Position numbers and translations under genes: made by a program | Origin: Gammaproteobacteria bacterium | GTDB lineage: Bacteria; Pseudomonadota; Gammaproteobacteria; Pseudomonadales; Azotimanducaceae | Assembly (NCBI GenBank): GCA_009841615.1 | Contig: VXLL01000035.1 | Location: 62,001-126,000, forward strand | Reading direction: 5' to 3' | Length of the DNA stretch: 64,000 nucleotides | Notes under the pieces: model-generated | Database searches by the model: none | What the model saw: the letters and a program-made list of their open reading frames with translations, nothing else | Told to the model about the DNA's origin: nothing | In this document: in pieces, positions 1-64,000 of the stretch | Position numbering within the stretch: the first letter of the stretch is position 1 | How the letters are laid out: each line of letters begins with the position of its first letter

Positions 1-120
1 CGCTTCTGTTTCTGCACTCAACTCGGCAGCATTTATCGAGAATGCGACAATACAAGCGAGTGCTAACGCTATCAAAATGTGCCAAGCCAAGTACTTTGCA
101 CTCAGGAGTTCTTTAAACAA
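1..120 (-). CDS. N-terminal part of an exported protein of unknown function (runs off left edge)
   Basis: This is the first 40 codons of a minus-strand gene whose 3' part lies outside the window. The start is TTG at 120-118, chosen because a strong ribosome binding site (GGAGG) lies 6 bases upstream. The translation has a short basic start (FKELLSAKY), a hydrophobic run (HILIALALACIVAF) and a small-residue stretch (SINAAELSAE), which together look like a signal peptide or an N-terminal anchor. The mature protein is not visible, so no family can be named. It reads in the same direction as the genes to its right. Confidence 0.6.
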   Translation of the reverse strand, partial: MFKELLSAKYLAWHILIALALACIVAFSINAAELSAETEA

Positions 121-433
121 AATCTACCTCCAATTTCATTCGATCAATGGAACGAGCGCGTTTGCGATCTTCGTCGTTATAACGCGCATGAACTACATTG
201 TAGTAAAGAGAGTTTTGGGAGCGTAGCTACTAGTTACTTAAGACACCAATCCTCGGAAAGCCTATGGTTGAGTGTGGTGAATTCTCTCAAGACTCTTACA
301 ACCTCGAGTTGTATCGAAACTGTGATCGGAATCGGTGGTGAGTGCGTCAGTAGTGGAGCCCAGGACGATTGTTAAAAGGACAGTCTCGTACGGCACCTTA
401 GAACCTTGAGTCTGTTTACCGGTATATCCTAAA
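121..433. other. intergenic stretch without a convincing gene
   Basis: About 310 bases separate the exported protein start from the end of the TVP38-like gene. Both flanking genes are on the minus strand, so this should hold the downstream region of one and the promoter of the other. Short open frames on both strands cross it, but none has a Shine-Dalgarno sequence or a recognisable protein, and they overlap each other. I see no strong hairpin followed by a T tract. Confidence 0.5.
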
Positions 434-1135
434 TTAATGCGATTTGCGAATACGTGAGCGCGCTGCATCAACCATTTTTTTGGCAACGAGTGGAAAGAGT
501 CCAAGTGCGACCAGCGAGAGTATGAGTGCCCACGACAGGATCCCAGAAGCAGACTGCAATTTACCTAGTTCTTTGCCAGAATTAACGTACAAAAACGTTC
601 CAGGCAACATACCTAGTTGCGTTACCCAGTAATACGTCCACAGACGTATCGGGGTCAGTGCCATTACGAAATTAACCACAAAATACGGCACGACAGGAGC
701 AACCCGAAGACCAAAGAGATAAAACGCACCCTCTTCTGCCACTCCACGGTTAATGAGGCTTAAGTGCGTGCTGAACTTCTTTTGGACGTAGTCGCGCAAG
801 ACATAGCGAGCCAAAATAAAGGCGCAGACTGCACCTAGAGCACTCGCGAACACAACCACGATAGTCCCCCTCATCGTTCCAAAGACTGCGCCCCCAATCA
901 GAGTTAGTAAGGTCGCGCTCGGGATTGATAGGCTAGTCAATACCACATAAATTGCTATGTACGTAGCAATAAAAAGAGCAGGATGCGCTAGACAAAGGTC
1001 GACGATGGCACTTCGTTGCCGTTGTAAATATTCAAATGAGAGATACTCGTTTAGCGGTAAGAAAAAGAATAACGCAATACACACAATCACAGCGGCTGCT
1101 AGTACGAGCTTCAAGATGTTTTTAGCAGAAAGCAT
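434..1135 (-). CDS. TVP38/TMEM64 (DedA-like) family membrane protein
   Basis: A 233-residue integral membrane protein of the VTT/SNARE-associated superfamily (YdjX/YdjZ type). It has an N-terminal membrane segment (about residues 8-28), the glycine-rich reentrant region IGGAVFGTMRGT followed by a long hydrophobic stretch ending AFILARY, and the family's second motif FGLRVAPVVPYFVVN, then one or two C-terminal helices and a basic tail. Family members are inner-membrane proteins linked to lipid scrambling or small-molecule transport; the substrate here is unknown. It is a single gene, separated from the TonB receptor gene by a strong terminator. Confidence 0.85.
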   Translation of the reverse strand: MLSAKNILKLVLAAAVIVCIALFFFLPLNEYLSFEYLQRQRSAIVDLCLAHPALFIATYIAIYVVLTSLSIPSATLLTLIGGAVFGTMRGTIVVVFASALGAVCAFILARYVLRDYVQKKFSTHLSLINRGVAEEGAFYLFGLRVAPVVPYFVVNFVMALTPIRLWTYYWVTQLGMLPGTFLYVNSGKELGKLQSASGILSWALILSLVALGLFPLVAKKMVDAARSRIRKSH

Positions 1136-1194
1136 CGTTACTTGAGATTGTTGAAGGACTGATGCAGGCTGCGATGTCGGTGAAGAACAAAGAA

Positions 1195-1230
1195 AATGCT
1201 CTTACCACTCAAAAGCGTGGTAAGAGCATT
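1195..1230 (-). terminator. strong hairpin terminator downstream of the TonB-dependent receptor gene
   Basis: A perfect 14-bp inverted repeat (AATGCTCTTACCAC at 1195-1208, GTGGTAAGAGCATT at 1217-1230) with an 8-base loop. On the minus strand it lies 28 bases after the receptor stop codon and is followed by a T-rich stretch (TTCTTTGTTCTTC), as expected for factor-independent termination. It also isolates the TVP38 gene from upstream read-through. Confidence 0.8.
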
Positions 1231-1258
1231 AACTCGAACTATTTCGGACTAGAAAAAC

Positions 1259-4200
1259 TTACTTTACAGAATAACGGAAAGAAACGCCCGCGACACGTGG
1301 TTCGGTTAGGAAGTAGTTGCGGAAGAATCCCGATGAGTCTGAGGTTAAATACATCCCAGTAACGTTGTCGTTGTCTTCAAGATTTCGAATCCAGCCTTTC
1401 AGCATAATCCGTCCGTTTCGGCTCTCAAACGTTGCACTAACGTTCATCTGCGTCCATGCATCGATTTCGTCACCTGCGGTGTTGAATTCTCGACTGTAGG
1501 ACTCGCTCTGCCAGTAGTAGTCCCATCTCAGAGACAGCTTTCCGTTAAGCATACCAAAAGGAGAATCAGTACTGTAAGTCAACCCTATCTTAAAGGTGTG
1601 TTCCGGCGAGTTCGGTAACGAGTTTCCATCGAGATCTGACGGTAATCCGTCCGAAGTTTCGACACCAAGAGCATCCAGAAACGCTCTTGAGAAGTATGCG
1701 GGAATTGACACACCAAATTCATTCACTGGATACGAGACCGACACAGCGGTCAAGCCGTTACGAATGTCCGCAGTCGCGCCTCTCGCTAACGCTGCTGCGA
1801 CGACCTCGTTGGTGATGTGTGCTTTACGCGCGATGAAGTTAATCCCCGTTAACACGCCTGGGTCCACGTTGTTCAGAACAATCCAATCGTCATTGCCAGC
1901 AGTACGATTCAAAGGATCAAGAGACATTGAGCCGTCGACAGCAGTGTTCAAGTAGCTGTACGCGTAATCGACGATAAGATTTGGCATACCATCAATGGTG
2001 AACCAACCCTCTGCTTCAAATCCCCAGATATTGGCATCAATGTTCTCATTGATCGCGGAGTTGTTCTTGATACGAGTTACCTGTAGTCCTTCGTATTGGT
2101 AGGTAAAGAACGATCCGTTTAGGTTGAGACGGCGGTCAAACCAGTAACTCTTGGTCCCGACCTCTATTGCGGTGACATCTTCGCGATCGAATGTAAAGCC
2201 ACTAGTGCCTTGGAACTGTTGGGGGATTGCCGCATTCATTCCTCCGGGCTTGTATCCACTGCTAAGTGAGCCGTAAACCATTACATCTTCGTTAAGTCTA
2301 ATGTCTAATGCAGCGCGCCCTGTCAATGCAGTCCATGACCCACTATCGGGACTATTGGTAAGTCCACGTGCTTCACCAAACGCTGGTGCGATGGGTACTC
2401 GTTGGCTAATCGCGACGCGTTCTGGACTATACGCGGCCGTCTGCAACGCAGCGTCTATCTCTTCTTGAGAAACGCCATAGTAGAGCGCCAGTGCAACCTC
2501 TGGTGGTCCGCTTGCAAAGGGGCCGAGAAGTAAATTGGATGTTCGAGACCAGAAAATTCGGGATGCTGCGTTTACATTAACTAGGTGGTTAGGATGCAGG
2601 AGACCAGCGGCATAGGCGGCCTGCAAAGCTGTTTCTAATGGCACAAATTCCACAGGTACGCCAAGAACCCCTGCTACATGTGCGCGAACGCCCGGATATA
2701 CGCTCGCTTGCAACAACGGGACATGATTCAATGCGTTTAGCAGGATGCTGGTGTCATCCGTTGTTCGTGAGTCCTCGTTGTATCGCAGACCGAGAGTCAA
2801 TTGCGTCGTATCGGTCATGTCGTAATAGAACTCTCCGTAGACGGCGGTGCCTTCATCATTCCGACCGCGCCCTCCCTCAGGAGCAGACGAGTTAATGAAG
2901 AGCCCCGGGTATAACGGCGGCAGTCCCAACCCAGACGCACCGTATAGGGAAACGGCATCTAAGGTATTGCTAAAGATCATGTAATCAGTGGCACGTTCGC
3001 GATTGTGAGATATCGCTCCTAAGAGATAGCTCATGCGATCGTCAATTGAACCGCTTACCTTCCCTTCAAATACCCGATCCGTCGAAACACCTGAAGAGTG
3101 GTCGAAGGTAAAGAACACGGTTGGGTCGATGCCGTCGTATATGCAACCACCAAAAATCCCTGCTGTTCCGCCGAAAATGTTGCATTGACGACTGGTAAAG
3201 TTATCCCCCGTGTCGCCCGTAACAGGTGCAGAGGTCGGCCAAATTCCTGATGGGTTGAGCGGCGTTGGCTGTAACGTTGGTCCCACGTCGAAGAGGTAGT
3301 CTTGCTGTGAATAACCATCAGTCTCGTTAACGGCCGCGAGGATTTCGAACTCTAGATCCATCCAAACGTAGTTGATTCCCAGCGCGAAGAAGTCGTCGTT
3401 CTCAACGAAGATGGGTTCTACGTCAGTGTGTACGGTACGAAAGTCTAAGCCGTCAGGTCGAGGGTACTTGTACTGAGCCAGACCGTCCACTCCTGATGCA
3501 CCTAGCGGTAGCGCGCCTATCGCGCCACCGAAGATTCCAAAAGTGGTACCACTTAAGTAGGGGTTGTCGAAACCAAAACCATTCGGAGTACAACCAGTTG
3601 TAGGTAGATCATTTCTTTCACAAATTTGATTACTAATGCGGACACGATCGCTATCTTCGCGTTTGCTACTGAACAAGAACCAGGCAGAAGCAGATTCGTT
3701 GAGTTCCCAAGAGAGGGTGATGCGAGCAGTCCACTCGTTCCGACCGTCGATACTATCGTCGACTCTTGGAATGCCATGAACCCCAGCTAGATTTTCCGTA
3801 TATCCATCTCGGCTCAAGTGCATAAATGCGAGCCGAGCTGCAAAACGATCTTCTAATGGAAGATTGAGCATCACGTTAAAACGAGTGTGCGCGTCGGTTC
3901 CAAGTTCTGTGTTCAGATAGGCATCGAAGACACCAAATACGGGCTTTTTCGTTACAAAATTGATTGCACCTCCGGTTGCGTTTTTACCAAACAAGGTTCC
4001 TTGCGGTCCTCGCAGGATTTCGACCCTCTCCATGTCGAAGAACTCTACCGTGTTTAAGTTGGACGACACAGGGATTTCGTTGAGGTGCGCGGACACTCCA
4101 GGTTCCGCGGCGCTCCCAGTAATTAAACTGCCAATGCCACGTATGCTAAAACTGGATCCCCCAAAATTGGCGGCCGTATATGACACGTTTGGGGTGTTCA

Positions 4201-4429
4201 TCTGAATATCAGAGGGCGTGACCACCTGCTGTTCTTCCAGCGCTTCACTTCCGAATGCGCTGACACTCAACGGCACGTCCTGGATATTCTCTTCGACCCG
4301 CTGCGCGGTAACAGTTACTTCTTCTATTTCAGGCGAAGACTCTTCGTTCTCATCCTGCGCTAACGCGGGTACAAGTAGGCCGAGACAAACGGTGAAGAAT
4401 GTCGAGCCTCTAAGGAAATTTTTCATCAT
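1259..4429 (-). CDS. TonB-dependent outer membrane receptor
   Basis: A 1056-residue TonB-dependent receptor. It begins with two Met codons and a signal peptide (about residues 1-24, cleavage after ALA). An acidic linker and a TonB-box-like EEVTVTAQR follow. The plug domain is clear: IQDVPLSVSAF, then SFSIRGIG, then VEILRGPQGTLFGKNATGGAINFVTKKP. The rest is a long beta-barrel with many aromatic-ended strands, finishing FRYSVK. The N-terminal type matches receptors often annotated for sterols, polyaromatics or siderophores, but the substrate cannot be told and no uptake genes are adjacent. It is somewhat longer than typical receptors because of large extracellular loops. It is monocistronic, with a hairpin-bearing upstream region. 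Confidence 0.93.
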   Translation of the reverse strand: MMKNFLRGSTFFTVCLGLLVPALAQDENEESSPEIEEVTVTAQRVEENIQDVPLSVSAFGSEALEEQQVVTPSDIQMNTPNVSYTAANFGGSSFSIRGIGSLITGSAAEPGVSAHLNEIPVSSNLNTVEFFDMERVEILRGPQGTLFGKNATGGAINFVTKKPVFGVFDAYLNTELGTDAHTRFNVMLNLPLEDRFAARLAFMHLSRDGYTENLAGVHGIPRVDDSIDGRNEWTARITLSWELNESASAWFLFSSKREDSDRVRISNQICERNDLPTTGCTPNGFGFDNPYLSGTTFGIFGGAIGALPLGASGVDGLAQYKYPRPDGLDFRTVHTDVEPIFVENDDFFALGINYVWMDLEFEILAAVNETDGYSQQDYLFDVGPTLQPTPLNPSGIWPTSAPVTGDTGDNFTSRQCNIFGGTAGIFGGCIYDGIDPTVFFTFDHSSGVSTDRVFEGKVSGSIDDRMSYLLGAISHNRERATDYMIFSNTLDAVSLYGASGLGLPPLYPGLFINSSAPEGGRGRNDEGTAVYGEFYYDMTDTTQLTLGLRYNEDSRTTDDTSILLNALNHVPLLQASVYPGVRAHVAGVLGVPVEFVPLETALQAAYAAGLLHPNHLVNVNAASRIFWSRTSNLLLGPFASGPPEVALALYYGVSQEEIDAALQTAAYSPERVAISQRVPIAPAFGEARGLTNSPDSGSWTALTGRAALDIRLNEDVMVYGSLSSGYKPGGMNAAIPQQFQGTSGFTFDREDVTAIEVGTKSYWFDRRLNLNGSFFTYQYEGLQVTRIKNNSAINENIDANIWGFEAEGWFTIDGMPNLIVDYAYSYLNTAVDGSMSLDPLNRTAGNDDWIVLNNVDPGVLTGINFIARKAHITNEVVAAALARGATADIRNGLTAVSVSYPVNEFGVSIPAYFSRAFLDALGVETSDGLPSDLDGNSLPNSPEHTFKIGLTYSTDSPFGMLNGKLSLRWDYYWQSESYSREFNTAGDEIDAWTQMNVSATFESRNGRIMLKGWIRNLEDNDNVTGMYLTSDSSGFFRNYFLTEPRVAGVSFRYSVK

Positions 4430-4465
4430 AACTATCTTAAATTGCTCCGGTTAGTTGAAACGTTT

Positions 4466-4491
4466 TTGTCTTGGTCTCTACGCCAAGACAA
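4466..4491. promoter_or_regulatory. inverted repeat in the TonB receptor upstream region
   Basis: TTGTCTTGG (4466-4474) and CCAAGACAA (4483-4491) form a perfect 9-bp inverted repeat with an 8-base spacer, 37 bases upstream of the receptor start codon. The left arm is preceded by T residues and the right arm is followed by A residues, so it could be an operator, a leader hairpin or a bidirectional terminator-like structure. It lies in the divergent region between the receptor and the M3 peptidase. No known regulator motif is recognised. Confidence 0.4.
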
Positions 4492-4705
4492 TCAAAAAAC
4501 GGCTTGTTAAATAAAGAATATTAGCAAACTTGGGAGTTTTGTGAAATTTTTTGGTATCCGGACATGACTAGTAACTGCGTATTCTCGGGTGACTTCTGTC
4601 CAATCTAGCTATCAAATTTGTTACGTGAACGCCCTTGCCAGTGTACTTCTATAATTCTTCGAGCACCGTAGTTGCTGACTCAAAAGAAATAAATAGGAGA
4701 GATTT

Positions 4706-6553
4706 ATGACCAATGTAGCCGGTCCGTCATGGGATTTATCGACCGAGTATTTATCACCTACCGATCCAGCTATCGACGCTGACCTAGCTACGCTGACTTC
4801 GCTTCTCGATCAAATCGAAGAAAAGAACCAGATTCTCACGCCACTCGTTTCTGCCGCTGAACCACTTGATACTGCGAGTAGAGATCTTGCGGTAGCAACA
4901 GCCAGAGACATTTACGTGCTCGCAAACGACGCGCGTAAATATCTTGCTAATCCGAGTACTTACGCCAGCTGTGTGCTTTCGGTGGAAAGTAATCACGAGG
5001 AAGCGAAGTTACTTTCTGGGAGATTAACTAAGTATCGCGTGCGTTTCAGCGAACTAATGCAGCCAAGTCAGTTATTTTTGGATTTGTCGGAGGACGAAGT
5101 AATTACTTCCTACCTTGCGGAACCACCAATCTCCGAGTCTACTTGGGCGGTCAATCATTCTCGCAAGCGGCGGCACGAGTTGTTAAGTTTGAACGAAGAA
5201 AATTTGGTCGGCGCACTCAGTCAAGACGGCATCCATGCTTGGGGGAGGCTGTACACGGAACTTTCTGGCAAGCTACGTTGTCTGGTTGCCGCCGACAATG
5301 AGCAGCGAGAAGTAGGGATCGCTGAAGCGGCCGCGTTAATGCAGTCTACCAGCGATCGTACTCGTGAAGATGCATGGCAAGCGATAAACAGGGCTTGGAC
5401 GGATCACGAAGATACTTGTGCCGCGGCGATTAATGCACTTGCGGGATGGCGATTGGAAATGTGCAAGCGCAGATCTCACGCAGAGACCGTACACTTCCTC
5501 GATAGGCCTGCGCATGCCAGCCACATCGAACGGCAAACACTAGATGCGATCATGCAAGTCGCAGCTGATTCCAAGCCGATGGCGCGACGTGCGGCGAAAG
5601 CAATGGCGCGCGCCTATGGAAAGAGTCGGTACGGACCGTGGGATAACCGGGCGCCCGCTCCAGAGATGCCAAGTGCCGAATCTAGCTTCCCGTTCGCCAA
5701 GGGACTGGAGGTTATCTCGCAAGCGTACGGTGAAGTTGATTCCACGATGGGAGAATTTGTGGACATGATGGCGTCCAAACAATGGATCGAAGGAACGATT
5801 GGACCGCATAAGCGTCCCGGGGCGTACTGTACATCGTTTGCTAAAAGCAAGACACCACGGGTCTATATGACGTATGGTGGATCCATGTCGGATATCACAG
5901 TACTTGCCCACGAATTAGGGCATGCGTTCCATCATTGGGTCATGAAAGACCTTCCAGACGCCCAGAGGTCTTATGGTATGTCCCTAGCAGAAACAGCTAG
6001 TACATTTGGAGAAACGTTGGTGCGTGACGCGGTACTACAAACCGCAACGACCCCTCAACAAGCACTATCTGTGGCCTGGGAGGAAATGTCAGCTATAGTG
6101 TCGTTCTTACTCAACATTCCCACGCGGTTTGAATTTGAAAAGGATTTGTACGAAGCGCGTGAAGCACGACCATTGTTGCCCACCGAGTTGCGGAAGCTTA
6201 TGTCCGATGCATGGATTTCTTGGTACGGGGATGCCTTGTCGGAACCGGATGAACTGTTTTGGATCAGCAAATTACATTTTTTTATCTCCGGAATTAGTTT
6301 TTACAACTTCCCCTATCTCTTTGGCTATCTCTTTAGCCAGAGTATTTATCAACGTCGCGCGTCGATGGGCGACGAATTTTTTGACCGCTACTCTGGACTC
6401 TTACGCGATACTGGTCGCATGTCTGCAGAGGACTTGGCAAACGAACACTTAGATGGGGACTTAACTACGCCAGAGTTTTGGCAGGAGACAGTCAATGCCT
6501 TGGAAGCAAGGGTAACTCATTTTGAAACGCTTTGCGATGAAGTATGTCCGTAG
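4706..6553 (+). CDS. M3 family oligoendopeptidase (PepF-like)
   Basis: A 615-residue zinc metallopeptidase of the thimet oligopeptidase/PepF family, probably cytoplasmic because no signal peptide is visible. The HEXXH zinc motif is HELGH (His402, Glu403, His406), and the third ligand is expected from the downstream LAETASTFGETL segment. The long helical N-terminal part matches PepF clades, which hydrolyse short peptides released by proteases. The ATG at 4706 follows an AGGAGA element. It is transcribed divergently from the TonB receptor and followed by the cytochrome c' gene after about 60 bases. The peptide substrate is not predictable. Confidence 0.9.
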   Translation: MTNVAGPSWDLSTEYLSPTDPAIDADLATLTSLLDQIEEKNQILTPLVSAAEPLDTASRDLAVATARDIYVLANDARKYLANPSTYASCVLSVESNHEEAKLLSGRLTKYRVRFSELMQPSQLFLDLSEDEVITSYLAEPPISESTWAVNHSRKRRHELLSLNEENLVGALSQDGIHAWGRLYTELSGKLRCLVAADNEQREVGIAEAAALMQSTSDRTREDAWQAINRAWTDHEDTCAAAINALAGWRLEMCKRRSHAETVHFLDRPAHASHIERQTLDAIMQVAADSKPMARRAAKAMARAYGKSRYGPWDNRAPAPEMPSAESSFPFAKGLEVISQAYGEVDSTMGEFVDMMASKQWIEGTIGPHKRPGAYCTSFAKSKTPRVYMTYGGSMSDITVLAHELGHAFHHWVMKDLPDAQRSYGMSLAETASTFGETLVRDAVLQTATTPQQALSVAWEEMSAIVSFLLNIPTRFEFEKDLYEAREARPLLPTELRKLMSDAWISWYGDALSEPDELFWISKLHFFISGISFYNFPYLFGYLFSQSIYQRRASMGDEFFDRYSGLLRDTGRMSAEDLANEHLDGDLTTPEFWQETVNALEARVTHFETLCDEVCP

Positions 6554-6616
6554 TCCTGTCGCGATAGACTATTGAATGTCACATCTCACATCCACACTTA
6601 GTTTGAGGAGCAACTA

Positions 6617-7054
6617 ATGAATAAAACGAAAAACCTCGTCGGCACGTTACTCGTGACTCTGCTGATCGCTACTGCGGTAGTAGCAAATGAAAAGATTGCT
6701 GATTACCGCCATCATAGCATGGAAGCGGTTGAAGTACACTTTCAGTCGATTAGGGATATCTTAAGTGGTGATGTTCCATTCGAGCATCACTTGTCGATGC
6801 ATGTCAATGCACTCGCCGACTATGCTGAAATGATGCCGGATTTGTTTGCGGAAGGTTCTGAAGGGGGAGAAGCTTTAGATCGGATTTGGAATGAAGGCGA
6901 GGAGCAGGCTTTCACGAAAGCAGTCAGCAACTTCAAAGGAACAATGAGTACTCTAAAAGAAAAAGTTGCTGAGGACGATAGCGATGCTATCATGAAGGCG
7001 GTGCGTGCGGTGGGAAACGCGTGTCGTGACTGTCATAAACGCTACCGCGAGTAG
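6617..7054 (+). CDS. cytochrome c' (class II c-type cytochrome)
   Basis: A 145-residue periplasmic haem protein. A cleavable signal peptide (about residues 1-23, ending VVAN) precedes a four-helix region, and the single haem-binding motif CRDCH lies near the C-terminus (Cys136, Cys139, His140), the position diagnostic of cytochrome c'/c-556 proteins. A Shine-Dalgarno sequence (GAGGAG) lies 6 bases before the ATG. Members bind nitric oxide or shuttle electrons. The facing b561 gene overlaps its 3' end by 13 bases, and such cytochrome c'/b561 pairs suggest a membrane-to-periplasm electron route. Confidence 0.9.
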   Translation: MNKTKNLVGTLLVTLLIATAVVANEKIADYRHHSMEAVEVHFQSIRDILSGDVPFEHHLSMHVNALADYAEMMPDLFAEGSEGGEALDRIWNEGEEQAFTKAVSNFKGTMSTLKEKVAEDDSDAIMKAVRAVGNACRDCHKRYRE

Positions 7055-7692
7055 TACATCAGAATCAAAAAGACTGCGAGCGCAACACCAAACGCTAGTA
7101 GCAAGCTCCAGACCGACCATGTAGTGTCTTGGTCTTCGGTAAACTTGCGGCCGGTGAACATGGACAAGGGGATCCTACTACGGAAGAAGCATAAGTAGAC
7201 GATGTGCGCGCTAAGGTGGATGGCGATCAGTGCCAGGATGAACTTCCACACTTGGCCGTGTAGGTCGGACGCGGCTTCAACAAGCTCGTCTTCGGCAAAC
7301 TGTACCAAAGGACCCTCGTAAAACACGTCGTCAGACGTAAACAAACCAGCAACGGATTGCAACGTTAGCGTTAGTAACACAGCAATAGTGAGGAGCACAC
7401 CGGGAGAGGTGTGGGCCCGCGGTGCGGCTTTTCCCATGAAGTGGTGTATAAATGCCTTCGGTGTGGTCCAGTAATTTTTAAACCGTGCATAGGTGCCGCC
7501 TAACACTCCCCACAAGACCCGAAACACGATTAACGCGATCACCGATATTCCAGCGACGCGATGTACACTAAAGTAGTCCAATTGTGGGACTAATCCAGTT
7601 AACAGAGCTACAGACACTGAGATTGCGACAGCCCAGTGCCACAATCGCAATGGCCACTCCCATACAAGTGTCAGTTTTGCTGGCTCGTTCAT
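7042..7692 (-). CDS. di-haem cytochrome b561 family membrane protein
   Basis: A 216-residue inner-membrane cytochrome b of the b561/Ni-Fe hydrogenase b-subunit superfamily. Four main hydrophobic helices are visible, with candidate haem ligands in LWHWAV (His19), FSVHRVAG, and the pair in the third and fourth helices (DLHGQVW, AIHLSAHIVY). A fifth hydrophobic segment ends the protein. The family passes electrons between quinones and periplasmic carriers; the convergent neighbour, cytochrome c', is a plausible partner. The gene ends inside the 3' end of that neighbour (13-bp tail-to-tail overlap), so antisense effects between the two transcripts are possible. Confidence 0.87.
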   Translation of the reverse strand: MNEPAKLTLVWEWPLRLWHWAVAISVSVALLTGLVPQLDYFSVHRVAGISVIALIVFRVLWGVLGGTYARFKNYWTTPKAFIHHFMGKAAPRAHTSPGVLLTIAVLLTLTLQSVAGLFTSDDVFYEGPLVQFAEDELVEAASDLHGQVWKFILALIAIHLSAHIVYLCFFRSRIPLSMFTGRKFTEDQDTTWSVWSLLLAFGVALAVFLILMYYSR

Positions 7693-7719
7693 ACTTCTAC
7701 TAATACCTGAAAGAACTTA

Positions 7720-7834
7720 CAATTGTTAGGTTCGATACTAACAATGAATGTTACGCAGTATCGAACCGTTTCAAATTTCTTTGTTCAGCCGTTGCAAAAG
7801 ATACTAACAATCAATCTCCCTGATCCTAACAATC
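7720..7834. promoter_or_regulatory. repeat-rich divergent promoter between cytochrome b561 and a DNA methyltransferase
   Basis: The 200-base spacer holds three direct copies of GATMCTAACAAT (7734-7745, 7800-7811, 7822-7833) and one inverted copy of CTAACAAT at 7721-7728. The first copy overlaps an 11-bp perfect inverted repeat, GGTTCGATACT (7729-7739) and AGTATCGAACC (7757-7767). Repeated sites with mixed orientation are typical of a regulator-binding region. A TATA-rich element near 7876-7883 lies about 12 bases before the methyltransferase ATG. The regulator is unknown. Confidence 0.55.
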
Positions 7835-7894
7835 GATCTTGGACATTGTGTCTGAGCTACGGGGAGACATCTGTCAATATATAGCGTCATTCAA

Positions 7895-8830
7895 ATGACA
7901 AATACCAAACGATCGCTAGGTCAATTTTTCACAGTAAGTCAGAATCCATTTGAGCTCACAGCGTTCAAACAGTGGGCTGAAGAAGCAAATCTACGGAACA
8001 AAACCGTATTAGAACCGTTTGCTGGAGCGAATCACATCATTGAGTCTCTTCAAGCAAGCGGGTTGTGTAAAGCATTTACTTCGTATGACATCACACCAGC
8101 GCACAACGCCGTCGTGGAACGCGACACAATGAAGTTTTTTCCAACGGGATTTAACGCGTGCGTGACTAATCCACCATGGTTAGCACGGAACTCGGCTACT
8201 CGACGAAAACTTCCATACCCTGTTTGCGATTATGACGACATCTACAAATATTGCTTGGAATTGTGTCTGAAACACTGTGAGTTTGTCGCAGCACTCATTC
8301 CAGCGAGCTTTTTGCAGAGTGGGCTGTTCCAGGAACGGTTGAGTACGTATATCTTGTTGCATAAACTCATCTTTACTGAAACCGAAAATCCAGTCTGTTT
8401 AGCTCTTTTCACAGGTTCTAAAGATCGTTCCACCAACGTGTTCTATGATGAAGAATTTATTGGGAGACTCGATGATCTTCGTACCAACATTCCAACGGAG
8501 ACAACAAACCGAAGGTTGCGATTCAATGATCCTCAGGGGACGCTCGGCTTCATTTCTTTCGACAACACACGCGGACGAACTATTCGATTTTGTGGCGTAG
8601 ATGAAATTTCCTACTACGAAATTAAACAGTCATCTCGATTTATCACGCGAATCAGCGGAGACTTTCACGCCATACCAGACTTGGTAGACAGACTGAATTT
8701 GAAGCTCACAAAATTCCGAGATGACACCAGAGACCTATTCTTGACTCCGTTTAAGGGAATCCGAGAGGATGGTCAATACCGGCGTCGAATGTTTTTCTCT
8801 CAAGCAAGAATGTTGATCAACGCGATCTAA
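7895..8830 (+). CDS. orphan N6-adenine DNA methyltransferase
   Basis: A 311-residue class I SAM-dependent methyltransferase. It has the N-terminal signature LGQFFT, motif I as VLEPFAGANHII, and the catalytic adenine-methylation tetrapeptide NPPW at residues 92-95. This resembles the catalytic core of type IIG/Eco57I-like enzymes without a nuclease or an obvious large target-recognition domain. No restriction gene is adjacent; the next gene is polB, converging 8 bases away. The ATG has no Shine-Dalgarno sequence, and a TATA element about 12 bases upstream suggests a leaderless message. It could be a solo regulatory methylase or a remnant of a restriction system; recognition site unknown. Confidence 0.8.
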   Translation: MTNTKRSLGQFFTVSQNPFELTAFKQWAEEANLRNKTVLEPFAGANHIIESLQASGLCKAFTSYDITPAHNAVVERDTMKFFPTGFNACVTNPPWLARNSATRRKLPYPVCDYDDIYKYCLELCLKHCEFVAALIPASFLQSGLFQERLSTYILLHKLIFTETENPVCLALFTGSKDRSTNVFYDEEFIGRLDDLRTNIPTETTNRRLRFNDPQGTLGFISFDNTRGRTIRFCGVDEISYYEIKQSSRFITRISGDFHAIPDLVDRLNLKLTKFRDDTRDLFLTPFKGIREDGQYRRRMFFSQARMLINAI

Positions 8831-8838
8831 TTTCCTCC

Positions 8839-11214
8839 CTATTCTTCAATAGGACTCTCTGTTTGCTCGTATTCAACAGTTCTAAACAGATCGTCTGGTT
8901 CGTAATCCTGCATCGCAATTTGTTGGAAATCTAATCCCAGGACATCGAGAATCGGTTTCACGACTGGTTGTATCTGTTTCTGCAGGTAGTGTTCGTGATC
9001 TGGGTCGTGTGTCAGTATTTCTACTGGTTCAGGACCATCGGTGGTCATGACATACTCGATGATTCTGCTGGGGGATGCCAATTTTCGACCGGCTACGACA
9101 TATGGCGGGCTCACTTTTCGGTACTCATGAAGTGGCTTTCGTAAGCGTTTTTTATACACTAGCTTCTCGTCTAAAGTTCCAGCACGCAAATCAGCGATAT
9201 AAGCGCGTAGATAATCTTCAACTGATTCTTCTGCAAATAGTCTTCGAAACATTTCACGTTGTAGGTCTTTTGCAAGGTCGGTCCAGTCACGTCGCACGGA
9301 TTCAAGCCCTACGAACACAATCTTCTGAGATCGGTAATCGAAACCAACATAACGTTTCCTGGAACCGCTCTTTGAACGTCGCATGTGTTGTAAGAAAAAT
9401 TTTGTATAGAGATGTTCTAGCTCTATCTCGAGTTTGTTTTCGAGTTGCCATAACCGTCGAACATATGAAGCCAAATCGTAGTTAAACTCTTTGCGTAATT
9501 GATCCCCATGCTGAAAGGCGGTGTCCGCGTTGGTGATGTCGGACTCCACAAACACACTGTCCGTATCACCGTATAGAACAGCGTATCCATGGTCTTCAAA
9601 CCACGACTTCGCGAAACGCAGAAAGTGTCGTCCTAATGACGTTACTGAGTTCGCCATTTCTGGATTGTGGAAACGACTGAGTGGCGTCGCAAGCACACCA
9701 TAAAACGAGTTCATCAGAATCTTAATAGCTTGACTTGAGATTCGATCATCCACGGCTTTTGCTTGCTCCCGTTCCGTGAAAAGCTGATCTAGGAATGTAG
9801 GTAAGATTGCAGGATCGCGCCGATAGCAAGCATCATTGGTGGTACGTATGACATCTTCGGATTCGTCGTCGCCGGACAGAGTTAACGGGTCAATGTTGAA
9901 GGTTCTAATGATGCTGGGGTAAAGACTCCGATAGTCAAACGCCCACACATTGCGGTAATACCCAGGTTTTGGTTCTAGCACCAATGCTCCAGAATGCCGG
10001 TTGCGGTAGTGTTCTCTGTCGGTTAACATCGACGGCGCGCGGATTTTTCTTTGCTCCAACTGTGAGAGGTACACAAAATCAAACGCGGCGATGCTACTTG
10101 CGACACGATCCAGCGCCATACCTGTGAGTTTACTACGTTTGACGGCAAGCGAGATCAAGTTCAATTTTTCGATGATTTGGTAGGCAAGCCTTGCATCCGC
10201 CCTCGAGTATTCGACAAAACCTGCTAAGTCCTCATGGTATCGTGTGAGAATTTCGTTGGCACGATCATGTACTTTTTCAATAACCGCTTTCCCCTCACCC
10301 AGAACCTCTCGGGCAACCGCGTCCAGATTGTGTTCCGAGAAGGGAATAAACGCGCCACGAATCAAACCGATACCATCCAATACGATTCGACCTTGAATCA
10401 CGGCACGGCTCGCTCCAAAGAATCCGTGTGCGGAAAGAATTCTTACGTCAACATTAGATCTGCCTAATCGCAAACTCAAGCGATTTCTTCGGCCGATCCG
10501 CAGTAAAACAGCAAGGTCAAAGTCGATTACATTCCAACCTAAGAGTACATCTGGGTCCAACTCGCGTACACGTTCGATGAACAGCTGAATTGCTTCCACC
10601 GCCGAATCAACAGCGACCGTTCGTTCTGGCATTTGACGTTTCTTGGGATCCACTACGATCACTTCATCGGCGGTAGGTCCATACATTGAAATTGCGAGCA
10701 AGTCACGCGCTGAGGGATCAGTTTCTATGTCAAACGATAGCACTGTTGGTTGAAACTCAATAGTAGCTGGTCGAACTTCGGGGTCATTGAATACGACGTC
10801 AACTAGTGGATCATTGAACTCTGGAACTCCCGAAACTTCAATGCCCCCACGGATGTTGTTCCGGATCAAATACGCTTCCGAGAAACGCAAATCAGCTTCG
10901 TACGTTGGTATTTGTTGATGGTGCAGGCGATCCCGAACCGAGAACATGTCTCTAGGCGTTTTGAATAGTACTCTTACCGCTGAATGTCCATCCAGGGTGT
11001 GGTATTCCGAACTTTCTACCTTTTTTCCTTGCAGTGCTGGATGTCCAATGTCTTTGTCCCGTATGACGAAGTGTGGTTGCTGTCGAGTCTCTCGTATGAG
11101 GAACGACTGTCCATTCTCCAGTCGACCGTAGAGATATAGGACAGTTTTGTCACTTTCGATTCGATAGTTGGTTTGTAACAAAAAACCGCGAAAGGATTGC
11201 CGGACCATATCCAT
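8839..11214 (-). CDS. polB: DNA polymerase II (family B)
   Basis: A 791-residue family B polymerase, close to the 783 residues of E. coli Pol II. The 3'-5' exonuclease motifs are intact: SFDIETDPS (Exo I), GWNVIDFDL (Exo II) and YSRADARLAY (Exo III). Polymerase motif A is DYRSLYPSII, motif B contains KILMNSFYGV and motif C is YGDTDSVFV. Pol II restarts stalled forks and carries out translesion synthesis with proofreading. In E. coli it is LexA-controlled, but I found no convincing LexA box upstream here. The gene is tail-to-tail with the methyltransferase. Confidence 0.95.
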   Translation of the reverse strand: MDMVRQSFRGFLLQTNYRIESDKTVLYLYGRLENGQSFLIRETRQQPHFVIRDKDIGHPALQGKKVESSEYHTLDGHSAVRVLFKTPRDMFSVRDRLHHQQIPTYEADLRFSEAYLIRNNIRGGIEVSGVPEFNDPLVDVVFNDPEVRPATIEFQPTVLSFDIETDPSARDLLAISMYGPTADEVIVVDPKKRQMPERTVAVDSAVEAIQLFIERVRELDPDVLLGWNVIDFDLAVLLRIGRRNRLSLRLGRSNVDVRILSAHGFFGASRAVIQGRIVLDGIGLIRGAFIPFSEHNLDAVAREVLGEGKAVIEKVHDRANEILTRYHEDLAGFVEYSRADARLAYQIIEKLNLISLAVKRSKLTGMALDRVASSIAAFDFVYLSQLEQRKIRAPSMLTDREHYRNRHSGALVLEPKPGYYRNVWAFDYRSLYPSIIRTFNIDPLTLSGDDESEDVIRTTNDACYRRDPAILPTFLDQLFTEREQAKAVDDRISSQAIKILMNSFYGVLATPLSRFHNPEMANSVTSLGRHFLRFAKSWFEDHGYAVLYGDTDSVFVESDITNADTAFQHGDQLRKEFNYDLASYVRRLWQLENKLEIELEHLYTKFFLQHMRRSKSGSRKRYVGFDYRSQKIVFVGLESVRRDWTDLAKDLQREMFRRLFAEESVEDYLRAYIADLRAGTLDEKLVYKKRLRKPLHEYRKVSPPYVVAGRKLASPSRIIEYVMTTDGPEPVEILTHDPDHEHYLQKQIQPVVKPILDVLGLDFQQIAMQDYEPDDLFRTVEYEQTESPIEE

Positions 11215-11415
11215 ATCAGTAGAAATACGTACAGTATTATTATATTGTTTACGAACAACGAGAGATCAGATAATTGTTTAAATCTGAACTGATCGCAAAT
11301 GCGTCTCCTGCATCACCTGCTTGGGGTTTTCTAACGTCTTTTTAGGCAATTTGAGAAATATCTTCTCGTTACAATAATTTCCTTTCGTTGCAGTCCTACA
11401 CTTAGGGAAACAGGG

Positions 11416-11916
11416 ATGAGTCTAGTAGCTATTTTGATGGGATCAAGGTCGGATTGGCCGAAAATTCGTGCTGCCACTACTGTGTTGCAAGAGTTCGGCG
11501 TTCCCTTTGAAGTCAAGGTCACTTCTGCACACAGAACACCCAAACAGACCGCCGAGTACGTAACGACCGTAGAAGAAAACGGCTGTCAGGTGTTTATCTG
11601 TGCGGCCGGTGTCGCCGCTCATCTGGCAGGTGCCGTCGCTGCACATACGACTAAACCAGTGATCGGAATTCCAGTTGACGGCGGTCCTTTAAATGGATTT
11701 GACGCGTTGTTATCCACGGTACAGATGCCTGGAGGCGTTCCCGTTGCTACTGTTGCCATTGGATCCGCTGGTGCAAAGAACGCAGGTTATCTAGCGGTTC
11801 AGATTTTGGCACTATCGGACGCGATGCTCGCGCAAAAACTTCAAGCTGAAAGAGCAACAAACGTAACGAAAATTGCGGCAGACAATCAAGAGGTTCAACG
11901 CGAACTAGAGTCATAA
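11416..11916 (+). CDS. purE: N5-carboxyaminoimidazole ribonucleotide mutase
   Basis: A 166-residue class I PurE that interconverts N5-CAIR and CAIR in de novo purine synthesis. The substrate-binding motif MGSRSDWP is at the N-terminus, followed by SAHRTP and the glycine/alanine-rich [10 protein letters not shown] and GIPVDGG segments of the octamer's active site. It starts an apparent operon: tsaC follows after 3 bases, then SURF1 and SCO. The usual partner purK is not in this window; purC is present about 46 kb away. Confidence 0.95.
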
Positions 11917-11919
11917 AAA

Positions 11920-12468
11920 GTGCCCCCCAGTGAAGTCGAAAGAGCTGTAAAGTTTTTACAACAAGGCGGGGTGGTCGCACATGCGACTGAAGGCGTGTGG
12001 GGGCTCGCCTGCGACCCATGGAACGAGACCGCAGTAAACCGTGTACTTAAGATTAAAGAACGATCGATTGATCTAGGTTTTATCGTGATTGGTACCGATG
12101 TTTCCAGTTTCCAAGACGAGCTGGATGCCTTAGCGCCAGAGTTGCGACGAAAAGTCGAAGTTAGCTGGCCAGGACACGTAACTTGGATCTTACCCTCTAA
12201 ACGATTCCCGGACTGGGTTACAGGGAAGCGTCCTTCAGTCGCAGCGCGAGTTCCGGATCACAAACAAGCACGAAAACTAGCGATGCTCTTTGGAAAACCT
12301 GTTATCTCTACGTCGGCAAATGTCTCGGGCTCGGAACCTGCTTTGACAATGGAAGAAGTTTGTCAACAGTTTGGTGAGTTAGTTGAATTTGTCTTGCCGG
12401 GCGAGATCGGCACTGCCGTTGGACCCAGTACAATTCGGAACGCTGTCAATGACATCACAGTTCGGTGA
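11920..12468 (+). CDS. tsaC: threonylcarbamoyl-AMP synthase
   Basis: A 182-residue YrdC-domain protein about the size of E. coli TsaC (190). It makes L-threonylcarbamoyl-AMP from threonine, bicarbonate and ATP, the first step of t6A37 tRNA modification. Visible family motifs are EGVWGLACDP, KERSIDLGFIVIG, WPGHVTWI, STSANVSG and GPSTIRNA. The start is GTG at 11920, three bases after the purE stop, which implies translational coupling. It lacks the C-terminal Sua5 domain, so it is the short TsaC type. Confidence 0.92.
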   Translation: MPPSEVERAVKFLQQGGVVAHATEGVWGLACDPWNETAVNRVLKIKERSIDLGFIVIGTDVSSFQDELDALAPELRRKVEVSWPGHVTWILPSKRFPDWVTGKRPSVAARVPDHKQARKLAMLFGKPVISTSANVSGSEPALTMEEVCQQFGELVEFVLPGEIGTAVGPSTIRNAVNDITVR

Positions 12469-12507
12469 ATTCTTGACTATCACAGTCCTACAAACACTCT
12501 TTTCGTC

Positions 12508-13218
12508 GTGAACAAACTATTCGACAAGAAACCTCCGGGAGGCTGGTCGATGCTTGCACTTGTAGGTCTCGCCCTGCTCGCTACGATCTCGCTTTCCGTG
12601 TGGCAACTTACCAAAGGGATAGAAAAACACCAGGAACGCACAGGTTACATAGCGCGGTTGCAGGAGGAAGCCATCGAGGAAACCGAATATCAGGAACAAG
12701 AGTCCGCGTATCGACAATTACGACTTCGTGGTAGGTTCATAAAGGATCGGTCATTCGTTGTAGGTTATCAGCGACACAATCAGCTACCTGGTTACTGGAT
12801 TGTGACTCCATTCCGCACAAACTACGGAGTATTCCTCGTCAATCGTGGATGGCTCCCAATACAGCAGAGTTTTCTCGAAATTCCAAAATTTGAGACTCCT
12901 GATGGTACTGTAGAAATTACGGGCGTGATTTGGTCGCATAAACACTTTCAGTCGGATAGGTCGTACGACAAACAGGGTTGGCCTAAACGCGTGAAGAGAT
13001 TGAATCTTAAAAAAATGGCGGAAATAACTGAAGCGTACGAAGACGAAATACGATTGCTCGCTGGTAACCCTGGCTCTTTTACACCGATACAATTATTAGT
13101 TGAGAATGAACCAGCAATGCATTGGGGATATGCTTTCCAATGGCTTCTGATCGGTGGACTCGTAGTCAGTGCTTACTGGTTCTTTGGTATTCGAAGAGGC
13201 GAGGTGGGGAGAAGATAG
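12508..13218 (+). CDS. SURF1-family cytochrome c oxidase assembly protein
   Basis: A 236-residue inner-membrane protein with the SURF1 layout: an N-terminal transmembrane helix (about residues 14-33), a periplasmic domain with the conserved LRLRGRF and VNRGWLP segments, and a C-terminal helix starting MHWGYAFQWLLIG. SURF1 assists haem a insertion into cytochrome oxidase subunit I. The start is GTG at 12508. It lies between tsaC and a SCO gene; the SCO neighbour supports a role in oxidase maturation, although oxidase subunits are not in the window. Confidence 0.9.
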   Translation: MNKLFDKKPPGGWSMLALVGLALLATISLSVWQLTKGIEKHQERTGYIARLQEEAIEETEYQEQESAYRQLRLRGRFIKDRSFVVGYQRHNQLPGYWIVTPFRTNYGVFLVNRGWLPIQQSFLEIPKFETPDGTVEITGVIWSHKHFQSDRSYDKQGWPKRVKRLNLKKMAEITEAYEDEIRLLAGNPGSFTPIQLLVENEPAMHWGYAFQWLLIGGLVVSAYWFFGIRRGEVGRR

Positions 13219-13219
13219 A

Positions 13220-13864
13220 GTGAAAAAGTATCAAGCATTCTTTTTTTTCGCTGCGGTAATGCTAGCGCTTGGTGGGTTGTTCTGGTTTGGACAAGCGAAT
13301 AAAGATCGACCATTAGATACCGAACAACTTAAAGCTCTCGGGTTTGTACAACTACCATCTCCGCGTGTGTTAGAAGGCATAGAGCTATTGACCCAATCAG
13401 GCGAACTATTTGATGGGTCGCAATTAAAGGGCAAGTGGACGTACGCGTTTTTTGGATATACCAACTGCCCAGATATCTGCCCAGTATATATGAGTATCTT
13501 GGAACGAACCGTCGATAGATTTCAGGACTCGTTAACTACGGAAGAATTCGCGTTGTTTCAAGGGATGTTTGTGTCCGTAGATCCAGCTCGCGATGGAGTT
13601 GAAGAGGTTCGCGAGTTCGTCGCGAGGTATTCAGATTCGTTTTTAGGAATTACTGGATCGGAGACAAAGATTAAAGACTTTGCTGAGCAGGTTGGGGTTG
13701 GCTATGAACGCATTCCATCCAGATCCGAGTTGCAATATCTTGTCGAGCACCAAGGCCACCTCGTGGTGTTTAATCCCCAGGGTTACTGTATGGGTTACAT
13801 TAAGGAGCCTTTCGACACGGTAAAACTAACAAAACTCTATCAACATCTGGTCAAACACGGCTAA
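13220..13864 (+). CDS. SCO1/SenC-family copper chaperone
   Basis: A 214-residue membrane-anchored thioredoxin-fold protein that delivers copper to the CuA site of cytochrome c oxidase. The copper ligands are visible as CPDIC (CxxxC) and a downstream histidine in the VEHQGHLVVF segment. An N-terminal helix (about residues 8-25) anchors it. A longer frame opens upstream at 13169, but GTG at 13220 is preferred: it lies one base after the SURF1 stop and is preceded by GGGGAG. It is coupled to SURF1 and forms the end of the purE-tsaC-SURF1-SCO set. Confidence 0.9.
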   Translation: MKKYQAFFFFAAVMLALGGLFWFGQANKDRPLDTEQLKALGFVQLPSPRVLEGIELLTQSGELFDGSQLKGKWTYAFFGYTNCPDICPVYMSILERTVDRFQDSLTTEEFALFQGMFVSVDPARDGVEEVREFVARYSDSFLGITGSETKIKDFAEQVGVGYERIPSRSELQYLVEHQGHLVVFNPQGYCMGYIKEPFDTVKLTKLYQHLVKHG

Positions 13865-13920
13865 CGTACTGCGTAGGCTAGAAAATGACTGGTGGTCTGC
13901 TCAGAAGTAGTTTGTTCAGT

Positions 13921-14904
13921 TCAGATGGATGTAACTAGTTCATGAATTTGGAAGGGATGCGATAGATGCGTTCGGGAAATTTCAGTAAATTCCTCAGGGT
14001 CTTTGCGCGGAAACCCCTCAGGTAAATCGTCTCGCACTGAGACCTCGAGTCTAGATAACCAAAAGCAAACAGCGGCGTACAACAGAAAGTTCGGGAAACA
14101 CCAGTATTCCGTGTTTTTGAAATTCCTTATCGAGTTGTACTCGCGTAACATTGCAAATGTCTTCTCACGATCCAAGCTTCCGTTGTCTGTACACCAATCG
14201 TTGATTGCAATTGCTAGGTCGAACAACCAAAAACCGTAGCCTGCGTGATGAAAGTCCAGTACCCCACACAATCCATGTTCGTTAAACAGAACATTGTCTC
14301 TGAATAGATCGCCATGAATGATACCCTGTGGTATCCGTTGAATCTCGTTCCTATCTAACATTGACTCCACCCGATTGATGGCTCGACGTAGCATTCTGGA
14401 GTCCTCTTTGGGTAACGCCTGATGACACTCTGACGCGGTTCTTTTTATCCAGTCTAGTTTCCGTTCGTAAGCAATGTCTAAGGCTAATGGTTTGAGGATT
14501 AAATGCATCCGTGCTAAGAATCGTCCGATTGCTGCACAGTGCTGTGTGGTAGGATAAACCACATGATTTCCTGGCAGTCGATCGTAAATGAGAACGTCTC
14601 GACCATTGTGATTGACAATCGTAGAACCATCGCTAGTACTTACCAACTTGGGTACTGGTAAACCTCGCTCGGAGCAACGCTCCAACGCGGCTAACACTAG
14701 TGAGCGATTATCTGTTTCGCGCTCAAGTACTGTAAGAACAAACTCAGTGCGATCCGTGCCAGAGCTGTCCTGTTGGACACTTAAAAAATAATTGGAATTC
14801 TCAATTCCGTGGGTGGTTTCGCGAAAGTTGTCAACTGAACCTAACCTGTACTGTTCAAGTATATGGTCGATATCGGACCGATGGAGTTCGGTAATTACTG
14901 CCAC
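13921..14904 (-). CDS. thrB: homoserine kinase (APH-fold, type II)
   Basis: A 327-residue homoserine kinase of the aminoglycoside phosphotransferase fold, as in Pseudomonas, not the GHMP-type enzyme of E. coli. It phosphorylates homoserine in threonine synthesis. Diagnostic parts are the N-terminal GIENSNYFLS, the catalytic loop HGDLFRDNVLF and the metal-binding VLDFHHAGYG. It is followed upstream by the DUF2782 gene 12 bases away, and the pair is divergent from polA, the arrangement known in pseudomonads. No GHMP homoserine kinase is seen in the window. Confidence 0.92.
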   Translation of the reverse strand: MAVITELHRSDIDHILEQYRLGSVDNFRETTHGIENSNYFLSVQQDSSGTDRTEFVLTVLERETDNRSLVLAALERCSERGLPVPKLVSTSDGSTIVNHNGRDVLIYDRLPGNHVVYPTTQHCAAIGRFLARMHLILKPLALDIAYERKLDWIKRTASECHQALPKEDSRMLRRAINRVESMLDRNEIQRIPQGIIHGDLFRDNVLFNEHGLCGVLDFHHAGYGFWLFDLAIAINDWCTDNGSLDREKTFAMLREYNSIRNFKNTEYWCFPNFLLYAAVCFWLSRLEVSVRDDLPEGFPRKDPEEFTEISRTHLSHPFQIHELVTSI

Positions 14905-14916
14905 TTAGGTCCGATG

Positions 14917-15219
14917 TTAGAATCGCTTGAGAATCCATTTTGGGACTAATTTTTCTGCTCGTTCTAAATCTCCAAAATGCTTTGACGGGTCCTCTGGTAC
15001 TAGGTAATAAGGCTTACCTCGTTTCGGTACGACTTTAATCATCACCAGCCGACCATTGTGCCGGAACTCGTGGATAGACTTTTTTTCAGATTCGACCAGA
15101 ACCACATCGGGTCCCTTAACCTTTTTCTCCTCCGGTTCCTTTTCGTCGTCAGCAACGAGAGTTCCGGAACAGAACAGTAATATAACGCCAATGCCTAATA
15201 AACTAGTCAGTACTTTCAT
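14917..15219 (-). CDS. DUF2782 family small exported protein
   Basis: A 100-residue protein with a signal peptide (about residues 1-23) and a charged mature part containing HEFRHNGRLVMIKVVPKRGKPYYLV, the conserved core of DUF2782. The function is unknown. A good Shine-Dalgarno sequence (GAGGTGA) precedes the ATG. It lies between thrB and polA, the position the family occupies in many gammaproteobacteria, so this looks like inherited gene order and not a local insertion. Confidence 0.87.
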   Translation of the reverse strand: MKVLTSLLGIGVILLFCSGTLVADDEKEPEEKKVKGPDVVLVESEKKSIHEFRHNGRLVMIKVVPKRGKPYYLVPEDPSKHFGDLERAEKLVPKWILKRF

Positions 15220-15258
15220 GTATCACCTCTACTCCATATAGACCAAGGAAAGCTAGAC

Positions 15259-17952
15259 ATGTCCGGTTCCCACCCACTAATTCTGGTAGATGGCTCACAT
15301 TACCTTTATCGAGCCTTCTACGCCATGCCCAATCTTCAGACTTCAACAGGTCAACCGACTGGCGCGATCCGTGGCGTGGTGAATATGTTGCTAAATCTTA
15401 TGCACGAGTATACCCAAGCTCCAATTGCAGTGATATTCGATACGGCAAAACCTACCTTCCGGCACAGCATGTACAAGGAATATAAAGCCACGAGACCACC
15501 GATGCAGGACGAAATGGTGCAGCAAATCGATCTAACGTACGAAGCAATTCGAAAGTTAGGTTTGTCAGTACTCATGTTGGATGGATTTGAAGCGGATGAC
15601 ATCATCGGAACCTTAGCTCGACTGGCAGAAGAAAAAGATCAAAAAGTGTTGATTATTTCATCAGACAAAGATCTCGCGCAACTGGTGAACGACAATGTCA
15701 AGCTCCTTGATTCGATGTTTGATCGATCTCTAGATCGCAAAGGCGTGATTGAAAAGTTTGCAGTGACACCAGAGCAAATCATTGACTTTTTAACGCTGAC
15801 CGGAGATACCTCTGACAATATTCCGGGCGTTGACAAGGTAGGTCCAAAGACGGCAGCAAAATGGTTGGGCGAATATGGTTCGCTAGACAACATTCTCGAA
15901 CATAGAGATCAAATCAAAGGAAAGATCGGTGAGAATTTACGCGCTGCGGTAGCGCATCTCGATCTGTCGCGAGAACTGGTAAGAATTAAGTGCGACGTCG
16001 AGTTAGGAATTGAACTTGAAGACCTCGCTCGCAAGCCCATAGATGCCGAAGTACTAACCGACATGTTTGAACAACTGGAATTTCGCACGCTCGTGCGTCG
16101 TTTGAAGGATTTGGACGAAACTACAACTTCGAAGGGCTTGGGAACTTCCTATGAGATTGTCACTGACCCGTTCACGTTGAATACTTGGGTAGACCGAATC
16201 CGCCAGCACCAACAAATCGTACTAGAGACCCGAACCCGCCGTAATGACACTTCAGTAGCCGGTGGCTTTATGGGAATTGGCATTGCAACTGACGAACATC
16301 GCGCTGCATATATTCCGCTAACGCACACAGATTCCGAATTCCGACAGCTCACAGTAGAGACCGTCCTTACAGCTCTAAAACCTGTACTTGAAGACACAAG
16401 CATCGTGAAAATTGGTAATGGTCTCAAATCGACTGTGAAGTGCTTGCTTGCTTCTGGAATCGAATTGAAGGGCGAGATATGGGACACTGCACTGATGTCG
16501 TATGTGTTGAACAGTTCTGCACCAGGAGGTCATTATTCTTCAGCCCTCTCTTCTAGACATCTTCAACACACCACCATCGACCCAAAAACGCTTGTAGGAA
16601 GTGGTGTGAATCAAATTTCTCTTGTGGAAGCGCCTATACCCGAAACAGCCATGTTTATAGGCGAATTGGTAGCAGTAAACGTGCGGGTATTTCCCACATT
16701 ACGACAACAGTTAGAGGCTTTGACGAAGTGTTCGTTCGTGTATTCGAATATCGAATGCCCTTTGTTGACCACGCTAGCACGTATTGAGAATAACGGCGTA
16801 CGACTTATACGCGAACCAATAGACAAGTTAGGTGAAGAATTGAAGTCTCGCGCCGAAGAACTTACATCCAAGGCCTACGGACTAGCGGGACGGCCATTTG
16901 GTTTAAATTCGCCAAAACAACTCCAAGAAGTGTTATATGACGAGCTGGGACTACCAGCCCCACGAAAAACTCGTACTGGTACTCGTTCTACCTCCGAAGA
17001 GATTCTTCGGGACTTAAGATCAGAGCACGAACTACCGGGAGTAGTGTTGGAGTACCGAGCCGCGACAAAGTTGAAATCGACCTACACGGACCAACTAGGG
17101 AATTACATTCATCCAACGTCAGGGCGAGTACACACGACATACGACCAAACGAATGCAATTACGGGTCGTTTGGCGTCCTCCGGACCGAATTTACAGAACA
17201 TTCCCATCCGAACTGCGGACGGTCGCAGACTACGCGAAGCATTTGTTGCGAAAGAAGGTTCAGTGTTGCTCGCTGCTGACTATTCGCAAATCGAGCTACG
17301 GATAATGGCGCATTTGTCAGGAGACGAAGGGTTGCAAGAAGCATTCCAACACGGACGCGACATTCATCGGGCTACTGCGAGCGAAATGTTTCGGGTACCT
17401 TATGACGCGGTTTCGGACGAAATGCGCCGGCAAGCAAAGGGTATAAACTTTGGCTTGATTTACGGTATGGGGGTGTTCGGTCTCGCGCAGCACCTAGGAA
17501 TCGATCGAAGTATGGCAAAGCAATTTATCGAGAATTACTTTGAACACTACCCCGGTGTATTGCGGTACATGGACACGACTAAAGAATATGCGCAGGAGCA
17601 TGGTTTTGTGGAGACGCTTTTTGGTCGGCGCATCTACCTTGATGACATCCAGAGTAGCACTGCTGCCCGGCGGGCCTATGCGGAACGCGTCGCGATTAAT
17701 GCGCCGATGCAAGGTACCGCGGCGGACATTATCAAACTGGCGACTGTCGCGATTGATGAATATCTAGCGGGCTCAGCTGTAGACGCCAGAATGGTACTGC
17801 ACGTACACGACGAGATCGTCTTTGAAGTTTCTGAAGAGCAAACGGAGACATTACAACAATCGATTGTCCCCGTTATGCAAGAAGTCGCCGAGTTGGATGT
17901 CGAGCTTGTTGTTGACGTGGGAGTCGGAGCAAATTGGCGGGAAGCTCACTAG
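15259..17952 (+). CDS. polA: DNA polymerase I with a degenerate proofreading domain
   Basis: An 897-residue PolA with an N-terminal 5'-3' exonuclease (LVDGSHYLYRAFYA, EADDIIGTLA, LTGDTSDNIPGV), a central 3'-5' exonuclease-like domain and a C-terminal polymerase (DYSQIELRIMAHLS, KGINFGLIYGMGVFG, LHVHDEIVFE). The central domain has lost the metal ligands: the E. coli FDTETD motif aligns with LETRTR, KYDRG with KSTVK, and YAAED with FIGEL. By comparison with Taq polymerase it should fill gaps and remove primers without proofreading. The engB gene overlaps its 3' end by 4 bases on the other strand. Confidence 0.95.
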   Translation: MSGSHPLILVDGSHYLYRAFYAMPNLQTSTGQPTGAIRGVVNMLLNLMHEYTQAPIAVIFDTAKPTFRHSMYKEYKATRPPMQDEMVQQIDLTYEAIRKLGLSVLMLDGFEADDIIGTLARLAEEKDQKVLIISSDKDLAQLVNDNVKLLDSMFDRSLDRKGVIEKFAVTPEQIIDFLTLTGDTSDNIPGVDKVGPKTAAKWLGEYGSLDNILEHRDQIKGKIGENLRAAVAHLDLSRELVRIKCDVELGIELEDLARKPIDAEVLTDMFEQLEFRTLVRRLKDLDETTTSKGLGTSYEIVTDPFTLNTWVDRIRQHQQIVLETRTRRNDTSVAGGFMGIGIATDEHRAAYIPLTHTDSEFRQLTVETVLTALKPVLEDTSIVKIGNGLKSTVKCLLASGIELKGEIWDTALMSYVLNSSAPGGHYSSALSSRHLQHTTIDPKTLVGSGVNQISLVEAPIPETAMFIGELVAVNVRVFPTLRQQLEALTKCSFVYSNIECPLLTTLARIENNGVRLIREPIDKLGEELKSRAEELTSKAYGLAGRPFGLNSPKQLQEVLYDELGLPAPRKTRTGTRSTSEEILRDLRSEHELPGVVLEYRAATKLKSTYTDQLGNYIHPTSGRVHTTYDQTNAITGRLASSGPNLQNIPIRTADGRRLREAFVAKEGSVLLAADYSQIELRIMAHLSGDEGLQEAFQHGRDIHRATASEMFRVPYDAVSDEMRRQAKGINFGLIYGMGVFGLAQHLGIDRSMAKQFIENYFEHYPGVLRYMDTTKEYAQEHGFVETLFGRRIYLDDIQSSTAARRAYAERVAINAPMQGTAADIIKLATVAIDEYLAGSAVDARMVLHVHDEIVFEVSEEQTETLQQSIVPVMQEVAELDVELVVDVGVGANWREAH

Positions 17953-18554
17953 CTCGCTGCAAGATCAAACCAATCGAAGATTTTTTGCAGGACTGCTCCA
18001 GTACCCTTACCTGATTTCGACGAAAACAAAACGACATCTGCCAGCTGGTAGTCTCCTAGTATTTCTTGTAGGGCGCGCAGACATGTGGTATGTTCCTTTT
18101 GCTTTGCTTTATCGACTTTATTCAGCAATATGAGCAATGGTAATTGTCGCTCGCGGCACCACGCAAGCATCTCTATATCGAGCGGCTGAGGTGGGTGTCG
18201 GGAATCGATGATTAAGACTAGGCCGATTAAATTTGACCTTTCCTTGAGGTACCGGTCTACCGCGTGTCCCCACTCAGCCTGTTTGCGTTTACTGACCCTT
18301 GCGTATCCATAACCGGGGAGATCGACTAGGCGACCGTGGTACGAGGTACCAAAAAAGTTTATTAATTGTGTTCGTCCCGGAGTCTTACTTACTCGTGCTA
18401 GCGACTTGGTACCCGTGATTCGATTAAGACAGCTAGACTTTCCTGAATTTGAACGCCCTATAAAAGCAATCTCCGGAATTGAATCCTGCGGACACTCCTC
18501 AAGACTTGATGCACTGGTGAGAAACTTTGCCGATATTCGGGTTGTGTCGTTCAA
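17949..18554 (-). CDS. engB: ribosome biogenesis GTPase EngB/YsxC
   Basis: A 201-residue Obg-like small GTPase needed for 50S subunit assembly. The G1 loop is GRSNSGKSS, G3 is DLPGYG, G4 is NKVDKA and G5 is SSKSGKG. The apparent start is TTG at 18554, since no ATG lies before the conserved FIGRSNSGKS segment except much further inside; no strong Shine-Dalgarno is seen. It is tail-to-tail with polA with a 4-base overlap, the usual polA/engB neighbourhood of gammaproteobacteria. Confidence 0.92.
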   Translation of the reverse strand: MNDTTRISAKFLTSASSLEECPQDSIPEIAFIGRSNSGKSSCLNRITGTKSLARVSKTPGRTQLINFFGTSYHGRLVDLPGYGYARVSKRKQAEWGHAVDRYLKERSNLIGLVLIIDSRHPPQPLDIEMLAWCRERQLPLLILLNKVDKAKQKEHTTCLRALQEILGDYQLADVVLFSSKSGKGTGAVLQKIFDWFDLAAS

Positions 18555-18603
18555 TTTTCTATCGCACTACAACTAAAATTTTTCAGTACTGTGTGTTTTC
18601 GGT

Positions 18604-18701
18604 TCTACACTGTGTTCTCGTAAATACACTGGGGAAACGCGAGTGTAGATAAACATACCGTGAACATCGTTAAGTTACCTATTGAACACAATGGAAACGC
18701 G
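18604..18701. promoter_or_regulatory. repeats in the promoter region of the first dsbA-like gene
   Basis: The 238-base divergent spacer between engB and the first dsbA-like gene contains an 8-bp inverted repeat, TCTACACT (18604-18611) and AGTGTAGA (18642-18649). It also holds two direct copies of GGAAACGCG at 18633-18641 and 18693-18701, exactly 60 bases apart. These could be regulator sites for the thiol/cytochrome cluster. No known consensus is recognised. Confidence 0.3.
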
Positions 18702-18792
18702 TGAGAGTATAGGGAACTTTGTCGAAATGTTTTCGTCAATAAAGGAACTAATGAGTTAGTATGTTGCGACGAATCACTCAGGAGTTGTACAT

Positions 18793-19548
18793 GTGAAAGG
18801 TTACTCAATGAAATGGATACTCGGACTATGCGCATTAGTCTTATTGAACGCGGGTATCGTATCGAGTGCAAAGTTTGAAGAAGGTAAGCACTACAAGCTT
18901 ATCAAGAGCAAGAGCGAGGCTCAAGTAGATGAGCAAGCTCAAACCACTGAAGATGGGACCAATGAAGCTACGGACAATGGCGTAGTTGACGATGAGACCG
19001 CGAACAATGAAATTTCCGTTGTGGAGTACTTCTCTTATGGGTGCGAGCACTGTTATCGGCTGGAGATATTCATTGATGCTTGGCTCAAGACAAAAGCTGA
19101 AGACGTAACTTTTTCGAGAGTAGCGGTACCGACGCGAGACGATTGGGTCCCCTACGCACGTGCGTACTACATTGCCGAAGACTTAGGAATCACTGAAAAG
19201 GTACACGCACTCATATTTCGGGCCATTTATGTAAATAAGCAACCGATGGATCGGAAGCGTCTCCTCAAGCGTATGTTTACCGGTGTTGCGGAGGTTGAAT
19301 CAGAAAAGTTTGAAGAAGTATGGGCATCAGATAGGATACCTAAGATGGTTCAAAAAGCAGCAATCGAAATGCACGACTTGGGAGTCAACGCTTCACCGAC
19401 GATTGTGGTCGCAAAAACTTATTTAATAACTCCAGAGACAGCTGGGGATTTAGGGTTAATGTTCGACGTGGTCGACTTTTTGGTGGAGAAAATCAAGTCA
19501 GAGCGCGAGATGGAAGACTCCACTGCCGTGAACGAACCTACCGAATAG
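18793..19548 (+). CDS. DsbA-family thiol:disulfide oxidoreductase with a CEHC active site
   Basis: A 251-residue periplasmic thioredoxin-fold protein of the DsbA family with a signal peptide, an acidic low-complexity linker (about residues 35-72) and the core VVEYFSYGCEHCYRLE. The active site is CEHC where DsbA normally has CPHC, and the cis-proline loop reads ASPTIVV. A paralogue with the standard CPHC site lies two genes on, so this copy probably has an altered redox potential or a special substrate such as the intervening cytochrome c4. The GTG start at 18793 is preferred because GGAG lies 8 bases upstream; an ATG in frame follows at 18808. Confidence 0.85.
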   Translation: MKGYSMKWILGLCALVLLNAGIVSSAKFEEGKHYKLIKSKSEAQVDEQAQTTEDGTNEATDNGVVDDETANNEISVVEYFSYGCEHCYRLEIFIDAWLKTKAEDVTFSRVAVPTRDDWVPYARAYYIAEDLGITEKVHALIFRAIYVNKQPMDRKRLLKRMFTGVAEVESEKFEEVWASDRIPKMVQKAAIEMHDLGVNASPTIVVAKTYLITPETAGDLGLMFDVVDFLVEKIKSEREMEDSTAVNEPTE

Positions 19549-19699
19549 TACATTGGATTTCGATTGCTCGACTCGAACATTTCAGCAACGCCGGGTATAC
19601 CTATAATTTGATTTGCTACGTTCACTACGTACGCTCGACTATTGACACGCAATCAATTGAAGGTGTGTGTCCCCTTTCTATGCGCCTAAGGAGGAACTG

Positions 19700-20455
19700 T
19701 TGCGCAAGCACTCAGGACATTGGATTTCTCGCATTTTTCTCGGACTCGTGGTTTTTGTAATCGCGGCGTTGATCATTGCCGACTCACATGAGCAAGAAGA
19801 AACCACAAGCGCTGAAATTGAAGATGCGAGCAACGATGTTGAAGAGGATAGTCTCACTGACGATGATGCGGCTGCAGAAGAAGTAGTCATTGACCCCGTG
19901 AGCATCGAGGCAGGAGCACTGATCGCTGCTACCGAGTGTGCGTTGTGCCACGGAGATGAAGGCAATACAGGTGTTCCTGCAAATGGCAACTTAGCCGGGC
20001 AGAATTTCCGCTATCTCTACCAGCAGTTAAAGTACATAAAGTCGCATGAACGACTCATTAGGGTCATGGAAAAAACGTTAGATGAGGTTGATGACGATGG
20101 TCTACAGTCACTCGCGATGTTCTACTCGTCTAAACCAGGCCTGATCGGGCAAGCCAATCCTAACACAGACTTAGAGCTGGGTGAAGCTATTTATCGAGGT
20201 GGGATACTGGACAAAGAAGTAGCCGCATGCACGGCGTGCCACGGTCCGTTTGGAAACGGAAATTTTCTCGCTGGCTTTCCTCGAGTTTCAGGCCAAACAG
20301 TCCCTTACCTCGAAGATCAGTTGAAGGCTTATCGTGAAGGGGAACGCACGACTGATGAAAAATACGGCGGAATGATGCGAGATATTGCAAAGAAGCTCAC
20401 AGATAGTGAAATCTCAGCGGTAGCAAATTACATGACCGGGTTGTACAATCCTTAG
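19700..20455 (+). CDS. membrane-anchored di-haem cytochrome c4
   Basis: A 251-residue protein with two cytochrome c domains, each with a haem site: CALCH in the first and CTACH in the second. Each has a distal methionine candidate (VMEKTL, GGMMRDI). The N-terminal helix (about residues 9-29) is followed by a strongly acidic linker and has no obvious cleavage site, so it may tether the protein to the inner membrane. The TTG start at 19700 is chosen because AAGGAGG ends 5 bases upstream; a GTG at 19667 would add 11 residues but lacks a ribosome site. Cytochrome c4 donates electrons to terminal oxidases. Confidence 0.9.
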   Translation: MRKHSGHWISRIFLGLVVFVIAALIIADSHEQEETTSAEIEDASNDVEEDSLTDDDAAAEEVVIDPVSIEAGALIAATECALCHGDEGNTGVPANGNLAGQNFRYLYQQLKYIKSHERLIRVMEKTLDEVDDDGLQSLAMFYSSKPGLIGQANPNTDLELGEAIYRGGILDKEVAACTACHGPFGNGNFLAGFPRVSGQTVPYLEDQLKAYREGERTTDEKYGGMMRDIAKKLTDSEISAVANYMTGLYNP

Positions 20456-20466
20456 AGGTTACAAAC

Positions 20467-21198
20467 ATGGAATCACATACAAGATTGTCAAATTTATTGC
20501 AAACAACCTTATTAGTGCTAGGGTGTATTCTGTTCTTCGGCGCGATTCTTGCTAGTGCTGAAGATTTTGTTGAAGGCGAAGATTACCGCGTTGTAGAAAC
20601 GGAGATTCAGAAAGAGATAGCAAAGTCTAACAACGATACCGACACGGACAACACAATAAAAGTCGTTGAGTTTTTCAACTATGGTTGTCCCCATTGCTAT
20701 AGACTTGAACCGACTATCAAGGAATGGTTGGAGGAAAAAGAGGACGACGTGGAATTTGTGCGAATCGCTGTTCCAGTTCAGCGGGCTTGGATTCCGTTGG
20801 CACGAGCTTATTACATCGCGGAAAAATTTGACGTTGTTGACCAGGTGCACGATGTTATGTTTAAAGCGATTTTCGAGCACGATTTGCAAATGCAACGTAC
20901 AGACCTTTTAGAAAAGTTGTTTGTCAACAGAGGCGTTGACCTAGAAGAGTTCCGTGAGGCATTTACCTCGGATGAAGTGGGCGACGCAGTCCGAAATTCT
21001 GGATCTCAAATGCGTCTGTTTGGTTTTAAAGGTATACCAGGCATAGTAGTCGACAATCAATATGTCGTCGACACCGAACTCGCAGACGGAAACGATCGAA
21101 TGTTTGAGATTGTGGAATTTTTGGTCGAAAAAATTCGAAACGAAAAGAACGAAGCCTCGCAATCAACGATCTCGGTCGATCACACCGCTGATTCATAG
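20467..21198 (+). CDS. dsbA: thiol:disulfide interchange protein DsbA
   Basis: A 243-residue periplasmic disulfide oxidase. A signal peptide (about residues 1-29) is followed by the thioredoxin-fold core with the canonical active site YGCPHCYRLE, an inserted helical domain, and the cis-proline loop KGIPGIVV. It forms disulfide bonds in exported proteins. It follows cytochrome c4 by 11 bases, the same order as in pseudomonads, so it is the likely ancestral dsbA; the CEHC gene upstream would be the extra copy. Two hairpins end the unit. Confidence 0.92.
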   Translation: MESHTRLSNLLQTTLLVLGCILFFGAILASAEDFVEGEDYRVVETEIQKEIAKSNNDTDTDNTIKVVEFFNYGCPHCYRLEPTIKEWLEEKEDDVEFVRIAVPVQRAWIPLARAYYIAEKFDVVDQVHDVMFKAIFEHDLQMQRTDLLEKLFVNRGVDLEEFREAFTSDEVGDAVRNSGSQMRLFGFKGIPGIVVDNQYVVDTELADGNDRMFEIVEFLVEKIRNEKNEASQSTISVDHTADS

Positions 21199-21203
21199 TG
21201 TCC

Positions 21204-21272
21204 AGCGGCATTAGGTGACCGCTAAGACATTTTTACTCTTGCAAATCGCCCTGCACCCAATCCCACAGGGCG
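21204..21272 (+). terminator. two successive hairpins after dsbA
   Basis: The first hairpin has arms AGCGG (21204-21208) and CCGCT (21219-21223) and is followed by AAGACATTTTT. The second has arms CGCCCTG (21247-21253) and CAGGGCG (21266-21272), extended by CAAA/TTTG, and is followed by TTTGTT. The second could work in both directions, serving dsbA and the convergent thioredoxin-like gene. Confidence 0.65.
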
Positions 21273-21282
21273 TTTGTTAGCA

Positions 21283-21326
21283 GCCGGTACATTCATGAGG
21301 CACCGGCAAGCTAAACCAGCCTCATG
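21283..21326. other. predicted H-type pseudoknot in a convergent spacer
   Basis: GCCGGT (21283-21288) pairs with ACCGGC (21302-21307). The loop contains CATGAGG (21294-21300), which is perfectly complementary to CCTCATG (21320-21326) downstream. This nested-crossed pairing (6 and 7 bp) is a classic H-type pseudoknot with loops of about 5, 1 and 12 bases. A further weak hairpin (GCGTA...TACGC) follows near 21361-21387. Both strands can form equivalent structures. The position, 85 bases past dsbA and between convergent genes, suits a small RNA or the 3' end of a transcript, but no known riboswitch class matches by eye. Confidence 0.4.
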
Positions 21327-21447
21327 ACTGTGAACCCAGTTTCAACTGCTTCAACTTTGAACGCGTAAGCTAATTTAAAGGCTACGCCGGTAACACGAGT
21401 ATCCTAGTCCTGAGATTTTCTGCCGGTTGGCGAGACACGTTCGCGAT

Positions 21448-22809
21448 TTAGGTGTCTATATTACTCTGTGTATCGGATTCGTTCTCTGAGCTTTCGTCCA
21501 TCATCGCCTTCACTCGGGCGATACTCGATTCAAGTGCATTTTTGAAGTTATAGCTAGGATGACTAGGATCTAAAGTACTCAACATCTCTTCGTAGATTTC
21601 GAGTGCGGCGTCAAGTTGTCCTGACTTAATCAATACGCTACTGTAGTTTAGCACATTTACCGGTTGTGTCTTATCTGCTTTATATGCAGTAGTTGCGTAT
21701 TCGTCTCCGATTTGTACGAACTTTTCATCACCAGAATTCATTAACCAACTGGCTGCGCGACCCTTAATCCTTGCTTTTTCCGCGTCGTCCGCGGCTTTCT
21801 CGAGTTTCGCGTCCACTTCCGCTAGGTAACCGTCCCAATCGTTCGTCCCAATGAGATACTGAGTTTTTGCTCGTGGCATTAATTGGTCTTTCAAGATCGC
21901 ATTGCTCGGATCTTCTGCCGCAATCACAGAATGTGCATGCGCTAGTTCGGTGTCAAGGAGCGCAATGTGGTCTTTGTAGCTTGAATCTCCGGCTTGGGCA
22001 AGATCTATTACCGTGCTGTAATTCGTTTCGATGACGAAGTAACACAAAGCAAACTCCGGCACTACTTCCGCAAAGGAATCAAAATTCTCTACTACCAAGG
22101 CCACTGCAGGATGAGATTTAGGACGGCGTGCCGCATAACCGCGGATTAGTTGAAAATCCTTACCGTTTATCAGTGTCGTGACGTCGTCGAGATGAGTCTC
22201 GATGTATTCGTCGAAAACCGGTTGCATTTTTTGTGATAATTCATAAGAAGCTTCCGCACCATAATTGGCACCGGATACTAAGCTCGCAACGTGAAGATAT
22301 TCTTGAACAAGGTCTTTCTCTCGATCGCCACCTTCATACTGAGCACTAAGTTCGGCGAGACGCTCAGGATTTTTCGACTGTTGGTTCAGAACGTCCTCAG
22401 CTAATCCGAGTAGTCCTTCAATATCGTAACCCGAAACACCGCGACCAATTTCTGTACCATCTGGATTGAGGAATAAGAGTGTTGGATACGCTCTCACGTC
22501 ATAGGTGTTCGATATTCGCGGCCCGTCTATATCCATGTCTTCGGCGTCGAGTTTGTAACTTACGAATCTAGCGTTGAAATACTCACCAACCTCTTCATCT
22601 GGGAACACGGTTTGCGACATAACCTTACAAGGTCCGCACCATGAGGTGTATACGTCAACGAAAACAAGCTTTTCCTCTTCATCTGCTAGCTGAAGCGCTT
22701 CTTCAAAGGTACCGTGAAAAAAGTCGATGCCGATAGCCGTTTCTACTTGGCTACAACTGCTTAAACACAGGACAAAAAGCGGTAAAGTACCGTACAAATA
22801 TTTTTTCAT
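21448..22809 (-). CDS. thioredoxin-domain lipoprotein with helical repeat tail
   Basis: A 453-residue protein. The N-terminus is a lipoprotein signal (lipobox LSSC, Cys about residue 19). A thioredoxin domain follows with the active site SWCGPCK and the cis-proline segment VRAYPTLLFL. The remaining 280 residues are helical and repeat-like, ending in a TPR-like region (LNYSSVLIKSGQLDAALEIYEEML). It is probably an envelope thiol reductase or chaperone presented on a scaffold. A ribosome site (GGAGG) precedes the ATG. It converges on the dsbA cluster, which hints at shared periplasmic redox roles. Confidence 0.82.
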   Translation of the reverse strand: MKKYLYGTLPLFVLCLSSCSQVETAIGIDFFHGTFEEALQLADEEEKLVFVDVYTSWCGPCKVMSQTVFPDEEVGEYFNARFVSYKLDAEDMDIDGPRISNTYDVRAYPTLLFLNPDGTEIGRGVSGYDIEGLLGLAEDVLNQQSKNPERLAELSAQYEGGDREKDLVQEYLHVASLVSGANYGAEASYELSQKMQPVFDEYIETHLDDVTTLINGKDFQLIRGYAARRPKSHPAVALVVENFDSFAEVVPEFALCYFVIETNYSTVIDLAQAGDSSYKDHIALLDTELAHAHSVIAAEDPSNAILKDQLMPRAKTQYLIGTNDWDGYLAEVDAKLEKAADDAEKARIKGRAASWLMNSGDEKFVQIGDEYATTAYKADKTQPVNVLNYSSVLIKSGQLDAALEIYEEMLSTLDPSHPSYNFKNALESSIARVKAMMDESSENESDTQSNIDT

Positions 22810-23020
22810 GTATCTCCTCCAAGTACCAAGTCTTTCAGAGACCTGGTTTAGATCAATTTTATTAGAAATAAAGAACTTTCAATCAGTTCAAGTCTACTAC
22901 ATTCAAATCGTATCGATACCGGCTCAGTAAAGATTTCCTAAAACCGTGGTCGACCAAGCCATAGAATTGCGATTTCCCTTGAATAATATTCTGCACCATA
23001 AGTTCAACTAGAAATTTCCA

Positions 23021-23614
23021 GTGTTCATTAATCCTGAAGTTGAATTAGACAACATCGCACGAGTCGTCGATGTGCAATGGCGCGATGTTTCGGGTCGGCT
23101 AGTGACACGAAATACCCTGCGCAACGGTTTTACATGGGCGATATTTGTGCTAGCGTTCATTGGACTGATGATTCCTGGATGGATTCCTGCGAACGTTGTA
23201 TTTATGCACCCACTCGGCTTAGTGTTGTTGTCGTTGGCTTCCATTTTGATCATAGTCTGCGTGATTTGGCCAATCTTCGAGGTCCCACGACGTGGATTTG
23301 TAGTGCGAGAGCATGACTTTCTCTACAAACAAGGCATATTGTTCATGCGCACGTTCTCGATTCCATTTGCGCGCATTCAACATGCGGAAACCACCGTCAG
23401 CATTTTTGATCGTGTAGTCAATCTAGGCGCGCTCAAACTGTATACGGCTGGAGCACAAAGCGTGTTTTTAGGCTTTGAAAAAGACTACGCTCACAATCTC
23501 AGGGCGCATATATTGGATCGTGTTCAGGATTTGGATCGCGAAATGGTCGACGAAGAAGAGCATGCAACATTCGAGGGGAACGAGCACAGTAGTCAAGCGT
23601 TAAGCGATGTCTAG
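23021..23614 (+). CDS. bacterial PH-domain (bPH2/YdbS-like) membrane protein
   Basis: A 197-residue protein with two adjacent membrane helices (about residues 35-55 and 60-82) followed by a bacterial pleckstrin-homology domain (FEVPRRGFVVREHDFLYKQGILFMRTFSIPFARIQHAETTVS style strands). The family is membrane-anchored and of unclear function. The start is GTG at 23021 without a clear Shine-Dalgarno sequence. It is convergent with the squalene synthase-like gene, whose stop lies 22 bases away. Confidence 0.75.
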   Translation: MFINPEVELDNIARVVDVQWRDVSGRLVTRNTLRNGFTWAIFVLAFIGLMIPGWIPANVVFMHPLGLVLLSLASILIIVCVIWPIFEVPRRGFVVREHDFLYKQGILFMRTFSIPFARIQHAETTVSIFDRVVNLGALKLYTAGAQSVFLGFEKDYAHNLRAHILDRVQDLDREMVDEEEHATFEGNEHSSQALSDV

Positions 23615-23636
23615 TTGGCGTACGCCGCGCGGGAGC

Positions 23637-24650
23637 TTACGACTTCTTGCTGTTGCCGGGCAAGCCTCTGGTTAGCGCTCGGAAGAGTGAGTCAATTAGA
23701 AAATTGAAGCCCACGATGCTATTTGCTACGAATGTAGTTGCGGCCACTTGATTGCGAGAGATTTTCACGTTATCGCCGCGTTGAAAGTTGGGGTTTTTGT
23801 TAATTCGACGTAGGGTGAGTACTGCCATACCTAGCGTCCACAACAGAAACCGGCGAATTCCTACTTCTCTCGTCGGAATCATCAAACTGTATTGCAGTGC
23901 TTGCGATAGATACTCGTAGGTAGTACCGATTAACTTGCGCATTCCTTCAACGGTTAAGACCGGATCAGATGAGGTGGTACCGTCAGCATTTTTTGACACG
24001 CGAAAGAGCTCAGCTGGAAGCCAAGTAACGCCACGGCTCGCATCGACCCAAACGTCTTTGAGAATATTGACCATCTGTAAGCCCTTTCCAAAGGACACCG
24101 ACAAAGTGATCAGTTTGTCTCGGGAGCGAGCGATTTCTTCGGAAAAATCGCAGAACAAATCCGTTAGTAGCTCGCCCACGACACCCGCGACGTAGTAACA
24201 ATAGTCTTTTAATTCATCGACTGTAGCAAGTTGCTGCTTAGCACAAAACTCAGCCATTCCAGAAGACATTGTTGAAATGCACCTTTCCATAATTTCACGT
24301 TGGTTTGGTGTACAGTCATGCGTAATTTCGATTACGATCGGAGTGTTTTGTACTAGATCTCGTTCCGCTTTCAAGGTCCAGTCTGTCAAAAGCGGGTGTA
24401 ATTGTTCTGCGAGGAGTTCTGGTTTTTCTTTTGCTGCGACCACCTCAGAGAACATCTTCAAATACGTACTCTTTTGTTCCGCAGTAAGAGCCGGTTCGTC
24501 TTCGATCGTGTCTGCAATTCGACAAAGCAGGTAAGAATTTCCTACTACATCTTGCAATGCATCTGGTAGTTGCGGAATCGTTAACGCAAATGTACGCGAC
24601 ACGTGTGGAAGAATCGCGTTCTGATATTCAATGGCTCTTGCTTTGTCCAT
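23637..24650 (-). CDS. squalene/phytoene synthase family protein, squalene synthase-like
   Basis: A 337-residue trans-isoprenyl diphosphate synthase (head-to-head type). The first aspartate-rich motif is DTIED inside LCRIADTIEDE, and the second is DVWVD inside NILKDVWVDASRGVTWLP. The segment YCYYVAGVVGELLTDLF resembles the squalene synthase signature. A C-terminal hydrophobic stretch (about 300-325) may anchor it in the membrane, as in squalene synthases of the ERG9 type. The likely reaction joins two farnesyl diphosphates to squalene; a related product cannot be excluded. It lies 8 kb from a mevalonate operon and is divergent from an MpaB-type oxygenase. Confidence 0.85.
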   Translation of the reverse strand: MDKARAIEYQNAILPHVSRTFALTIPQLPDALQDVVGNSYLLCRIADTIEDEPALTAEQKSTYLKMFSEVVAAKEKPELLAEQLHPLLTDWTLKAERDLVQNTPIVIEITHDCTPNQREIMERCISTMSSGMAEFCAKQQLATVDELKDYCYYVAGVVGELLTDLFCDFSEEIARSRDKLITLSVSFGKGLQMVNILKDVWVDASRGVTWLPAELFRVSKNADGTTSSDPVLTVEGMRKLIGTTYEYLSQALQYSLMIPTREVGIRRFLLWTLGMAVLTLRRINKNPNFQRGDNVKISRNQVAATTFVANSIVGFNFLIDSLFRALTRGLPGNSKKS

Positions 24651-25036
24651 AAACTCGACTTTGTTTCAACGTCCATCTGTCGTAGGACGACACCCTTGCC
24701 CAAAATTGAGTATTCAACGATGAGCTTGTTATTATCGAGGTCATTTTAATATTAGAGGACGTTAAAGACAATTTAACTTGTCGATTTGAAGTTGTGTTCC
24801 ACTTGCGTTCGGAACGACAACTACAAGCGTTGGCTAAATGCCTTCTTCACAAAAACATTGATCTTAGAAGCATGAGATTCTTGGTTTCTAACGCAAGCGG
24901 CGTGCGACACACAGGAAATCTCCAACAGTACGTAATTCCCCATTCTTAAAATGAGACGGTTAAAGAACCGGTTGCCACAGAAGAAGACATCTGACACCTG
25001 TTGTGATTTCCACGGACGAAAAAGAGGAAAGGTTTA
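24651..25036. other. divergent regulatory spacer between the squalene synthase-like and MpaB-like genes
   Basis: This 386-base region has no credible gene longer than about 25 codons. Near the squalene synthase start lies the inverted repeat TGTCGT (24678-24683) / ACGACA (24687-24692), a possible operator. A second small hairpin GTTCC...GGAAC lies around 24797-24816. The last bases hold the ribosome site (GAGGAAAGG) of the MpaB-like gene. Divergent promoters are expected, but no clear -35/-10 pair can be fixed by eye. Confidence 0.4.
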
Positions 25037-26233
25037 TTGGAAGCTGAATCCGGTAAAAATTTAAAACTCGACATCCCTGGAGCATACCTTCCTCGATATG
25101 AGGGTGCTCTTGAGTTTGACCGTGAACGCACGGAAAACTATCTCAAGCACACCAGAATCGGAGATCCTGAACTGGATCGAGTCCTCGTGGAGTTGGCAGA
25201 TATGCAGCCGGCTGATTTACATAAGTTTTTGAAGGCTGGCATCGAACTTGAAGACGATGTAATGAAGCAAGCTCCGCAGGCTTTTCGAGAGTTTTTTGAC
25301 GGCCATGTAGGGGAGCCAGATTGGCTGGATTTTGAAGCGCACCGACCCGCTATTCGTGCATTCCACTTGAACACAACCAACGTTCTTGTTGCCTTTGTCA
25401 CCGGCGTATTGATAGAGGGATTCGCTACGCTGATTTCGAAGTCATTCGCGACGACCGGCAGAGTACTGAATGCAAATACTGCGAAGCGACGATTAATGCA
25501 GAACAATCGGCACTTGCTCGAAACTTACATGCCTGGGGGATTGAAGCGATATGGCGACGGATGGAAGTTGTCCATGCGTCTTCGTTTCATTCACGCACGC
25601 GTACGGTTTTTGTTCCGAAAAGAAGGTGGAGTTTGGGATGAAGATTTTTATGGTACCCCAATCAGTGCAGCGCATTTAGGTTTCGCAGCCACAGTGTTTT
25701 CGATGAGATTACTGGAGCACGCTAAGCAAGTCGGTGCGGTCTTTAGCCGTGATGAAGAAGCGAGTCTCATGGAACTCTGGCGGTACGCCAGCTATGTAAT
25801 GGGGATTCCCGAAACAATCCTATTTCGAGATCAGGAAGAAGCGCGAGCACTCTGGAGCGCAGTGCTCCTCTGCGAACCATGGCCGGACGCGGACGCGGTA
25901 CGTATGTCGAACGCTCTCATTCACGCGATTCCACTGACGGCCGGTATTGAAGATCCAAAAGAGAAAGAGAAAACGTTGAACCTTGGCTACACGTTATCGC
26001 GCGCATTGATCGGCAAAGAACTAGCTAGTCAACTGGGCTTTCCTAAGAAGAACACTCTAGGAGCTCTACCTTTGTGGCGCCTCAAGGTTCGTGTACAGAG
26101 AATGATTCGATCCGATAGTGCAACACGACAAATCAATTTCGGTCAAATGTTGGAAGTAGCCGCGTATGACAGCCCCAAAACCGCATATCTGATGCCGAAT
26201 CACTATTTGTCCACCAAGTCAGAACCTTGGTAG
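25037..26233 (+). CDS. oxygenase MpaB/latex-clearing-protein family (DUF2236)
   Basis: A 398-residue protein of the DUF2236 family, whose characterised members include the fungal MpaB oxygenase, which cleaves a farnesyl side chain, and the bacterial rubber oxygenase Lcp. Both act on polyprenyl chains with a b-type haem. Family-like parts are FVTGVLIEGFATL, GDGWKLSMRLRFIHARVRFLF and TPISAAHLGFAATVFS, with several conserved histidine and arginine candidates. The start is TTG at 25037 with GAGGAAAGG just upstream. Its place beside a squalene synthase-like gene makes a linear isoprenoid substrate plausible; this is inference. It precedes an exporter gene by 56 bases. Confidence 0.8.
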   Translation: MEAESGKNLKLDIPGAYLPRYEGALEFDRERTENYLKHTRIGDPELDRVLVELADMQPADLHKFLKAGIELEDDVMKQAPQAFREFFDGHVGEPDWLDFEAHRPAIRAFHLNTTNVLVAFVTGVLIEGFATLISKSFATTGRVLNANTAKRRLMQNNRHLLETYMPGGLKRYGDGWKLSMRLRFIHARVRFLFRKEGGVWDEDFYGTPISAAHLGFAATVFSMRLLEHAKQVGAVFSRDEEASLMELWRYASYVMGIPETILFRDQEEARALWSAVLLCEPWPDADAVRMSNALIHAIPLTAGIEDPKEKEKTLNLGYTLSRALIGKELASQLGFPKKNTLGALPLWRLKVRVQRMIRSDSATRQINFGQMLEVAAYDSPKTAYLMPNHYLSTKSEPW

Positions 26234-26289
26234 TCGTCGTTGCTTTACTATTGAGATACGTAACTCGCTAGCGTTTCGTTTTCTTGACG

Positions 26290-28581
26290 ATGAAGGCGAT
26301 TCTTAACAGCTTCACGGACGCAACACTAGCGCATCGCTGGTGGTTTCTAGGTGCAATTTTGCTTGTCGTCGGAACGTTATCGTTGGGAGTACCAAGAGTC
26401 GGTATCACAAGCGATCACTTTGTGTTGTTTAGTGACGACAACCCACAATTACAAACGTTCGAACAGTTTGAAGATACTTACGTTGAAACCAATCGCGTAT
26501 TAATTGCCGTCGCGCCAAAGGAAGGTACGATTTACACCAAGGAAGCGTTGACTTTTATCGAGTACCTCACTGAGGAAGCGTGGCTGGTACCGCACGCAAC
26601 GCGCGTAGATTCGCTGGTGAATTTTGATCACAGCGAAGCGATTGACGGTGATTTGTTCGTTGCTCCTCTTGTCGAAAACGCAGCGGAACTGACAGATTCC
26701 GAAGTCGAACGGATTCAAGACATAGCACAAAATTCCAGAGAATTGGTGGATCGCTTAGTCTCTGAAGACGGTACCATTGCGGCCGTAGTGATCAACTTTG
26801 TCTTCCCCGAAGAACGCGACGCCGCAGTCATCGAAGTTACCGACTACCTCCGATCTTTTGTGGCCGGCGCGCAGGAAGAGTACACAAATTTTGATCTGTA
26901 CACGACCGGCGATGTCGTACTTCAACGAACGTTTTTTGACGCGACCCAAGCGGACATGTTCACGTTAATCCCCATTGTGTTCTTAGTCATTGTTGTTTTA
27001 ACCTTTGCATTGCTCCGTTCAATATTCGCTACCTTAGCGGTGACATTGCTTGTAATCTGCACGATCAATGTAACTATGGGAGTGGCCGGATGGTTGGCGA
27101 CAATTTTGAATCCAGTGACTGCAGGGATTCCAGTGATTGTGATGACTCTAGCAATAGCGGACTCCATCCATATCGTGACGTCTACGCTCGCCAACATGCG
27201 CGACGGGATGGAAAAGCGATCGGCTATCAAAGAAGCTCTTCACAGTAACGCGTTTCCCGTCACCGTTACCTCAGTTACGACAGCACTAGCGTTTCTCAGC
27301 TTGAACGCGTCCGATTCACCCCCTTTTCATGTGTTAGGAAACTTCGTCGCGTTCGGTGTAATCATGGCATGGATGCTTTCGTTCACTCTACTGCCAGCGT
27401 TGTTAGCAGTGTTACCACTGCGCGCGATTCCACGGAAGGAAGGGACTCGATCACCTTTTGAGAACTTTGCAAATTTCGTGATATCTCGTCGGTACTGGTT
27501 ATTAGGTGGCGGCGTATTGCTCATTCTGCTTACGATTTCGGGCGTGTTTCGATTGGAATTTACCGACAACTGGACGCAGTACTTTGACAAACGGTATAAA
27601 TTCAGAACGGACAGCGACTTTATCGCGGAGAACTTAACTGGACTTGAGTCGTGGGAATTTTCACTCGATTCAGGTGAAGACGGCGGCGTAACCGAAGTCG
27701 AGTTTCTCGCCGATGTCGACGCTTTCTCGGCCTGGTTACGGGAACAAGAAGAAGTCGGGTACGTACAAACCTTCACCGATACGATGAAGCGTTTGAACAT
27801 GAACATGAACAACGATGATGAGTCGTTCTATAGACTGCCTGACGACTCGACTCTCGCAGCGCAATATCTGTTGTTGTATGAATTTTCGCTACCATTCGGG
27901 CGTGATTTAACTGACCAGATAGATATTGCGAAAGCAGCTACGCGGGTGACGGCTACGGCACAAGACGGGATGACCGCGGACGAATTGAAAGCGGTCGCAT
28001 CGCGTGCCGAGGATTGGTTAAAAGAGAATTCCCCATCTCTAGCGACAGAGACTACTGGATTTACCATCGTCTTTGCGCATCTGTCTGAACGAAACATCGA
28101 TTCCATGTTGTTGGCAACAGTTATCGCGATGGGCTTGATTTCCGTACTCTTGATCATCCTCCTCAAGAGTTTCACTATGGGATTCATCAGCCTCTTGCCG
28201 AATTATGTACCGGCCGCGTTGACATTTGGCGTTTGGGGACACGTTGTAGGCAGTGTAGGGCTGGCAGGTTCGGTCATGACCGCCATTGCTTTTGGCATCA
28301 TTGTGGACGACACGACCCACTTCTTGTCGAAGTATCAGTTGGCCCGTCGTCGCGGCGAGTCCCCAGAAAGCGCGATTCGCTTCACATTCAATCGAGTTGG
28401 CCGTGCCTTGTGGACGACCACTATAGTGTTAGCTTGTGGATTTATCGTGTTTTCCTTATCGGGATTTGCAGTAACATGGATGCTTGGAATGATGCTCACG
28501 ATTACCGTAATATTTGCCTTAATAGCGGACTTCCTGTTCCTGCCGCCTCTGCTGTTAGCAATTGATAGGAGAAAATCTTGA
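26290..28581 (+). CDS. RND superfamily (MMPL-type) exporter
   Basis: A 763-residue inner-membrane protein with the two-half RND layout: an N-terminal helix, a periplasmic domain, a five-helix membrane bundle (about residues 215-375), then the same pattern again (about 405 to the end). The second bundle has conserved stretches such as FGIIVDDTTHFLSKY and VGRALWTTTIVL, typical of MMPL/HpnN-like lipid exporters. ATG at 26290 is used; a TTG two codons earlier is also possible. It overlaps the next gene by a TTGA stop/start. The set exporter plus LolA-like protein plus barrel suggests lipid movement across the envelope. Confidence 0.88.
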   Translation: MKAILNSFTDATLAHRWWFLGAILLVVGTLSLGVPRVGITSDHFVLFSDDNPQLQTFEQFEDTYVETNRVLIAVAPKEGTIYTKEALTFIEYLTEEAWLVPHATRVDSLVNFDHSEAIDGDLFVAPLVENAAELTDSEVERIQDIAQNSRELVDRLVSEDGTIAAVVINFVFPEERDAAVIEVTDYLRSFVAGAQEEYTNFDLYTTGDVVLQRTFFDATQADMFTLIPIVFLVIVVLTFALLRSIFATLAVTLLVICTINVTMGVAGWLATILNPVTAGIPVIVMTLAIADSIHIVTSTLANMRDGMEKRSAIKEALHSNAFPVTVTSVTTALAFLSLNASDSPPFHVLGNFVAFGVIMAWMLSFTLLPALLAVLPLRAIPRKEGTRSPFENFANFVISRRYWLLGGGVLLILLTISGVFRLEFTDNWTQYFDKRYKFRTDSDFIAENLTGLESWEFSLDSGEDGGVTEVEFLADVDAFSAWLREQEEVGYVQTFTDTMKRLNMNMNNDDESFYRLPDDSTLAAQYLLLYEFSLPFGRDLTDQIDIAKAATRVTATAQDGMTADELKAVASRAEDWLKENSPSLATETTGFTIVFAHLSERNIDSMLLATVIAMGLISVLLIILLKSFTMGFISLLPNYVPAALTFGVWGHVVGSVGLAGSVMTAIAFGIIVDDTTHFLSKYQLARRRGESPESAIRFTFNRVGRALWTTTIVLACGFIVFSLSGFAVTWMLGMMLTITVIFALIADFLFLPPLLLAIDRRKS

Positions 28582-29381
28582 AACAATTGGCCAGTTTCCT
28601 CGCTATAGTCAGCTTACTGGCGATGGTTATCGTCCCATCGGTCCACGGACAAAACGAAGAAGAGACAGTTGCAAAAGGACTAGAAATAGCGCAAGCGGCA
28701 CAAGATGTTAAAAGTGGATTTGGTAATTACATAGCAAAACAAGTCATGGTGCTAAAGGATCGTAAAGGTCGAGAGTCCAAGCGCGAACTGCAAGTTCAAA
28801 TTCTCGAGGTTGAAGAACAAGGCGACCGCATACTGTTCCTTTTTGAAGAGCCACGAGATGTACGCGGCACCGCGTTGCTTATACATTCCAATGAGGACCA
28901 GCCCGACGACCAGTGGTTCTTTCTCCCTGCGACCAATCGAGTCACAAGACTGAATTCTTCGGGTCAATCGAAGTCGTTCATGGGCAGTGAGTTTTCCTAC
29001 GAAGACATGAATCCACCTGAGGTTAGTAAATTCACCTACAAGTACCTACGAGATGAACCTTGCGAAGATTTAAACTGCACAGTGAGCGAACGGGTACCAG
29101 TCTCCAAAGGATCGAACTACAGCCGGCAACTAGTTTGGCACGACGACGAGGCATATCGCGTTTGGAAAATCGAGTATTACGACCGTAGAGGCGACCACTT
29201 GAAAACTCTGACTGTCAGTGATTACGAACAGTACTTGGACGAATATTGGTTCGCACAGACGATGGTTATGACCAATCACGTCAATGGCAAGAGTACCACA
29301 CTAAATTGGTCGGACTTTGAGTTTCGAGTGGACTTGGACGAAGATGACTTCACACAGACAAGCCTACGAAGGACTCGGTAA
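28578..29381 (+). CDS. LolA-like outer-membrane lipoprotein-sorting protein
   Basis: A 267-residue periplasmic protein with a signal peptide (about residues 1-24) and the fold of the LolA/COG2834 group, whose central part reads GTALLIHSNEDQPDDQWFFLP and FMGSEFSYEDM. Such proteins accompany MMPL/RND exporters and are thought to accept lipid-like cargo in the periplasm. The TTG start at 28578 overlaps the exporter stop (TTGA) and has AGGAG upstream, so the two are translationally coupled. Two internal cysteines (PCEDLNC) may form a disulfide. Confidence 0.82.
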   Translation: MKQLASFLAIVSLLAMVIVPSVHGQNEEETVAKGLEIAQAAQDVKSGFGNYIAKQVMVLKDRKGRESKRELQVQILEVEEQGDRILFLFEEPRDVRGTALLIHSNEDQPDDQWFFLPATNRVTRLNSSGQSKSFMGSEFSYEDMNPPEVSKFTYKYLRDEPCEDLNCTVSERVPVSKGSNYSRQLVWHDDEAYRVWKIEYYDRRGDHLKTLTVSDYEQYLDEYWFAQTMVMTNHVNGKSTTLNWSDFEFRVDLDEDDFTQTSLRRTR

Positions 29382-29413
29382 CACCGAGCGATAATCAAGA
29401 ATCTGTTCTATCA

Positions 29414-30661
29414 ATGTCGCGAAAACTGTTGCTATTGACGATCGGAATCTACTTATCGTTAACTTCAAACATGGACTTTGCGAACGCAAGCGACGATATT
29501 GAGTTCTCAGGTACGATCGCACTTGAACCTCGTTGGTTTTGGGACGATTCCTTGTTCGGTTCAGACTCTCGCGACAAAGGAATTTCAAATAGTGTTTACG
29601 TGATGCCTGAAATGGACGCAAAACTGACCGAAAACACTAGTTTTCGGCTCGTGGGTTTTTACCGCTATGACGAAACAGATCGAGACAGGACTCGCGGCGA
29701 CGTTCGCGAAGCCTATTTAGTTCATTATCGCCCGACGCGGCTAGGAGAACTTGAAGTTCGTGCTGGGCTTGGTCGTGTTTTTTGGGGTGCGACTGAGTCT
29801 CACCATCTCATCGACATCGTCAATCAGACCGACCTAGTAGAAAATCCAAATGAAGAATTCAAACTTGGGCAACCGATGATTCACTTAACACTGTCGACCG
29901 AGTCTGGAATCTTTGAATTATTCGGTCTTCCCTTCCATCGACAGCGAACGTTTCCTGGACCCGAAGGTCGATTAGGTTTTCCCTTTTTGATTGACACCGA
30001 TTCTGTCGGTTACGAGAGCGTATACGACGAACGAAACTTCGACGTTGCTTTCAGATACAGTCACACATTCGGCTACTTGGATGCTGGTATTAGTGGATTC
30101 TTTGGTACCAATCGCGAACCGTTTTTCGTTCCAAATTTTGAATCGGACCTCCCGTTGACGTTTTCACCCTTCTATACTGAAATATCACAGACTTCGATTG
30201 ACCTGCGATTGCAGCATAGTGGGTGGTTGCTAAAATTTGAGGGACTGCGCCGTACTGGTGCGCTTAATCGACTGGGAAACAACGAAGATTTCACTGCGTT
30301 TGTGGGTGGCTTCGAGTATTCATTTTTTTCCCTCTTCGGTACGGTTGTAGATATGACGTTGGTAGCCGAGTGGAGCTTCGACGATCGTCGTGAGCGCGCG
30401 ACGACACGTTTCGATAATGACCTCTTCGTCGCGAGCAGAGTTAGTTTCAACGATTTCCAAGGAACGACCATCACTGCGAGTGTACTACTAGGTAACGACA
30501 ACGACAGCACTATTGGATCGTTGGAGTTTTCACGACGGGTTTCGGAGCGAGTGTCAGTTGCTATGGAGCTAGTGCTCCTGAATGAGATCGCGACAGACGA
30601 TGTGCTGTTTCCGCTAAAGAATGACAGCTATTTAGAAGTGGGATTAACTTATGGGTTCTAA
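29414..30661 (+). CDS. predicted outer membrane beta-barrel protein
   Basis: A 415-residue protein with a signal peptide (about residues 1-26, ending ANA) and alternating amphipathic strands throughout, ending in the C-terminal aromatic signature VGLTYGF of outer-membrane barrels. No named family is certain; it is reminiscent of DUF1302-type proteins that co-occur with RND exporters. It follows the LolA-like gene by 32 bases in the same direction. I infer that it is the outer-membrane part of a lipid or terpenoid export route, without direct evidence. Confidence 0.72.
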   Translation: MSRKLLLLTIGIYLSLTSNMDFANASDDIEFSGTIALEPRWFWDDSLFGSDSRDKGISNSVYVMPEMDAKLTENTSFRLVGFYRYDETDRDRTRGDVREAYLVHYRPTRLGELEVRAGLGRVFWGATESHHLIDIVNQTDLVENPNEEFKLGQPMIHLTLSTESGIFELFGLPFHRQRTFPGPEGRLGFPFLIDTDSVGYESVYDERNFDVAFRYSHTFGYLDAGISGFFGTNREPFFVPNFESDLPLTFSPFYTEISQTSIDLRLQHSGWLLKFEGLRRTGALNRLGNNEDFTAFVGGFEYSFFSLFGTVVDMTLVAEWSFDDRRERATTRFDNDLFVASRVSFNDFQGTTITASVLLGNDNDSTIGSLEFSRRVSERVSVAMELVLLNEIATDDVLFPLKNDSYLEVGLTYGF

Positions 30662-30678
30662 CAGAAGAGAGTGGTTGG

Positions 30679-32139
30679 GTGGCTAAGTCGGATTTAGTGT
30701 TTGCGACTGCGGTCGACCTTGCCTCAAAGATCAAACGTCAAGAAGTATCGAGTGAAGAGCTCCTGCAACTTTTCTGGGATCGCGTGGATCGATATAACCC
30801 AGAAATCAACGCGATTGTTTGGCAGATACGAGATCAAGCACTCGATCTAGCTAAGAAAGCAGATCAGCAAATTCGTCACGGCGACTCGAATCTGGGACCT
30901 TTGCACGGCGTTCCAATGACTGTAAAGGAATCCTACGATGTAGTGGATACCCCCACCACCTGGGGGATTCCGATGTTGAAGCAAAATTTCCCCCAGCAAG
31001 ACGCGTTAGCGATAAAACGGCTAAAGGAAGCTGGGGCGATCATTTTTGGTAAAACCAATGTTCCTTTTGGTCTCGCGGACTTTCAGAGCTACAACGACAT
31101 TTATGGTTGTACCAATAACCCTTGGGACTTAACACGCTCACCTGGGGGCTCTTCCGGCGGTTCTGCTGCAGCGCTAGCAATGGGTTTTACCGGCCTAGAC
31201 TCAGGATCCGATATCGGAGGATCCATTCGAAATCCAGCACACTTTTGTGGATTGTTTGGACATAAGCCGACATGGAATTTGATTCCACCACGCGGACACT
31301 CACCACCCGGAATTCTCGCGCCACCGGATCTTTCCGCAGTAGGTCCGCTTGCAAGGTCGGCGCACGATCTGACGTTAGCCATGGAAGTCATGATGGGACC
31401 AGACGAGATTCAATCACGTGGATTAAGGGTCGAGCTACCTGAATTGACTAAGAGCATAGATGAACTCAAAATCGCGGTTTGGGAAAACGATGTCGTTGCA
31501 CCGGTCGATGCCAAAGTGGTGCAAAAAGTGCGTAACGTCGCCAATACGCTGGAGTCGCTTGGAGCACATGTGGACTGGGAAGCGCGTCCGGACATATCGA
31601 TTGATGAAATCCTTCGTAGTTACCAATGTCTTCTGAACGCAACGTTGCACTGTAGGATTCCAGCCGATGAATTTCGTCAGCTTGTGGACGATTTGTCCGA
31701 TGTAGATGAATTTGACGACTCTCCAGATTCGAAATTAATGTTGTCTCCAATAGCTCGCTATCGCGACTGGGTGCAATTTCACGAAGCACGGACTAGAGTT
31801 CGTTGGGCTTGGTACGAATTCTTTAACAAGTTTGACGTCTTACTTGCGCCGATCATGGCAACCTCAGCATATCCGCACGATCATGGACCTTTTGGTGAAC
31901 GAACAATCACGGTAAATGGTGAGCCTCAGCACTATTTCAAGCAACTGTTCTGGGCAGGACTCGCAATAAATGCCTATTTGCCGTCTACGGTACTACCCAC
32001 AGGACTATGTGAAGTCGATCATTTGCCAATTGGAGTGCAACTAATTGGACCGGAATACGGAGACATGATCACTATCGAGATCGCACACATTTTGGAGCAA
32101 GAGGGGTATCGGTTTACTCCGCCACCCGAATACTGTTGA
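30679..32139 (+). CDS. amidase-signature family hydrolase
   Basis: A 486-residue amidase with the Ser-cisSer-Lys triad in place: Lys83 (TVKESYD), Ser158 (SPGGSSGGS) and Ser182 (GSDIGGSIRNPA). The family hydrolyses amides of very diverse kinds; the substrate is not predictable. The start is GTG at 30679 with only a weak ribosome site. Its stop overlaps the mvaD start (TTGA), so it appears to be the first gene of the mevalonate operon, an unexpected partner. It could be an unrelated hydrolase caught in the transcript. It lacks the GatA-specific context (no gatB/gatC). Confidence 0.88.
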   Translation: MAKSDLVFATAVDLASKIKRQEVSSEELLQLFWDRVDRYNPEINAIVWQIRDQALDLAKKADQQIRHGDSNLGPLHGVPMTVKESYDVVDTPTTWGIPMLKQNFPQQDALAIKRLKEAGAIIFGKTNVPFGLADFQSYNDIYGCTNNPWDLTRSPGGSSGGSAAALAMGFTGLDSGSDIGGSIRNPAHFCGLFGHKPTWNLIPPRGHSPPGILAPPDLSAVGPLARSAHDLTLAMEVMMGPDEIQSRGLRVELPELTKSIDELKIAVWENDVVAPVDAKVVQKVRNVANTLESLGAHVDWEARPDISIDEILRSYQCLLNATLHCRIPADEFRQLVDDLSDVDEFDDSPDSKLMLSPIARYRDWVQFHEARTRVRWAWYEFFNKFDVLLAPIMATSAYPHDHGPFGERTITVNGEPQHYFKQLFWAGLAINAYLPSTVLPTGLCEVDHLPIGVQLIGPEYGDMITIEIAHILEQEGYRFTPPPEYC

Positions 32140-33086
32140 ACCAAGTCGAAGTACTCGCGCATCCCAACGTAGCACTTGTAAAGTACTGGGGAAAGCGAGA
32201 CGAAACTGAGAAGATTCCAGCTAGCCCTTCGCTGTCCATCACTCTAGGTGGATTAGAGACAAGAACCTCTGTTTCAGAATCCGCTGATGACAGGATTTTC
32301 ATTGATGGTCAGTCCGTGTATGATCAGAAAATCTCGCAATGGCTCGACTGTTTGCGTAGGGAGTACGACATTCCTCGGTTGAAGATTGAATCCAATAATA
32401 ACTTTCCAAAGAATTGTGGATTTGCTTCGTCTTCGTCGGGCTTTGCTGCGTTAGCAGTTGCCATAAACAAACTCTGTGGATTTAATTTAGATTTCGCTTC
32501 GTTAGCGCGGATCACTCGTCTTGGCTCCGCGTCCGCAGTGCGTTCGTTGTTGAGTGGCTATGTCGCCATGAATCCCGATGACCAAAGATGCGTGCCTGTT
32601 CAAATAGTTCCACCAGACTACTGGAACTTACGAGTCGTAGCAGCAGTGACGTCAACCGAACCGAAGCTCACTTCATCCACTAAGGGTATGGCACAGACGG
32701 TTTCGACCTCGCCGTTTTATCAGAATTGGGTTGCCCAAACTGAAGAAGATTTTGAACTATGCAATGAAGCAATTCGGAATCGAGATTTCAACACATTAGC
32801 CGAGCTTAGTGAAGCGAATTGTTACCGTATGCATGCACTGATGATGTCTACCCTACCCCCACTTCGATATTGGCGCGCGGGCACCATGAACGCAATCGAC
32901 ACGATTGAACGATTGCGACATGATAGGGTACCGGTATTCTTCACCAGTGATGCGGGACCACAGATAAAAGCGATTTGTGAACCCGATGTTTTAGCGACCG
33001 TTAAAGACGCGCTAGACGACACCGATGGAGTTCTGTTTACGCTTGAAAGCGACGTAGGCGATGCCCCAGCCGTTTCGGCACATTAG
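32136..33086 (+). CDS. mvaD: diphosphomevalonate decarboxylase
   Basis: A 316-residue GHMP-family enzyme that converts mevalonate 5-diphosphate and ATP into isopentenyl diphosphate. Diagnostic parts are ALVKYWGKRDE near the N-terminus, the phosphate loop GFASSSSGFAALA, and the catalytic aspartate in TSDAGPQIKAI. The TTG start at 32136 overlaps the amidase stop by 4 bases, and the conserved N-terminus begins within 10 residues, so the start cannot lie later. Its 3' end overlaps the kinase gene by 26 bases. The mevalonate route is uncommon in gammaproteobacteria, most of which use the MEP pathway. Confidence 0.93.
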   Translation: MNQVEVLAHPNVALVKYWGKRDETEKIPASPSLSITLGGLETRTSVSESADDRIFIDGQSVYDQKISQWLDCLRREYDIPRLKIESNNNFPKNCGFASSSSGFAALAVAINKLCGFNLDFASLARITRLGSASAVRSLLSGYVAMNPDDQRCVPVQIVPPDYWNLRVVAAVTSTEPKLTSSTKGMAQTVSTSPFYQNWVAQTEEDFELCNEAIRNRDFNTLAELSEANCYRMHALMMSTLPPLRYWRAGTMNAIDTIERLRHDRVPVFFTSDAGPQIKAICEPDVLATVKDALDDTDGVLFTLESDVGDAPAVSAH

Positions 33087-34038
33087 TGTCTCAAGTCCGG
33101 GAAAATTGGTTATTGCCGGGGAATACGCGGTACTGTATGGTGCATCAGCACTCTCGTTAGCGATTGATCGACGTGCGCAATGCACTTTGAAGATTAGCGA
33201 AGAAGGACTCTGGCAACTCAGCGGTTCACCGCCCTTTTGGAATGAGTCTGTCTCCTTGCAAGAACTACTTTCTGAAAGTAGAAGTGACATAGCAAGTGCT
33301 GTACTCAGGTGGTTTTCTCAGCGGACGTCGCTCCCCGAAAGCGCTGTCTTGCACATGGATACAACAGGCTTTTATTTTGAACAGGACAAATTAGGGTTAG
33401 GGTCCTCTGCGAGTGTGTTGGTCAACCTTTACGCGTCGCTCGCTACTTTAACTGAACTGCCAATGAACTTAGAGGATTTGTTGGACGTATATCGTGCTAC
33501 GGATCAGCACGGTAGTGGTGTTGATGTACTAACTTGCTACTATGGCGGTCTCATTCATCTAAAACGACAGACCACCTCGAAAGAGGAGTTTCCCAGCGGG
33601 ATATACTTAGACTTTTATTCTATCGGATTCAGCACGGAGACGAGGACAATGGTCGACAGTTTTCGAATTGCATTCGAAGATTTACCAGTGTCTTTACAGG
33701 AAAGTTTCATAGCTGCTGCGAACATGGTCGCGGATTCATTGAATGATAGACTCAGCTTTTTTACCGCGCTCCAACACTTTGTTCACATGTATCGTGAAGT
33801 GGATCGAGAAGCGAGGCTTGCAATTTGGAGCAAGCAACATGAAGCAATGCAGCGTCTGGCAACTAAAGTAGGAGCGTTGTATAAACCATCTGGTGCTGGT
33901 GGCGGTGATGTTGGCGTAGCAATAGCTACTGAGCGACAAAATTTAGCGGCGTTGCGTCGAGAGGTAGCAGATTTACCAGTGACTTTACTCGATCTGCAGA
34001 AGGATATCAATGGAGTCAGAATCGAAAAAACAGCGTAA
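33061..34038 (+). CDS. phosphomevalonate kinase (GHMP family)
   Basis: A 325-residue GHMP kinase. The N-terminal motif SPGKLVIAGEYAVLYG is of the bacterial phosphomevalonate kinase kind, the ATP loop is DKLGLGSSASVLV and the C-terminal loop is PSGAGGGDVGVAI. It should phosphorylate mevalonate 5-phosphate to the diphosphate, the substrate of the upstream decarboxylase. The ATG lies inside mvaD (26-base overlap) and the start is fixed by the motif beginning at residue 10. It overlaps the fused reductase/kinase gene by 29 bases, so the three are tightly coupled. Confidence 0.9.
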   Translation: MPQPFRHISVSSPGKLVIAGEYAVLYGASALSLAIDRRAQCTLKISEEGLWQLSGSPPFWNESVSLQELLSESRSDIASAVLRWFSQRTSLPESAVLHMDTTGFYFEQDKLGLGSSASVLVNLYASLATLTELPMNLEDLLDVYRATDQHGSGVDVLTCYYGGLIHLKRQTTSKEEFPSGIYLDFYSIGFSTETRTMVDSFRIAFEDLPVSLQESFIAAANMVADSLNDRLSFFTALQHFVHMYREVDREARLAIWSKQHEAMQRLATKVGALYKPSGAGGGDVGVAIATERQNLAALRREVADLPVTLLDLQKDINGVRIEKTA

Positions 34039-36259
34039 TTCGCGCATTCCAAACTTTTTCCGGTTGGATGTAACTGAGCGACTCGAAAAGCTGACCGAAC
34101 ACGGTTTCATCGACGCCTCAGACGAGTTATCTCTAGATACCGGAACCCACACATTGCGTCGGCACATCGCCGATAAGATGATCGAAAACGTGGTCGGAGT
34201 GTTTGGTTTGCCTCTTGGCGTTGCGGTTAACTTCTTAATTAACGGGAAAGAATATGTCGTTCCCTTGGTGGTCGAAGAACCTTCGGTTGTCGCGGGTCTC
34301 TCTGGTGCCGCACGGACAGCACGAATCAGCGGGGGATTCGCTGTCGCCTGTTCAGCACCCATAATCACGGGTCAAGTTCAAGTCGTGTATATCGATGATG
34401 TAGAACTTGCCCGTGAAAAGTTGTTGCAACATCGAGACGAAATCCTGAATTTAGCTAACACATTGCACCCCAAAATGGTGGCTCGTGGCGGTGGTGCAAA
34501 AGACATCGAGGTGCATACCTACGAAACTGGCCGTAAGGGTTCCATGCTAGTGCTTCACTTGCACGTAGATACACAAGACGCAATGGGCGCAAACGTCGTG
34601 AATGGAATGTGCGAAGGCATCGCCAGTCTCGTTGAATCTATTACCGGTGGAACTGTATTCCTACGCATCCTTTCGAACCTTACGGACCGCTCAATCGTGT
34701 GGGCAGAAGTAACCATGCCGACAGAAAATCTTAGTATTCCTGGATTTCACGGGAAGGAAGTTTGTGACGGTATCGTGTTAGCGAACGAACTTGCACGGGT
34801 GGATCCGTATAGAGCGGCTACACACAACAAAGGCATTATGAATGGTATCGACGCCATCGCGGTCGCAACTGGAAACGACTATCGTGCTCTAGAAGCAGCC
34901 GCCCACGCTTACGCTGCGCGCGACGGGCGTTACCGCGGTTTAACTGACTGGGAAGTTAATGAAGATGGAGATCTCGTAGGTCGACTCGAAATTCCGATCA
35001 AGGTAGGAACCGTCGGCGGTTCGCTCGAAACCAATCCAACTGTGCGACTCTGCCATCGACTTTTAGGAAATCCGACAGCCATTGAATTAGCAGGAATAAT
35101 GGGTTGTGTTGGTTTAGCCCAGAACTTTGCAGCTATCCGAGCGCTGGCTACGGCAGGAATTCAGCAGAATCATATGACCCTACATGCGCGAAGTGTAGCG
35201 ACGTCAGCTCAAGTTCCAGCCGACATCTTTGAGCACGTCGTCGACTCCTTGGTTGAAAACGGCACCATAAAAGTCTGGAAGGCTAAAGAGATCGTTGATC
35301 AGATGCGTTCGAACGAACCACAACAACAAGCACAACCAAGAAGCTCGGCTTTTGGTAAAACTATTTTTCTCGGTGAACATGCTGTGGTCTACGGAAGACC
35401 TGCGCTCGCGGTTCCGCTACCTGTGGCCGTGGAAGCAACGATCAGAGATTCCGACGTGTCCATGTTGATCGTACCTAGATGGGGAGTGGAGCAACGAATA
35501 CCCTCCCAGGAAGATCGGCCGCAAGGCTTACTAGGCATGTTGGCCACACTGATCGAACGATTAAATCTGAGCGAACGCACCATGTGCATAGAGATTTTTC
35601 CCAACGTTCCAAGAGCTATGGGTTTGGGCGGCTCAGCGGCGATCGCTGTTGCGGTGATCAAAGCGTTCTCCGAACACTATGAGTTGCAGCTGAGTCTGGA
35701 CAAGATCAATGAATTTGCCTATGAGTGCGAACGTGCCGCGCACGGTTCACCTTCGGGTGTGGACAATACACTAGCTACTTACGGTAAACCAATACTCTTT
35801 CGAAGGGATCAACAAACCAAAGAAGCAACCTTTCAAGACCTCAAAATTGGAACGCCGATACACGTACTGATTGGCATGAGCGGTAAAGAGAGTCTCACGG
35901 CGATGATGGTCGCGCAAGTTCGCGACGGTCGAGAACAGAACACTGCAGAGTACGAACGAGTGTTTGATGCAATTGGTAAACTAACCGATGTCGGAGCTAG
36001 GGCGTTTCAGGAGGGCAACATTCAAAAATTAGGGACACTCATGAACTTGTGCCAAGGATACCTCAATGGATTGCAACTATCTACTCCAGAGATTGAAGAA
36101 CTAGTACATATCGCTCGGGTGCACGGCGCGCTTGGCGCGAAATTAACCGGCTCCGGTGGTGGTGGAAGCATCGTAGCAATTTTTGAAGAGTCCCCCGAAT
36201 CTGTCATTGATGCTATGAAAGATGCTGGTTATGATGCCTTCTCCTTTTTGCTGAAATAG
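34010..36259 (+). CDS. fusion of class II HMG-CoA reductase and mevalonate kinase
   Basis: A 749-residue two-domain enzyme. Residues about 12-435 are a class II HMG-CoA reductase similar to that of Pseudomonas mevalonii, with all catalytic residues visible: Glu90 (VVEEPS), Lys274 (THNKGIMNGID), Asp290 (ATGND) and His392 (LHARS). A short Gln-rich linker (about 436-445) leads to a mevalonate kinase with FLGEHAVVYG, the ATP loop GLGGSAA (from Gly538), SPSGVDN and LTGSGGGGS. It would turn HMG-CoA into mevalonate 5-phosphate in one polypeptide. The reading frame is continuous, with no sign of an artificial join. HMG-CoA synthase, thiolase and IPP isomerase are absent here. Confidence 0.93.
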   Translation: MESESKKQRNSRIPNFFRLDVTERLEKLTEHGFIDASDELSLDTGTHTLRRHIADKMIENVVGVFGLPLGVAVNFLINGKEYVVPLVVEEPSVVAGLSGAARTARISGGFAVACSAPIITGQVQVVYIDDVELAREKLLQHRDEILNLANTLHPKMVARGGGAKDIEVHTYETGRKGSMLVLHLHVDTQDAMGANVVNGMCEGIASLVESITGGTVFLRILSNLTDRSIVWAEVTMPTENLSIPGFHGKEVCDGIVLANELARVDPYRAATHNKGIMNGIDAIAVATGNDYRALEAAAHAYAARDGRYRGLTDWEVNEDGDLVGRLEIPIKVGTVGGSLETNPTVRLCHRLLGNPTAIELAGIMGCVGLAQNFAAIRALATAGIQQNHMTLHARSVATSAQVPADIFEHVVDSLVENGTIKVWKAKEIVDQMRSNEPQQQAQPRSSAFGKTIFLGEHAVVYGRPALAVPLPVAVEATIRDSDVSMLIVPRWGVEQRIPSQEDRPQGLLGMLATLIERLNLSERTMCIEIFPNVPRAMGLGGSAAIAVAVIKAFSEHYELQLSLDKINEFAYECERAAHGSPSGVDNTLATYGKPILFRRDQQTKEATFQDLKIGTPIHVLIGMSGKESLTAMMVAQVRDGREQNTAEYERVFDAIGKLTDVGARAFQEGNIQKLGTLMNLCQGYLNGLQLSTPEIEELVHIARVHGALGAKLTGSGGGGSIVAIFEESPESVIDAMKDAGYDAFSFLLK

Positions 36260-36280
36260 AATGGTTAATATCAATTTTCA

Positions 36281-37060
36281 ATGATATTTTCGACTTGGAA
36301 CATTAACGGTCTTCGGGCTCGATTCGACCTTGTTAGTCACTGGTTAGACAAACGCAAACCAGATGTCGTTGCTTTACAAGAAACCAAGACCGAAGATGCT
36401 TCTTTCCCAGTAGCACAATTTGAAGCTTTAGGATACCACTGCTATATACATGGCGAACGCGCCTGGAACGGTGTGGCTCTACTGTCGCGACAAGAAATGG
36501 AAGTACTTACCATCGGACTTCCTGGCGAAGCAGACACAGGCGCGCGGCTAGTCACCGCGAAAATAGATGACTTTACCATGACATCTGTGTATTGTCCCAA
36601 CGGAAAGAATCCAGAACACCAAGATTTTGCTGCAAAACTCACTTGGTTTGATTCATTGGGACAATATTGGCGGGAGCTTACGCATGACTACGATACCTCG
36701 GTGATTGGAGGAGACTTCAATATCGTCCCCAGCGCGAGAGACTCTTGGCGAGGACAAGAGGGTGATGGAGAGATGTTTCACACGGTTGCGGAAAGAGAGA
36801 AACTTTGGGCGTTCGTAGCACAGGACGTACACGATTTATATCGCGAATTAAATTCTGGGACAAAGGAGTTTACTTGGTGGGACTATCGGGGTGGCTCTTG
36901 GGAAAAAGGAGAGGGACTGCGGATCGACATGATTTACGGAACTCCTAAAGTGCGCGCGTTGACAGAGAGAGTAGTTATCGATAAGGAATATCGAGATCGA
37001 ATTGACGATTTAACACCTTCAGATCACGTACCGGTTTATGTCGAATTGAAGAGTCTCTGA
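36281..37060 (+). CDS. xthA: exodeoxyribonuclease III
   Basis: A 259-residue AP endonuclease/exonuclease of the endonuclease-exonuclease-phosphatase fold, the size of E. coli ExoIII (268). It cuts at abasic sites in base excision repair. Metal and catalytic motifs seen are TWNINGLRAR, LQETKTED, GGDFNIVPS and LTPSDHVPVYVE (terminal Asp-His pair). It begins 22 bases after the reductase/kinase fusion, so it may be read from the same transcript, but the relationship is probably positional only. Confidence 0.93.
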   Translation: MIFSTWNINGLRARFDLVSHWLDKRKPDVVALQETKTEDASFPVAQFEALGYHCYIHGERAWNGVALLSRQEMEVLTIGLPGEADTGARLVTAKIDDFTMTSVYCPNGKNPEHQDFAAKLTWFDSLGQYWRELTHDYDTSVIGGDFNIVPSARDSWRGQEGDGEMFHTVAEREKLWAFVAQDVHDLYRELNSGTKEFTWWDYRGGSWEKGEGLRIDMIYGTPKVRALTERVVIDKEYRDRIDDLTPSDHVPVYVELKSL

Positions 37061-37106
37061 CTCTCAGATCGTAGAGTCTAATAAACATATAGTTTTTTTG
37101 TAGTTA

Positions 37107-40100
37107 GTGAATGAAATAGATCAACAAACGCGCGTGCGTCGTCGAGTAAAACATCGTAGACGACCTCGTCGAAGAGAGCCTCGACCACCCTCTGAGAGTA
37201 AGTTCGGTCGCACTTGGTGGGGTAAACTCTGGCTTAACTCATTTATTGGAATTGACTTCCAAAACAGAATTCCACGAGGTCGGTTGTACGCGAACCCTAC
37301 ACGGGTTCGGTCTTTAGAAATTAAGGGAACCACAGTGACCGCTCCTGTGAAAGGGCGCAGGAAGCATCCATATAGGGTCAAAGTTTCATTACGACCATTT
37401 TCGAAATCTGAACGTTCCCAGATATTAAAAGCAGTAAGTAGTAATCCATTTGTGTTGGGTGAACTGTTAAACGGTCAGTTACCGGCAGATATTCACGAAC
37501 TCGCTAACGAACGTGGTATTAATCTCCTACCAAAGGATTGGAAGTCGCTGAACGGTACCTGCAGTTGTCCTGATTGGGCTGTTCCCTGTAAACATCTTGC
37601 GGCTGTTATCTATCTACTAGCAAACGAAATCGACAAGAATCCTTTCCTGATTTTTCGGTTACACGGCATGGACTTGCTCGCTGAAGTGAAAGAGCGTTCT
37701 CATGTCGATCATGAGCAGCCCGAGCCGTCCGAAGCCGTTGAATCACAGCACACTGGTGAAACATCATCGGTACCGAGAAAGTCTCCCTTACCGTTGCTGG
37801 ATCTCGATCTCTCGGCAATTCCAGATTTGGGTGAGAGACTGTTTACTCTGTTACAAGAGCGACCTCTATTCCACGAAAACGATTTTCGCGAGATACTGAA
37901 GACTCAATATGCTCGTACCAGTTTACGAGTGGCGCGATTAGAACCCGGTTTACGCGATGACGCAATTGATGTCAGGGATTACCTTGGACATACGATCTAT
38001 ATCGATGATTTTGGTACGTTTGTCAGCTCCGTTGACGCAGAGGGAGAGGCCATACACAAGTGGCAACAAGACTGGATCGAAGATCTTTTTCGCTTACGCA
38101 CGCATGGGTTGAAATCTGTAAACGAAGGGGACGCGCATGCAGTCTATTGGTATGTGGTGTTTCGAGTTGCACTGAAACTACTAACACAGCAGGCGTTCGT
38201 ACCACGCATGGTCGCATATCCCAATGGGGAGGCGACCATTCGCTGGGAGGCTGCGACGATCGATGGCGCGATCACAGCGATTCTAACCCAACTTTACGAG
38301 CAATGTCCCGAAGATATGTTGCGGATAGACTCGTCCGAAAACGCGGGTTCTCTTGAACCCAAGCGACAGGTTGATGGCATACTAAATCTGTTATTGACTC
38401 ACTTCATTAGTTTGGCTTTCCACTTCGCTCCTCCAGAAGACCATGACGACACTGTGCAAATGTGGTTCTTCACTGGAACCCGACACAAGTTCAAGTGGTT
38501 CGGTTACCGAGATACTCCGCAGGTGGTCCAACGTTGGCTGAACTGCCTAAGTTTTCGTGATCGATCCCATCGTGTTTTGATGTTTATTCAGGAAATTTTG
38601 CCTCCGGACCGAAGACCAGAACTACTCTCGTTATCGCGCGAAGGCCTACAAATTTCTACGGATCTCCTTCTGGGCGTTACATTCAAAGTCGAACGCGACA
38701 CGAGAGTCTATTCACTCGCTGAAATAGGGGCTGAAGCAACAAGCATTCCGGAAGGTCCGCTCATTCTTAGTGATCTCGCCTTTCTTAGCACCTATTTTCC
38801 GGACCTGAGAGACCTACTACAAAGTTCTGCCCGCGGCAATGAAGATCTCCGTTCGTATTCCTTTGCAGAGTTTACGCCGATATTGCTTCAAGTGTTACCG
38901 GTACTCCGGCTTCTTGGGGTCAATCTAATCCTGCCGAAGAGTCTTGATCGACTTCTACGACCGAAGGTATCCGTCCGAGTTTCCCGGAAATCAAAAGAGG
39001 AAGTGAAGAGTTATTTACAACTCAACGACATAGTCGCGTTCGACTGGCAGGTCGCATTGGGTGAAACCAAAGTATCACAAGCAGACTTTTTGCGACTAGT
39101 GGAAGCGGCTCAAGGACTCGTTCACATTAATGGAGAGTATGTATTTATCGATTCGGATGAAGCAGAAGACCTTGCAACGAGATTGGACGAACTGCCGAAC
39201 TCTATGTCGTCGATGGATATTCTTCGAGCGGGGTTAGCCGAGGAGTTCGATGAAGCTGACGTTGAGCTGGATGATTCATTTAATGAACTATTAACTTCGA
39301 TTATGCAAGTCGAACCAGTGGAAATTCCAAAAGAACTTTGCGGTACGCTAAGACCGTACCAACGCGTTGGTTTTCAATGGCTAGTAAAAAACACCACATT
39401 TGGTTTTGGCTCATTACTCGCCGATGATATGGGACTAGGTAAGACCATTCAGGTGATCTCTTTTCTCTTACATCAAAAAGCGAAGGGGGAGCTGAAAGAA
39501 TCCGGCGCACTCGTGGTTGCACCAACTTCGGTACTCACGAACTGGCGCAAAGAGATTGAGAGGTTTGCACCATCTCTCAGTGTCAAGGTCTATCACGGCA
39601 CTGCACGCGAGGCGACTCAACTACAGAGCGACGTAATCCTTACTAGCTACGGGGTAATTAGAAGTGACGTGGATGAATTGAAAGAGACCCCCTTTCCCAC
39701 TCTAGTCATCGATGAAGCTCAGAACATTAAGAATCCGGATGCACAACAGACCAAAGCTATAAAACAAATACACGCCTCGTCCAAAATTGCTTTGAGCGGG
39801 ACTCCTGTCGAAAATCGTCTGCTGGACTATTGGAGTATTTTTGACTTCGCGATGCCGCGTTATCTCGGTTCTAGAAAAAAGTTTACAGACTCATTTGCGA
39901 GACCTATCGAATTAGATCGAAGTCAAGAGACGTTGGAATCCTTCCGCAAAATCACCGCGCCGTTCATATTGCGTCGAGCTAAAAGTGACAAGTCCATTAT
40001 CAGTGACTTACCAGACAAGATTGAATCCAATAGATTCTGTTCACTGACCTCCGAACAAGCGGCACTATATCAGAAGACCGTTGATGATACGATGCACAAA

Positions 40101-40745
40101 ATCGACGAAGCGGAGTCAAAAATCAAGCGTAACGCTAGTGTGTTAAATCTGATGTTGCGTTTGAAGCAGATCTGCAATTCGCCGAGTCACTTTTTGAAGC
40201 GGGATTACACTTCAACGGAAGAATCTGGCAAGCTGTCTTTGTTTGTTGACATTCTCGGAGAAGCTTTAGACGCTGACGAAAAGGTGCTCGTGTTCACGCA
40301 GTTTGCTAAGATGGGGGAGCAACTGGTGACTTGTGTCGAAGCTGAATTTGGGTTCGAACCAGCGTTCTTACACGGTGGCGTGTCCCGAACGATGCGTGAT
40401 AAAATGATCGACTCTTTCCAGAACGACAGTAAGTCGCGTGCAATGGTTCTTTCTCTAAAGGCTGGAGGAACCGGAGTGAACTTGACTGCTGCTAATCAAG
40501 TAGTACATTACGACCTTTGGTGGAACCCTGCGGTCGAAAACCAAGCAACGGATAGGGCGTTCCGGATTGGTCAGACCAAGAACGTATTGGTGCACCGACT
40601 GATAACTGAAAACACCTTTGAAGAGAAAATTAACGATATGATCGTGGATAAAAAGGCACTAGCCGAGATGACGGTCGCGGACGGCGAAATTTCGATCACC
40701 GAGTTGTCCACTGAAGAGATTCGAGAGATCGTGGAACTTCGATGA
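37107..40745 (+). CDS. SNF2-family helicase with SWIM zinc finger
   Basis: A 1212-residue protein. A very basic N-terminus (residues 7-25) is followed by a SWIM zinc finger (CSCPDWAVPCKHLAAVIY, about residues 152-169), a long middle domain, and a C-terminal SNF2 motor (from about residue 735). The Walker A is DDMGLGKTIQ, motif II DEAQ, motif III ALSGTPVENR, and the second lobe has FTQFAKMGE and DRAFRIGQTKNV. These are ATP-driven DNA translocases; bacterial SWIM/SNF2 proteins have no settled role, but repair or transcription-complex remodelling is likely. The start is GTG at 37107. It overlaps the ankyrin gene by ATGA. Confidence 0.9.
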   Translation: MNEIDQQTRVRRRVKHRRRPRRREPRPPSESKFGRTWWGKLWLNSFIGIDFQNRIPRGRLYANPTRVRSLEIKGTTVTAPVKGRRKHPYRVKVSLRPFSKSERSQILKAVSSNPFVLGELLNGQLPADIHELANERGINLLPKDWKSLNGTCSCPDWAVPCKHLAAVIYLLANEIDKNPFLIFRLHGMDLLAEVKERSHVDHEQPEPSEAVESQHTGETSSVPRKSPLPLLDLDLSAIPDLGERLFTLLQERPLFHENDFREILKTQYARTSLRVARLEPGLRDDAIDVRDYLGHTIYIDDFGTFVSSVDAEGEAIHKWQQDWIEDLFRLRTHGLKSVNEGDAHAVYWYVVFRVALKLLTQQAFVPRMVAYPNGEATIRWEAATIDGAITAILTQLYEQCPEDMLRIDSSENAGSLEPKRQVDGILNLLLTHFISLAFHFAPPEDHDDTVQMWFFTGTRHKFKWFGYRDTPQVVQRWLNCLSFRDRSHRVLMFIQEILPPDRRPELLSLSREGLQISTDLLLGVTFKVERDTRVYSLAEIGAEATSIPEGPLILSDLAFLSTYFPDLRDLLQSSARGNEDLRSYSFAEFTPILLQVLPVLRLLGVNLILPKSLDRLLRPKVSVRVSRKSKEEVKSYLQLNDIVAFDWQVALGETKVSQADFLRLVEAAQGLVHINGEYVFIDSDEAEDLATRLDELPNSMSSMDILRAGLAEEFDEADVELDDSFNELLTSIMQVEPVEIPKELCGTLRPYQRVGFQWLVKNTTFGFGSLLADDMGLGKTIQVISFLLHQKAKGELKESGALVVAPTSVLTNWRKEIERFAPSLSVKVYHGTAREATQLQSDVILTSYGVIRSDVDELKETPFPTLVIDEAQNIKNPDAQQTKAIKQIHASSKIALSGTPVENRLLDYWSIFDFAMPRYLGSRKKFTDSFARPIELDRSQETLESFRKITAPFILRRAKSDKSIISDLPDKIESNRFCSLTSEQAALYQKTVDDTMHKIDEAESKIKRNASVLNLMLRLKQICNSPSHFLKRDYTSTEESGKLSLFVDILGEALDADEKVLVFTQFAKMGEQLVTCVEAEFGFEPAFLHGGVSRTMRDKMIDSFQNDSKSRAMVLSLKAGGTGVNLTAANQVVHYDLWWNPAVENQATDRAFRIGQTKNVLVHRLITENTFEEKINDMIVDKKALAEMTVADGEISITELSTEEIREIVELR

Positions 40746-41740
40746 ACAGGTCGTGGTTAAAGTACTCTCTTCGCACATCAGTGTTTTTCATAGGACTGAG
40801 TATGTTGTCTTGCGCACACTTGGAAGTGGAGTATGAAGACATGTGGGATGCGATCGTCGCAGATGATCTCGGAGCGATTAAGAAGTTCTTAAACCAAGGT
40901 GTCGACCCCAACTCAGGTCGAGAGTCAGACAATCGGTTACCGCTCATGCATGCGACCTTGCACGATAAAGCGAGTGTTGTCGAGTTGCTGATCGACAATG
41001 GAGCAGATGTAAACGGTAGCGATGTCGTTGGAAACTCGTGCTTAATGACCGCCGCGTTTCTCGGAGCTGTCGACTCTGTGCAAGCACTTATATCGGGTGG
41101 CGCTAACTTGTTTCATCGAAATGTGATCGGTGAAGACGTGATCGATGCTGTAGGTATAAACTGGCGGATGACAAACTACTACGCAAATGAAATTTATCAA
41201 TTAGGGGTTACCCGAGAGGCTGTTGTAGCTGGTCGCGACAGGGTGCGACCCATTCTGCTGGAAGCACGGGAACAAGCTGCTGAGCAAGACATCTGGGTTG
41301 CGTTAGCTCTGGATCGCTTGGACTTGGTCAAAAGCCATTTAACCGGAGTCGACGATATAACCACCATTGTTACCACGGAGGGTAGTCCCATTCTTGTTGC
41401 GGCGTCTGCTCTCGGACAGATGGAGACTGTGAAATATCTTTTGCAAGTCGGTGCCGATATTGAGTCTCGCGACGCGCTTGGCTCAACACCACTTCTCGTC
41501 GCTGCTTTGTTCGGACACGAAGAGACTGCGAAAGTTCTATTAGAGAATGATGCCGATGTTTCGACCGTCAACTTTCAAGGTACGAACCTGAACGGTGCTC
41601 TTCAACTAGACTGGGACGTTACCAGAGGAATAGCCACACTGATCGGGTTGTCACTAGAGGAAGAACAACTCAAGAAAGCGCGGGTGAAAATCAAAGAACT
41701 GATAGAGGCTCGGCAGGACTTACAAAATAGTGCCGACTAA
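40742..41740 (+). CDS. ankyrin-repeat lipoprotein
   Basis: A 332-residue protein with a lipoprotein signal (lipobox MLSC near residue 24) and ankyrin repeats: clear units at DNRLPLMHATLHDKASVVELL, GNSCLMTAAFLGAVDSVQAL, GSPILVAASALGQMETVKYLL and STPLLVAALFGHEETAKVLL. Repeats are protein-binding scaffolds; the partner is unknown. The start overlaps the stop of the SNF2 helicase (ATGA), so they are translationally coupled, an odd pairing of a cytoplasmic motor and an envelope lipoprotein. An alternative is a non-lipidated, anchored protein. Confidence 0.82.
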   Translation: MNRSWLKYSLRTSVFFIGLSMLSCAHLEVEYEDMWDAIVADDLGAIKKFLNQGVDPNSGRESDNRLPLMHATLHDKASVVELLIDNGADVNGSDVVGNSCLMTAAFLGAVDSVQALISGGANLFHRNVIGEDVIDAVGINWRMTNYYANEIYQLGVTREAVVAGRDRVRPILLEAREQAAEQDIWVALALDRLDLVKSHLTGVDDITTIVTTEGSPILVAASALGQMETVKYLLQVGADIESRDALGSTPLLVAALFGHEETAKVLLENDADVSTVNFQGTNLNGALQLDWDVTRGIATLIGLSLEEEQLKKARVKIKELIEARQDLQNSAD

Positions 41741-41791
41741 CAGAAGCAAGAATAGACTTGTCGCGTTAAGCGTCTTCGATCGTCGGTAGCC

Positions 41792-42745
41792 ATGGACCTC
41801 TGGCTAAGCGTTATTGTTATTGTTTTAGTAGCAATAGTTGCTATTGGAGTAATCGTTGTACTCAAACGGGAATCCCGTCAGCTTGCAGACCGATTACACG
41901 AGCTCGAACAAACCCAGACTCGCACACTTGACGAGCGGTTTTCGGGAAATTTGCACCAAACAGTCTCCCATCTACAAGGAGTACAACAGTCGCTTGGTCA
42001 AATACTTGAATCGCAACGTAGCATTCAAGATCTTTCGCAAGGTCTTCAAACGTTAAACGACCTCATGACCAACAAGCAAGCGCGAGGTCATGTAGGCGAG
42101 ACGCAATTGAAAGATATAGTCAAAGATGCGTTACCAGCTGATTTTTATGACTTTCAAGTAACCTTGGAGAACACCAAACGCGATTCTACTACAAGAGTGG
42201 ACTGTTTGTTGAAGATGCCCGAACCGTCCGGACACTTAGCAGTAGATTCGAAATTTCCATTAGAGAGTTTCATTGCCTATCGTCAAGCAACCGATGAGAC
42301 TAGTCAGAAACTAGCTAAAAAAGAATTGTTGGCGAGTCTGCGACGACATCTTCGAGACATAAGCGAGAAGTACATTATTGAGGGGACGACCGCAGACTGT
42401 GCTCTAATGTTTTTACCGTCGGAAGCGGTTTACTCCATGATCCACGCGGAGCTTCCAGAGATTGTTCAGGAGTCGCAGAAATATCGCGTGTATATTGTGA
42501 GCCCTTCGACTATGATGGCTACGGTAGTTACCCTACGTTCAATCTTTAGGGATGTCGATATTCGCAAACGTGCTGATGACATTCGAACGCGGCTGGGCAT
42601 CATTGCCGAAGACGTCAATCGATTCAACGAACGTCTCACTAAACTAGGTCAACACTTCGACCAAACGCAAAGAGACTTGAATGAATTGAATACATCGGGG
42701 AAGAAGATAGTAGCCTCAATCACGAAGGTACAAGACTTAGGCTAG
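41792..42745 (+). CDS. rmuC: DNA recombination protein RmuC
   Basis: A 317-residue protein with an N-terminal membrane helix (about residues 4-25), a coiled coil (about 28-85) and the RmuC nuclease-like domain (restriction endonuclease fold) with GHVGETQLKDIV, VDCLLKMP, LAVDSKFPLESF and LMFLPSEAVYS. It limits inversions at repeats, presumably by DNA cleavage. The length is shorter than E. coli RmuC (475) but typical of minimal versions that lack the C-terminal extension. It lies between the ankyrin gene and glycyl-tRNA synthetase. Confidence 0.92.
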   Translation: MDLWLSVIVIVLVAIVAIGVIVVLKRESRQLADRLHELEQTQTRTLDERFSGNLHQTVSHLQGVQQSLGQILESQRSIQDLSQGLQTLNDLMTNKQARGHVGETQLKDIVKDALPADFYDFQVTLENTKRDSTTRVDCLLKMPEPSGHLAVDSKFPLESFIAYRQATDETSQKLAKKELLASLRRHLRDISEKYIIEGTTADCALMFLPSEAVYSMIHAELPEIVQESQKYRVYIVSPSTMMATVVTLRSIFRDVDIRKRADDIRTRLGIIAEDVNRFNERLTKLGQHFDQTQRDLNELNTSGKKIVASITKVQDLG

Positions 42746-42870
42746 TGCAATCCAACTTTGAGTACTAGTTGTCCGAAAGAGCCACAGTCCACTTGAGAGC
42801 ATGGTAATCCCGTTACTAACTACAATCACGTCTCGAATACACACATCAAACAGTACTTCTTACTAATCCC

Positions 42871-44238
42871 ATGACTGCGAAGACCATGGAAGAACTCACG
42901 AGTTTGTGTAAACGTCGAGGGTTTATTTTCCAATCAAGCGAGCTATATGGCGGCCTTCAAGGCATTTATGACTATGGCCCTCTAGGTGTTGAACTGAAAA
43001 ACAATTTCAAAACCGCATGGTGGCAGTCAATGGTGTATGAGCGCGATGATGTCGAGGGTATTGACGCTTCAATCTTGACGCACCAAAAAGTACTCCAATA
43101 TTCAGGTCACGAGGCGACGTTTACAGATCCACTCGTCGATTGTAAAGTTTGTAAACGACGCAGTCGGTTCGACTCTCTGTCTTCCGACAAGTGTCCCCAT
43201 TGTGGATCCACGGAACTCACAGAACCCAGACCTTTCAATCTTATGTTTAAGACTAACGTAGGACCCGTGGAAGACTCAAGTAGTTTTGCGTATCTCCGTC
43301 CTGAGACCGCTCAGCATATCTTCGCCAACTTCAAGAACATCATTGATGCCACGGCGCGCACCGTACCTTTCGGTATTGCTCAAATGGGTAAAGCCTTTCG
43401 CAACGAAATCACGCCACGAAACTTCATTTTTCGGGTGCGCGAACTTGAAATCATGGAACTGGAATACTTTGTACAACCGGGCACCGATGAGGACTGGCAT
43501 CGCCGATGGGTCGAGGAAAGACTAAACTGGTGGGAAGCTCAAGGAGTCGCGCGGGATCGATTGTCTCTATACGAAGTACCGGAATCGGAATTATCGCACT
43601 ATTCCAAAGCAACGATCGACCTCATGTACCCGTTCCCACATGGTGTGGAAGAGCTCGAGGGTATTGCGAACCGTACCGACTTTGACTTAGGTTCACATAC
43701 AAAACAACAAAGTGAGCTCAACATTCAAGCCAAAGTGGAAGAAAACCCAGACTCTACAACGCGTTTAGCCTTGCACGATCGAAACAACAACAGCTGGTTT
43801 GTACCTTTCGTAATAGAACCGTCCGCGGGTGTCGACAGAGGGATTCTCGCAGTCCTGAACGAAGCCTACGAAATTGAACAGCTAGACAATGGTTCTGAGC
43901 GAACGGTGCTGAGATTACGACCACATTTATCGCCGATCAAAGTAGCGGTGATACCATTGAAGAAAAATCACGAGGGTATCGTGGAGCAGGCTCGCAAGAT
44001 CGTACGACAACTACAGAAGTTAAAACTGGGGCGGATGTTCTTTGAAAACACTGGAAACATTGGCAAGAGTTATCGCAAACATGATGAGGCGGGCACCCCG
44101 CTTTGCGTGACAGTGGATTTTGAAACCTTGGAAGACAGTACGGTTACAGTTAGGGACCGAGACACCATGCTGCAGCAGCGTGTAGGCATAGCAGAATTAG
44201 GTTCGCTCGTAACCGATGTCGTTCTCAGCAGCAGTTAG
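42871..44238 (+). CDS. glyS: glycyl-tRNA synthetase, single-chain (alpha2) type
   Basis: A 455-residue class II aminoacyl-tRNA synthetase of the dimeric eukaryote/archaea-like type, not the alpha2-beta2 GlyQ/GlyS form of E. coli. Motif 2 and 3 regions are seen as [17 protein letters not shown] and [13 protein letters not shown] zinc-binding insertion has CKVCKRR and CPHCGS. The C-terminal anticodon-binding domain starts near residue 365 ([11 protein letters not shown]). This type is common in Firmicutes and actinobacteria but is scattered in proteobacteria, so horizontal origin is possible. Confidence 0.93.
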
Positions 44239-44310
44239 TTGATGACCGAACAACCCGTGAAGCCGCTGCTGAACAATAAGGACCGTCTATTTCGTCGAAC
44301 CCCATTGCAC

Positions 44311-45540
44311 CTAAAACTCAGCGAAAGGTAAGGATCTTACTCCTTTACTGAGCGGCGAATTTAAACTGCCTGGATGAACCACGAAGCCATCGGAGGTCAG
44401 TTGAGGTAAATCCTGTTGGAACTTTGTTATGCTAGAAGCCATGGTACGACGTGGCGTAGAGGACAACTTCACTTCGATAGGAACTAGGTGGGATCCGGTG
44501 TCTGCGACAAAATCAACCTCAGCTCCCGCAGTAGTTCGCCAGAAATACACACTCGGCCTGCCACCTCGGTGAGTATAAGTTTTTACTAATTCTGAGAGGA
44601 CGGCTGTTTCCAAAATAGCTCCCCCCATCGGTCCAGCAAGTGCATGTTCCGGGTCTTTCAATCCAGTCAAGTGACAGAGCGTACCTACATCCGTGAAGTA
44701 GATCTTTGGAGTTTTCACGAGTCGCTTCCCAACGTTAGCATGGTAAGGACGTAGGATAGTGACTTGATAGCTTGCTTCGAGTACAGAAACCCAAGCTTTT
44801 ATTGAATTCACAGCGACTCCTAGGTCTCGAGCGATGCTAGTCAAATTCAATAGTTGACCACTTCGTGCGGCGAGGGTACGAAGAAATATCTGAAATTGTG
44901 TTAGGTCACCAATCTGTCTCAAAGTACGAACGTCGCGTTCTAAATAGGTTTGGATGTAACTCGAATGCCAAAGTGCGAGGTCTCGATCGGGGTGTGTAGT
45001 AAGTTCGGGATATCCTCCTCTCAGTAAGTCTTTCCACAAAGTGTTTGGGTCGAACGTGGTCTGAGAGGAGTCTCTAGCCGAGTCATTTTGTTCCCAGCGG
45101 AGCGGGCGATTTGGTTCGCCCGCGATCTCTCGACGCGATAACGGTAATAGGCTAAGAACAGCTACACGTCCAGCCAACGACTCGGAAACTCGGTCTGACA
45201 GTAGGATGTTTTGAGATCCGGAGAGCAGGTACTGTCCGACTGCGTTTCGATTGTTGTCTATGAGTTCCTTGATATAGGAAAGAAGTGTTGGAACTTGTTG
45301 AATTTCATCAAGAATGACGGGTGGCGGGTGTGTTGCAAGAAATCCTCGTGGATCTTCGATTGCAAATGTTCGAATGTCAGGAAGTTCGAGTGAAACGTAT
45401 CGATATTCGTTACCGAAGACATGCTTTAAAACCGTTGTTTTCCCTGATTGACGGGGACCAGTGAGGACAACCGCGGGAAATTCAGTCGCAGCTTTTGTCA
45501 AAACCGACTCGAGAGATCGAGCTATGTATTGGTTTGCCAT
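44311..45540 (-). CDS. AAA+ ATPase of the DUF4143 family
   Basis: A 409-residue ATPase of the ATP-binding/DUF4143 group. Walker A is TGPRQSGKTTVLK, Walker B is PPVILDEIQQVP, a sensor-like LLSGSQNILL follows, and the C-terminal DUF4143 part includes FLRTLAARSGQLLNLTSIARDL (winged-helix-like) and the nuclease-like AEVDFVADTG...PIEVKL. The role is unknown; genes of this family are widespread, patchy and often mobile in distribution. It lies alone between glyS and the sigma factor paralogue, on the opposite strand to glyS. A perfect 18-bp palindrome touches its start codon. Confidence 0.85.
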   Translation of the reverse strand: MANQYIARSLESVLTKAATEFPAVVLTGPRQSGKTTVLKHVFGNEYRYVSLELPDIRTFAIEDPRGFLATHPPPVILDEIQQVPTLLSYIKELIDNNRNAVGQYLLSGSQNILLSDRVSESLAGRVAVLSLLPLSRREIAGEPNRPLRWEQNDSARDSSQTTFDPNTLWKDLLRGGYPELTTHPDRDLALWHSSYIQTYLERDVRTLRQIGDLTQFQIFLRTLAARSGQLLNLTSIARDLGVAVNSIKAWVSVLEASYQVTILRPYHANVGKRLVKTPKIYFTDVGTLCHLTGLKDPEHALAGPMGGAILETAVLSELVKTYTHRGGRPSVYFWRTTAGAEVDFVADTGSHLVPIEVKLSSTPRRTMASSITKFQQDLPQLTSDGFVVHPGSLNSPLSKGVRSLPFAEF

Positions 45541-45579
45541 ATGTGGATATTATGCATTTGGAATGCATAATATCCACAT
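45541..45579. promoter_or_regulatory. perfect palindrome abutting the DUF4143 ATPase start codon
   Basis: ATGTGGATATTATGCATT (45541-45558) and its exact reverse complement (45562-45579) are separated by three bases. The left arm begins directly next to the ATG of the ATPase gene (minus strand), so it would sit in the leader as an 18-bp hairpin in place of a Shine-Dalgarno sequence. It may be an operator for self-repression, a translation-blocking hairpin, or a terminal repeat left by mobility. Confidence 0.7.
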
Positions 45580-45628
45580 GCTAGGCCTTTAATTTCGAGG
45601 ATGAAATATATTTGGTCAAGCACTGAGG

Positions 45629-47443
45629 CTACTCACCATTCCTGTCGCGCAAGAACCCTCGGAGATGCTCAGACATTTTGGGGTTGCGTAATTTACGTAA
45701 TGCCGTAGCTTCGACTTTTCTGACTTGCTCTTTTGTGACGTTGAGCAATTCTCTTATTTCCTCTAAGGAATACTCGCGCGCTAAGCCGACTCCAAAGCGC
45801 ATCCGAAGAATCTCAGCTTCCTCGGAGCTCAGTTCTGTGAGAAGTTCGGTGATGATGTCGTGTAAATTCGCTGTCGTGGCGTTTTCGGCTGGTCCGATCG
45901 TATTGGGATCGTCTAGAAAGTCGCCGATCGAATTTTCGCTGTCTTGCTGGACGGGTGCATCTATGGAGATTGCCTCTACACAGACTCGCTGAATCTGGTG
46001 AATTTTCTTGTGACTAATTGTGGACTTCTGGCTAAGTTCAGCTATAGTCGGTTCACGTCCTAACTCCTGCACCAATTGTCGATGAGTTCGATTTAGACGC
46101 TTCATAGTTTCGACTAGATGCGCTGGGATTCTTATCGTTTGTGCGTTTTCAGCAATGTAGCGCGAAACCCCTTGTCTGATCCACCAAGTCGCATAAGTCG
46201 CAAACTTATAACCAAGTCGATAGTCGTATTTCTCGACAGCTTTCAACAAACCGATATTTCCTTCTTGAATCAAATCCAAAAGGTAGGGTCCACGATTGGA
46301 CAGTTTTCTAGCAATGGAAATTACGAGTCTTAAGTTTGCTTGAACCATATCTTGTTTTGCATCGGCAGCTTTCCTTTCACCCAATTTCATCTGCTCGACG
46401 ATTTCATTCAATTCGGTTCGAGAGATTCCTGCCTTTTTTAGTAAGTTGTTGATGGACTTTTGCGACTTCGCGATATCACTACTAGCATCTAGGAACTCCA
46501 CACTCCAAGGTTCTATCGATTTGATCTCTTGTCGTAACCAGTGCACATCGGACAGTGTTTGATTCACGAGTCTTGACTTAGGCATACCGCAAGCGAGACA
46601 CAATTGGTAAATTCTGTGCTCGTGCTTTTGTACTTTTGTCTGTAATGTGTGCGGTAATGAGTGCAGTTCCTTACGCAACTCCGGTACCAATTTGAAGCGT
46701 GAGTACGTATTACAAAGTCGTTTTTGTGCTCCTAAATACTTTCTCGACGATCTTCCTTCCGAACGAATCACTCTTTTGAAATTTCCATACACTCTCTTGA
46801 GTTCTGAAAAACGCTCTAGTGCAATCTTGGGATCGATGATGTTGTTTCGTGTCCCATGTGACTCTTGAGCCGAGTTGGAACTAGCTGTTGTTGCCGGTAC
46901 TACAGTGCGTACTGGGTCGAGAAAACCGGATACAACGCTCTTAAGTTTTTGTTCTCGTCGTGCTTTACCGTGTTTCGTAAGCAAGCGTTCTACTACGCCC
47001 GGAAATCGCGCCGCGGCAGCTGCCTCTTCTCGCATACCTTCCTCGTAGCGCATTGCAATTTCAATCTCTTCGTCACGCGAAAGTAACGTGCTCTGTCGTA
47101 AGCCGCGTAAATAGCTGTATGAGAGACTTGTACTTTCGCCATTACGCGTTTCACGTACACTGATTACAGCGACATTTGCATCCGTTTCAAAATCCGAACC
47201 ATTCGTCCTGGATGATTCTTGGGAAACTTCAAAGTCTTCGCGAAGCCCGTGAATAGGAATTTCTAAACTACACAACAAGCTTATGACGTTGTCTAGTAAA
47301 TTCTCACGAGGGGTTTCATCGTCAAGATATTCGGTGATTTCGTCGACTGTCAGGTAACCTTGTTCCTGACCTATGTCGATCAAATCCTTGATTTGGATTT
47401 GCCTTGACTCAGTGTGTGATGTTTGCATATTAGTACTCGGCAT
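45629..47443 (-). CDS. RpoD-like sigma-70 factor, divergent paralogue
   Basis: A 604-residue sigma factor of the full RpoD layout: region 1.1, a long non-conserved insert, and regions 2-4 ([52 protein letters not shown]). It differs from the neighbouring RpoD at promoter-contact positions: region 2.4 has [18 protein letters not shown], and the -35 helix has TKEQVRKVE where RpoD has TRERIRQIE. It should therefore read a modified promoter set. It ends with the usual C-terminal [11 protein letters not shown]. It is transcribed toward the DUF4143 gene; the split tRNA lies immediately upstream on the other strand. Confidence 0.9.
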
Positions 47444-47474
47444 ACCGCAGTTGCGAAAATATCACAGGGAGTTC

Positions 47475-47486
47475 TGTCGTACGACA
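47475..47486. promoter_or_regulatory. 12-bp palindrome between the sigma paralogue and the tRNA gene
   Basis: TGTCGTACGACA is a perfect palindrome 32 bases upstream of the sigma paralogue start and about 48 bases upstream of the tRNA. Its position in the divergent promoter region suggests a regulator site affecting one or both transcripts. No known consensus is assigned. Confidence 0.35.
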
Positions 47487-47533
47487 AAATCGGTGCAACC
47501 GTTTATTGAGACATAAAATATTTGAAAAAGTTC

Positions 47534-47885
47534 GGGCCCATAGCTCAGTTGGTTAGAGCAGTGGACTCATCAAATAGGTGCGTTCATCGTGAAAGCGTTG
47601 AATAGAACGGGATGAATTCAGGGAAACCTAAGACGATTACGTCATCGTTAAGGCAACCTTGAGCCAAACCAACGATACATCGTTGGGAGGTGCAGAGACT
47701 ACCTGAGAACTGATCGCAGTTCGCGCGATCGAGAGTTCTTAATAACAGGCTTGAGCGTCCCGCGCCCTAACCAGCATGTGCTGTCGGGCGATGAGATAGT
47801 CCACGCCACTGGAAACAGTGGGTGTCTAGATTCTTCTAGATCGTGAATCCATAGGTCCCAGGTTCGAGTCCTGGTGGGCCCACCA
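47534..47885 (+). tRNA. tRNA-Ile2 (CAU anticodon) gene split by an intron
   Basis: The 5' exon (47534-47570) gives acceptor arm GGGCCCA, D arm GCTC...GAGC and anticodon stem GTGGA, ending in CTCAT. The 3' exon (47846-47885) continues with AA, stem TCCAT, variable loop AGGTC, T arm CCAGG-TTCGAGT-CCTGG, acceptor TGGGCCC, A and encoded CCA. Joined, they make a normal 77-nt cloverleaf with anticodon CAU. The GGGCCC acceptor stem fits the minor isoleucine tRNA, in which TilS converts C34 to lysidine, better than either methionine tRNA. The intron lies between U36 and A37. Confidence 0.93.
47571..47845 (+). ncRNA. group I self-splicing intron in the tRNA anticodon loop
   Basis: 275 nt without a reading frame. 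P1: exon CAU plus intron C pairs with GGUG (47577-47580), placing the conserved U-G wobble at the 5' splice site. P3: GGGATG (47609-47614) with CGTCCC (47756-47761). P4: TCAGGG (from 47618) with CCTTGA (from 47657). P5 CCT/AGG with an ACGAT/ATCGT extension; P6a AACGA/TCGTT. P7: GACTA (47697-47701) with TAGTC (47797-47801). P8: CGCCC (47763-47767) with GGGCG (47786-47790). P9: CCACT/AGTGG closed by GGAAAC, then a TCTAGA hairpin. The last base is G (omega-G, 47845). An additional AGAACT...AGTTCT hairpin lies between P7 and P3. The CAU/GUG guide pairing is the same as in the Azoarcus tRNA-Ile intron. Confidence 0.92.
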
Positions 47886-47998
47886 ACCTCGCACTTCCTA
47901 GTCTTTGATTAGCGGAGTCAAACACTTTCACTCAATTCGTGCAATCGCTATAAATCGGTCGAAATCGAACTTGACTTGACCGGTAGCAAAGAGTGGAC

Positions 47999-49816
47999 TT
48001 ATCCGTTCCAATCCGTAAGTCGAGACTTTAGATGTCGCAGAGCTTTTGCTTCGATTTGACGAATGCGCTCTCGAGTGATATTGAACACTCTACCGACTTC
48101 TTCGAGTGTATATTCTGTGTTCTGACCGATACCAAATCGCATCCTTAGAACTTTCGCTTCGCGGGAACTAAGTTCGCCCAAGCGTTCGTGAATGACGTCC
48201 CTCAACCCTCGAGATTCTGCTTGATCCATTGGCGTAGATTCATACGGGTCTTTGAGAAAATCACCTAAACTAGCGTCGTCGTCTTCACCTATCGGAGCAT
48301 CTGTAGATGCTGGTTGAATACTGATTCCTTGAATATGTCGAATCTTATCAAGTATTAATTCCATTCTTGCAGACAGTTCATCGACCGTGGGCTCGCGTCC
48401 TAGTTCTTGAGACAACTGTCTATGGATGCGGTTATGCTTGTTAACCAAATCAAACATGTGAACCGGTATTCGAATAGTCCGAGATTGATCCGAAATCGAG
48501 CGCGTAATTGCTTGCCGAATCCACCACGTGGCATATGTCGAAAATTTATACCCACGGCGGTATTCAAACTTGTCGACGGCTTTCATCAACCCAATATTGC
48601 CTTCTTGGATTAAGTCGAGAAAGTGAAGACCACGATTGTTGTATTTTTTGGCGATCGAAATCACCAAACGCAGATTCGCTTTAACCATTTGGCGTTTTGC
48701 GCTTTCCATCTTGCGCTGGCCTTTGGTAATTCGACTATCAATGTCCTTAAGGGTCGAGTACTTTTTCACACCACTATCGTTAAGAATTGCATTGACGCGT
48801 CGCTGATGGCGAAATATCTCTGTTTTCTTTATCAGTAAACCACTACTGTAAGGATAGTCTCCCCGAATGTGGTGGCGCATGTCAGTTATAGTGCCCGGCG
48901 GCAAGACTCGTACCAGTTCTTTGAAAATTTCTCTCGGCATACCGCTCTCCCTTACGCAAATCTGAAAGAGCAGCTTTATTCGCCGGCGGACTTCCGCCAT
49001 AGCATTAAGTGGTTGGCCGAGCAGCTCTTCATGTGCTTCAGGTGTTAGTTTGAATCGAGAGAAACAGTCAATTAACTTTTCATGCGATGCCGCCAATTCG
49101 GCTTGTTCAGATTTGTTCAACCGGCTGGGGCGTTTGTTTTTGGTAATCCGTTCAACGACCTTCTTGTGTTTTTCGTTGACTTTGCGTAGAGCTTCGAAGC
49201 GAGTTTGGGCGATCTCGGGATCCGGCCCCCGAGTACGTGGTGTAGTCTGTTGCGGAGGCTTTTTAGTCGCGTCGATTTGTACTGGATTCTGAATTTCGGC
49301 ATCAGGATCTAGGTAGCCGACTAGTAAGTCGCTTAGCTTCTTCTTTTTATTGGTGTTGTCATATTGTTCGATTAACCAATCGACCGTACCGGGGAATTCT
49401 GCAACGGCTTTGAGAATGTCTCGCATACCTTCTTCGATCTCGCGCGCAATTTTGATCTCATCGTCTCGCGTGAGTAACTCAACTCCCCCCATTTCGCGCA
49501 AGTACATGCGTGCGGGATCGGTTGTTCGGCGCGCCTCGGAAGTGACCGCGGCTAGAGCTATCGCAGCCTCGTCAGCAGCAACATCGTCCGAAGAGTTTTC
49601 GGTAGTGGTAAACAGATTTTCTCCGTCGGGAGCAGCTTCATCGACGCTAATCCCGAGGTCCATCAGGTTATGTATGATGTCATCGATCTCGTCTTCGTCG
49701 CGGTCATTACTTAACACGTCGTGAATATCTGCGATAACCAAGTAGCCTTGGTCGCGTCCGCGTTCAATGAGTTCTTCGATGGGACTCTGTTCGGTATCGG
49801 TATTTGGATTGGGCAT
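47999..49816 (-). CDS. rpoD: primary sigma factor RpoD
   Basis: A 605-residue housekeeping sigma-70. Region 1.1 ([16 protein letters not shown]), 1.2 ([22 protein letters not shown]), a non-conserved region, 2.1-2.4 ([38 protein letters not shown], then [13 protein letters not shown]), region 3 and 4.2 ([17 protein letters not shown]) are all intact. It ends in [10 protein letters not shown] and lacks the usual terminal SEVLRSFLDD-like segment found in E. coli. It is preceded by dnaG, yqeY and rpsU, the macromolecular-synthesis operon, so this copy is the primary sigma. AGAGGTAG precedes the ATG. Confidence 0.95.
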
Positions 49817-49885
49817 TACTACCTCTATAGATGAAACTTTAATTAAAGTGAAACAATCGAGTTGCTAACACTGCAAATGCATAAA

Positions 49886-51580
49886 TTAAACATCGCGCCG
49901 GGCAATCTCCCGTTTAAATCGAAAGATTAAGGTGTCGATCGCATTCAAGAGTGGATCCCTGAGACCAGTTTCTTGTAATCCAGGTGGCGCGCTTTCTGCA
50001 ACTTGCACTAAATATCTGTGTTCTGGTGAATTATTCTCGTAGGATGCGAGCAGTTGCGCGAAGTTATTCAACTCGTTCTCGCGTATTCGCAGAATCGCGT
50101 CGAATATCAGTGACTCCTTTTGTAATTCGGAAATCGAATTCATTGACTTTTTCGAAATAAGAGGCACTACATCCATGTTGTGTACGAGACTTCGTAGGGT
50201 ATTCCGTTCCCCGACTTTCAGTCGTTTGCTCTTCCGATCTGTAGATTTGTTGTTTTGAGAACTCAATTCTCTCGTAGTTCTGGACCCTACCGAAGGGTAG
50301 TCACGGAGGCCAAGAATGGGGATGTCGTGCCCGACGATGTCCTGTAATTTCCTAAACATGAAGTCTCGATACAGCTCGTAAGGAATTTCATTGATAACAG
50401 TCCGCGCGCGTTCTACGAACGCAGACTGACCTTCCGGGTCGTTGATGTCGTATTGTGCTTGTAATTCATTGAAGAAATACGCGGAAGAATTCGGCGCTTT
50501 TTCCACGAGTTCATGGAACTGCTCCACTCCATGTGTGCGAACGTAAGAGTCCGGGTCATCACCCTTGGGTAACCGAACGACGCGAATTCGTTGGCCTTTT
50601 TTCAAAAGTGAATATCCGTGTTCTAATGCGCGCCAAGTTGCTGTAGCTCCCGCATCGTCGCCATCAAAACACAGGACATATTCCGAACAATACTTGAGCA
50701 TGAGCTGTATTTGCTGAAGAGTAAGCGCGGTACCGAGAGGGGCTACGACGTTTTCGATTCCGTGTTGAGCTAAAGCGATCACGTCCATGTACCCTTCGAC
50801 GACAATCAGGCTACTCAAAGAAGCATTCGAACGCCAGGCTTCATAAATCCCGTAAAGGCACTTGCTCTTGTTATATACCAACGACTGCGGTGAGTTCATA
50901 TATTTAGGTGCTTGGTCCGTAGAAACTACACGACCGCCAAAAGCTATGGTTCGCCCACGCATGTCGCGGATGGGAAACATCACTCGATCTCGAAACTTAT
51001 CGTAGGACTTTCCTTTGTCGCTTTGAGTAATTAGTCCACAATCGAGTAGTACTTGTTCTTCCACTCGTGCCAGAGCTAAGCTGATGGAATCGAAGGCATT
51101 AGGAGCATAGCCGAGTGCGAATTTTTCGATGATCTCTTGTTGAATGCCGCGAGATTCAAGGTACTTCAAACCTGCAGAACCGTCCGCTAAAGTTTTCTGG
51201 TAATAGTCTGCTGCCGCTTCTAATGTACTATACAGGAGTCGAAATTTGTTGAGCTCTTTAGGCGTATAACGTGACTGCTTCCCGTCTGGAGGGAGCGGTA
51301 TCCCAACGAGATCGGCCAGCATTTTTACTGCCTCTGGAAACTTGAGCCCTTTTTGGTGCATGACAAAATCAATCATGGAACCATGTGCCCCACAACCATA
51401 ACAATGGTAGGTTTGGTCGACAGGGTAAACGTGGAACGAAGGAGTCTTCTCTTGATGAAAAGGGCATTTTCCTTTGTAACTTTTCCCGCTTGGGGTTAAT
51501 TCCACAGAGTCTCCTATCAGACTCACCGCATCAATTCGATCCTTGAGCTCTGTTATGAATTGTGGCGTGAAACTCGTCAT
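49886..51580 (-). CDS. dnaG: DNA primase
   Basis: A primase of 564 residues when started at ATG 51580; a GTG at 51598 inside the yqeY end would add six residues. The N-terminal zinc-binding domain has CPFH and CYGCG, the TOPRIM core has VVEGYMDVIALAQHG and CFDGDDAG, and a C-terminal helicase-binding domain follows. It makes RNA primers at the replication fork with DnaB. It is the third gene of rpsU-yqeY-dnaG-rpoD, with about 70 bases before rpoD. Confidence 0.95.
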   Translation of the reverse strand: MTSFTPQFITELKDRIDAVSLIGDSVELTPSGKSYKGKCPFHQEKTPSFHVYPVDQTYHCYGCGAHGSMIDFVMHQKGLKFPEAVKMLADLVGIPLPPDGKQSRYTPKELNKFRLLYSTLEAAADYYQKTLADGSAGLKYLESRGIQQEIIEKFALGYAPNAFDSISLALARVEEQVLLDCGLITQSDKGKSYDKFRDRVMFPIRDMRGRTIAFGGRVVSTDQAPKYMNSPQSLVYNKSKCLYGIYEAWRSNASLSSLIVVEGYMDVIALAQHGIENVVAPLGTALTLQQIQLMLKYCSEYVLCFDGDDAGATATWRALEHGYSLLKKGQRIRVVRLPKGDDPDSYVRTHGVEQFHELVEKAPNSSAYFFNELQAQYDINDPEGQSAFVERARTVINEIPYELYRDFMFRKLQDIVGHDIPILGLRDYPSVGSRTTRELSSQNNKSTDRKSKRLKVGERNTLRSLVHNMDVVPLISKKSMNSISELQKESLIFDAILRIRENELNNFAQLLASYENNSPEHRYLVQVAESAPPGLQETGLRDPLLNAIDTLIFRFKREIARRDV

Positions 51581-51587
51581 AGACTGT

Positions 51588-52043
51588 TTAGTTAGCACTC
51601 AGACGCGCTTGAACAATCTTGCTTACTTGCGCCATGTCTGCCCGCCCACTTAAAGATTGAGTCAGGTGTCCCATGACTTTTCCCATGTGCTGCATCGAAT
51701 CTGCTTGCAATGTCTTACAAGCTTGATCAACAGCGTCGCTTACTTCTACCTCGGTGAGTTGTTTAGGTAAAAATTCTTGAATGACCGAAATTTCATACTC
51801 CTCCTGTGTCGCAAGATCGTTTCGACCTCCATCGCGATATTGGGCAGCGGAAGAAGCACGCTGTTTTTGCATGCGTACCAAGACTTGATGTAGTCCTTGA
51901 TCTGTCAGTTCACTACGGGAATCGATTTCAGCTTGTTTGATCTCAGCATTAATTAAGCGCAGTATCGCCAAACGTGCTTTATCTCGAGCACGCATTGTCG
52001 TGCGGGTGTCATCTCTTATACGTAGTTTTAGCTCAGAATCCAT
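51588..52043 (-). CDS. GatB/YqeY domain protein
   Basis: A 151-residue YqeY-family protein with the conserved N-terminus (LRIRDDTRTTMRARDKARLAILRLINAEIKQ), the segment VIQEFLPKQLTEVEV and a C-terminal QSLSGRADMAQVSKIVQARL. It resembles the tRNA-binding tail of the GatB amidotransferase subunit and may act on aminoacyl-tRNAs. It sits between rpsU and dnaG, the usual place in many gammaproteobacteria. The stop abuts the dnaG start. Confidence 0.9.
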   Translation of the reverse strand: MDSELKLRIRDDTRTTMRARDKARLAILRLINAEIKQAEIDSRSELTDQGLHQVLVRMQKQRASSAAQYRDGGRNDLATQEEYEISVIQEFLPKQLTEVEVSDAVDQACKTLQADSMQHMGKVMGHLTQSLSGRADMAQVSKIVQARLSAN

Positions 52044-52087
52044 GCGTGGACTCGTTCTTTTGTGTGACTTGTTGTGAGAGAAGATGC

Positions 52088-52303
52088 TTAGTGCAGTCTT
52101 TCGAACTTTCTTGCTTCTCGATAGAGCTTTTTGAGGTGCCTCTTTACCGCGGCCGCGTTTTTTCGTTTACGAACAGCTGTCGGTTTTTCGTAATACTCAC
52201 GACGGCGCGCTTCAGACAATACGCCGGACTTTTCGCATGCGCGCTTGAAGCGTCGCAGCGCGACATCAAAGTGTTCGTTTTCTCGGACGGTTACAGCGGG
52301 CAT
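52088..52303 (-). CDS. rpsU: 30S ribosomal protein S21
   Basis: The 71-residue S21 with [21 protein letters not shown], the [18 protein letters not shown] core and a very basic tail. It aids mRNA binding to the 30S subunit and heads the macromolecular-synthesis operon with yqeY, dnaG and rpoD. It is preceded by a 318-base spacer with a divergent aminotransferase gene, where tsaD stands in many relatives. Confidence 0.96.
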
Positions 52304-52621
52304 GCAGTGTTCTCAATTTCGGGAAGCGAATTTTACTCCGATTTTGGGTAAATTTGTACAAAAAGTTGCAAAAAAGACCACATTAAACGGTGATTTACTT
52401 TAATATAGATATGGTCAGTTGCTTAGAAGTCAATTGCGCTCTCACTAAAATTCGGTGTCCTCGCAGGAAGAAGCTTGCTTGATCGGTAAAGCCCGCAACT
52501 TACACAATCCCTTGCAATATGAGGAACGCCTCCTTCTTTGCGTTAGTTCCATTGATTCAATATAAGTCACTGATTGTCAAAACAGTGCTCCTTTGCGATT
52601 ACCCGTAGGAAACCTCAAACT
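52304..52621. other. divergent promoter spacer between rpsU and an aminotransferase gene
   Basis: An AT-rich stretch of 318 bases. It must carry the rpsU operon promoter on the minus strand and the aminotransferase promoter on the plus strand. Around 52385-52410 there is an A/T-rich tract (TTTACTTTAATATAGATATGG) with -10-like elements, but no unambiguous -35/-10 pair. A TTG-initiated extension of the aminotransferase (52574) is possible but not supported by a ribosome site. Confidence 0.4.
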
Positions 52622-53866
52622 ATGACCAAACTCACGGAATTTTCACGCAAGTACGAAAAATTTAAGGCACGAAATTTGTCGCTCAATCTTGTACGTGGTA
52701 AGCCGGGTAGTGATCAGATAAAGCTGAGCAATGATCTAGACGGCGTTCTACAGGGAGACTACTTCTCGATAGATGGTACCGATACGAGAAACTACGGCGG
52801 ATTAAGAGGCATACCTGAAGCAAGAGAATTGGGCGCTTCGCTACTCGGCATCGCATCAGAAAGAGTGATTGCTGGCGGTAACTCTAGCCTGCATTTGATG
52901 TATATGACGTTGGAATTATTGGCACATCGTGGCTTAGCAGGATCGCCGCTTCTACGAAATTCGAGCGCTTGTGCGATCTGTCCTGTTCCCGGTTATGATC
53001 GGCATTTTTCCATGACCGAGTATCTAGGGTTTAAGATGTTAAACGTGCCCATGGATGCCTCGGGTCCGAATATGGACGCGATTGAAGCATTGGTTCAAAA
53101 TGACATTAACACTAGCGTGCTCTGGTGCGTACCTAGGCACTCAAACCCTACTGGCTGCACTTACAGCGACGAGACTGTAGCTCGTATAGCCGCGTTGCCG
53201 AATCTTCGTCGCGGACAACCCGATAATCCCTTCTACGTATTGTGGGACAATGCGTATGCGGTCCACGATTTCAAAGAACCAACACCGACATTAGCCAGTC
53301 TCGACGACTTGGCGATTTCACACGGTACGGAGGACAGGATTGTGCAGTTCGCCTCGACTTCGAAAATAACGTTCGCGGGTGCAGGCGTCGGATTCATTGG
53401 CTCTTCATCGAAGTTATTAGCTGACTATGAGCGCCACTTAGGGATGCGCACGGTTGGATTCGACAAAGTAAATCAACTACGTCAGGCACGATTTTTGCAA
53501 AACGGTAATGGTCTGAAAGCGCACATGAAGGAACAGGCCGCGATTATTGGTCCGAAGTTCGATGTCGCACAGCAAGTGCTGGCTCAGGAACTAGGAAACT
53601 TAGATCCTCAGATAGCTTCCTGGACTGAACCCACAGGTGGCTACTTTATATCACTTGATGTAGCATGCGGGACTGCGAAAAAGGTTGTCGAGGTTGCCAA
53701 AGAAGCTGGTCTGGCGTTGACACCAGCGGGAGCTACTTTCCCATACGGTATCGATCCTCTCGACGCGAACATTCGCATTGCGCCTACATATGCTAGTGTT
53801 GATGAAGTACAAATTGCGATGGAATTGCTAACTACATGTGTCAGATTGGTACATGCCTCTACGTAG
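52622..53866 (+). CDS. PLP-dependent aminotransferase, aspartate aminotransferase Ic type
   Basis: A 414-residue fold-type I aminotransferase of the PF12897-like group (aspartate aminotransferase subgroup Ic). The N-terminal LNLVRGKPGSDQIKLSN is typical, followed by NYGGLRGIPEAR, the PLP-phosphate region AGGNSSLHLMY, RHSNPTGCTYS, WDNAYAVHDF and the lysine site STSKITFAGAGVGF. It most likely transaminates aspartate or a related amino acid with 2-oxoglutarate. ATG at 52622 is preferred over an upstream TTG because TAGGA lies upstream and conserved sequence starts soon after. Confidence 0.88.
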   Translation: MTKLTEFSRKYEKFKARNLSLNLVRGKPGSDQIKLSNDLDGVLQGDYFSIDGTDTRNYGGLRGIPEARELGASLLGIASERVIAGGNSSLHLMYMTLELLAHRGLAGSPLLRNSSACAICPVPGYDRHFSMTEYLGFKMLNVPMDASGPNMDAIEALVQNDINTSVLWCVPRHSNPTGCTYSDETVARIAALPNLRRGQPDNPFYVLWDNAYAVHDFKEPTPTLASLDDLAISHGTEDRIVQFASTSKITFAGAGVGFIGSSSKLLADYERHLGMRTVGFDKVNQLRQARFLQNGNGLKAHMKEQAAIIGPKFDVAQQVLAQELGNLDPQIASWTEPTGGYFISLDVACGTAKKVVEVAKEAGLALTPAGATFPYGIDPLDANIRIAPTYASVDEVQIAMELLTTCVRLVHAST

Positions 53867-53913
53867 GAGTGGTAGTCAGCTATATGCGAGACAAATAGTA
53901 AGAGCGTGCCTAA

Positions 53914-54738
53914 GTGGTAAATAGCACACGTATAGGGATCGTGCAATTGTGTTCGCGTAATGAAGTTAAGCAGAATCTTCAAACCGTTGAGAATCTAGTA
54001 GCGGACGCGGTCGCTCAGGGCGCGGAAGTTGTTTTTCTACCCGAAGCTTTCGCATACATTGGATCCGATGAAGGACAAATCCCGCTCGCAGAGATTTTCA
54101 CTAGACCAGGTCCGATTCTTTCGTCTTGTGTTACCCTAGCGCATACTCATGGCGTGCATTTAATTGCGGGTGGCTTTCCTGAAAGAGCTACTTCAGACAA
54201 AATTTACAACACTTGCTTCCACGTTACTCCTACGGGCGACATCCAAGCTCGATATCGAAAGATTCATCTATTTGACGTAGATCTCGCAGATGGTACGAAA
54301 CTGCAAGAGTCTCGTACGACGGTGCCGGGGCAAGAGCTGATAACAACGGAACTGCCCTTTGGTACTCTAGGATTGAGTGTGTGTTACGATCTACGTTTCC
54401 CACGTTTATATCAATCCTTAGTTGACGCCGGTGCAGTGGCTGTGACAGTTCCTGCGGCTTTTACAGCGTACACCGGACAAGCACACTGGCATGTACTCTT
54501 ACGGGCTCGTGCGATCGAATGCCAAGCCTACTTCATTGCCCCAGCTCAGGTTGGCGATCATGGTTATCCGGGTCGACAGTCGTTTGGACATGCTTTAGTT
54601 GTAGATCCGTGGGGATCGATAGTCGCAGAGTGTTCGACGGATGAACCGAGCGTTGCTGTCGCGGAGATTAACCCGTTAGAGGTTACTCGAATCCGAACTC
54701 AACTCCCGAGTCTTGAACACCAAAGGGAATTTCAATGA
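53914..54738 (+). CDS. nitrilase-superfamily amidase (Nit1-like)
   Basis: A 274-residue carbon-nitrogen hydrolase with the Glu-Lys-Cys triad: Glu in FLPEAFAY, Lys in RYRKIHLFDVDL and Cys in SVCYDLRFPRLY. The match to Nit1/deaminated-glutathione amidase proteins is good (HLFDVDLADG, AHWHVLLRARAIECQAY), so a metabolite-repair role is likely; in pseudomonads it sits near similar housekeeping genes. The start is GTG at 53914. The gene overlaps the following permease by ATGA. Confidence 0.88.
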   Translation: MVNSTRIGIVQLCSRNEVKQNLQTVENLVADAVAQGAEVVFLPEAFAYIGSDEGQIPLAEIFTRPGPILSSCVTLAHTHGVHLIAGGFPERATSDKIYNTCFHVTPTGDIQARYRKIHLFDVDLADGTKLQESRTTVPGQELITTELPFGTLGLSVCYDLRFPRLYQSLVDAGAVAVTVPAAFTAYTGQAHWHVLLRARAIECQAYFIAPAQVGDHGYPGRQSFGHALVVDPWGSIVAECSTDEPSVAVAEINPLEVTRIRTQLPSLEHQREFQ

Positions 54739-55787
54739 CCGAAGGCGCATCAGTTCGTAATACCGCTCTAATCCTCATTGCATTCGTGGTAGTTCTAGCG
54801 GGACTCAAACTTGCTCATCAAGTTGTAGTACCATTCATGTTGGCTGTCTTCATTGCAACGATAGCCAGTACACCGATTCAATGGTTGACTCGGCGGAAGT
54901 GCCCACATTGGCTAGCCGTGGTAGCAGTGCTGTTAGTCTTGGTTGTAGCGCTCTTCGGACTGGGGTTAGTGTTCCTCCAAGTCGTGAATGAGTTTCAGAA
55001 TGAGCAAACTCATTATCAAGATCGAATAAAAGCTTTAACACAAGACACCATTGGCCCAATCATAAATACTCTATTTCCCGATTCGGACTTTGACTTTTCT
55101 ACTATCCTAGATCCTAGCCGGGTCATTCCTCTAGCAAGCCAAGCTTTGCAGAGTATCGGTCAGCTTCTCTCCAACACGTTTCTCATTTTTTTGACAGTGT
55201 TGTTCATCTTGGCCGAGGGAAAACAGTTGCCTAGAAAACTTCGAGGGTTGCTGTTGGAACGCAATATGGATGTTCAATGGCTCGACCAGTTTGGCGAGAA
55301 CCTCAATCGCTATATCGCGGTCAAAACTTGTACGAGTCTGCTAACGGGAGTTTGTGTTACCGTGTTACTTCTCGTCATCGGGGTTGATTTTGCAATACTT
55401 TGGGGACTACTGGCGTTCATGTTGAATTACATACCAAATATTGGCAGCGCAATCGCCGCGGCTCCTGCGATATTAGTTACCATCGTACAATTGGACTTCG
55501 GACCTGCCGCGATCGTACTAGTGGGCTATGTTGCAATCAATATCGGAGTCGGTGCCGGTATAGAACCGCGCTTTCTTGGTCGAACCTTGGGTCTTTCGAC
55601 GTTGGTCGTATTCCTCTCATTGATCTTCTGGGGCTGGATGTTTGGTCCGGTGGGTATGTTGTTGTCCGTTCCGTTAACGATGACGGCAAAACTTGCGTTC
55701 GAGGCACACGAAGCAACCGCTTGGATTGCTCATTTGCTTGAACCGAGCCGTTCAGATCCAGAACCCTCAGTACCAGAATCAGAATGA
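54735..55787 (+). CDS. AI-2E family (PerM/TqsA-like) membrane transporter
   Basis: A 350-residue polytopic membrane protein of the AI-2E exporter family. Hydrophobic helices occur at about residues 8-45, 58-82, 150-175 and 205-320, with a periplasmic stretch in between (LTQDTIGPIINTLFPDSDFD) and the conserved LNYIPNIGSAIAAAPA and FWGWMFGPVGMLLSVPLT. Members export autoinducer-2 or function as Na+/H+ antiporters; the substrate is not predictable. It overlaps the amidase gene by 4 bases. Confidence 0.88.
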   Translation: MTEGASVRNTALILIAFVVVLAGLKLAHQVVVPFMLAVFIATIASTPIQWLTRRKCPHWLAVVAVLLVLVVALFGLGLVFLQVVNEFQNEQTHYQDRIKALTQDTIGPIINTLFPDSDFDFSTILDPSRVIPLASQALQSIGQLLSNTFLIFLTVLFILAEGKQLPRKLRGLLLERNMDVQWLDQFGENLNRYIAVKTCTSLLTGVCVTVLLLVIGVDFAILWGLLAFMLNYIPNIGSAIAAAPAILVTIVQLDFGPAAIVLVGYVAINIGVGAGIEPRFLGRTLGLSTLVVFLSLIFWGWMFGPVGMLLSVPLTMTAKLAFEAHEATAWIAHLLEPSRSDPEPSVPESE

Positions 55788-55824
55788 GAAACTCCTTTTA
55801 GCGAGTCTAACATCTACTCCTAGT

Positions 55825-56535
55825 ATGTTCTTTCCGATTTACGATCACAATCCGATAGATCGCAAGCCGATTGTTACCTATGCGATCATCGGCACGAATC
55901 TCGCAGTATGGATTTTTGGTCAGGGAGCAAGGATGGTTGCTGGCCTCTATGAAACATCTTTGTGTAATTACGCTCTGATTAGCGGTGATTTGTTCGGACA
56001 GTTTCCGAGTGGAACTTGGTTTTTATTGGATGGTACAGTTTGTGTACTTGACGGACAACACGAGTATTACCGCTTGATTACGCACATGTTCATGCACGGT
56101 GGGTGGCTACACATCATCGGAAACATGTGGTATCTTTGGATATTTGGTGATAACATCGAAAACGCACTAGGTCGAGTTCGTTTTCTGATCTTTTACTTGA
56201 TTTGTGGTCTAGGTGCTGCAGCTGCTCAAATTGCTACAGATTTCAATACCGTGGTACCAATGGTTGGTGCTTCGGGTGCAGTGAGTGGGGTTTTAGGAGC
56301 GTATATCTTGCTTCATCCGCGGTCGAGAATTAAAGTTCTTTTGTTTTTCTTTATGATTATCGAAGTACCTGCCGTAATCGTCCTTGGGTTTTATTTCGCG
56401 CTACAGGTATTTAACGGTTTGTATGGGACAGACACCCAAGTTGCCTATTGGGCGCATATAGGCGGTTTTGTTGCCGGTCTCGTGTTGGTTAAGCTAATGA
56501 AGAAAAAGGAACAAAAATTTACGTTGCGTCATTAA
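55825..56535 (+). CDS. rhomboid family intramembrane serine protease
   Basis: A 236-residue membrane protein with six or more helices. The catalytic serine is in GASGAVSGVLGAY and the histidine in AHIGGFVAG. Other rhomboid marks are MFMHGGWLHIIGNMWYLWIFGDNIE and GRVRFLIFYLICG. It cleaves single-pass membrane proteins. The frame is open further upstream into the AI-2E gene, but ATG at 55825 is chosen because the conserved N-terminus FFPIYDHNPIDRKPIVTY begins there. A 6-bp hairpin (AACCAT/ATGGTT, 56541-56558) follows the stop. Confidence 0.92.
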   Translation: MFFPIYDHNPIDRKPIVTYAIIGTNLAVWIFGQGARMVAGLYETSLCNYALISGDLFGQFPSGTWFLLDGTVCVLDGQHEYYRLITHMFMHGGWLHIIGNMWYLWIFGDNIENALGRVRFLIFYLICGLGAAAAQIATDFNTVVPMVGASGAVSGVLGAYILLHPRSRIKVLLFFFMIIEVPAVIVLGFYFALQVFNGLYGTDTQVAYWAHIGGFVAGLVLVKLMKKKEQKFTLRH

Positions 56536-56636
56536 CCAAGAACCATGTAACGATGGTTGTTGTCATCGCCGAACTTCAGCCTTGTATGCTATAACATAGT
56601 CCAAAACAACAGATCACGAATTACATAATCGGTGCT

Positions 56637-57143
56637 ATGAAAAAGGACAGTAAGTTTGTTTGGTTGGTAAGACATGGAAAATCTGCTTGGCCTGCTGCTA
56701 CTCCCGATATGGAGCGACCACTCAGTCAGCGCGGACGTCGCGATGGCGCGACGATGGCGGAAGTTCTTGCTACATCAGACCCCGTCCCACAAAAGTTTTA
56801 CACGAGCGACTCTGAACGCACACGACAAACAACTGCACTGCTTAATGACACACTAAAGCTACCCATCACATCAACGCATGATCTCTACACCGGATCTTAC
56901 CGCGAGGTGGAAAAACTCTTGCGAACGACCGAGGAGTCAATGTCTTGTGTAGCAGTTGTATCCCATTTGCCCACAATCGAATCCTGCATCCGTGCGACTA
57001 ACGAATGGCCTGAAGAACATGCTTTTCCCACACTGGCAACCGTGTGTTATGAGCTAGGCAGTGCGTGGGAAGAGTGCGAATTCGCGCACGCCAAGCTACG
57101 GCAATTTTTCATACCTCGTATGTTTCGTGATGCCGCGACCTAA
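56637..57143 (+). CDS. SixA-type histidine phosphatase
   Basis: A 168-residue phosphatase of the histidine phosphatase superfamily with the RHG signature in WLVRHGKSAW, the SDSERTRQTTALL segment and the second histidine in VVSHLPTIE. E. coli SixA removes phosphate from histidine-phosphotransfer domains or nitrogen-PTS proteins; the target here is unknown. It is a single gene upstream of a tiny membrane protein gene. Confidence 0.88.
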   Translation: MKKDSKFVWLVRHGKSAWPAATPDMERPLSQRGRRDGATMAEVLATSDPVPQKFYTSDSERTRQTTALLNDTLKLPITSTHDLYTGSYREVEKLLRTTEESMSCVAVVSHLPTIESCIRATNEWPEEHAFPTLATVCYELGSAWEECEFAHAKLRQFFIPRMFRDAAT

Positions 57144-57200
57144 TTTAATCAACCTTCCAACAATTAATATTCTCACTTAACCGCCCAACAGGACTTGCTG

Positions 57201-57362
57201 ATGCTCACTTTTCTTTCTTTTATAGTCTTATTATTGATCGCATTCTTCATCTATCGTATATGGGATGAGCTTCCTGACATGATCATGTCGATGAAGGAAC
57301 AGAATAGAGAACTCACTAAGATTCGCGAGATTCTTGAAAACGCGTCCGATTCCAACTCATGA
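57201..57362 (+). CDS. small single-pass membrane protein (53 residues), unknown
   Basis: ATG at 57201 gives 53 residues: a hydrophobic N-terminal helix (LTFLSFIVLLLIAFFIYRIW) followed by a charged, coiled-coil-like tail (DMIMSMKEQNRELTKIREILENA) and a TGA stop. AGGA lies 7 bases upstream. The helix-plus-coil design fits a small inner-membrane adaptor. It lies 58 bases after sixA in the same direction and converges with another small membrane gene. No family recognised. Confidence 0.55.
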   Translation: MLTFLSFIVLLLIAFFIYRIWDELPDMIMSMKEQNRELTKIREILENASDSNS

Positions 57363-57403
57363 TTCGGTTCGCACTCGATTTCACCGAGCTCGTTTTTCTA
57401 AAT

Positions 57404-57586
57404 TTACGCGACTAGAAAGAGTACTAACGGCAACATCAAGACGAACGCGCAAACCAAGTACAGCGTGACATTAAAGATGTCATTTTGAACGGGTTCTTTA
57501 GCTAATTTCAACCGCGAGCCGAAGAGAACCCATACTAAGCCACTCAAAATCACTGCACCCACCAGGGAAAAAATCAACGCGGCCAT
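57404..57586 (-). CDS. small two-helix membrane protein (60 residues), unknown
   Basis: A 60-residue protein almost entirely of two hydrophobic segments (MAALIFSLVGAVILSGLVWVLF and IFNVTLYLVCAFVLMLPLVLFLV) separated by a charged loop. It follows the 120-residue hypothetical gene by 11 bases on the same strand, so it is likely part of the purC operon. No function can be given. Confidence 0.6.
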   Translation of the reverse strand: MAALIFSLVGAVILSGLVWVLFGSRLKLAKEPVQNDIFNVTLYLVCAFVLMLPLVLFLVA

Positions 57587-57597
57587 TTTCTTGAATC

Positions 57598-57960
57598 CTA
57601 TTCGCTCGACGGGCAGTCAGAGTCGGGTAATTCTTCGCACCAATGTAGATATTCCAACCATGTCTTTTCTATGTGAGAGTAGTCTCTTTCAACTGGACCG
57701 CTCGTTTTCTTATCGGCGTTGACCGCTCGTTGAACCTGTTCTACTATCTGTGCGACGTCTTCTCTCTTTAGTGCTGTTTTGAACATGTCAATTGTGGTAC
57801 CACCTTTGTGCCCCAATGGTTTGGTGATAGGTACTAGGTCAAGAATCGATTCAAGCAATCTTGTACTGTCAGCTTCGCAGACTCGAAGAGTTTGTTCTAT
57901 CAACCAACGTGTGAGTACCGAGGGATGATCACAAATCGTTTTATATTCGTCCCATTCCAT
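57598..57960 (-). CDS. conserved-looking hypothetical protein (120 residues)
   Basis: A soluble-looking, helical, mildly acidic protein with several tryptophans and cysteines and a segment TKPLGHKGGTTIDMFKTAL. No signal peptide or membrane segment. It starts 18 bases after the purC stop on the same strand and is followed by the small two-helix gene, forming an apparent purC-hypothetical-small membrane protein unit. I do not recognise a family. Confidence 0.6.
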   Translation of the reverse strand: MEWDEYKTICDHPSVLTRWLIEQTLRVCEADSTRLLESILDLVPITKPLGHKGGTTIDMFKTALKREDVAQIVEQVQRAVNADKKTSGPVERDYSHIEKTWLEYLHWCEELPDSDCPSSE

Positions 57961-57978
57961 GATTGGCGTTCATCTATA

Positions 57979-58908
57979 TTACGAAAGGGTTAGCGCCTCC
58001 CCCGTTAGTAGCTCGTACGCTTCTAAATATCGCTGCATCGTTCCCTTCACCACGTGTTCAGGCAACTCTGGACCCGGGGACCTTTTGTTCCATGCTCCTT
58101 CGCGCACCACGGTTTCCAAGTAGTTCCGCACTATTTGTTTATCGAAACTGCTTTGTTCACGCCCGGGTACCCAATCGTCGGCGGGCCAAAATCTCGAACT
58201 GTCAGGGGTGAAGATTTCATCGATCAAGATCGGTTCCGATCTATCTTCGAGAAGTCCAAATTCGAACTTCGTATCGGCCAAAATGATACCCTTACCACAC
58301 GAGTACTCACTAGCTCGAGTGTAGAGATCAAGAGTCTTGGTCTGAAGCCATTCCATGGTTTCTTGACCCACCACACTCACACCTTGATCAAAGCTAATAT
58401 TTTCATCGTGGTCCCCAACTTCCGCTTTGGTTGATGGTGTAAAAATTGGTTCGGATAAACGATCACTGTTAGTCATATTCGGAGGTAGTTTGATCCCACA
58501 AACAGCTCCAGTTTGTTGATACTCTTTGAAGCCACTACCAGTGAGGTATCCTCGAGCAATGCATTCGACTGGAATCACCTTGGTACGGCGACAGAGCATC
58601 ATTCGATCTTGTAACATTGACTGTTCTGACACGGACAATCCCGGTACGTCACCGGGATCGGTGCTGATCAAGTGGTGATCGATAGTATCCGCAAAAAACT
58701 CGAACCAAAATTTAGAAATTTGAGTAAGAACTCGACCCTTACCTGGTAAGCCCGTAGCCAGCACAACATCAAACGCACTAATCCTGTCAGTCGCAACAAT
58801 CAGTAGTGCCGCCTCGCGATTCGTTAATTCAACGTCGTATAGGTCCCGTACTTTTCCCTGTCTTCGATTCGGCAGACTTAATTGGGTCTGAAGGACAGTC
58901 TCTACCAT
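57979..58908 (-). CDS. purC: phosphoribosylaminoimidazole-succinocarboxamide synthase
   Basis: A 309-residue SAICAR synthetase, the longer form found in yeast and many proteobacteria (E. coli has 237). It joins CAIR with aspartate using ATP in purine synthesis. Signatures are GKVRDLYD, TDRISAFDVVL, IPVECIARGYLTGSG, ILADTKFEFG and LIDEIFTPDSSRFWP. It heads the purC operon; a 14-bp perfect palindrome (58991-59004) lies 82 bases upstream. Confidence 0.95.
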   Translation of the reverse strand: MVETVLQTQLSLPNRRQGKVRDLYDVELTNREAALLIVATDRISAFDVVLATGLPGKGRVLTQISKFWFEFFADTIDHHLISTDPGDVPGLSVSEQSMLQDRMMLCRRTKVIPVECIARGYLTGSGFKEYQQTGAVCGIKLPPNMTNSDRLSEPIFTPSTKAEVGDHDENISFDQGVSVVGQETMEWLQTKTLDLYTRASEYSCGKGIILADTKFEFGLLEDRSEPILIDEIFTPDSSRFWPADDWVPGREQSSFDKQIVRNYLETVVREGAWNKRSPGPELPEHVVKGTMQRYLEAYELLTGEALTLS

Positions 58909-58990
58909 GATTGGGCCAATCTGTAGGGGTAAGTGAGCAACGTTGAATCTCGAAAACCAAACGATATAGTATGCACAGCAAAAACTTCTT

Positions 58991-59004
58991 GAGTTCTAGA
59001 ACTC
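58991..59004. promoter_or_regulatory. 14-bp palindrome upstream of purC
   Basis: GAGTTCTAGAACTC is a perfect palindrome in the 124-base spacer between the AttH-like gene stop and the purC start. It is unlike the E. coli PurR box and may be an operator or a terminator stem for the AttH-like unit, though no T tract follows. Confidence 0.3.
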
Positions 59005-59032
59005 GGAATGTAACCAAACTGACGAAGGTCGT

Positions 59033-60127
59033 TTATTCGTAACCGGTTAGCTCCATGTAACCTCGTCCTACTACCGCACCTGCATCTGTTATCTCGACGA
59101 CGCCTTCCCAGTAACGAATACTTGCGTCCATCACTTGATCGTCGAACTTCGCAGCAATCAGATAACGGATATCGTCGATTTCTAAGATCCACTCAACAGG
59201 ATACGACTTCCAATATCGACTCGGTGTGATCGACCAACCTTCTGCGGGAATGAGAACGGTGCTCCCTTCAGGTTCAATCCACATACCGGTTCGGAGAGTC
59301 TTTATGTTATTGTCATCGGCATGGAGCTCGAACAGCACCAAATCGCGACCGTCCTCGAAGTTTAGCGAAAACCAATACCAGCCACGGTAGGGTTCGCTGA
59401 GAATTTGACTACTCCACTCGCGGTCTAACCATGAGAAACCCGAGACGGTGTACTTCTCTCCTTCGATTTCCAATGTTCCATTAGTGGGTAAGCGCGAAAA
59501 TGAGTAGTAATAGGAAGCGTGATCAGGACTCTTTTGCGAATAACCGTTCTTGCCGTGGAGGATCATTGGTTTACCCCGATTGATTGAGAGTTTGATTCGG
59601 TAATCTGGAGTCCTTGCGGATAGCTCTAATGGGAAGAACGAAGACGATTGTGACACTAACTTCCAATCTTCAATAAAGACACGAAACGGTTCTATTTGAG
59701 CACCCGCCAGTTCTGGATGACCCCGGCTAAATCGTTCATTGGACCGATGAGTTTCCGTTTGAATATCGGAGACAGCAAAATGTCCCATGTAAACTTGTCC
59801 CGTTCGCCATAGATTAGACGAATCGTTGCCGGTAGCTAAGGTACGGCGAAAAATAGTAAATTGCACACCAAACTCACGACCGTCGTGGTCGTCTAAGATC
59901 GCTGTAACGTACCACCATTCGAACAGGAATTTGTCATGGGGACCATGATCAAGGGGAAAACTGAGTGCATAGGTTCCGTCCACCTGTGCAAACGCCTCGA
60001 TATTGAAGTTCGACCCCATCCACGCACTCAAATCAGACGAAGAAGATGGTTGACTACAACCCCAACAAATAAAGGGCACTAGAAGCAGTGTCGTCAGAAC
60101 TTTCAGAAATTGCGCGTAATGGTTCAT
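59033..60127 (-). CDS. AttH-like/CrtC-type lipocalin lipoprotein
   Basis: A 364-residue lipoprotein (lipobox WGC, Cys about 24) with a CrtC/AttH N-terminal lipocalin-like domain: LSFPLDHGPHDKFLFEWWYVTA, FGVQFTIFRR and FSWLDREWSSQIL. AttH proteins work with an ABC exporter of the attEFGH type. Its start overlaps the permease stop (ATGA), so the three genes are one translation unit. Alternatively it is an outer-membrane-facing carotenoid-hydratase-like protein, but the operon context favours transport. Confidence 0.85.
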   Translation of the reverse strand: MNHYAQFLKVLTTLLLVPFICWGCSQPSSSSDLSAWMGSNFNIEAFAQVDGTYALSFPLDHGPHDKFLFEWWYVTAILDDHDGREFGVQFTIFRRTLATGNDSSNLWRTGQVYMGHFAVSDIQTETHRSNERFSRGHPELAGAQIEPFRVFIEDWKLVSQSSSFFPLELSARTPDYRIKLSINRGKPMILHGKNGYSQKSPDHASYYYSFSRLPTNGTLEIEGEKYTVSGFSWLDREWSSQILSEPYRGWYWFSLNFEDGRDLVLFELHADDNNIKTLRTGMWIEPEGSTVLIPAEGWSITPSRYWKSYPVEWILEIDDIRYLIAAKFDDQVMDASIRYWEGVVEITDAGAVVGRGYMELTGYE

Positions 60128-62442
60128 TTCGGATTGTTACTGATGAAAAACCAAGGTAACACTGATGCTACTGCCGCAGCACTCATACCGAGTAAAAGAG
60201 GATATCCCAAGGTCATAGGGGCAACATGCAAGTTTATCGTCCAGTGAAAAGCGCGCGGATTGACGAGTTCGCACAATAACCATGCGATGCCGATTCCGAG
60301 TGGTACAGATAGCGAACAACAAACAACACCCAGTAGCAATGATTGGGTGAACGATTGTCGGAATAACGCGAGTCTCGAAAACCCAAGTGTATTCAACAAT
60401 CTATATTCGCTACTCTTTGCACTCTGCATAGCAAGTGCTGCATTGAATAAGCCGATTACAGCTACCACCACGGCAATTAGCGCGATAAGATACGTGAGAG
60501 CAAAGGTACGGTTAAAAATTTGGACTGCTCGTTCTCGAATCTCTCGATGGTTCAACACAGTAGCACTCGGGTACGTCTCTTGCAGTTTTCGTTCAACATC
60601 AGCGAAGGAATCAGGATGCACGATTAACAATACACGGTCGCGTACAAGTAGACTAGCTGGCACTTGATTTTTCGGTAGCAGAACTACACGCGACACGTCA
60701 CCGTATGATTTAAAGATGTGAATGATCGGAAGATTTATAGGAGTCAAATCGGGAAGCTTTAACTCTAACTCGTCCCCGACCTGTACTTGAAGCTGTGATG
60801 CAATTTTTTCGTTTACATACACTCCGACACGATCGGTTTCGTATTCGTAGCCGTACCGACGGGCTTCAAACTCGTCAAGTGAAGTCGCTATCACGTCCGT
60901 CTTTCCTATCGATAAATTGCCCTCTCCTCGGAAGTACTCACGAACTTCCTCCACGCCAGCCCATTGTCTTATGATCGCTGGGTCTACGCTGCTAGCCTCA
61001 CGTACTTGAACTCCTGGTGGTAGTCGCGCATCCAATAGTTCAAAAAAATCCGTTCGAAGGCTACCAACCATTAGTGTAATACCTATTGCGGTGGCGATTG
61101 CGAGCGAAAACGCGACAACAGCAAACTTCGCTTGTTTTAGATGTTGCCACATCGCACGAACGTTGATTCGCGAGATCAAACTCTTTGGGATGATACGAGA
61201 TACAAGTGCATCAAGAAATCGCATGATGGTTGGTGTCAGTACAACGATGTGTAACACGCAGAGTGCGAGAACAGCTAGGTAAGCTCCCACTAGGGTGGTT
61301 GTCATCCAAATTCCGAAACACAACATCGCAACGGCTAGTACAACCCCAAATACGAGCACTATCCATGCTAGTTTGCGTACTTCGCGAGTGAATGCGAGTA
61401 TTACCCCTATCAGCGCAGTCGACAGTCCAAGGACCAATCCTTTGGAGGTCGCGACTAGAAAAGTAGCCTTGGGTACTTTACTAATTAGATCGCTATGCTG
61501 AAGAAAAACGAACGCGAGTATCGCCGCAATGAGTACCGAGAACAACACTAGCGCGGTTGCTTCCAGTATCAACACAGATCGAATCTGAAGAACCGAAACG
61601 CCGATTGTCTGTAAGCGGTTGAATTCTTGCGTCCGACGTTCAATGCTACGTACCGTCGATTCGTAGACTATAAAGCCTGAAACCAACACAGCTAGCAATC
61701 CCAACAATCCCATATTGAACGCAATTGATCCTGCAAATGCTTGAGTCGGTTGCCAGACCGCCATCGGTTTGATGTCGAAGTCTGCTAAGGATAGTTCCGG
61801 TAGAGTGAATCCGAATCCAGAGGTGATACCAGGGAAGACATGTTCCAACCATCCCCACGCTGGCTCATGGTTGTTTCGAAGCCATGCTGCATCAATTTCT
61901 CCCATGCGGCCTAATAAATTCTGAGCCGTAGCAATGTCCGCGAGTAGAAGTGACTGTTCTCCGGAGTGGAGTTCCAGTACTTTGATGTGGTTTGGAAAGG
62001 ATGTATTTGCTAGGTCATTACCAAACGCGACAACGGAATCTTGAGTTACTAGTTGTGTCGCTGTTTGTGGTTGGGTGTCCCCAAGATCAAACGACGCGTG
62101 CAGATCACTTATCAAATCGATACCAATCAGCGGAATCGCGCGGCCAGCAATCTCCAGATTTCCTTCAATCACCGGTACTACTCCGACTATTTCTGGGAGG
62201 TCACCAGCTCGCCATCGTTCCCGAAATGTGAAGTATGAACTTTCGTGATTGTCGGTAAATGGAACAATGTAGTGATACGCAGACTGGGGCTGTCCTTCTG
62301 CAAACTCATGCACTAGAGTGTGGTTTGTCACATGTACCACGGTAATTGCGAACAGTGCAAGCACTAGATTGACGAGCAATGCAATCATTACTAAAGGGCG
62401 CGAAATTAGATCACGCCACTGGCTACGAACGAGATATTTCAA
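60124..62442 (-). CDS. ABC transporter permease, FtsX-like (two-domain)
   Basis: A 772-residue permease. It has an N-terminal helix, a large periplasmic domain (about residues 35-235), a FtsX-type three-helix core (about 235-380), a second periplasmic region and a second FtsX core at the C-terminus. This is the MacB/LolCE-related superfamily that extracts molecules from the inner membrane. The start is TTG at 62442, overlapping the ATPase stop as TTGA. It combines in one chain what AttF and AttG do as two. Confidence 0.87.
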   Translation of the reverse strand: MKYLVRSQWRDLISRPLVMIALLVNLVLALFAITVVHVTNHTLVHEFAEGQPQSAYHYIVPFTDNHESSYFTFRERWRAGDLPEIVGVVPVIEGNLEIAGRAIPLIGIDLISDLHASFDLGDTQPQTATQLVTQDSVVAFGNDLANTSFPNHIKVLELHSGEQSLLLADIATAQNLLGRMGEIDAAWLRNNHEPAWGWLEHVFPGITSGFGFTLPELSLADFDIKPMAVWQPTQAFAGSIAFNMGLLGLLAVLVSGFIVYESTVRSIERRTQEFNRLQTIGVSVLQIRSVLILEATALVLFSVLIAAILAFVFLQHSDLISKVPKATFLVATSKGLVLGLSTALIGVILAFTREVRKLAWIVLVFGVVLAVAMLCFGIWMTTTLVGAYLAVLALCVLHIVVLTPTIMRFLDALVSRIIPKSLISRINVRAMWQHLKQAKFAVVAFSLAIATAIGITLMVGSLRTDFFELLDARLPPGVQVREASSVDPAIIRQWAGVEEVREYFRGEGNLSIGKTDVIATSLDEFEARRYGYEYETDRVGVYVNEKIASQLQVQVGDELELKLPDLTPINLPIIHIFKSYGDVSRVVLLPKNQVPASLLVRDRVLLIVHPDSFADVERKLQETYPSATVLNHREIRERAVQIFNRTFALTYLIALIAVVVAVIGLFNAALAMQSAKSSEYRLLNTLGFSRLALFRQSFTQSLLLGVVCCSLSVPLGIGIAWLLCELVNPRAFHWTINLHVAPMTLGYPLLLGMSAAAVASVLPWFFISNNPK

Positions 62443-63101
62443 GTTAACTGAATTGTGCGCGCAACGTATGCACTAACGTCATCGCTGTGTGTTGCGACCA
62501 CAAGATTTGTACCCAATCTTTCGTGCTCGTCCCAAAGCAATTTAAAGACTTCGGCAGAATTCCCTCCATCTAAGTTTCCTGTGGGTTCGTCGGCAAACAG
62601 GAATTGAGGTTCGTGCGCGACTGCTCGAGCGATCGCCGCTCGTTGTTGTTCACCTCCCGAAAGTTGAGCAGGGAAGGCGTTCAAAAGAGCACTCAACCCT
62701 AATTGTTGAAGTCGATCTAGTGCCCGTTCGCGTAAGTGTTCTCTTTTCGTTAATGCGAGTGGTAACAATACGTTTTCTTGTACTGTTAGTGTGGGTACGA
62801 GATTGAAAAACTGGTACACAAACCCAACGTGGTCTCTTCGAAACCGTAACAGTTCGCCCGCCTTTAGTAGATTCAAAGAAGTTGGCACCGAAGAGTCTTT
62901 TAGGTGGACCGTGATTTCACCCTTGTCTGGTCGGATCAGACCCGCAATCAATTTCAGAAGTGTGGTTTTCCCCACTCCACTGGGTCCTCGGATTACAGTG
63001 GCTTGGTGCGGTTCGATCTTGAAAGAGACATCGTCAATTACCCACCGTTCTCCCTTCCCATCGGGAAACTTTTTACCAACGCCCTGGACATGAATTACCA
63101 C
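62439..63101 (-). CDS. ABC transporter ATP-binding protein (LolD/MacB type)
   Basis: A 220-residue ATPase with Walker A GPSGVGKTT, Q-loop YQFFNLVPTLT, signature LSGGEQQRAAIARA, Walker B FLFADEPTGNLDG and H-loop VATHSDD. A longer frame reads 51 residues further upstream, but that part lies wholly inside the Nudix gene. GTG at 63101 overlaps the Nudix stop and is preferred. It powers the adjacent FtsX-like permease with the AttH-like lipoprotein. Confidence 0.9.
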   Translation of the reverse strand: MVIHVQGVGKKFPDGKGERWVIDDVSFKIEPHQATVIRGPSGVGKTTLLKLIAGLIRPDKGEITVHLKDSSVPTSLNLLKAGELLRFRRDHVGFVYQFFNLVPTLTVQENVLLPLALTKREHLRERALDRLQQLGLSALLNAFPAQLSGGEQQRAAIARAVAHEPQFLFADEPTGNLDGGNSAEVFKLLWDEHERLGTNLVVATHSDDVSAYVARTIQLT

Positions 63102-63913
63102 TGATCGAGAAAGGGTTGCATCCCTTGAAGTTGCTTTCCCGGACGGACCGGAATCTTGTGATAGCCCGTTCGAACGTGTTCGATGAGATCTTGCGCATCG
63201 GTATAGTTCGAGATCATGCGTAGTGTCGTCAGAGTCGGCAGGATCATTCGCCACTCTTTGGTTTTAAATTTTTCAAGCGCTGCGTCAGGACGTACCCAAC
63301 ATGCGGAGACTGCTTCAGCTGTGAGAGCGTCAGCTTGTTGTCCTGACGGTAATTTGGCGAGAAAAAATCTCGTATTGAATCTTGCAGGAGCAAGCTCCGG
63401 TGTGATCCAATGGCTGAAGTAGTGAACTTCGTCAGTCGCTAGAGTGAGCTGGTGTTCTTGGAGTATGAATTGGAATTCTCCTGAAGAATTCGATACCCTC
63501 TGAGCCCACTCTCTCAGTCTTAGTCGCTCCTTTTCAGTTTGTACAGTGAGAATCTCATCGTTTTGCCGCGCGAAGATAACTCCGCATTCTTCGAAACATT
63601 CTCGAATCGCGCATACCCAAAAGCGCAATCCATTATCTGTCACGCTCAGTAATTGCGAAGCTCTAGTGTCTGACAACAAGGGACAGCACGGTGCTAATAC
63701 AGAGTCTGAAGGATCGATTTTGCCTCCAGGAAATACATGAAGCTTCGGGAATGCACCTTCCGCAGGACGTTCGATCATGAACACTTCGTATCCCGTGGGT
63801 TGGTCTCTAATTAGTACCATAGTCGCCGCTAGGAGCGGTTCAACGATTGAGTTGTCGGTCGTACGTTCTTCCGTGAGAGAGGTGCGCTTGCTAGTCGGTC
63901 CGTTCGACATCAT
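63095..63913 (-). CDS. Nudix hydrolase, NUDT7/NUDT19-like
   Basis: A 272-residue Nudix protein with N-terminal strand LLAATMVLIRDQPTGYEVFMIERP, the phosphate-binding HVFPGGKID and the catalytic helix RECFEECGVIF. The long insertion between GG and RE (about 45 residues) is characteristic of NUDT19-like CoA-diphosphatases, so acyl-CoA or CoA is a possible substrate. It starts with two Met codons, inside the end of the upstream partial gene, and is coupled to the ABC ATPase downstream. Confidence 0.85.
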   Translation of the reverse strand: MMSNGPTSKRTSLTEERTTDNSIVEPLLAATMVLIRDQPTGYEVFMIERPAEGAFPKLHVFPGGKIDPSDSVLAPCCPLLSDTRASQLLSVTDNGLRFWVCAIRECFEECGVIFARQNDEILTVQTEKERLRLREWAQRVSNSSGEFQFILQEHQLTLATDEVHYFSHWITPELAPARFNTRFFLAKLPSGQQADALTAEAVSACWVRPDAALEKFKTKEWRMILPTLTTLRMISNYTDAQDLIEHVRTGYHKIPVRPGKQLQGMQPFLDQW

Positions 63914-64000
63914 ATTGGGTCGCTAGCTGCTGAAGGTATTCTTGAAACTCTTGCAATGCTAGAGTCTCCTTTAAACTGGTTTCTTGTTTGATTAATTCCT
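63891..64000 (-). CDS. C-terminal part of an unidentified gene (runs off right edge)
   Basis: An open frame of 35 codons enters from the right edge and ends at TAG 63893-63891, overlapping the Nudix start by 23 bases. The residues (for example LIKQETSLKETLALQEFQEYLQQL) are helical. The pattern faintly resembles the tail of crotonase/enoyl-CoA hydratase proteins, which would fit a CoA-directed Nudix neighbour, but this is too short to assign. Overlap with a coupled downstream gene supports it being real. Confidence 0.45.
   Translation of the reverse strand, partial: ELIKQETSLKETLALQEFQEYLQQLATQYDVERTD

Follow-up and report, generated by a model that had tools for sequence, protein, structure and literature searches.

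The tRNA-Ile2(CAU) gene in the stretch of gammaproteobacterial DNA analyzed here (64,000 nucleotides, hereafter the window) is split in its anticodon loop by an insert that the sequence evidence identifies as a group I intron. It is highly likely that this intron is self-splicing, that it belongs to a group IA-like family marked by a P7.1/P7.2 domain, and that the decoding of AUA depends on its removal. Group I introns in bacterial tRNA genes are textbook knowledge, and the one in the window is ordinary in kind, with strong support for its structure; it is the architecture that is unusual for the site. The tRNA-Ile2(CAU) gene, the best-studied site of a small ribozyme, houses two ribozyme architectures, one of which is widespread in Gammaproteobacteria.

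A split tRNA gene with a group I fold

The insert of 275 nt separates U36 from A37, exactly at the coordinates given in the earlier note (Table 1). With its default settings, ARAGORN finds no tRNA at this site or elsewhere in the window, nor does it detect one in the gene of 352 nt before splicing; once the 275 nt are removed, it recognizes the joined halves as one 77-nt CAU cloverleaf. The earlier note, which had proposed running a tRNA program on the joined exons, had expected a perfect cloverleaf; the cloverleaf is there, but it contains one G-U pair (27-43). When introns are allowed, ARAGORN names the locus "tRNA-Gln (ctg)," a placement that is off by one and that we rejected because it drops U36 and leaves the terminal G in the exon, contrary to the U-G and omega-G rules. 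For annotation, this means that a tRNA-Ile2 gene with a P7.1-type intron is missed by ARAGORN in its default mode or named tRNA-Gln with introns allowed.

The Rfam group I model RF00028 matches positions 47559-47822 with 73.7 bits (E 8e-17), above the gathering score of 50, which answers the covariance search that the earlier note had called for. The structure was written from the intron sequence and then counted on 32 homologous introns (alignment A1, from which L017, 367 nt, is left out). Across these rows, 92.9% of the cells are paired, and in 39 of the 77 pairs both members vary. Covariation scores 0.342, compared with 0.131 for shuffles, none of 500 of which scored as high, and sliding the partner strand by 1-3 columns lowers the paired cells to 34-43%. 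The folding z-score of the intron is -3.9, and 2 of 200 shuffles fold equally well or better. On the RF00028 score, the covariation, and the folding z-score, we rejected a chance resemblance to a group I intron; with a complete group I core, an archaeal-type, protein-spliced intron was likewise discarded.

A P1 with a U-G wobble, P3-P9, a GNRA-type loop, and an omega G had been read from the letters, and we find P1, P2-P9, a GAAA loop in P9, and the terminal G to be present. Neither the U-G wobble at the 5' splice site nor the terminal G varies in any of the 32 rows. The P3-P8 core, including P4, P6, and P7, is supported by covariation as well as by pairing across the 32 rows, and no row lacks the pairing of P6, P7, P7.1, P8, or the part of P1 that lies exonward of the splice site. 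The weak parts of the fold are the P5 extension, the outer pairs of P9, and the hairpin after P9. The intron has no endonuclease-sized reading frame, as had been claimed: over the six frames, the longest open stretch is 64 residues on the plus strand and 60 on the minus strand, and no reading frame of at least 100 aa overlaps the intron.

Table 1. Features of the split tRNA-Ile2(CAU) gene, its intron, and the adjacent genes, in window positions; rows and cells refer to the 32 aligned homologous introns
Feature	Position	Strand	Remarks
Sigma-70 (RpoD-like) paralogue, one side of the tRNA-Ile2 gene	45629..47443	-	
5' half of tRNA-Ile2(CAU), up to U36, ending ...CUCAU	47534..47570	+	
Group I intron, 275 nt, after U36 of tRNA-Ile2	47571..47845	+	
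Guide GUG, pairs with anticodon CAU (P1; U36-G wobble)	47578..47580	+	invariant in 32/32 rows
P2 hairpin	47583..47602	+	both-side changes in 6/6 counted pairs; 94.3% of cells paired
P3, 5' strand, partner of 47756-47762	47608..47614	+	99.1% of cells paired; 2/7 pairs change on both sides
P4, 5' strand, partner of 47658-47662	47618..47622	+	99.4% of cells paired
P5 with variable extension	47627..47653	+	cells paired: P5 84.4%, extension 67.3%
P6 and P6a	47663..47691	+	P6 100% paired; P6a, both-side changes in 7/7 pairs
P7, 5' strand, guanosine-binding helix, partner of 47797-47801	47697..47701	+	invariant in 32/32 rows
P7.1/P7.2 domain between P7 and P3	47702..47749	+	P7.2: 3/4 pairs change on both sides
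P3, 3' strand	47756..47762	+	covariation/pairing count
P8	47763..47790	+	100% of cells paired; 1/5 pairs with both-side changes
P7, 3' strand	47797..47801	+	covariation/pairing count
P9 with GAAA loop	47806..47821	+	both-side changes in 5/6 pairs; 84.4% of cells paired
Extra hairpin after P9	47825..47840	+	in some rows only, poorly conserved; brackets partly shifted relative to the gaps of the alignment
Terminal (omega) G	47845..47845	+	invariant in 32/32 rows
3' half of tRNA-Ile2, CCA encoded	47846..47885	+	
Sigma-70 (RpoD-like) gene, other side of the tRNA-Ile2 gene	47999..49816	-	

Predicted splicing and the decoding of AUA

We expect the window intron to follow the mechanism of the Azoarcus intron. 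The transcribed intron would fold so that P1 presents the U36-G wobble, and an external guanosine held in P7 would cut after U36. The freed U36 would attack the bond that follows the terminal G and so close up the anticodon loop, whereupon TilS could make lysidine at C34 and tRNA-Ile2 would read AUA. The gene structure, the insertion site, and, by covariation, the fold are shown, whereas we infer this reaction, its independence of protein, and the TilS step; the intron very probably cuts itself out of the tRNA-Ile2 transcript. A decayed or protein-dependent intron, which retains its fold but splices slowly or needs a host factor, might be suspected from the poor conservation of the P5 extension and of the hairpin after P9. 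Such a state is very unlikely, however, as the catalytic helices P3, P4, P6, P7, P7.1, and P8 are paired in 99-100% of the cells, with P7 invariant, and loss of splicing would deprive the genus of its AUA-reading tRNA.

A second, intact tRNA-Ile2(CAU) gene had been named in the earlier note as an observation that would speak against its reading. We searched for such a gene both in the genome itself, a draft of 2.66 Mb in 38 contigs that is 92.3% complete and may therefore lack an existing intact copy, and in 117 genomes. None is present among the 32 tRNA matches of the draft. Two of these carry CAU, and judged by their hallmarks, they are presumably the elongator and initiator methionine tRNAs and not of the Ile2 type. 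The joined tRNA of the window forms a CAU cloverleaf that differs from those of Met and fMet tRNAs. TilS is present in the same genome (158.3 bits, above the cut-off), and AUA is in use, occurring 31 times as a codon in five reading frames of the flanks.

The search of the 117 genomes with the joined tRNA returned, among the matches listed, no intact tRNA-Ile2 beside an intron: genomes with the tRNA-Ile2 intron have only the two tRNA halves among these matches, and the full-length matches listed, with identities of at most 97%, all come from genomes in which no tRNA-Ile2 intron was found. In nine genomes of the family that have no group I match, the joined tRNA retrieved nothing better than weak hits (best E about 8e-10 or weaker), which leaves their tRNA-Ile2 unaccounted for. 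With no intact copy found among the matches listed, the claim that AUA decoding depends on splicing would hold.

The P7.1/P7.2 domain and the Azoarcus-type intron

Introns bearing P7.1/P7.2 are common in tRNA genes of Gammaproteobacteria, and their architecture is unlike that of the IC3 intron that occupies the same bond in Azoarcus. The earlier note had noticed an additional hairpin between P7 and P3 and had concluded that the intron is not a plain copy of the Azoarcus type. That much stands, but the hairpin is no local addition: it is a conserved P7.1/P7.2 domain, seen in 33/33 family introns (32 aligned, and L017 read separately) and in 23/23 tRNA-Ile2 introns among the 67 loci from the class, all of which had been retrieved with RF00028, not through a search for the domain itself. 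Within the tRNA-Ile2 introns, P7.2 covaries. P7.1 is invariant as CCUG/CAGG in all family introns; it is compensated as GCGG/CCGC in a tRNA-Lys(CUU) intron (L229), is G-rich/C-rich in two tRNA-Thr(UGU) introns (L220, L226), and reads GGGUGC/GCACCC in another tRNA-Ile2 intron (L291).

The P7.1 type extends to other host RNAs. It is found after U36 in tRNA-Thr(UGU) and tRNA-Lys(CUU) genes (L218, L220, L226, L229), and the guides, read by eye, follow the exons: GUG for CAU, GCA for UGU (Thr), and GAG for CUU (Lys). Two loci that had looked tRNA-Ile2-like under a loose pattern (L223, L226) turned out to be tRNA-Thr. In Hymenobacter, a tmRNA gene contains a group I intron (L150:6575-7153, minus strand) whose core and P7.1 are like those of the tRNA-Ile2 introns.

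In the consulted portions of the literature, P7.1/P7.2 is tied to group IA2 introns (PMC4227781, PMC1995217, PMC3984707). Those of phage Twort and of IStrons likewise have extra helices between P7 and P3 (PMC1995217, PMC4227781, likened here by description only); their hosts, unlike that of the window intron, are not tRNA genes. The intron family may accordingly be called group IA-like, a subgroup name taken from P7.1/P7.2 and not from a subgroup model. The group I introns described from the T-loop of tmRNA, as presented in part of PMC11915505, differ from the tRNA-Ile2 intron in both host RNA and site. As to tRNA genes, the relevant part of a 2014 review places bacterial group I introns in cyanobacteria and in alpha- and betaproteobacteria (PMC4033280), and excerpts of the tRNAscan-SE 2.0 paper mention group I introns in the tRNA-Ile2 of Acidovorax and Burkholderia, the same host tRNA as in the window (PMC8450103). 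We found no description of a P7.1-bearing bacterial tRNA-Ile2 intron in the open literature; such introns may be catalogued in subscription papers or subgroup databases. PMC6125680, PMC4853749, and PMC12373953 contribute nothing decisive here. An identity of the P7.1-type tRNA-Ile2 family with the cyanobacterial tRNA-fMet introns, which split another CAU anticodon loop, is unlikely. Passages of PMC8450103 and PMC4033280 do put anticodon-loop fMet introns on record.

The group IC3 intron of Azoarcus BH72 pre-tRNA-Ile(CAU) lies at the bond between U36 and A37, has the guide GUG, a U-G wobble, and an omega G, and is not known to contain an endonuclease gene. The window intron shares with it the tRNA, the insertion after U36, the guide, the wobble, and the omega G, and it likewise is without an endonuclease gene. 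In Azoarcus-type IC3 introns of tRNA-Ile, P7 typically leads straight to P3, with no P7.1/P7.2. This direct run is missing in the window intron, which, unlike that of Azoarcus, has a length of 275 nt and a P7.1/P7.2 domain of 48 nt. The identity of the GUG guide with that of Azoarcus, to which the earlier note had drawn attention, is real, but it is no sign of kinship because the CAU exon dictates the guide. A further intron at the same tRNA-Ile2 bond, L295, which comes from a different genome within the class (G612), is without P7.1 and has an architecture that we take to be Azoarcus-like.

Trees were computed from the intron cores after removal of the P7.1 stretch, with only about 140 columns used; 14 of 21 IC3-like rows were in the first tree and 19 in the second (5 of 7 recovered, two partial). 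A 100/100 branch separates 21 P7.1-type introns (Ile2, Thr, Lys, and tmRNA) from the IC3-like ones (Leu, Arg, and L295), and with them the window intron separates from the introns of tRNA-Leu and tRNA-Arg, subject to the long branches, of which that of L295 is very long (3.0 to 3.7).

These data bear on whether the window intron goes back to the same insertion as the Azoarcus-type tRNA-Ile2 intron, P7.1/P7.2 having arisen along one line or disappeared along the other. The same bond and the same guide GUG within one class would fit such a descent, as would the higher likelihood (by 4.1; p 0.61) when L295 is placed on the P7.1 side, and a single clade of all tRNA-Ile2 introns is only marginally disfavored (p 0.057). 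Yet the guide follows from the exon; L295 passes from P7 to P3 as the introns of tRNA-Leu and tRNA-Arg do, and the intron to which it is most identical (66%) lies in tRNA-Leu; and the P7.1 type is also found in tRNA-Thr, tRNA-Lys, and tmRNA. The rejection of the window intron and L295 as a sister pair (p 0.023) weighs little because that constraint shuts out the other tRNA-Ile2 introns too. We consider a shared insertion unlikely. That the window intron stems from an insertion separate from that of the Azoarcus-type intron is likely but not settled, and independent colonization of the tRNA-Ile2 bond is plausible.

A fuller history can be put forward only tentatively. Two unrelated group I lineages may have colonized U36/A37 of this essential tRNA independently, with the P7.1 lineage, in whose members read here no endonuclease gene occurs, spreading through RNAs that have a suitable U (tRNA-Ile2, tRNA-Thr(UGU), tRNA-Lys(CUU), and a tmRNA) and rewriting its guides in tRNAs, as would be expected from reverse splicing, followed by genus-wide fixation with dependence on it for AUA. 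The two architectures offer natural test pairs, both for the role of P7.1/P7.2 in splicing the same exons and for the movement of introns without endonucleases between tRNAs.

Distribution and genomic surroundings

A search for the same intron in related tRNA-Ile2 genes, also suggested in the earlier note, showed it to be widespread. Among the 117 genomes searched as relatives, a set that contains the own genome, group I matches occur in 38, and in 33 of the 38 an intron was placed at U36/A37 of tRNA-Ile2. The whole tRNA-Ile2 intron is present in 17 of the 18 genomes of the genus, and in the eighteenth (G003), a contig starts within the same intron; of the other family members, 16/55 have it. 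Scans of the class and of the phylum gave a group I match in 56/369 and 34/398 genomes, respectively, both lower bounds owing to stricter filters and to the few candidates scored per genome. From these matches, 67 loci were fetched for the class and 29 for the phylum, besides L001.

A pattern spanning P7 and P7.1 retrieved at least 120 stretches in named genomes, which by their titles are mainly gammaproteobacterial (e.g., Lysobacter, Luteimonas, Dyella, Rhodanobacter, Woeseiaceae, and Steroidobacteraceae). The host is tRNA-Ile2 in 118 of the 120 loci listed, a count that informs on the host gene and not on the frequency of P7.1, which the pattern requires. Both tRNA halves are present in 113; in the other five (L123, L154, L179, L184, L197), the fetched stretch ends with only one half. 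The remaining two are the tmRNA intron L150 and a chance match in coding DNA (L192).

The genome has a second group I intron, which is IC3-like and lies in tRNA-Leu(UAA), by our reading after U34 (L002, G000:C3:128564-128772, minus strand); an intron of tRNA-Leu(UAA) is present in 18/18 genomes of the genus. The IC3-like introns of tRNA-Leu(UAA) resemble that of tRNA-Ile2 in being group I introns of an anticodon loop and differ from it in lying after U34, in being without P7.1, and in falling on the opposite side of the 100/100 branch. Elsewhere in the family, two genomes have a tRNA-Arg(CCU) gene split by an intron of group I (L077, L089). Within the genus, 23S rRNA carries a group I intron about 655 nt long in three genomes (L062, L063, L064), and the L062 copy encodes a LAGLIDADG protein.

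The two sigma-70 (RpoD-like) genes that flank the tRNA-Ile2 gene are both complete and 37% identical to each other; the copy at 45629-47443 is also found in close relatives. The fetched stretch contains a sigma-70 gene at 25 of the 33 loci of the family, as do 81 of the 120 named stretches listed, and its recurrence as a neighbor points to an old locus. We take the order dnaG-rpoD-tRNA-Ile2 to be a gammaproteobacterial neighborhood. Next to the sigma factor gene is one for an AAA_14/DUF4143 ATPase (44311-45540). At 42871-44238 is a glycyl-tRNA synthetase-like gene of the single-chain form (class II core plus HGTP anticodon domain); glycyl-tRNA synthetases of Gammaproteobacteria are usually of the two-subunit type.
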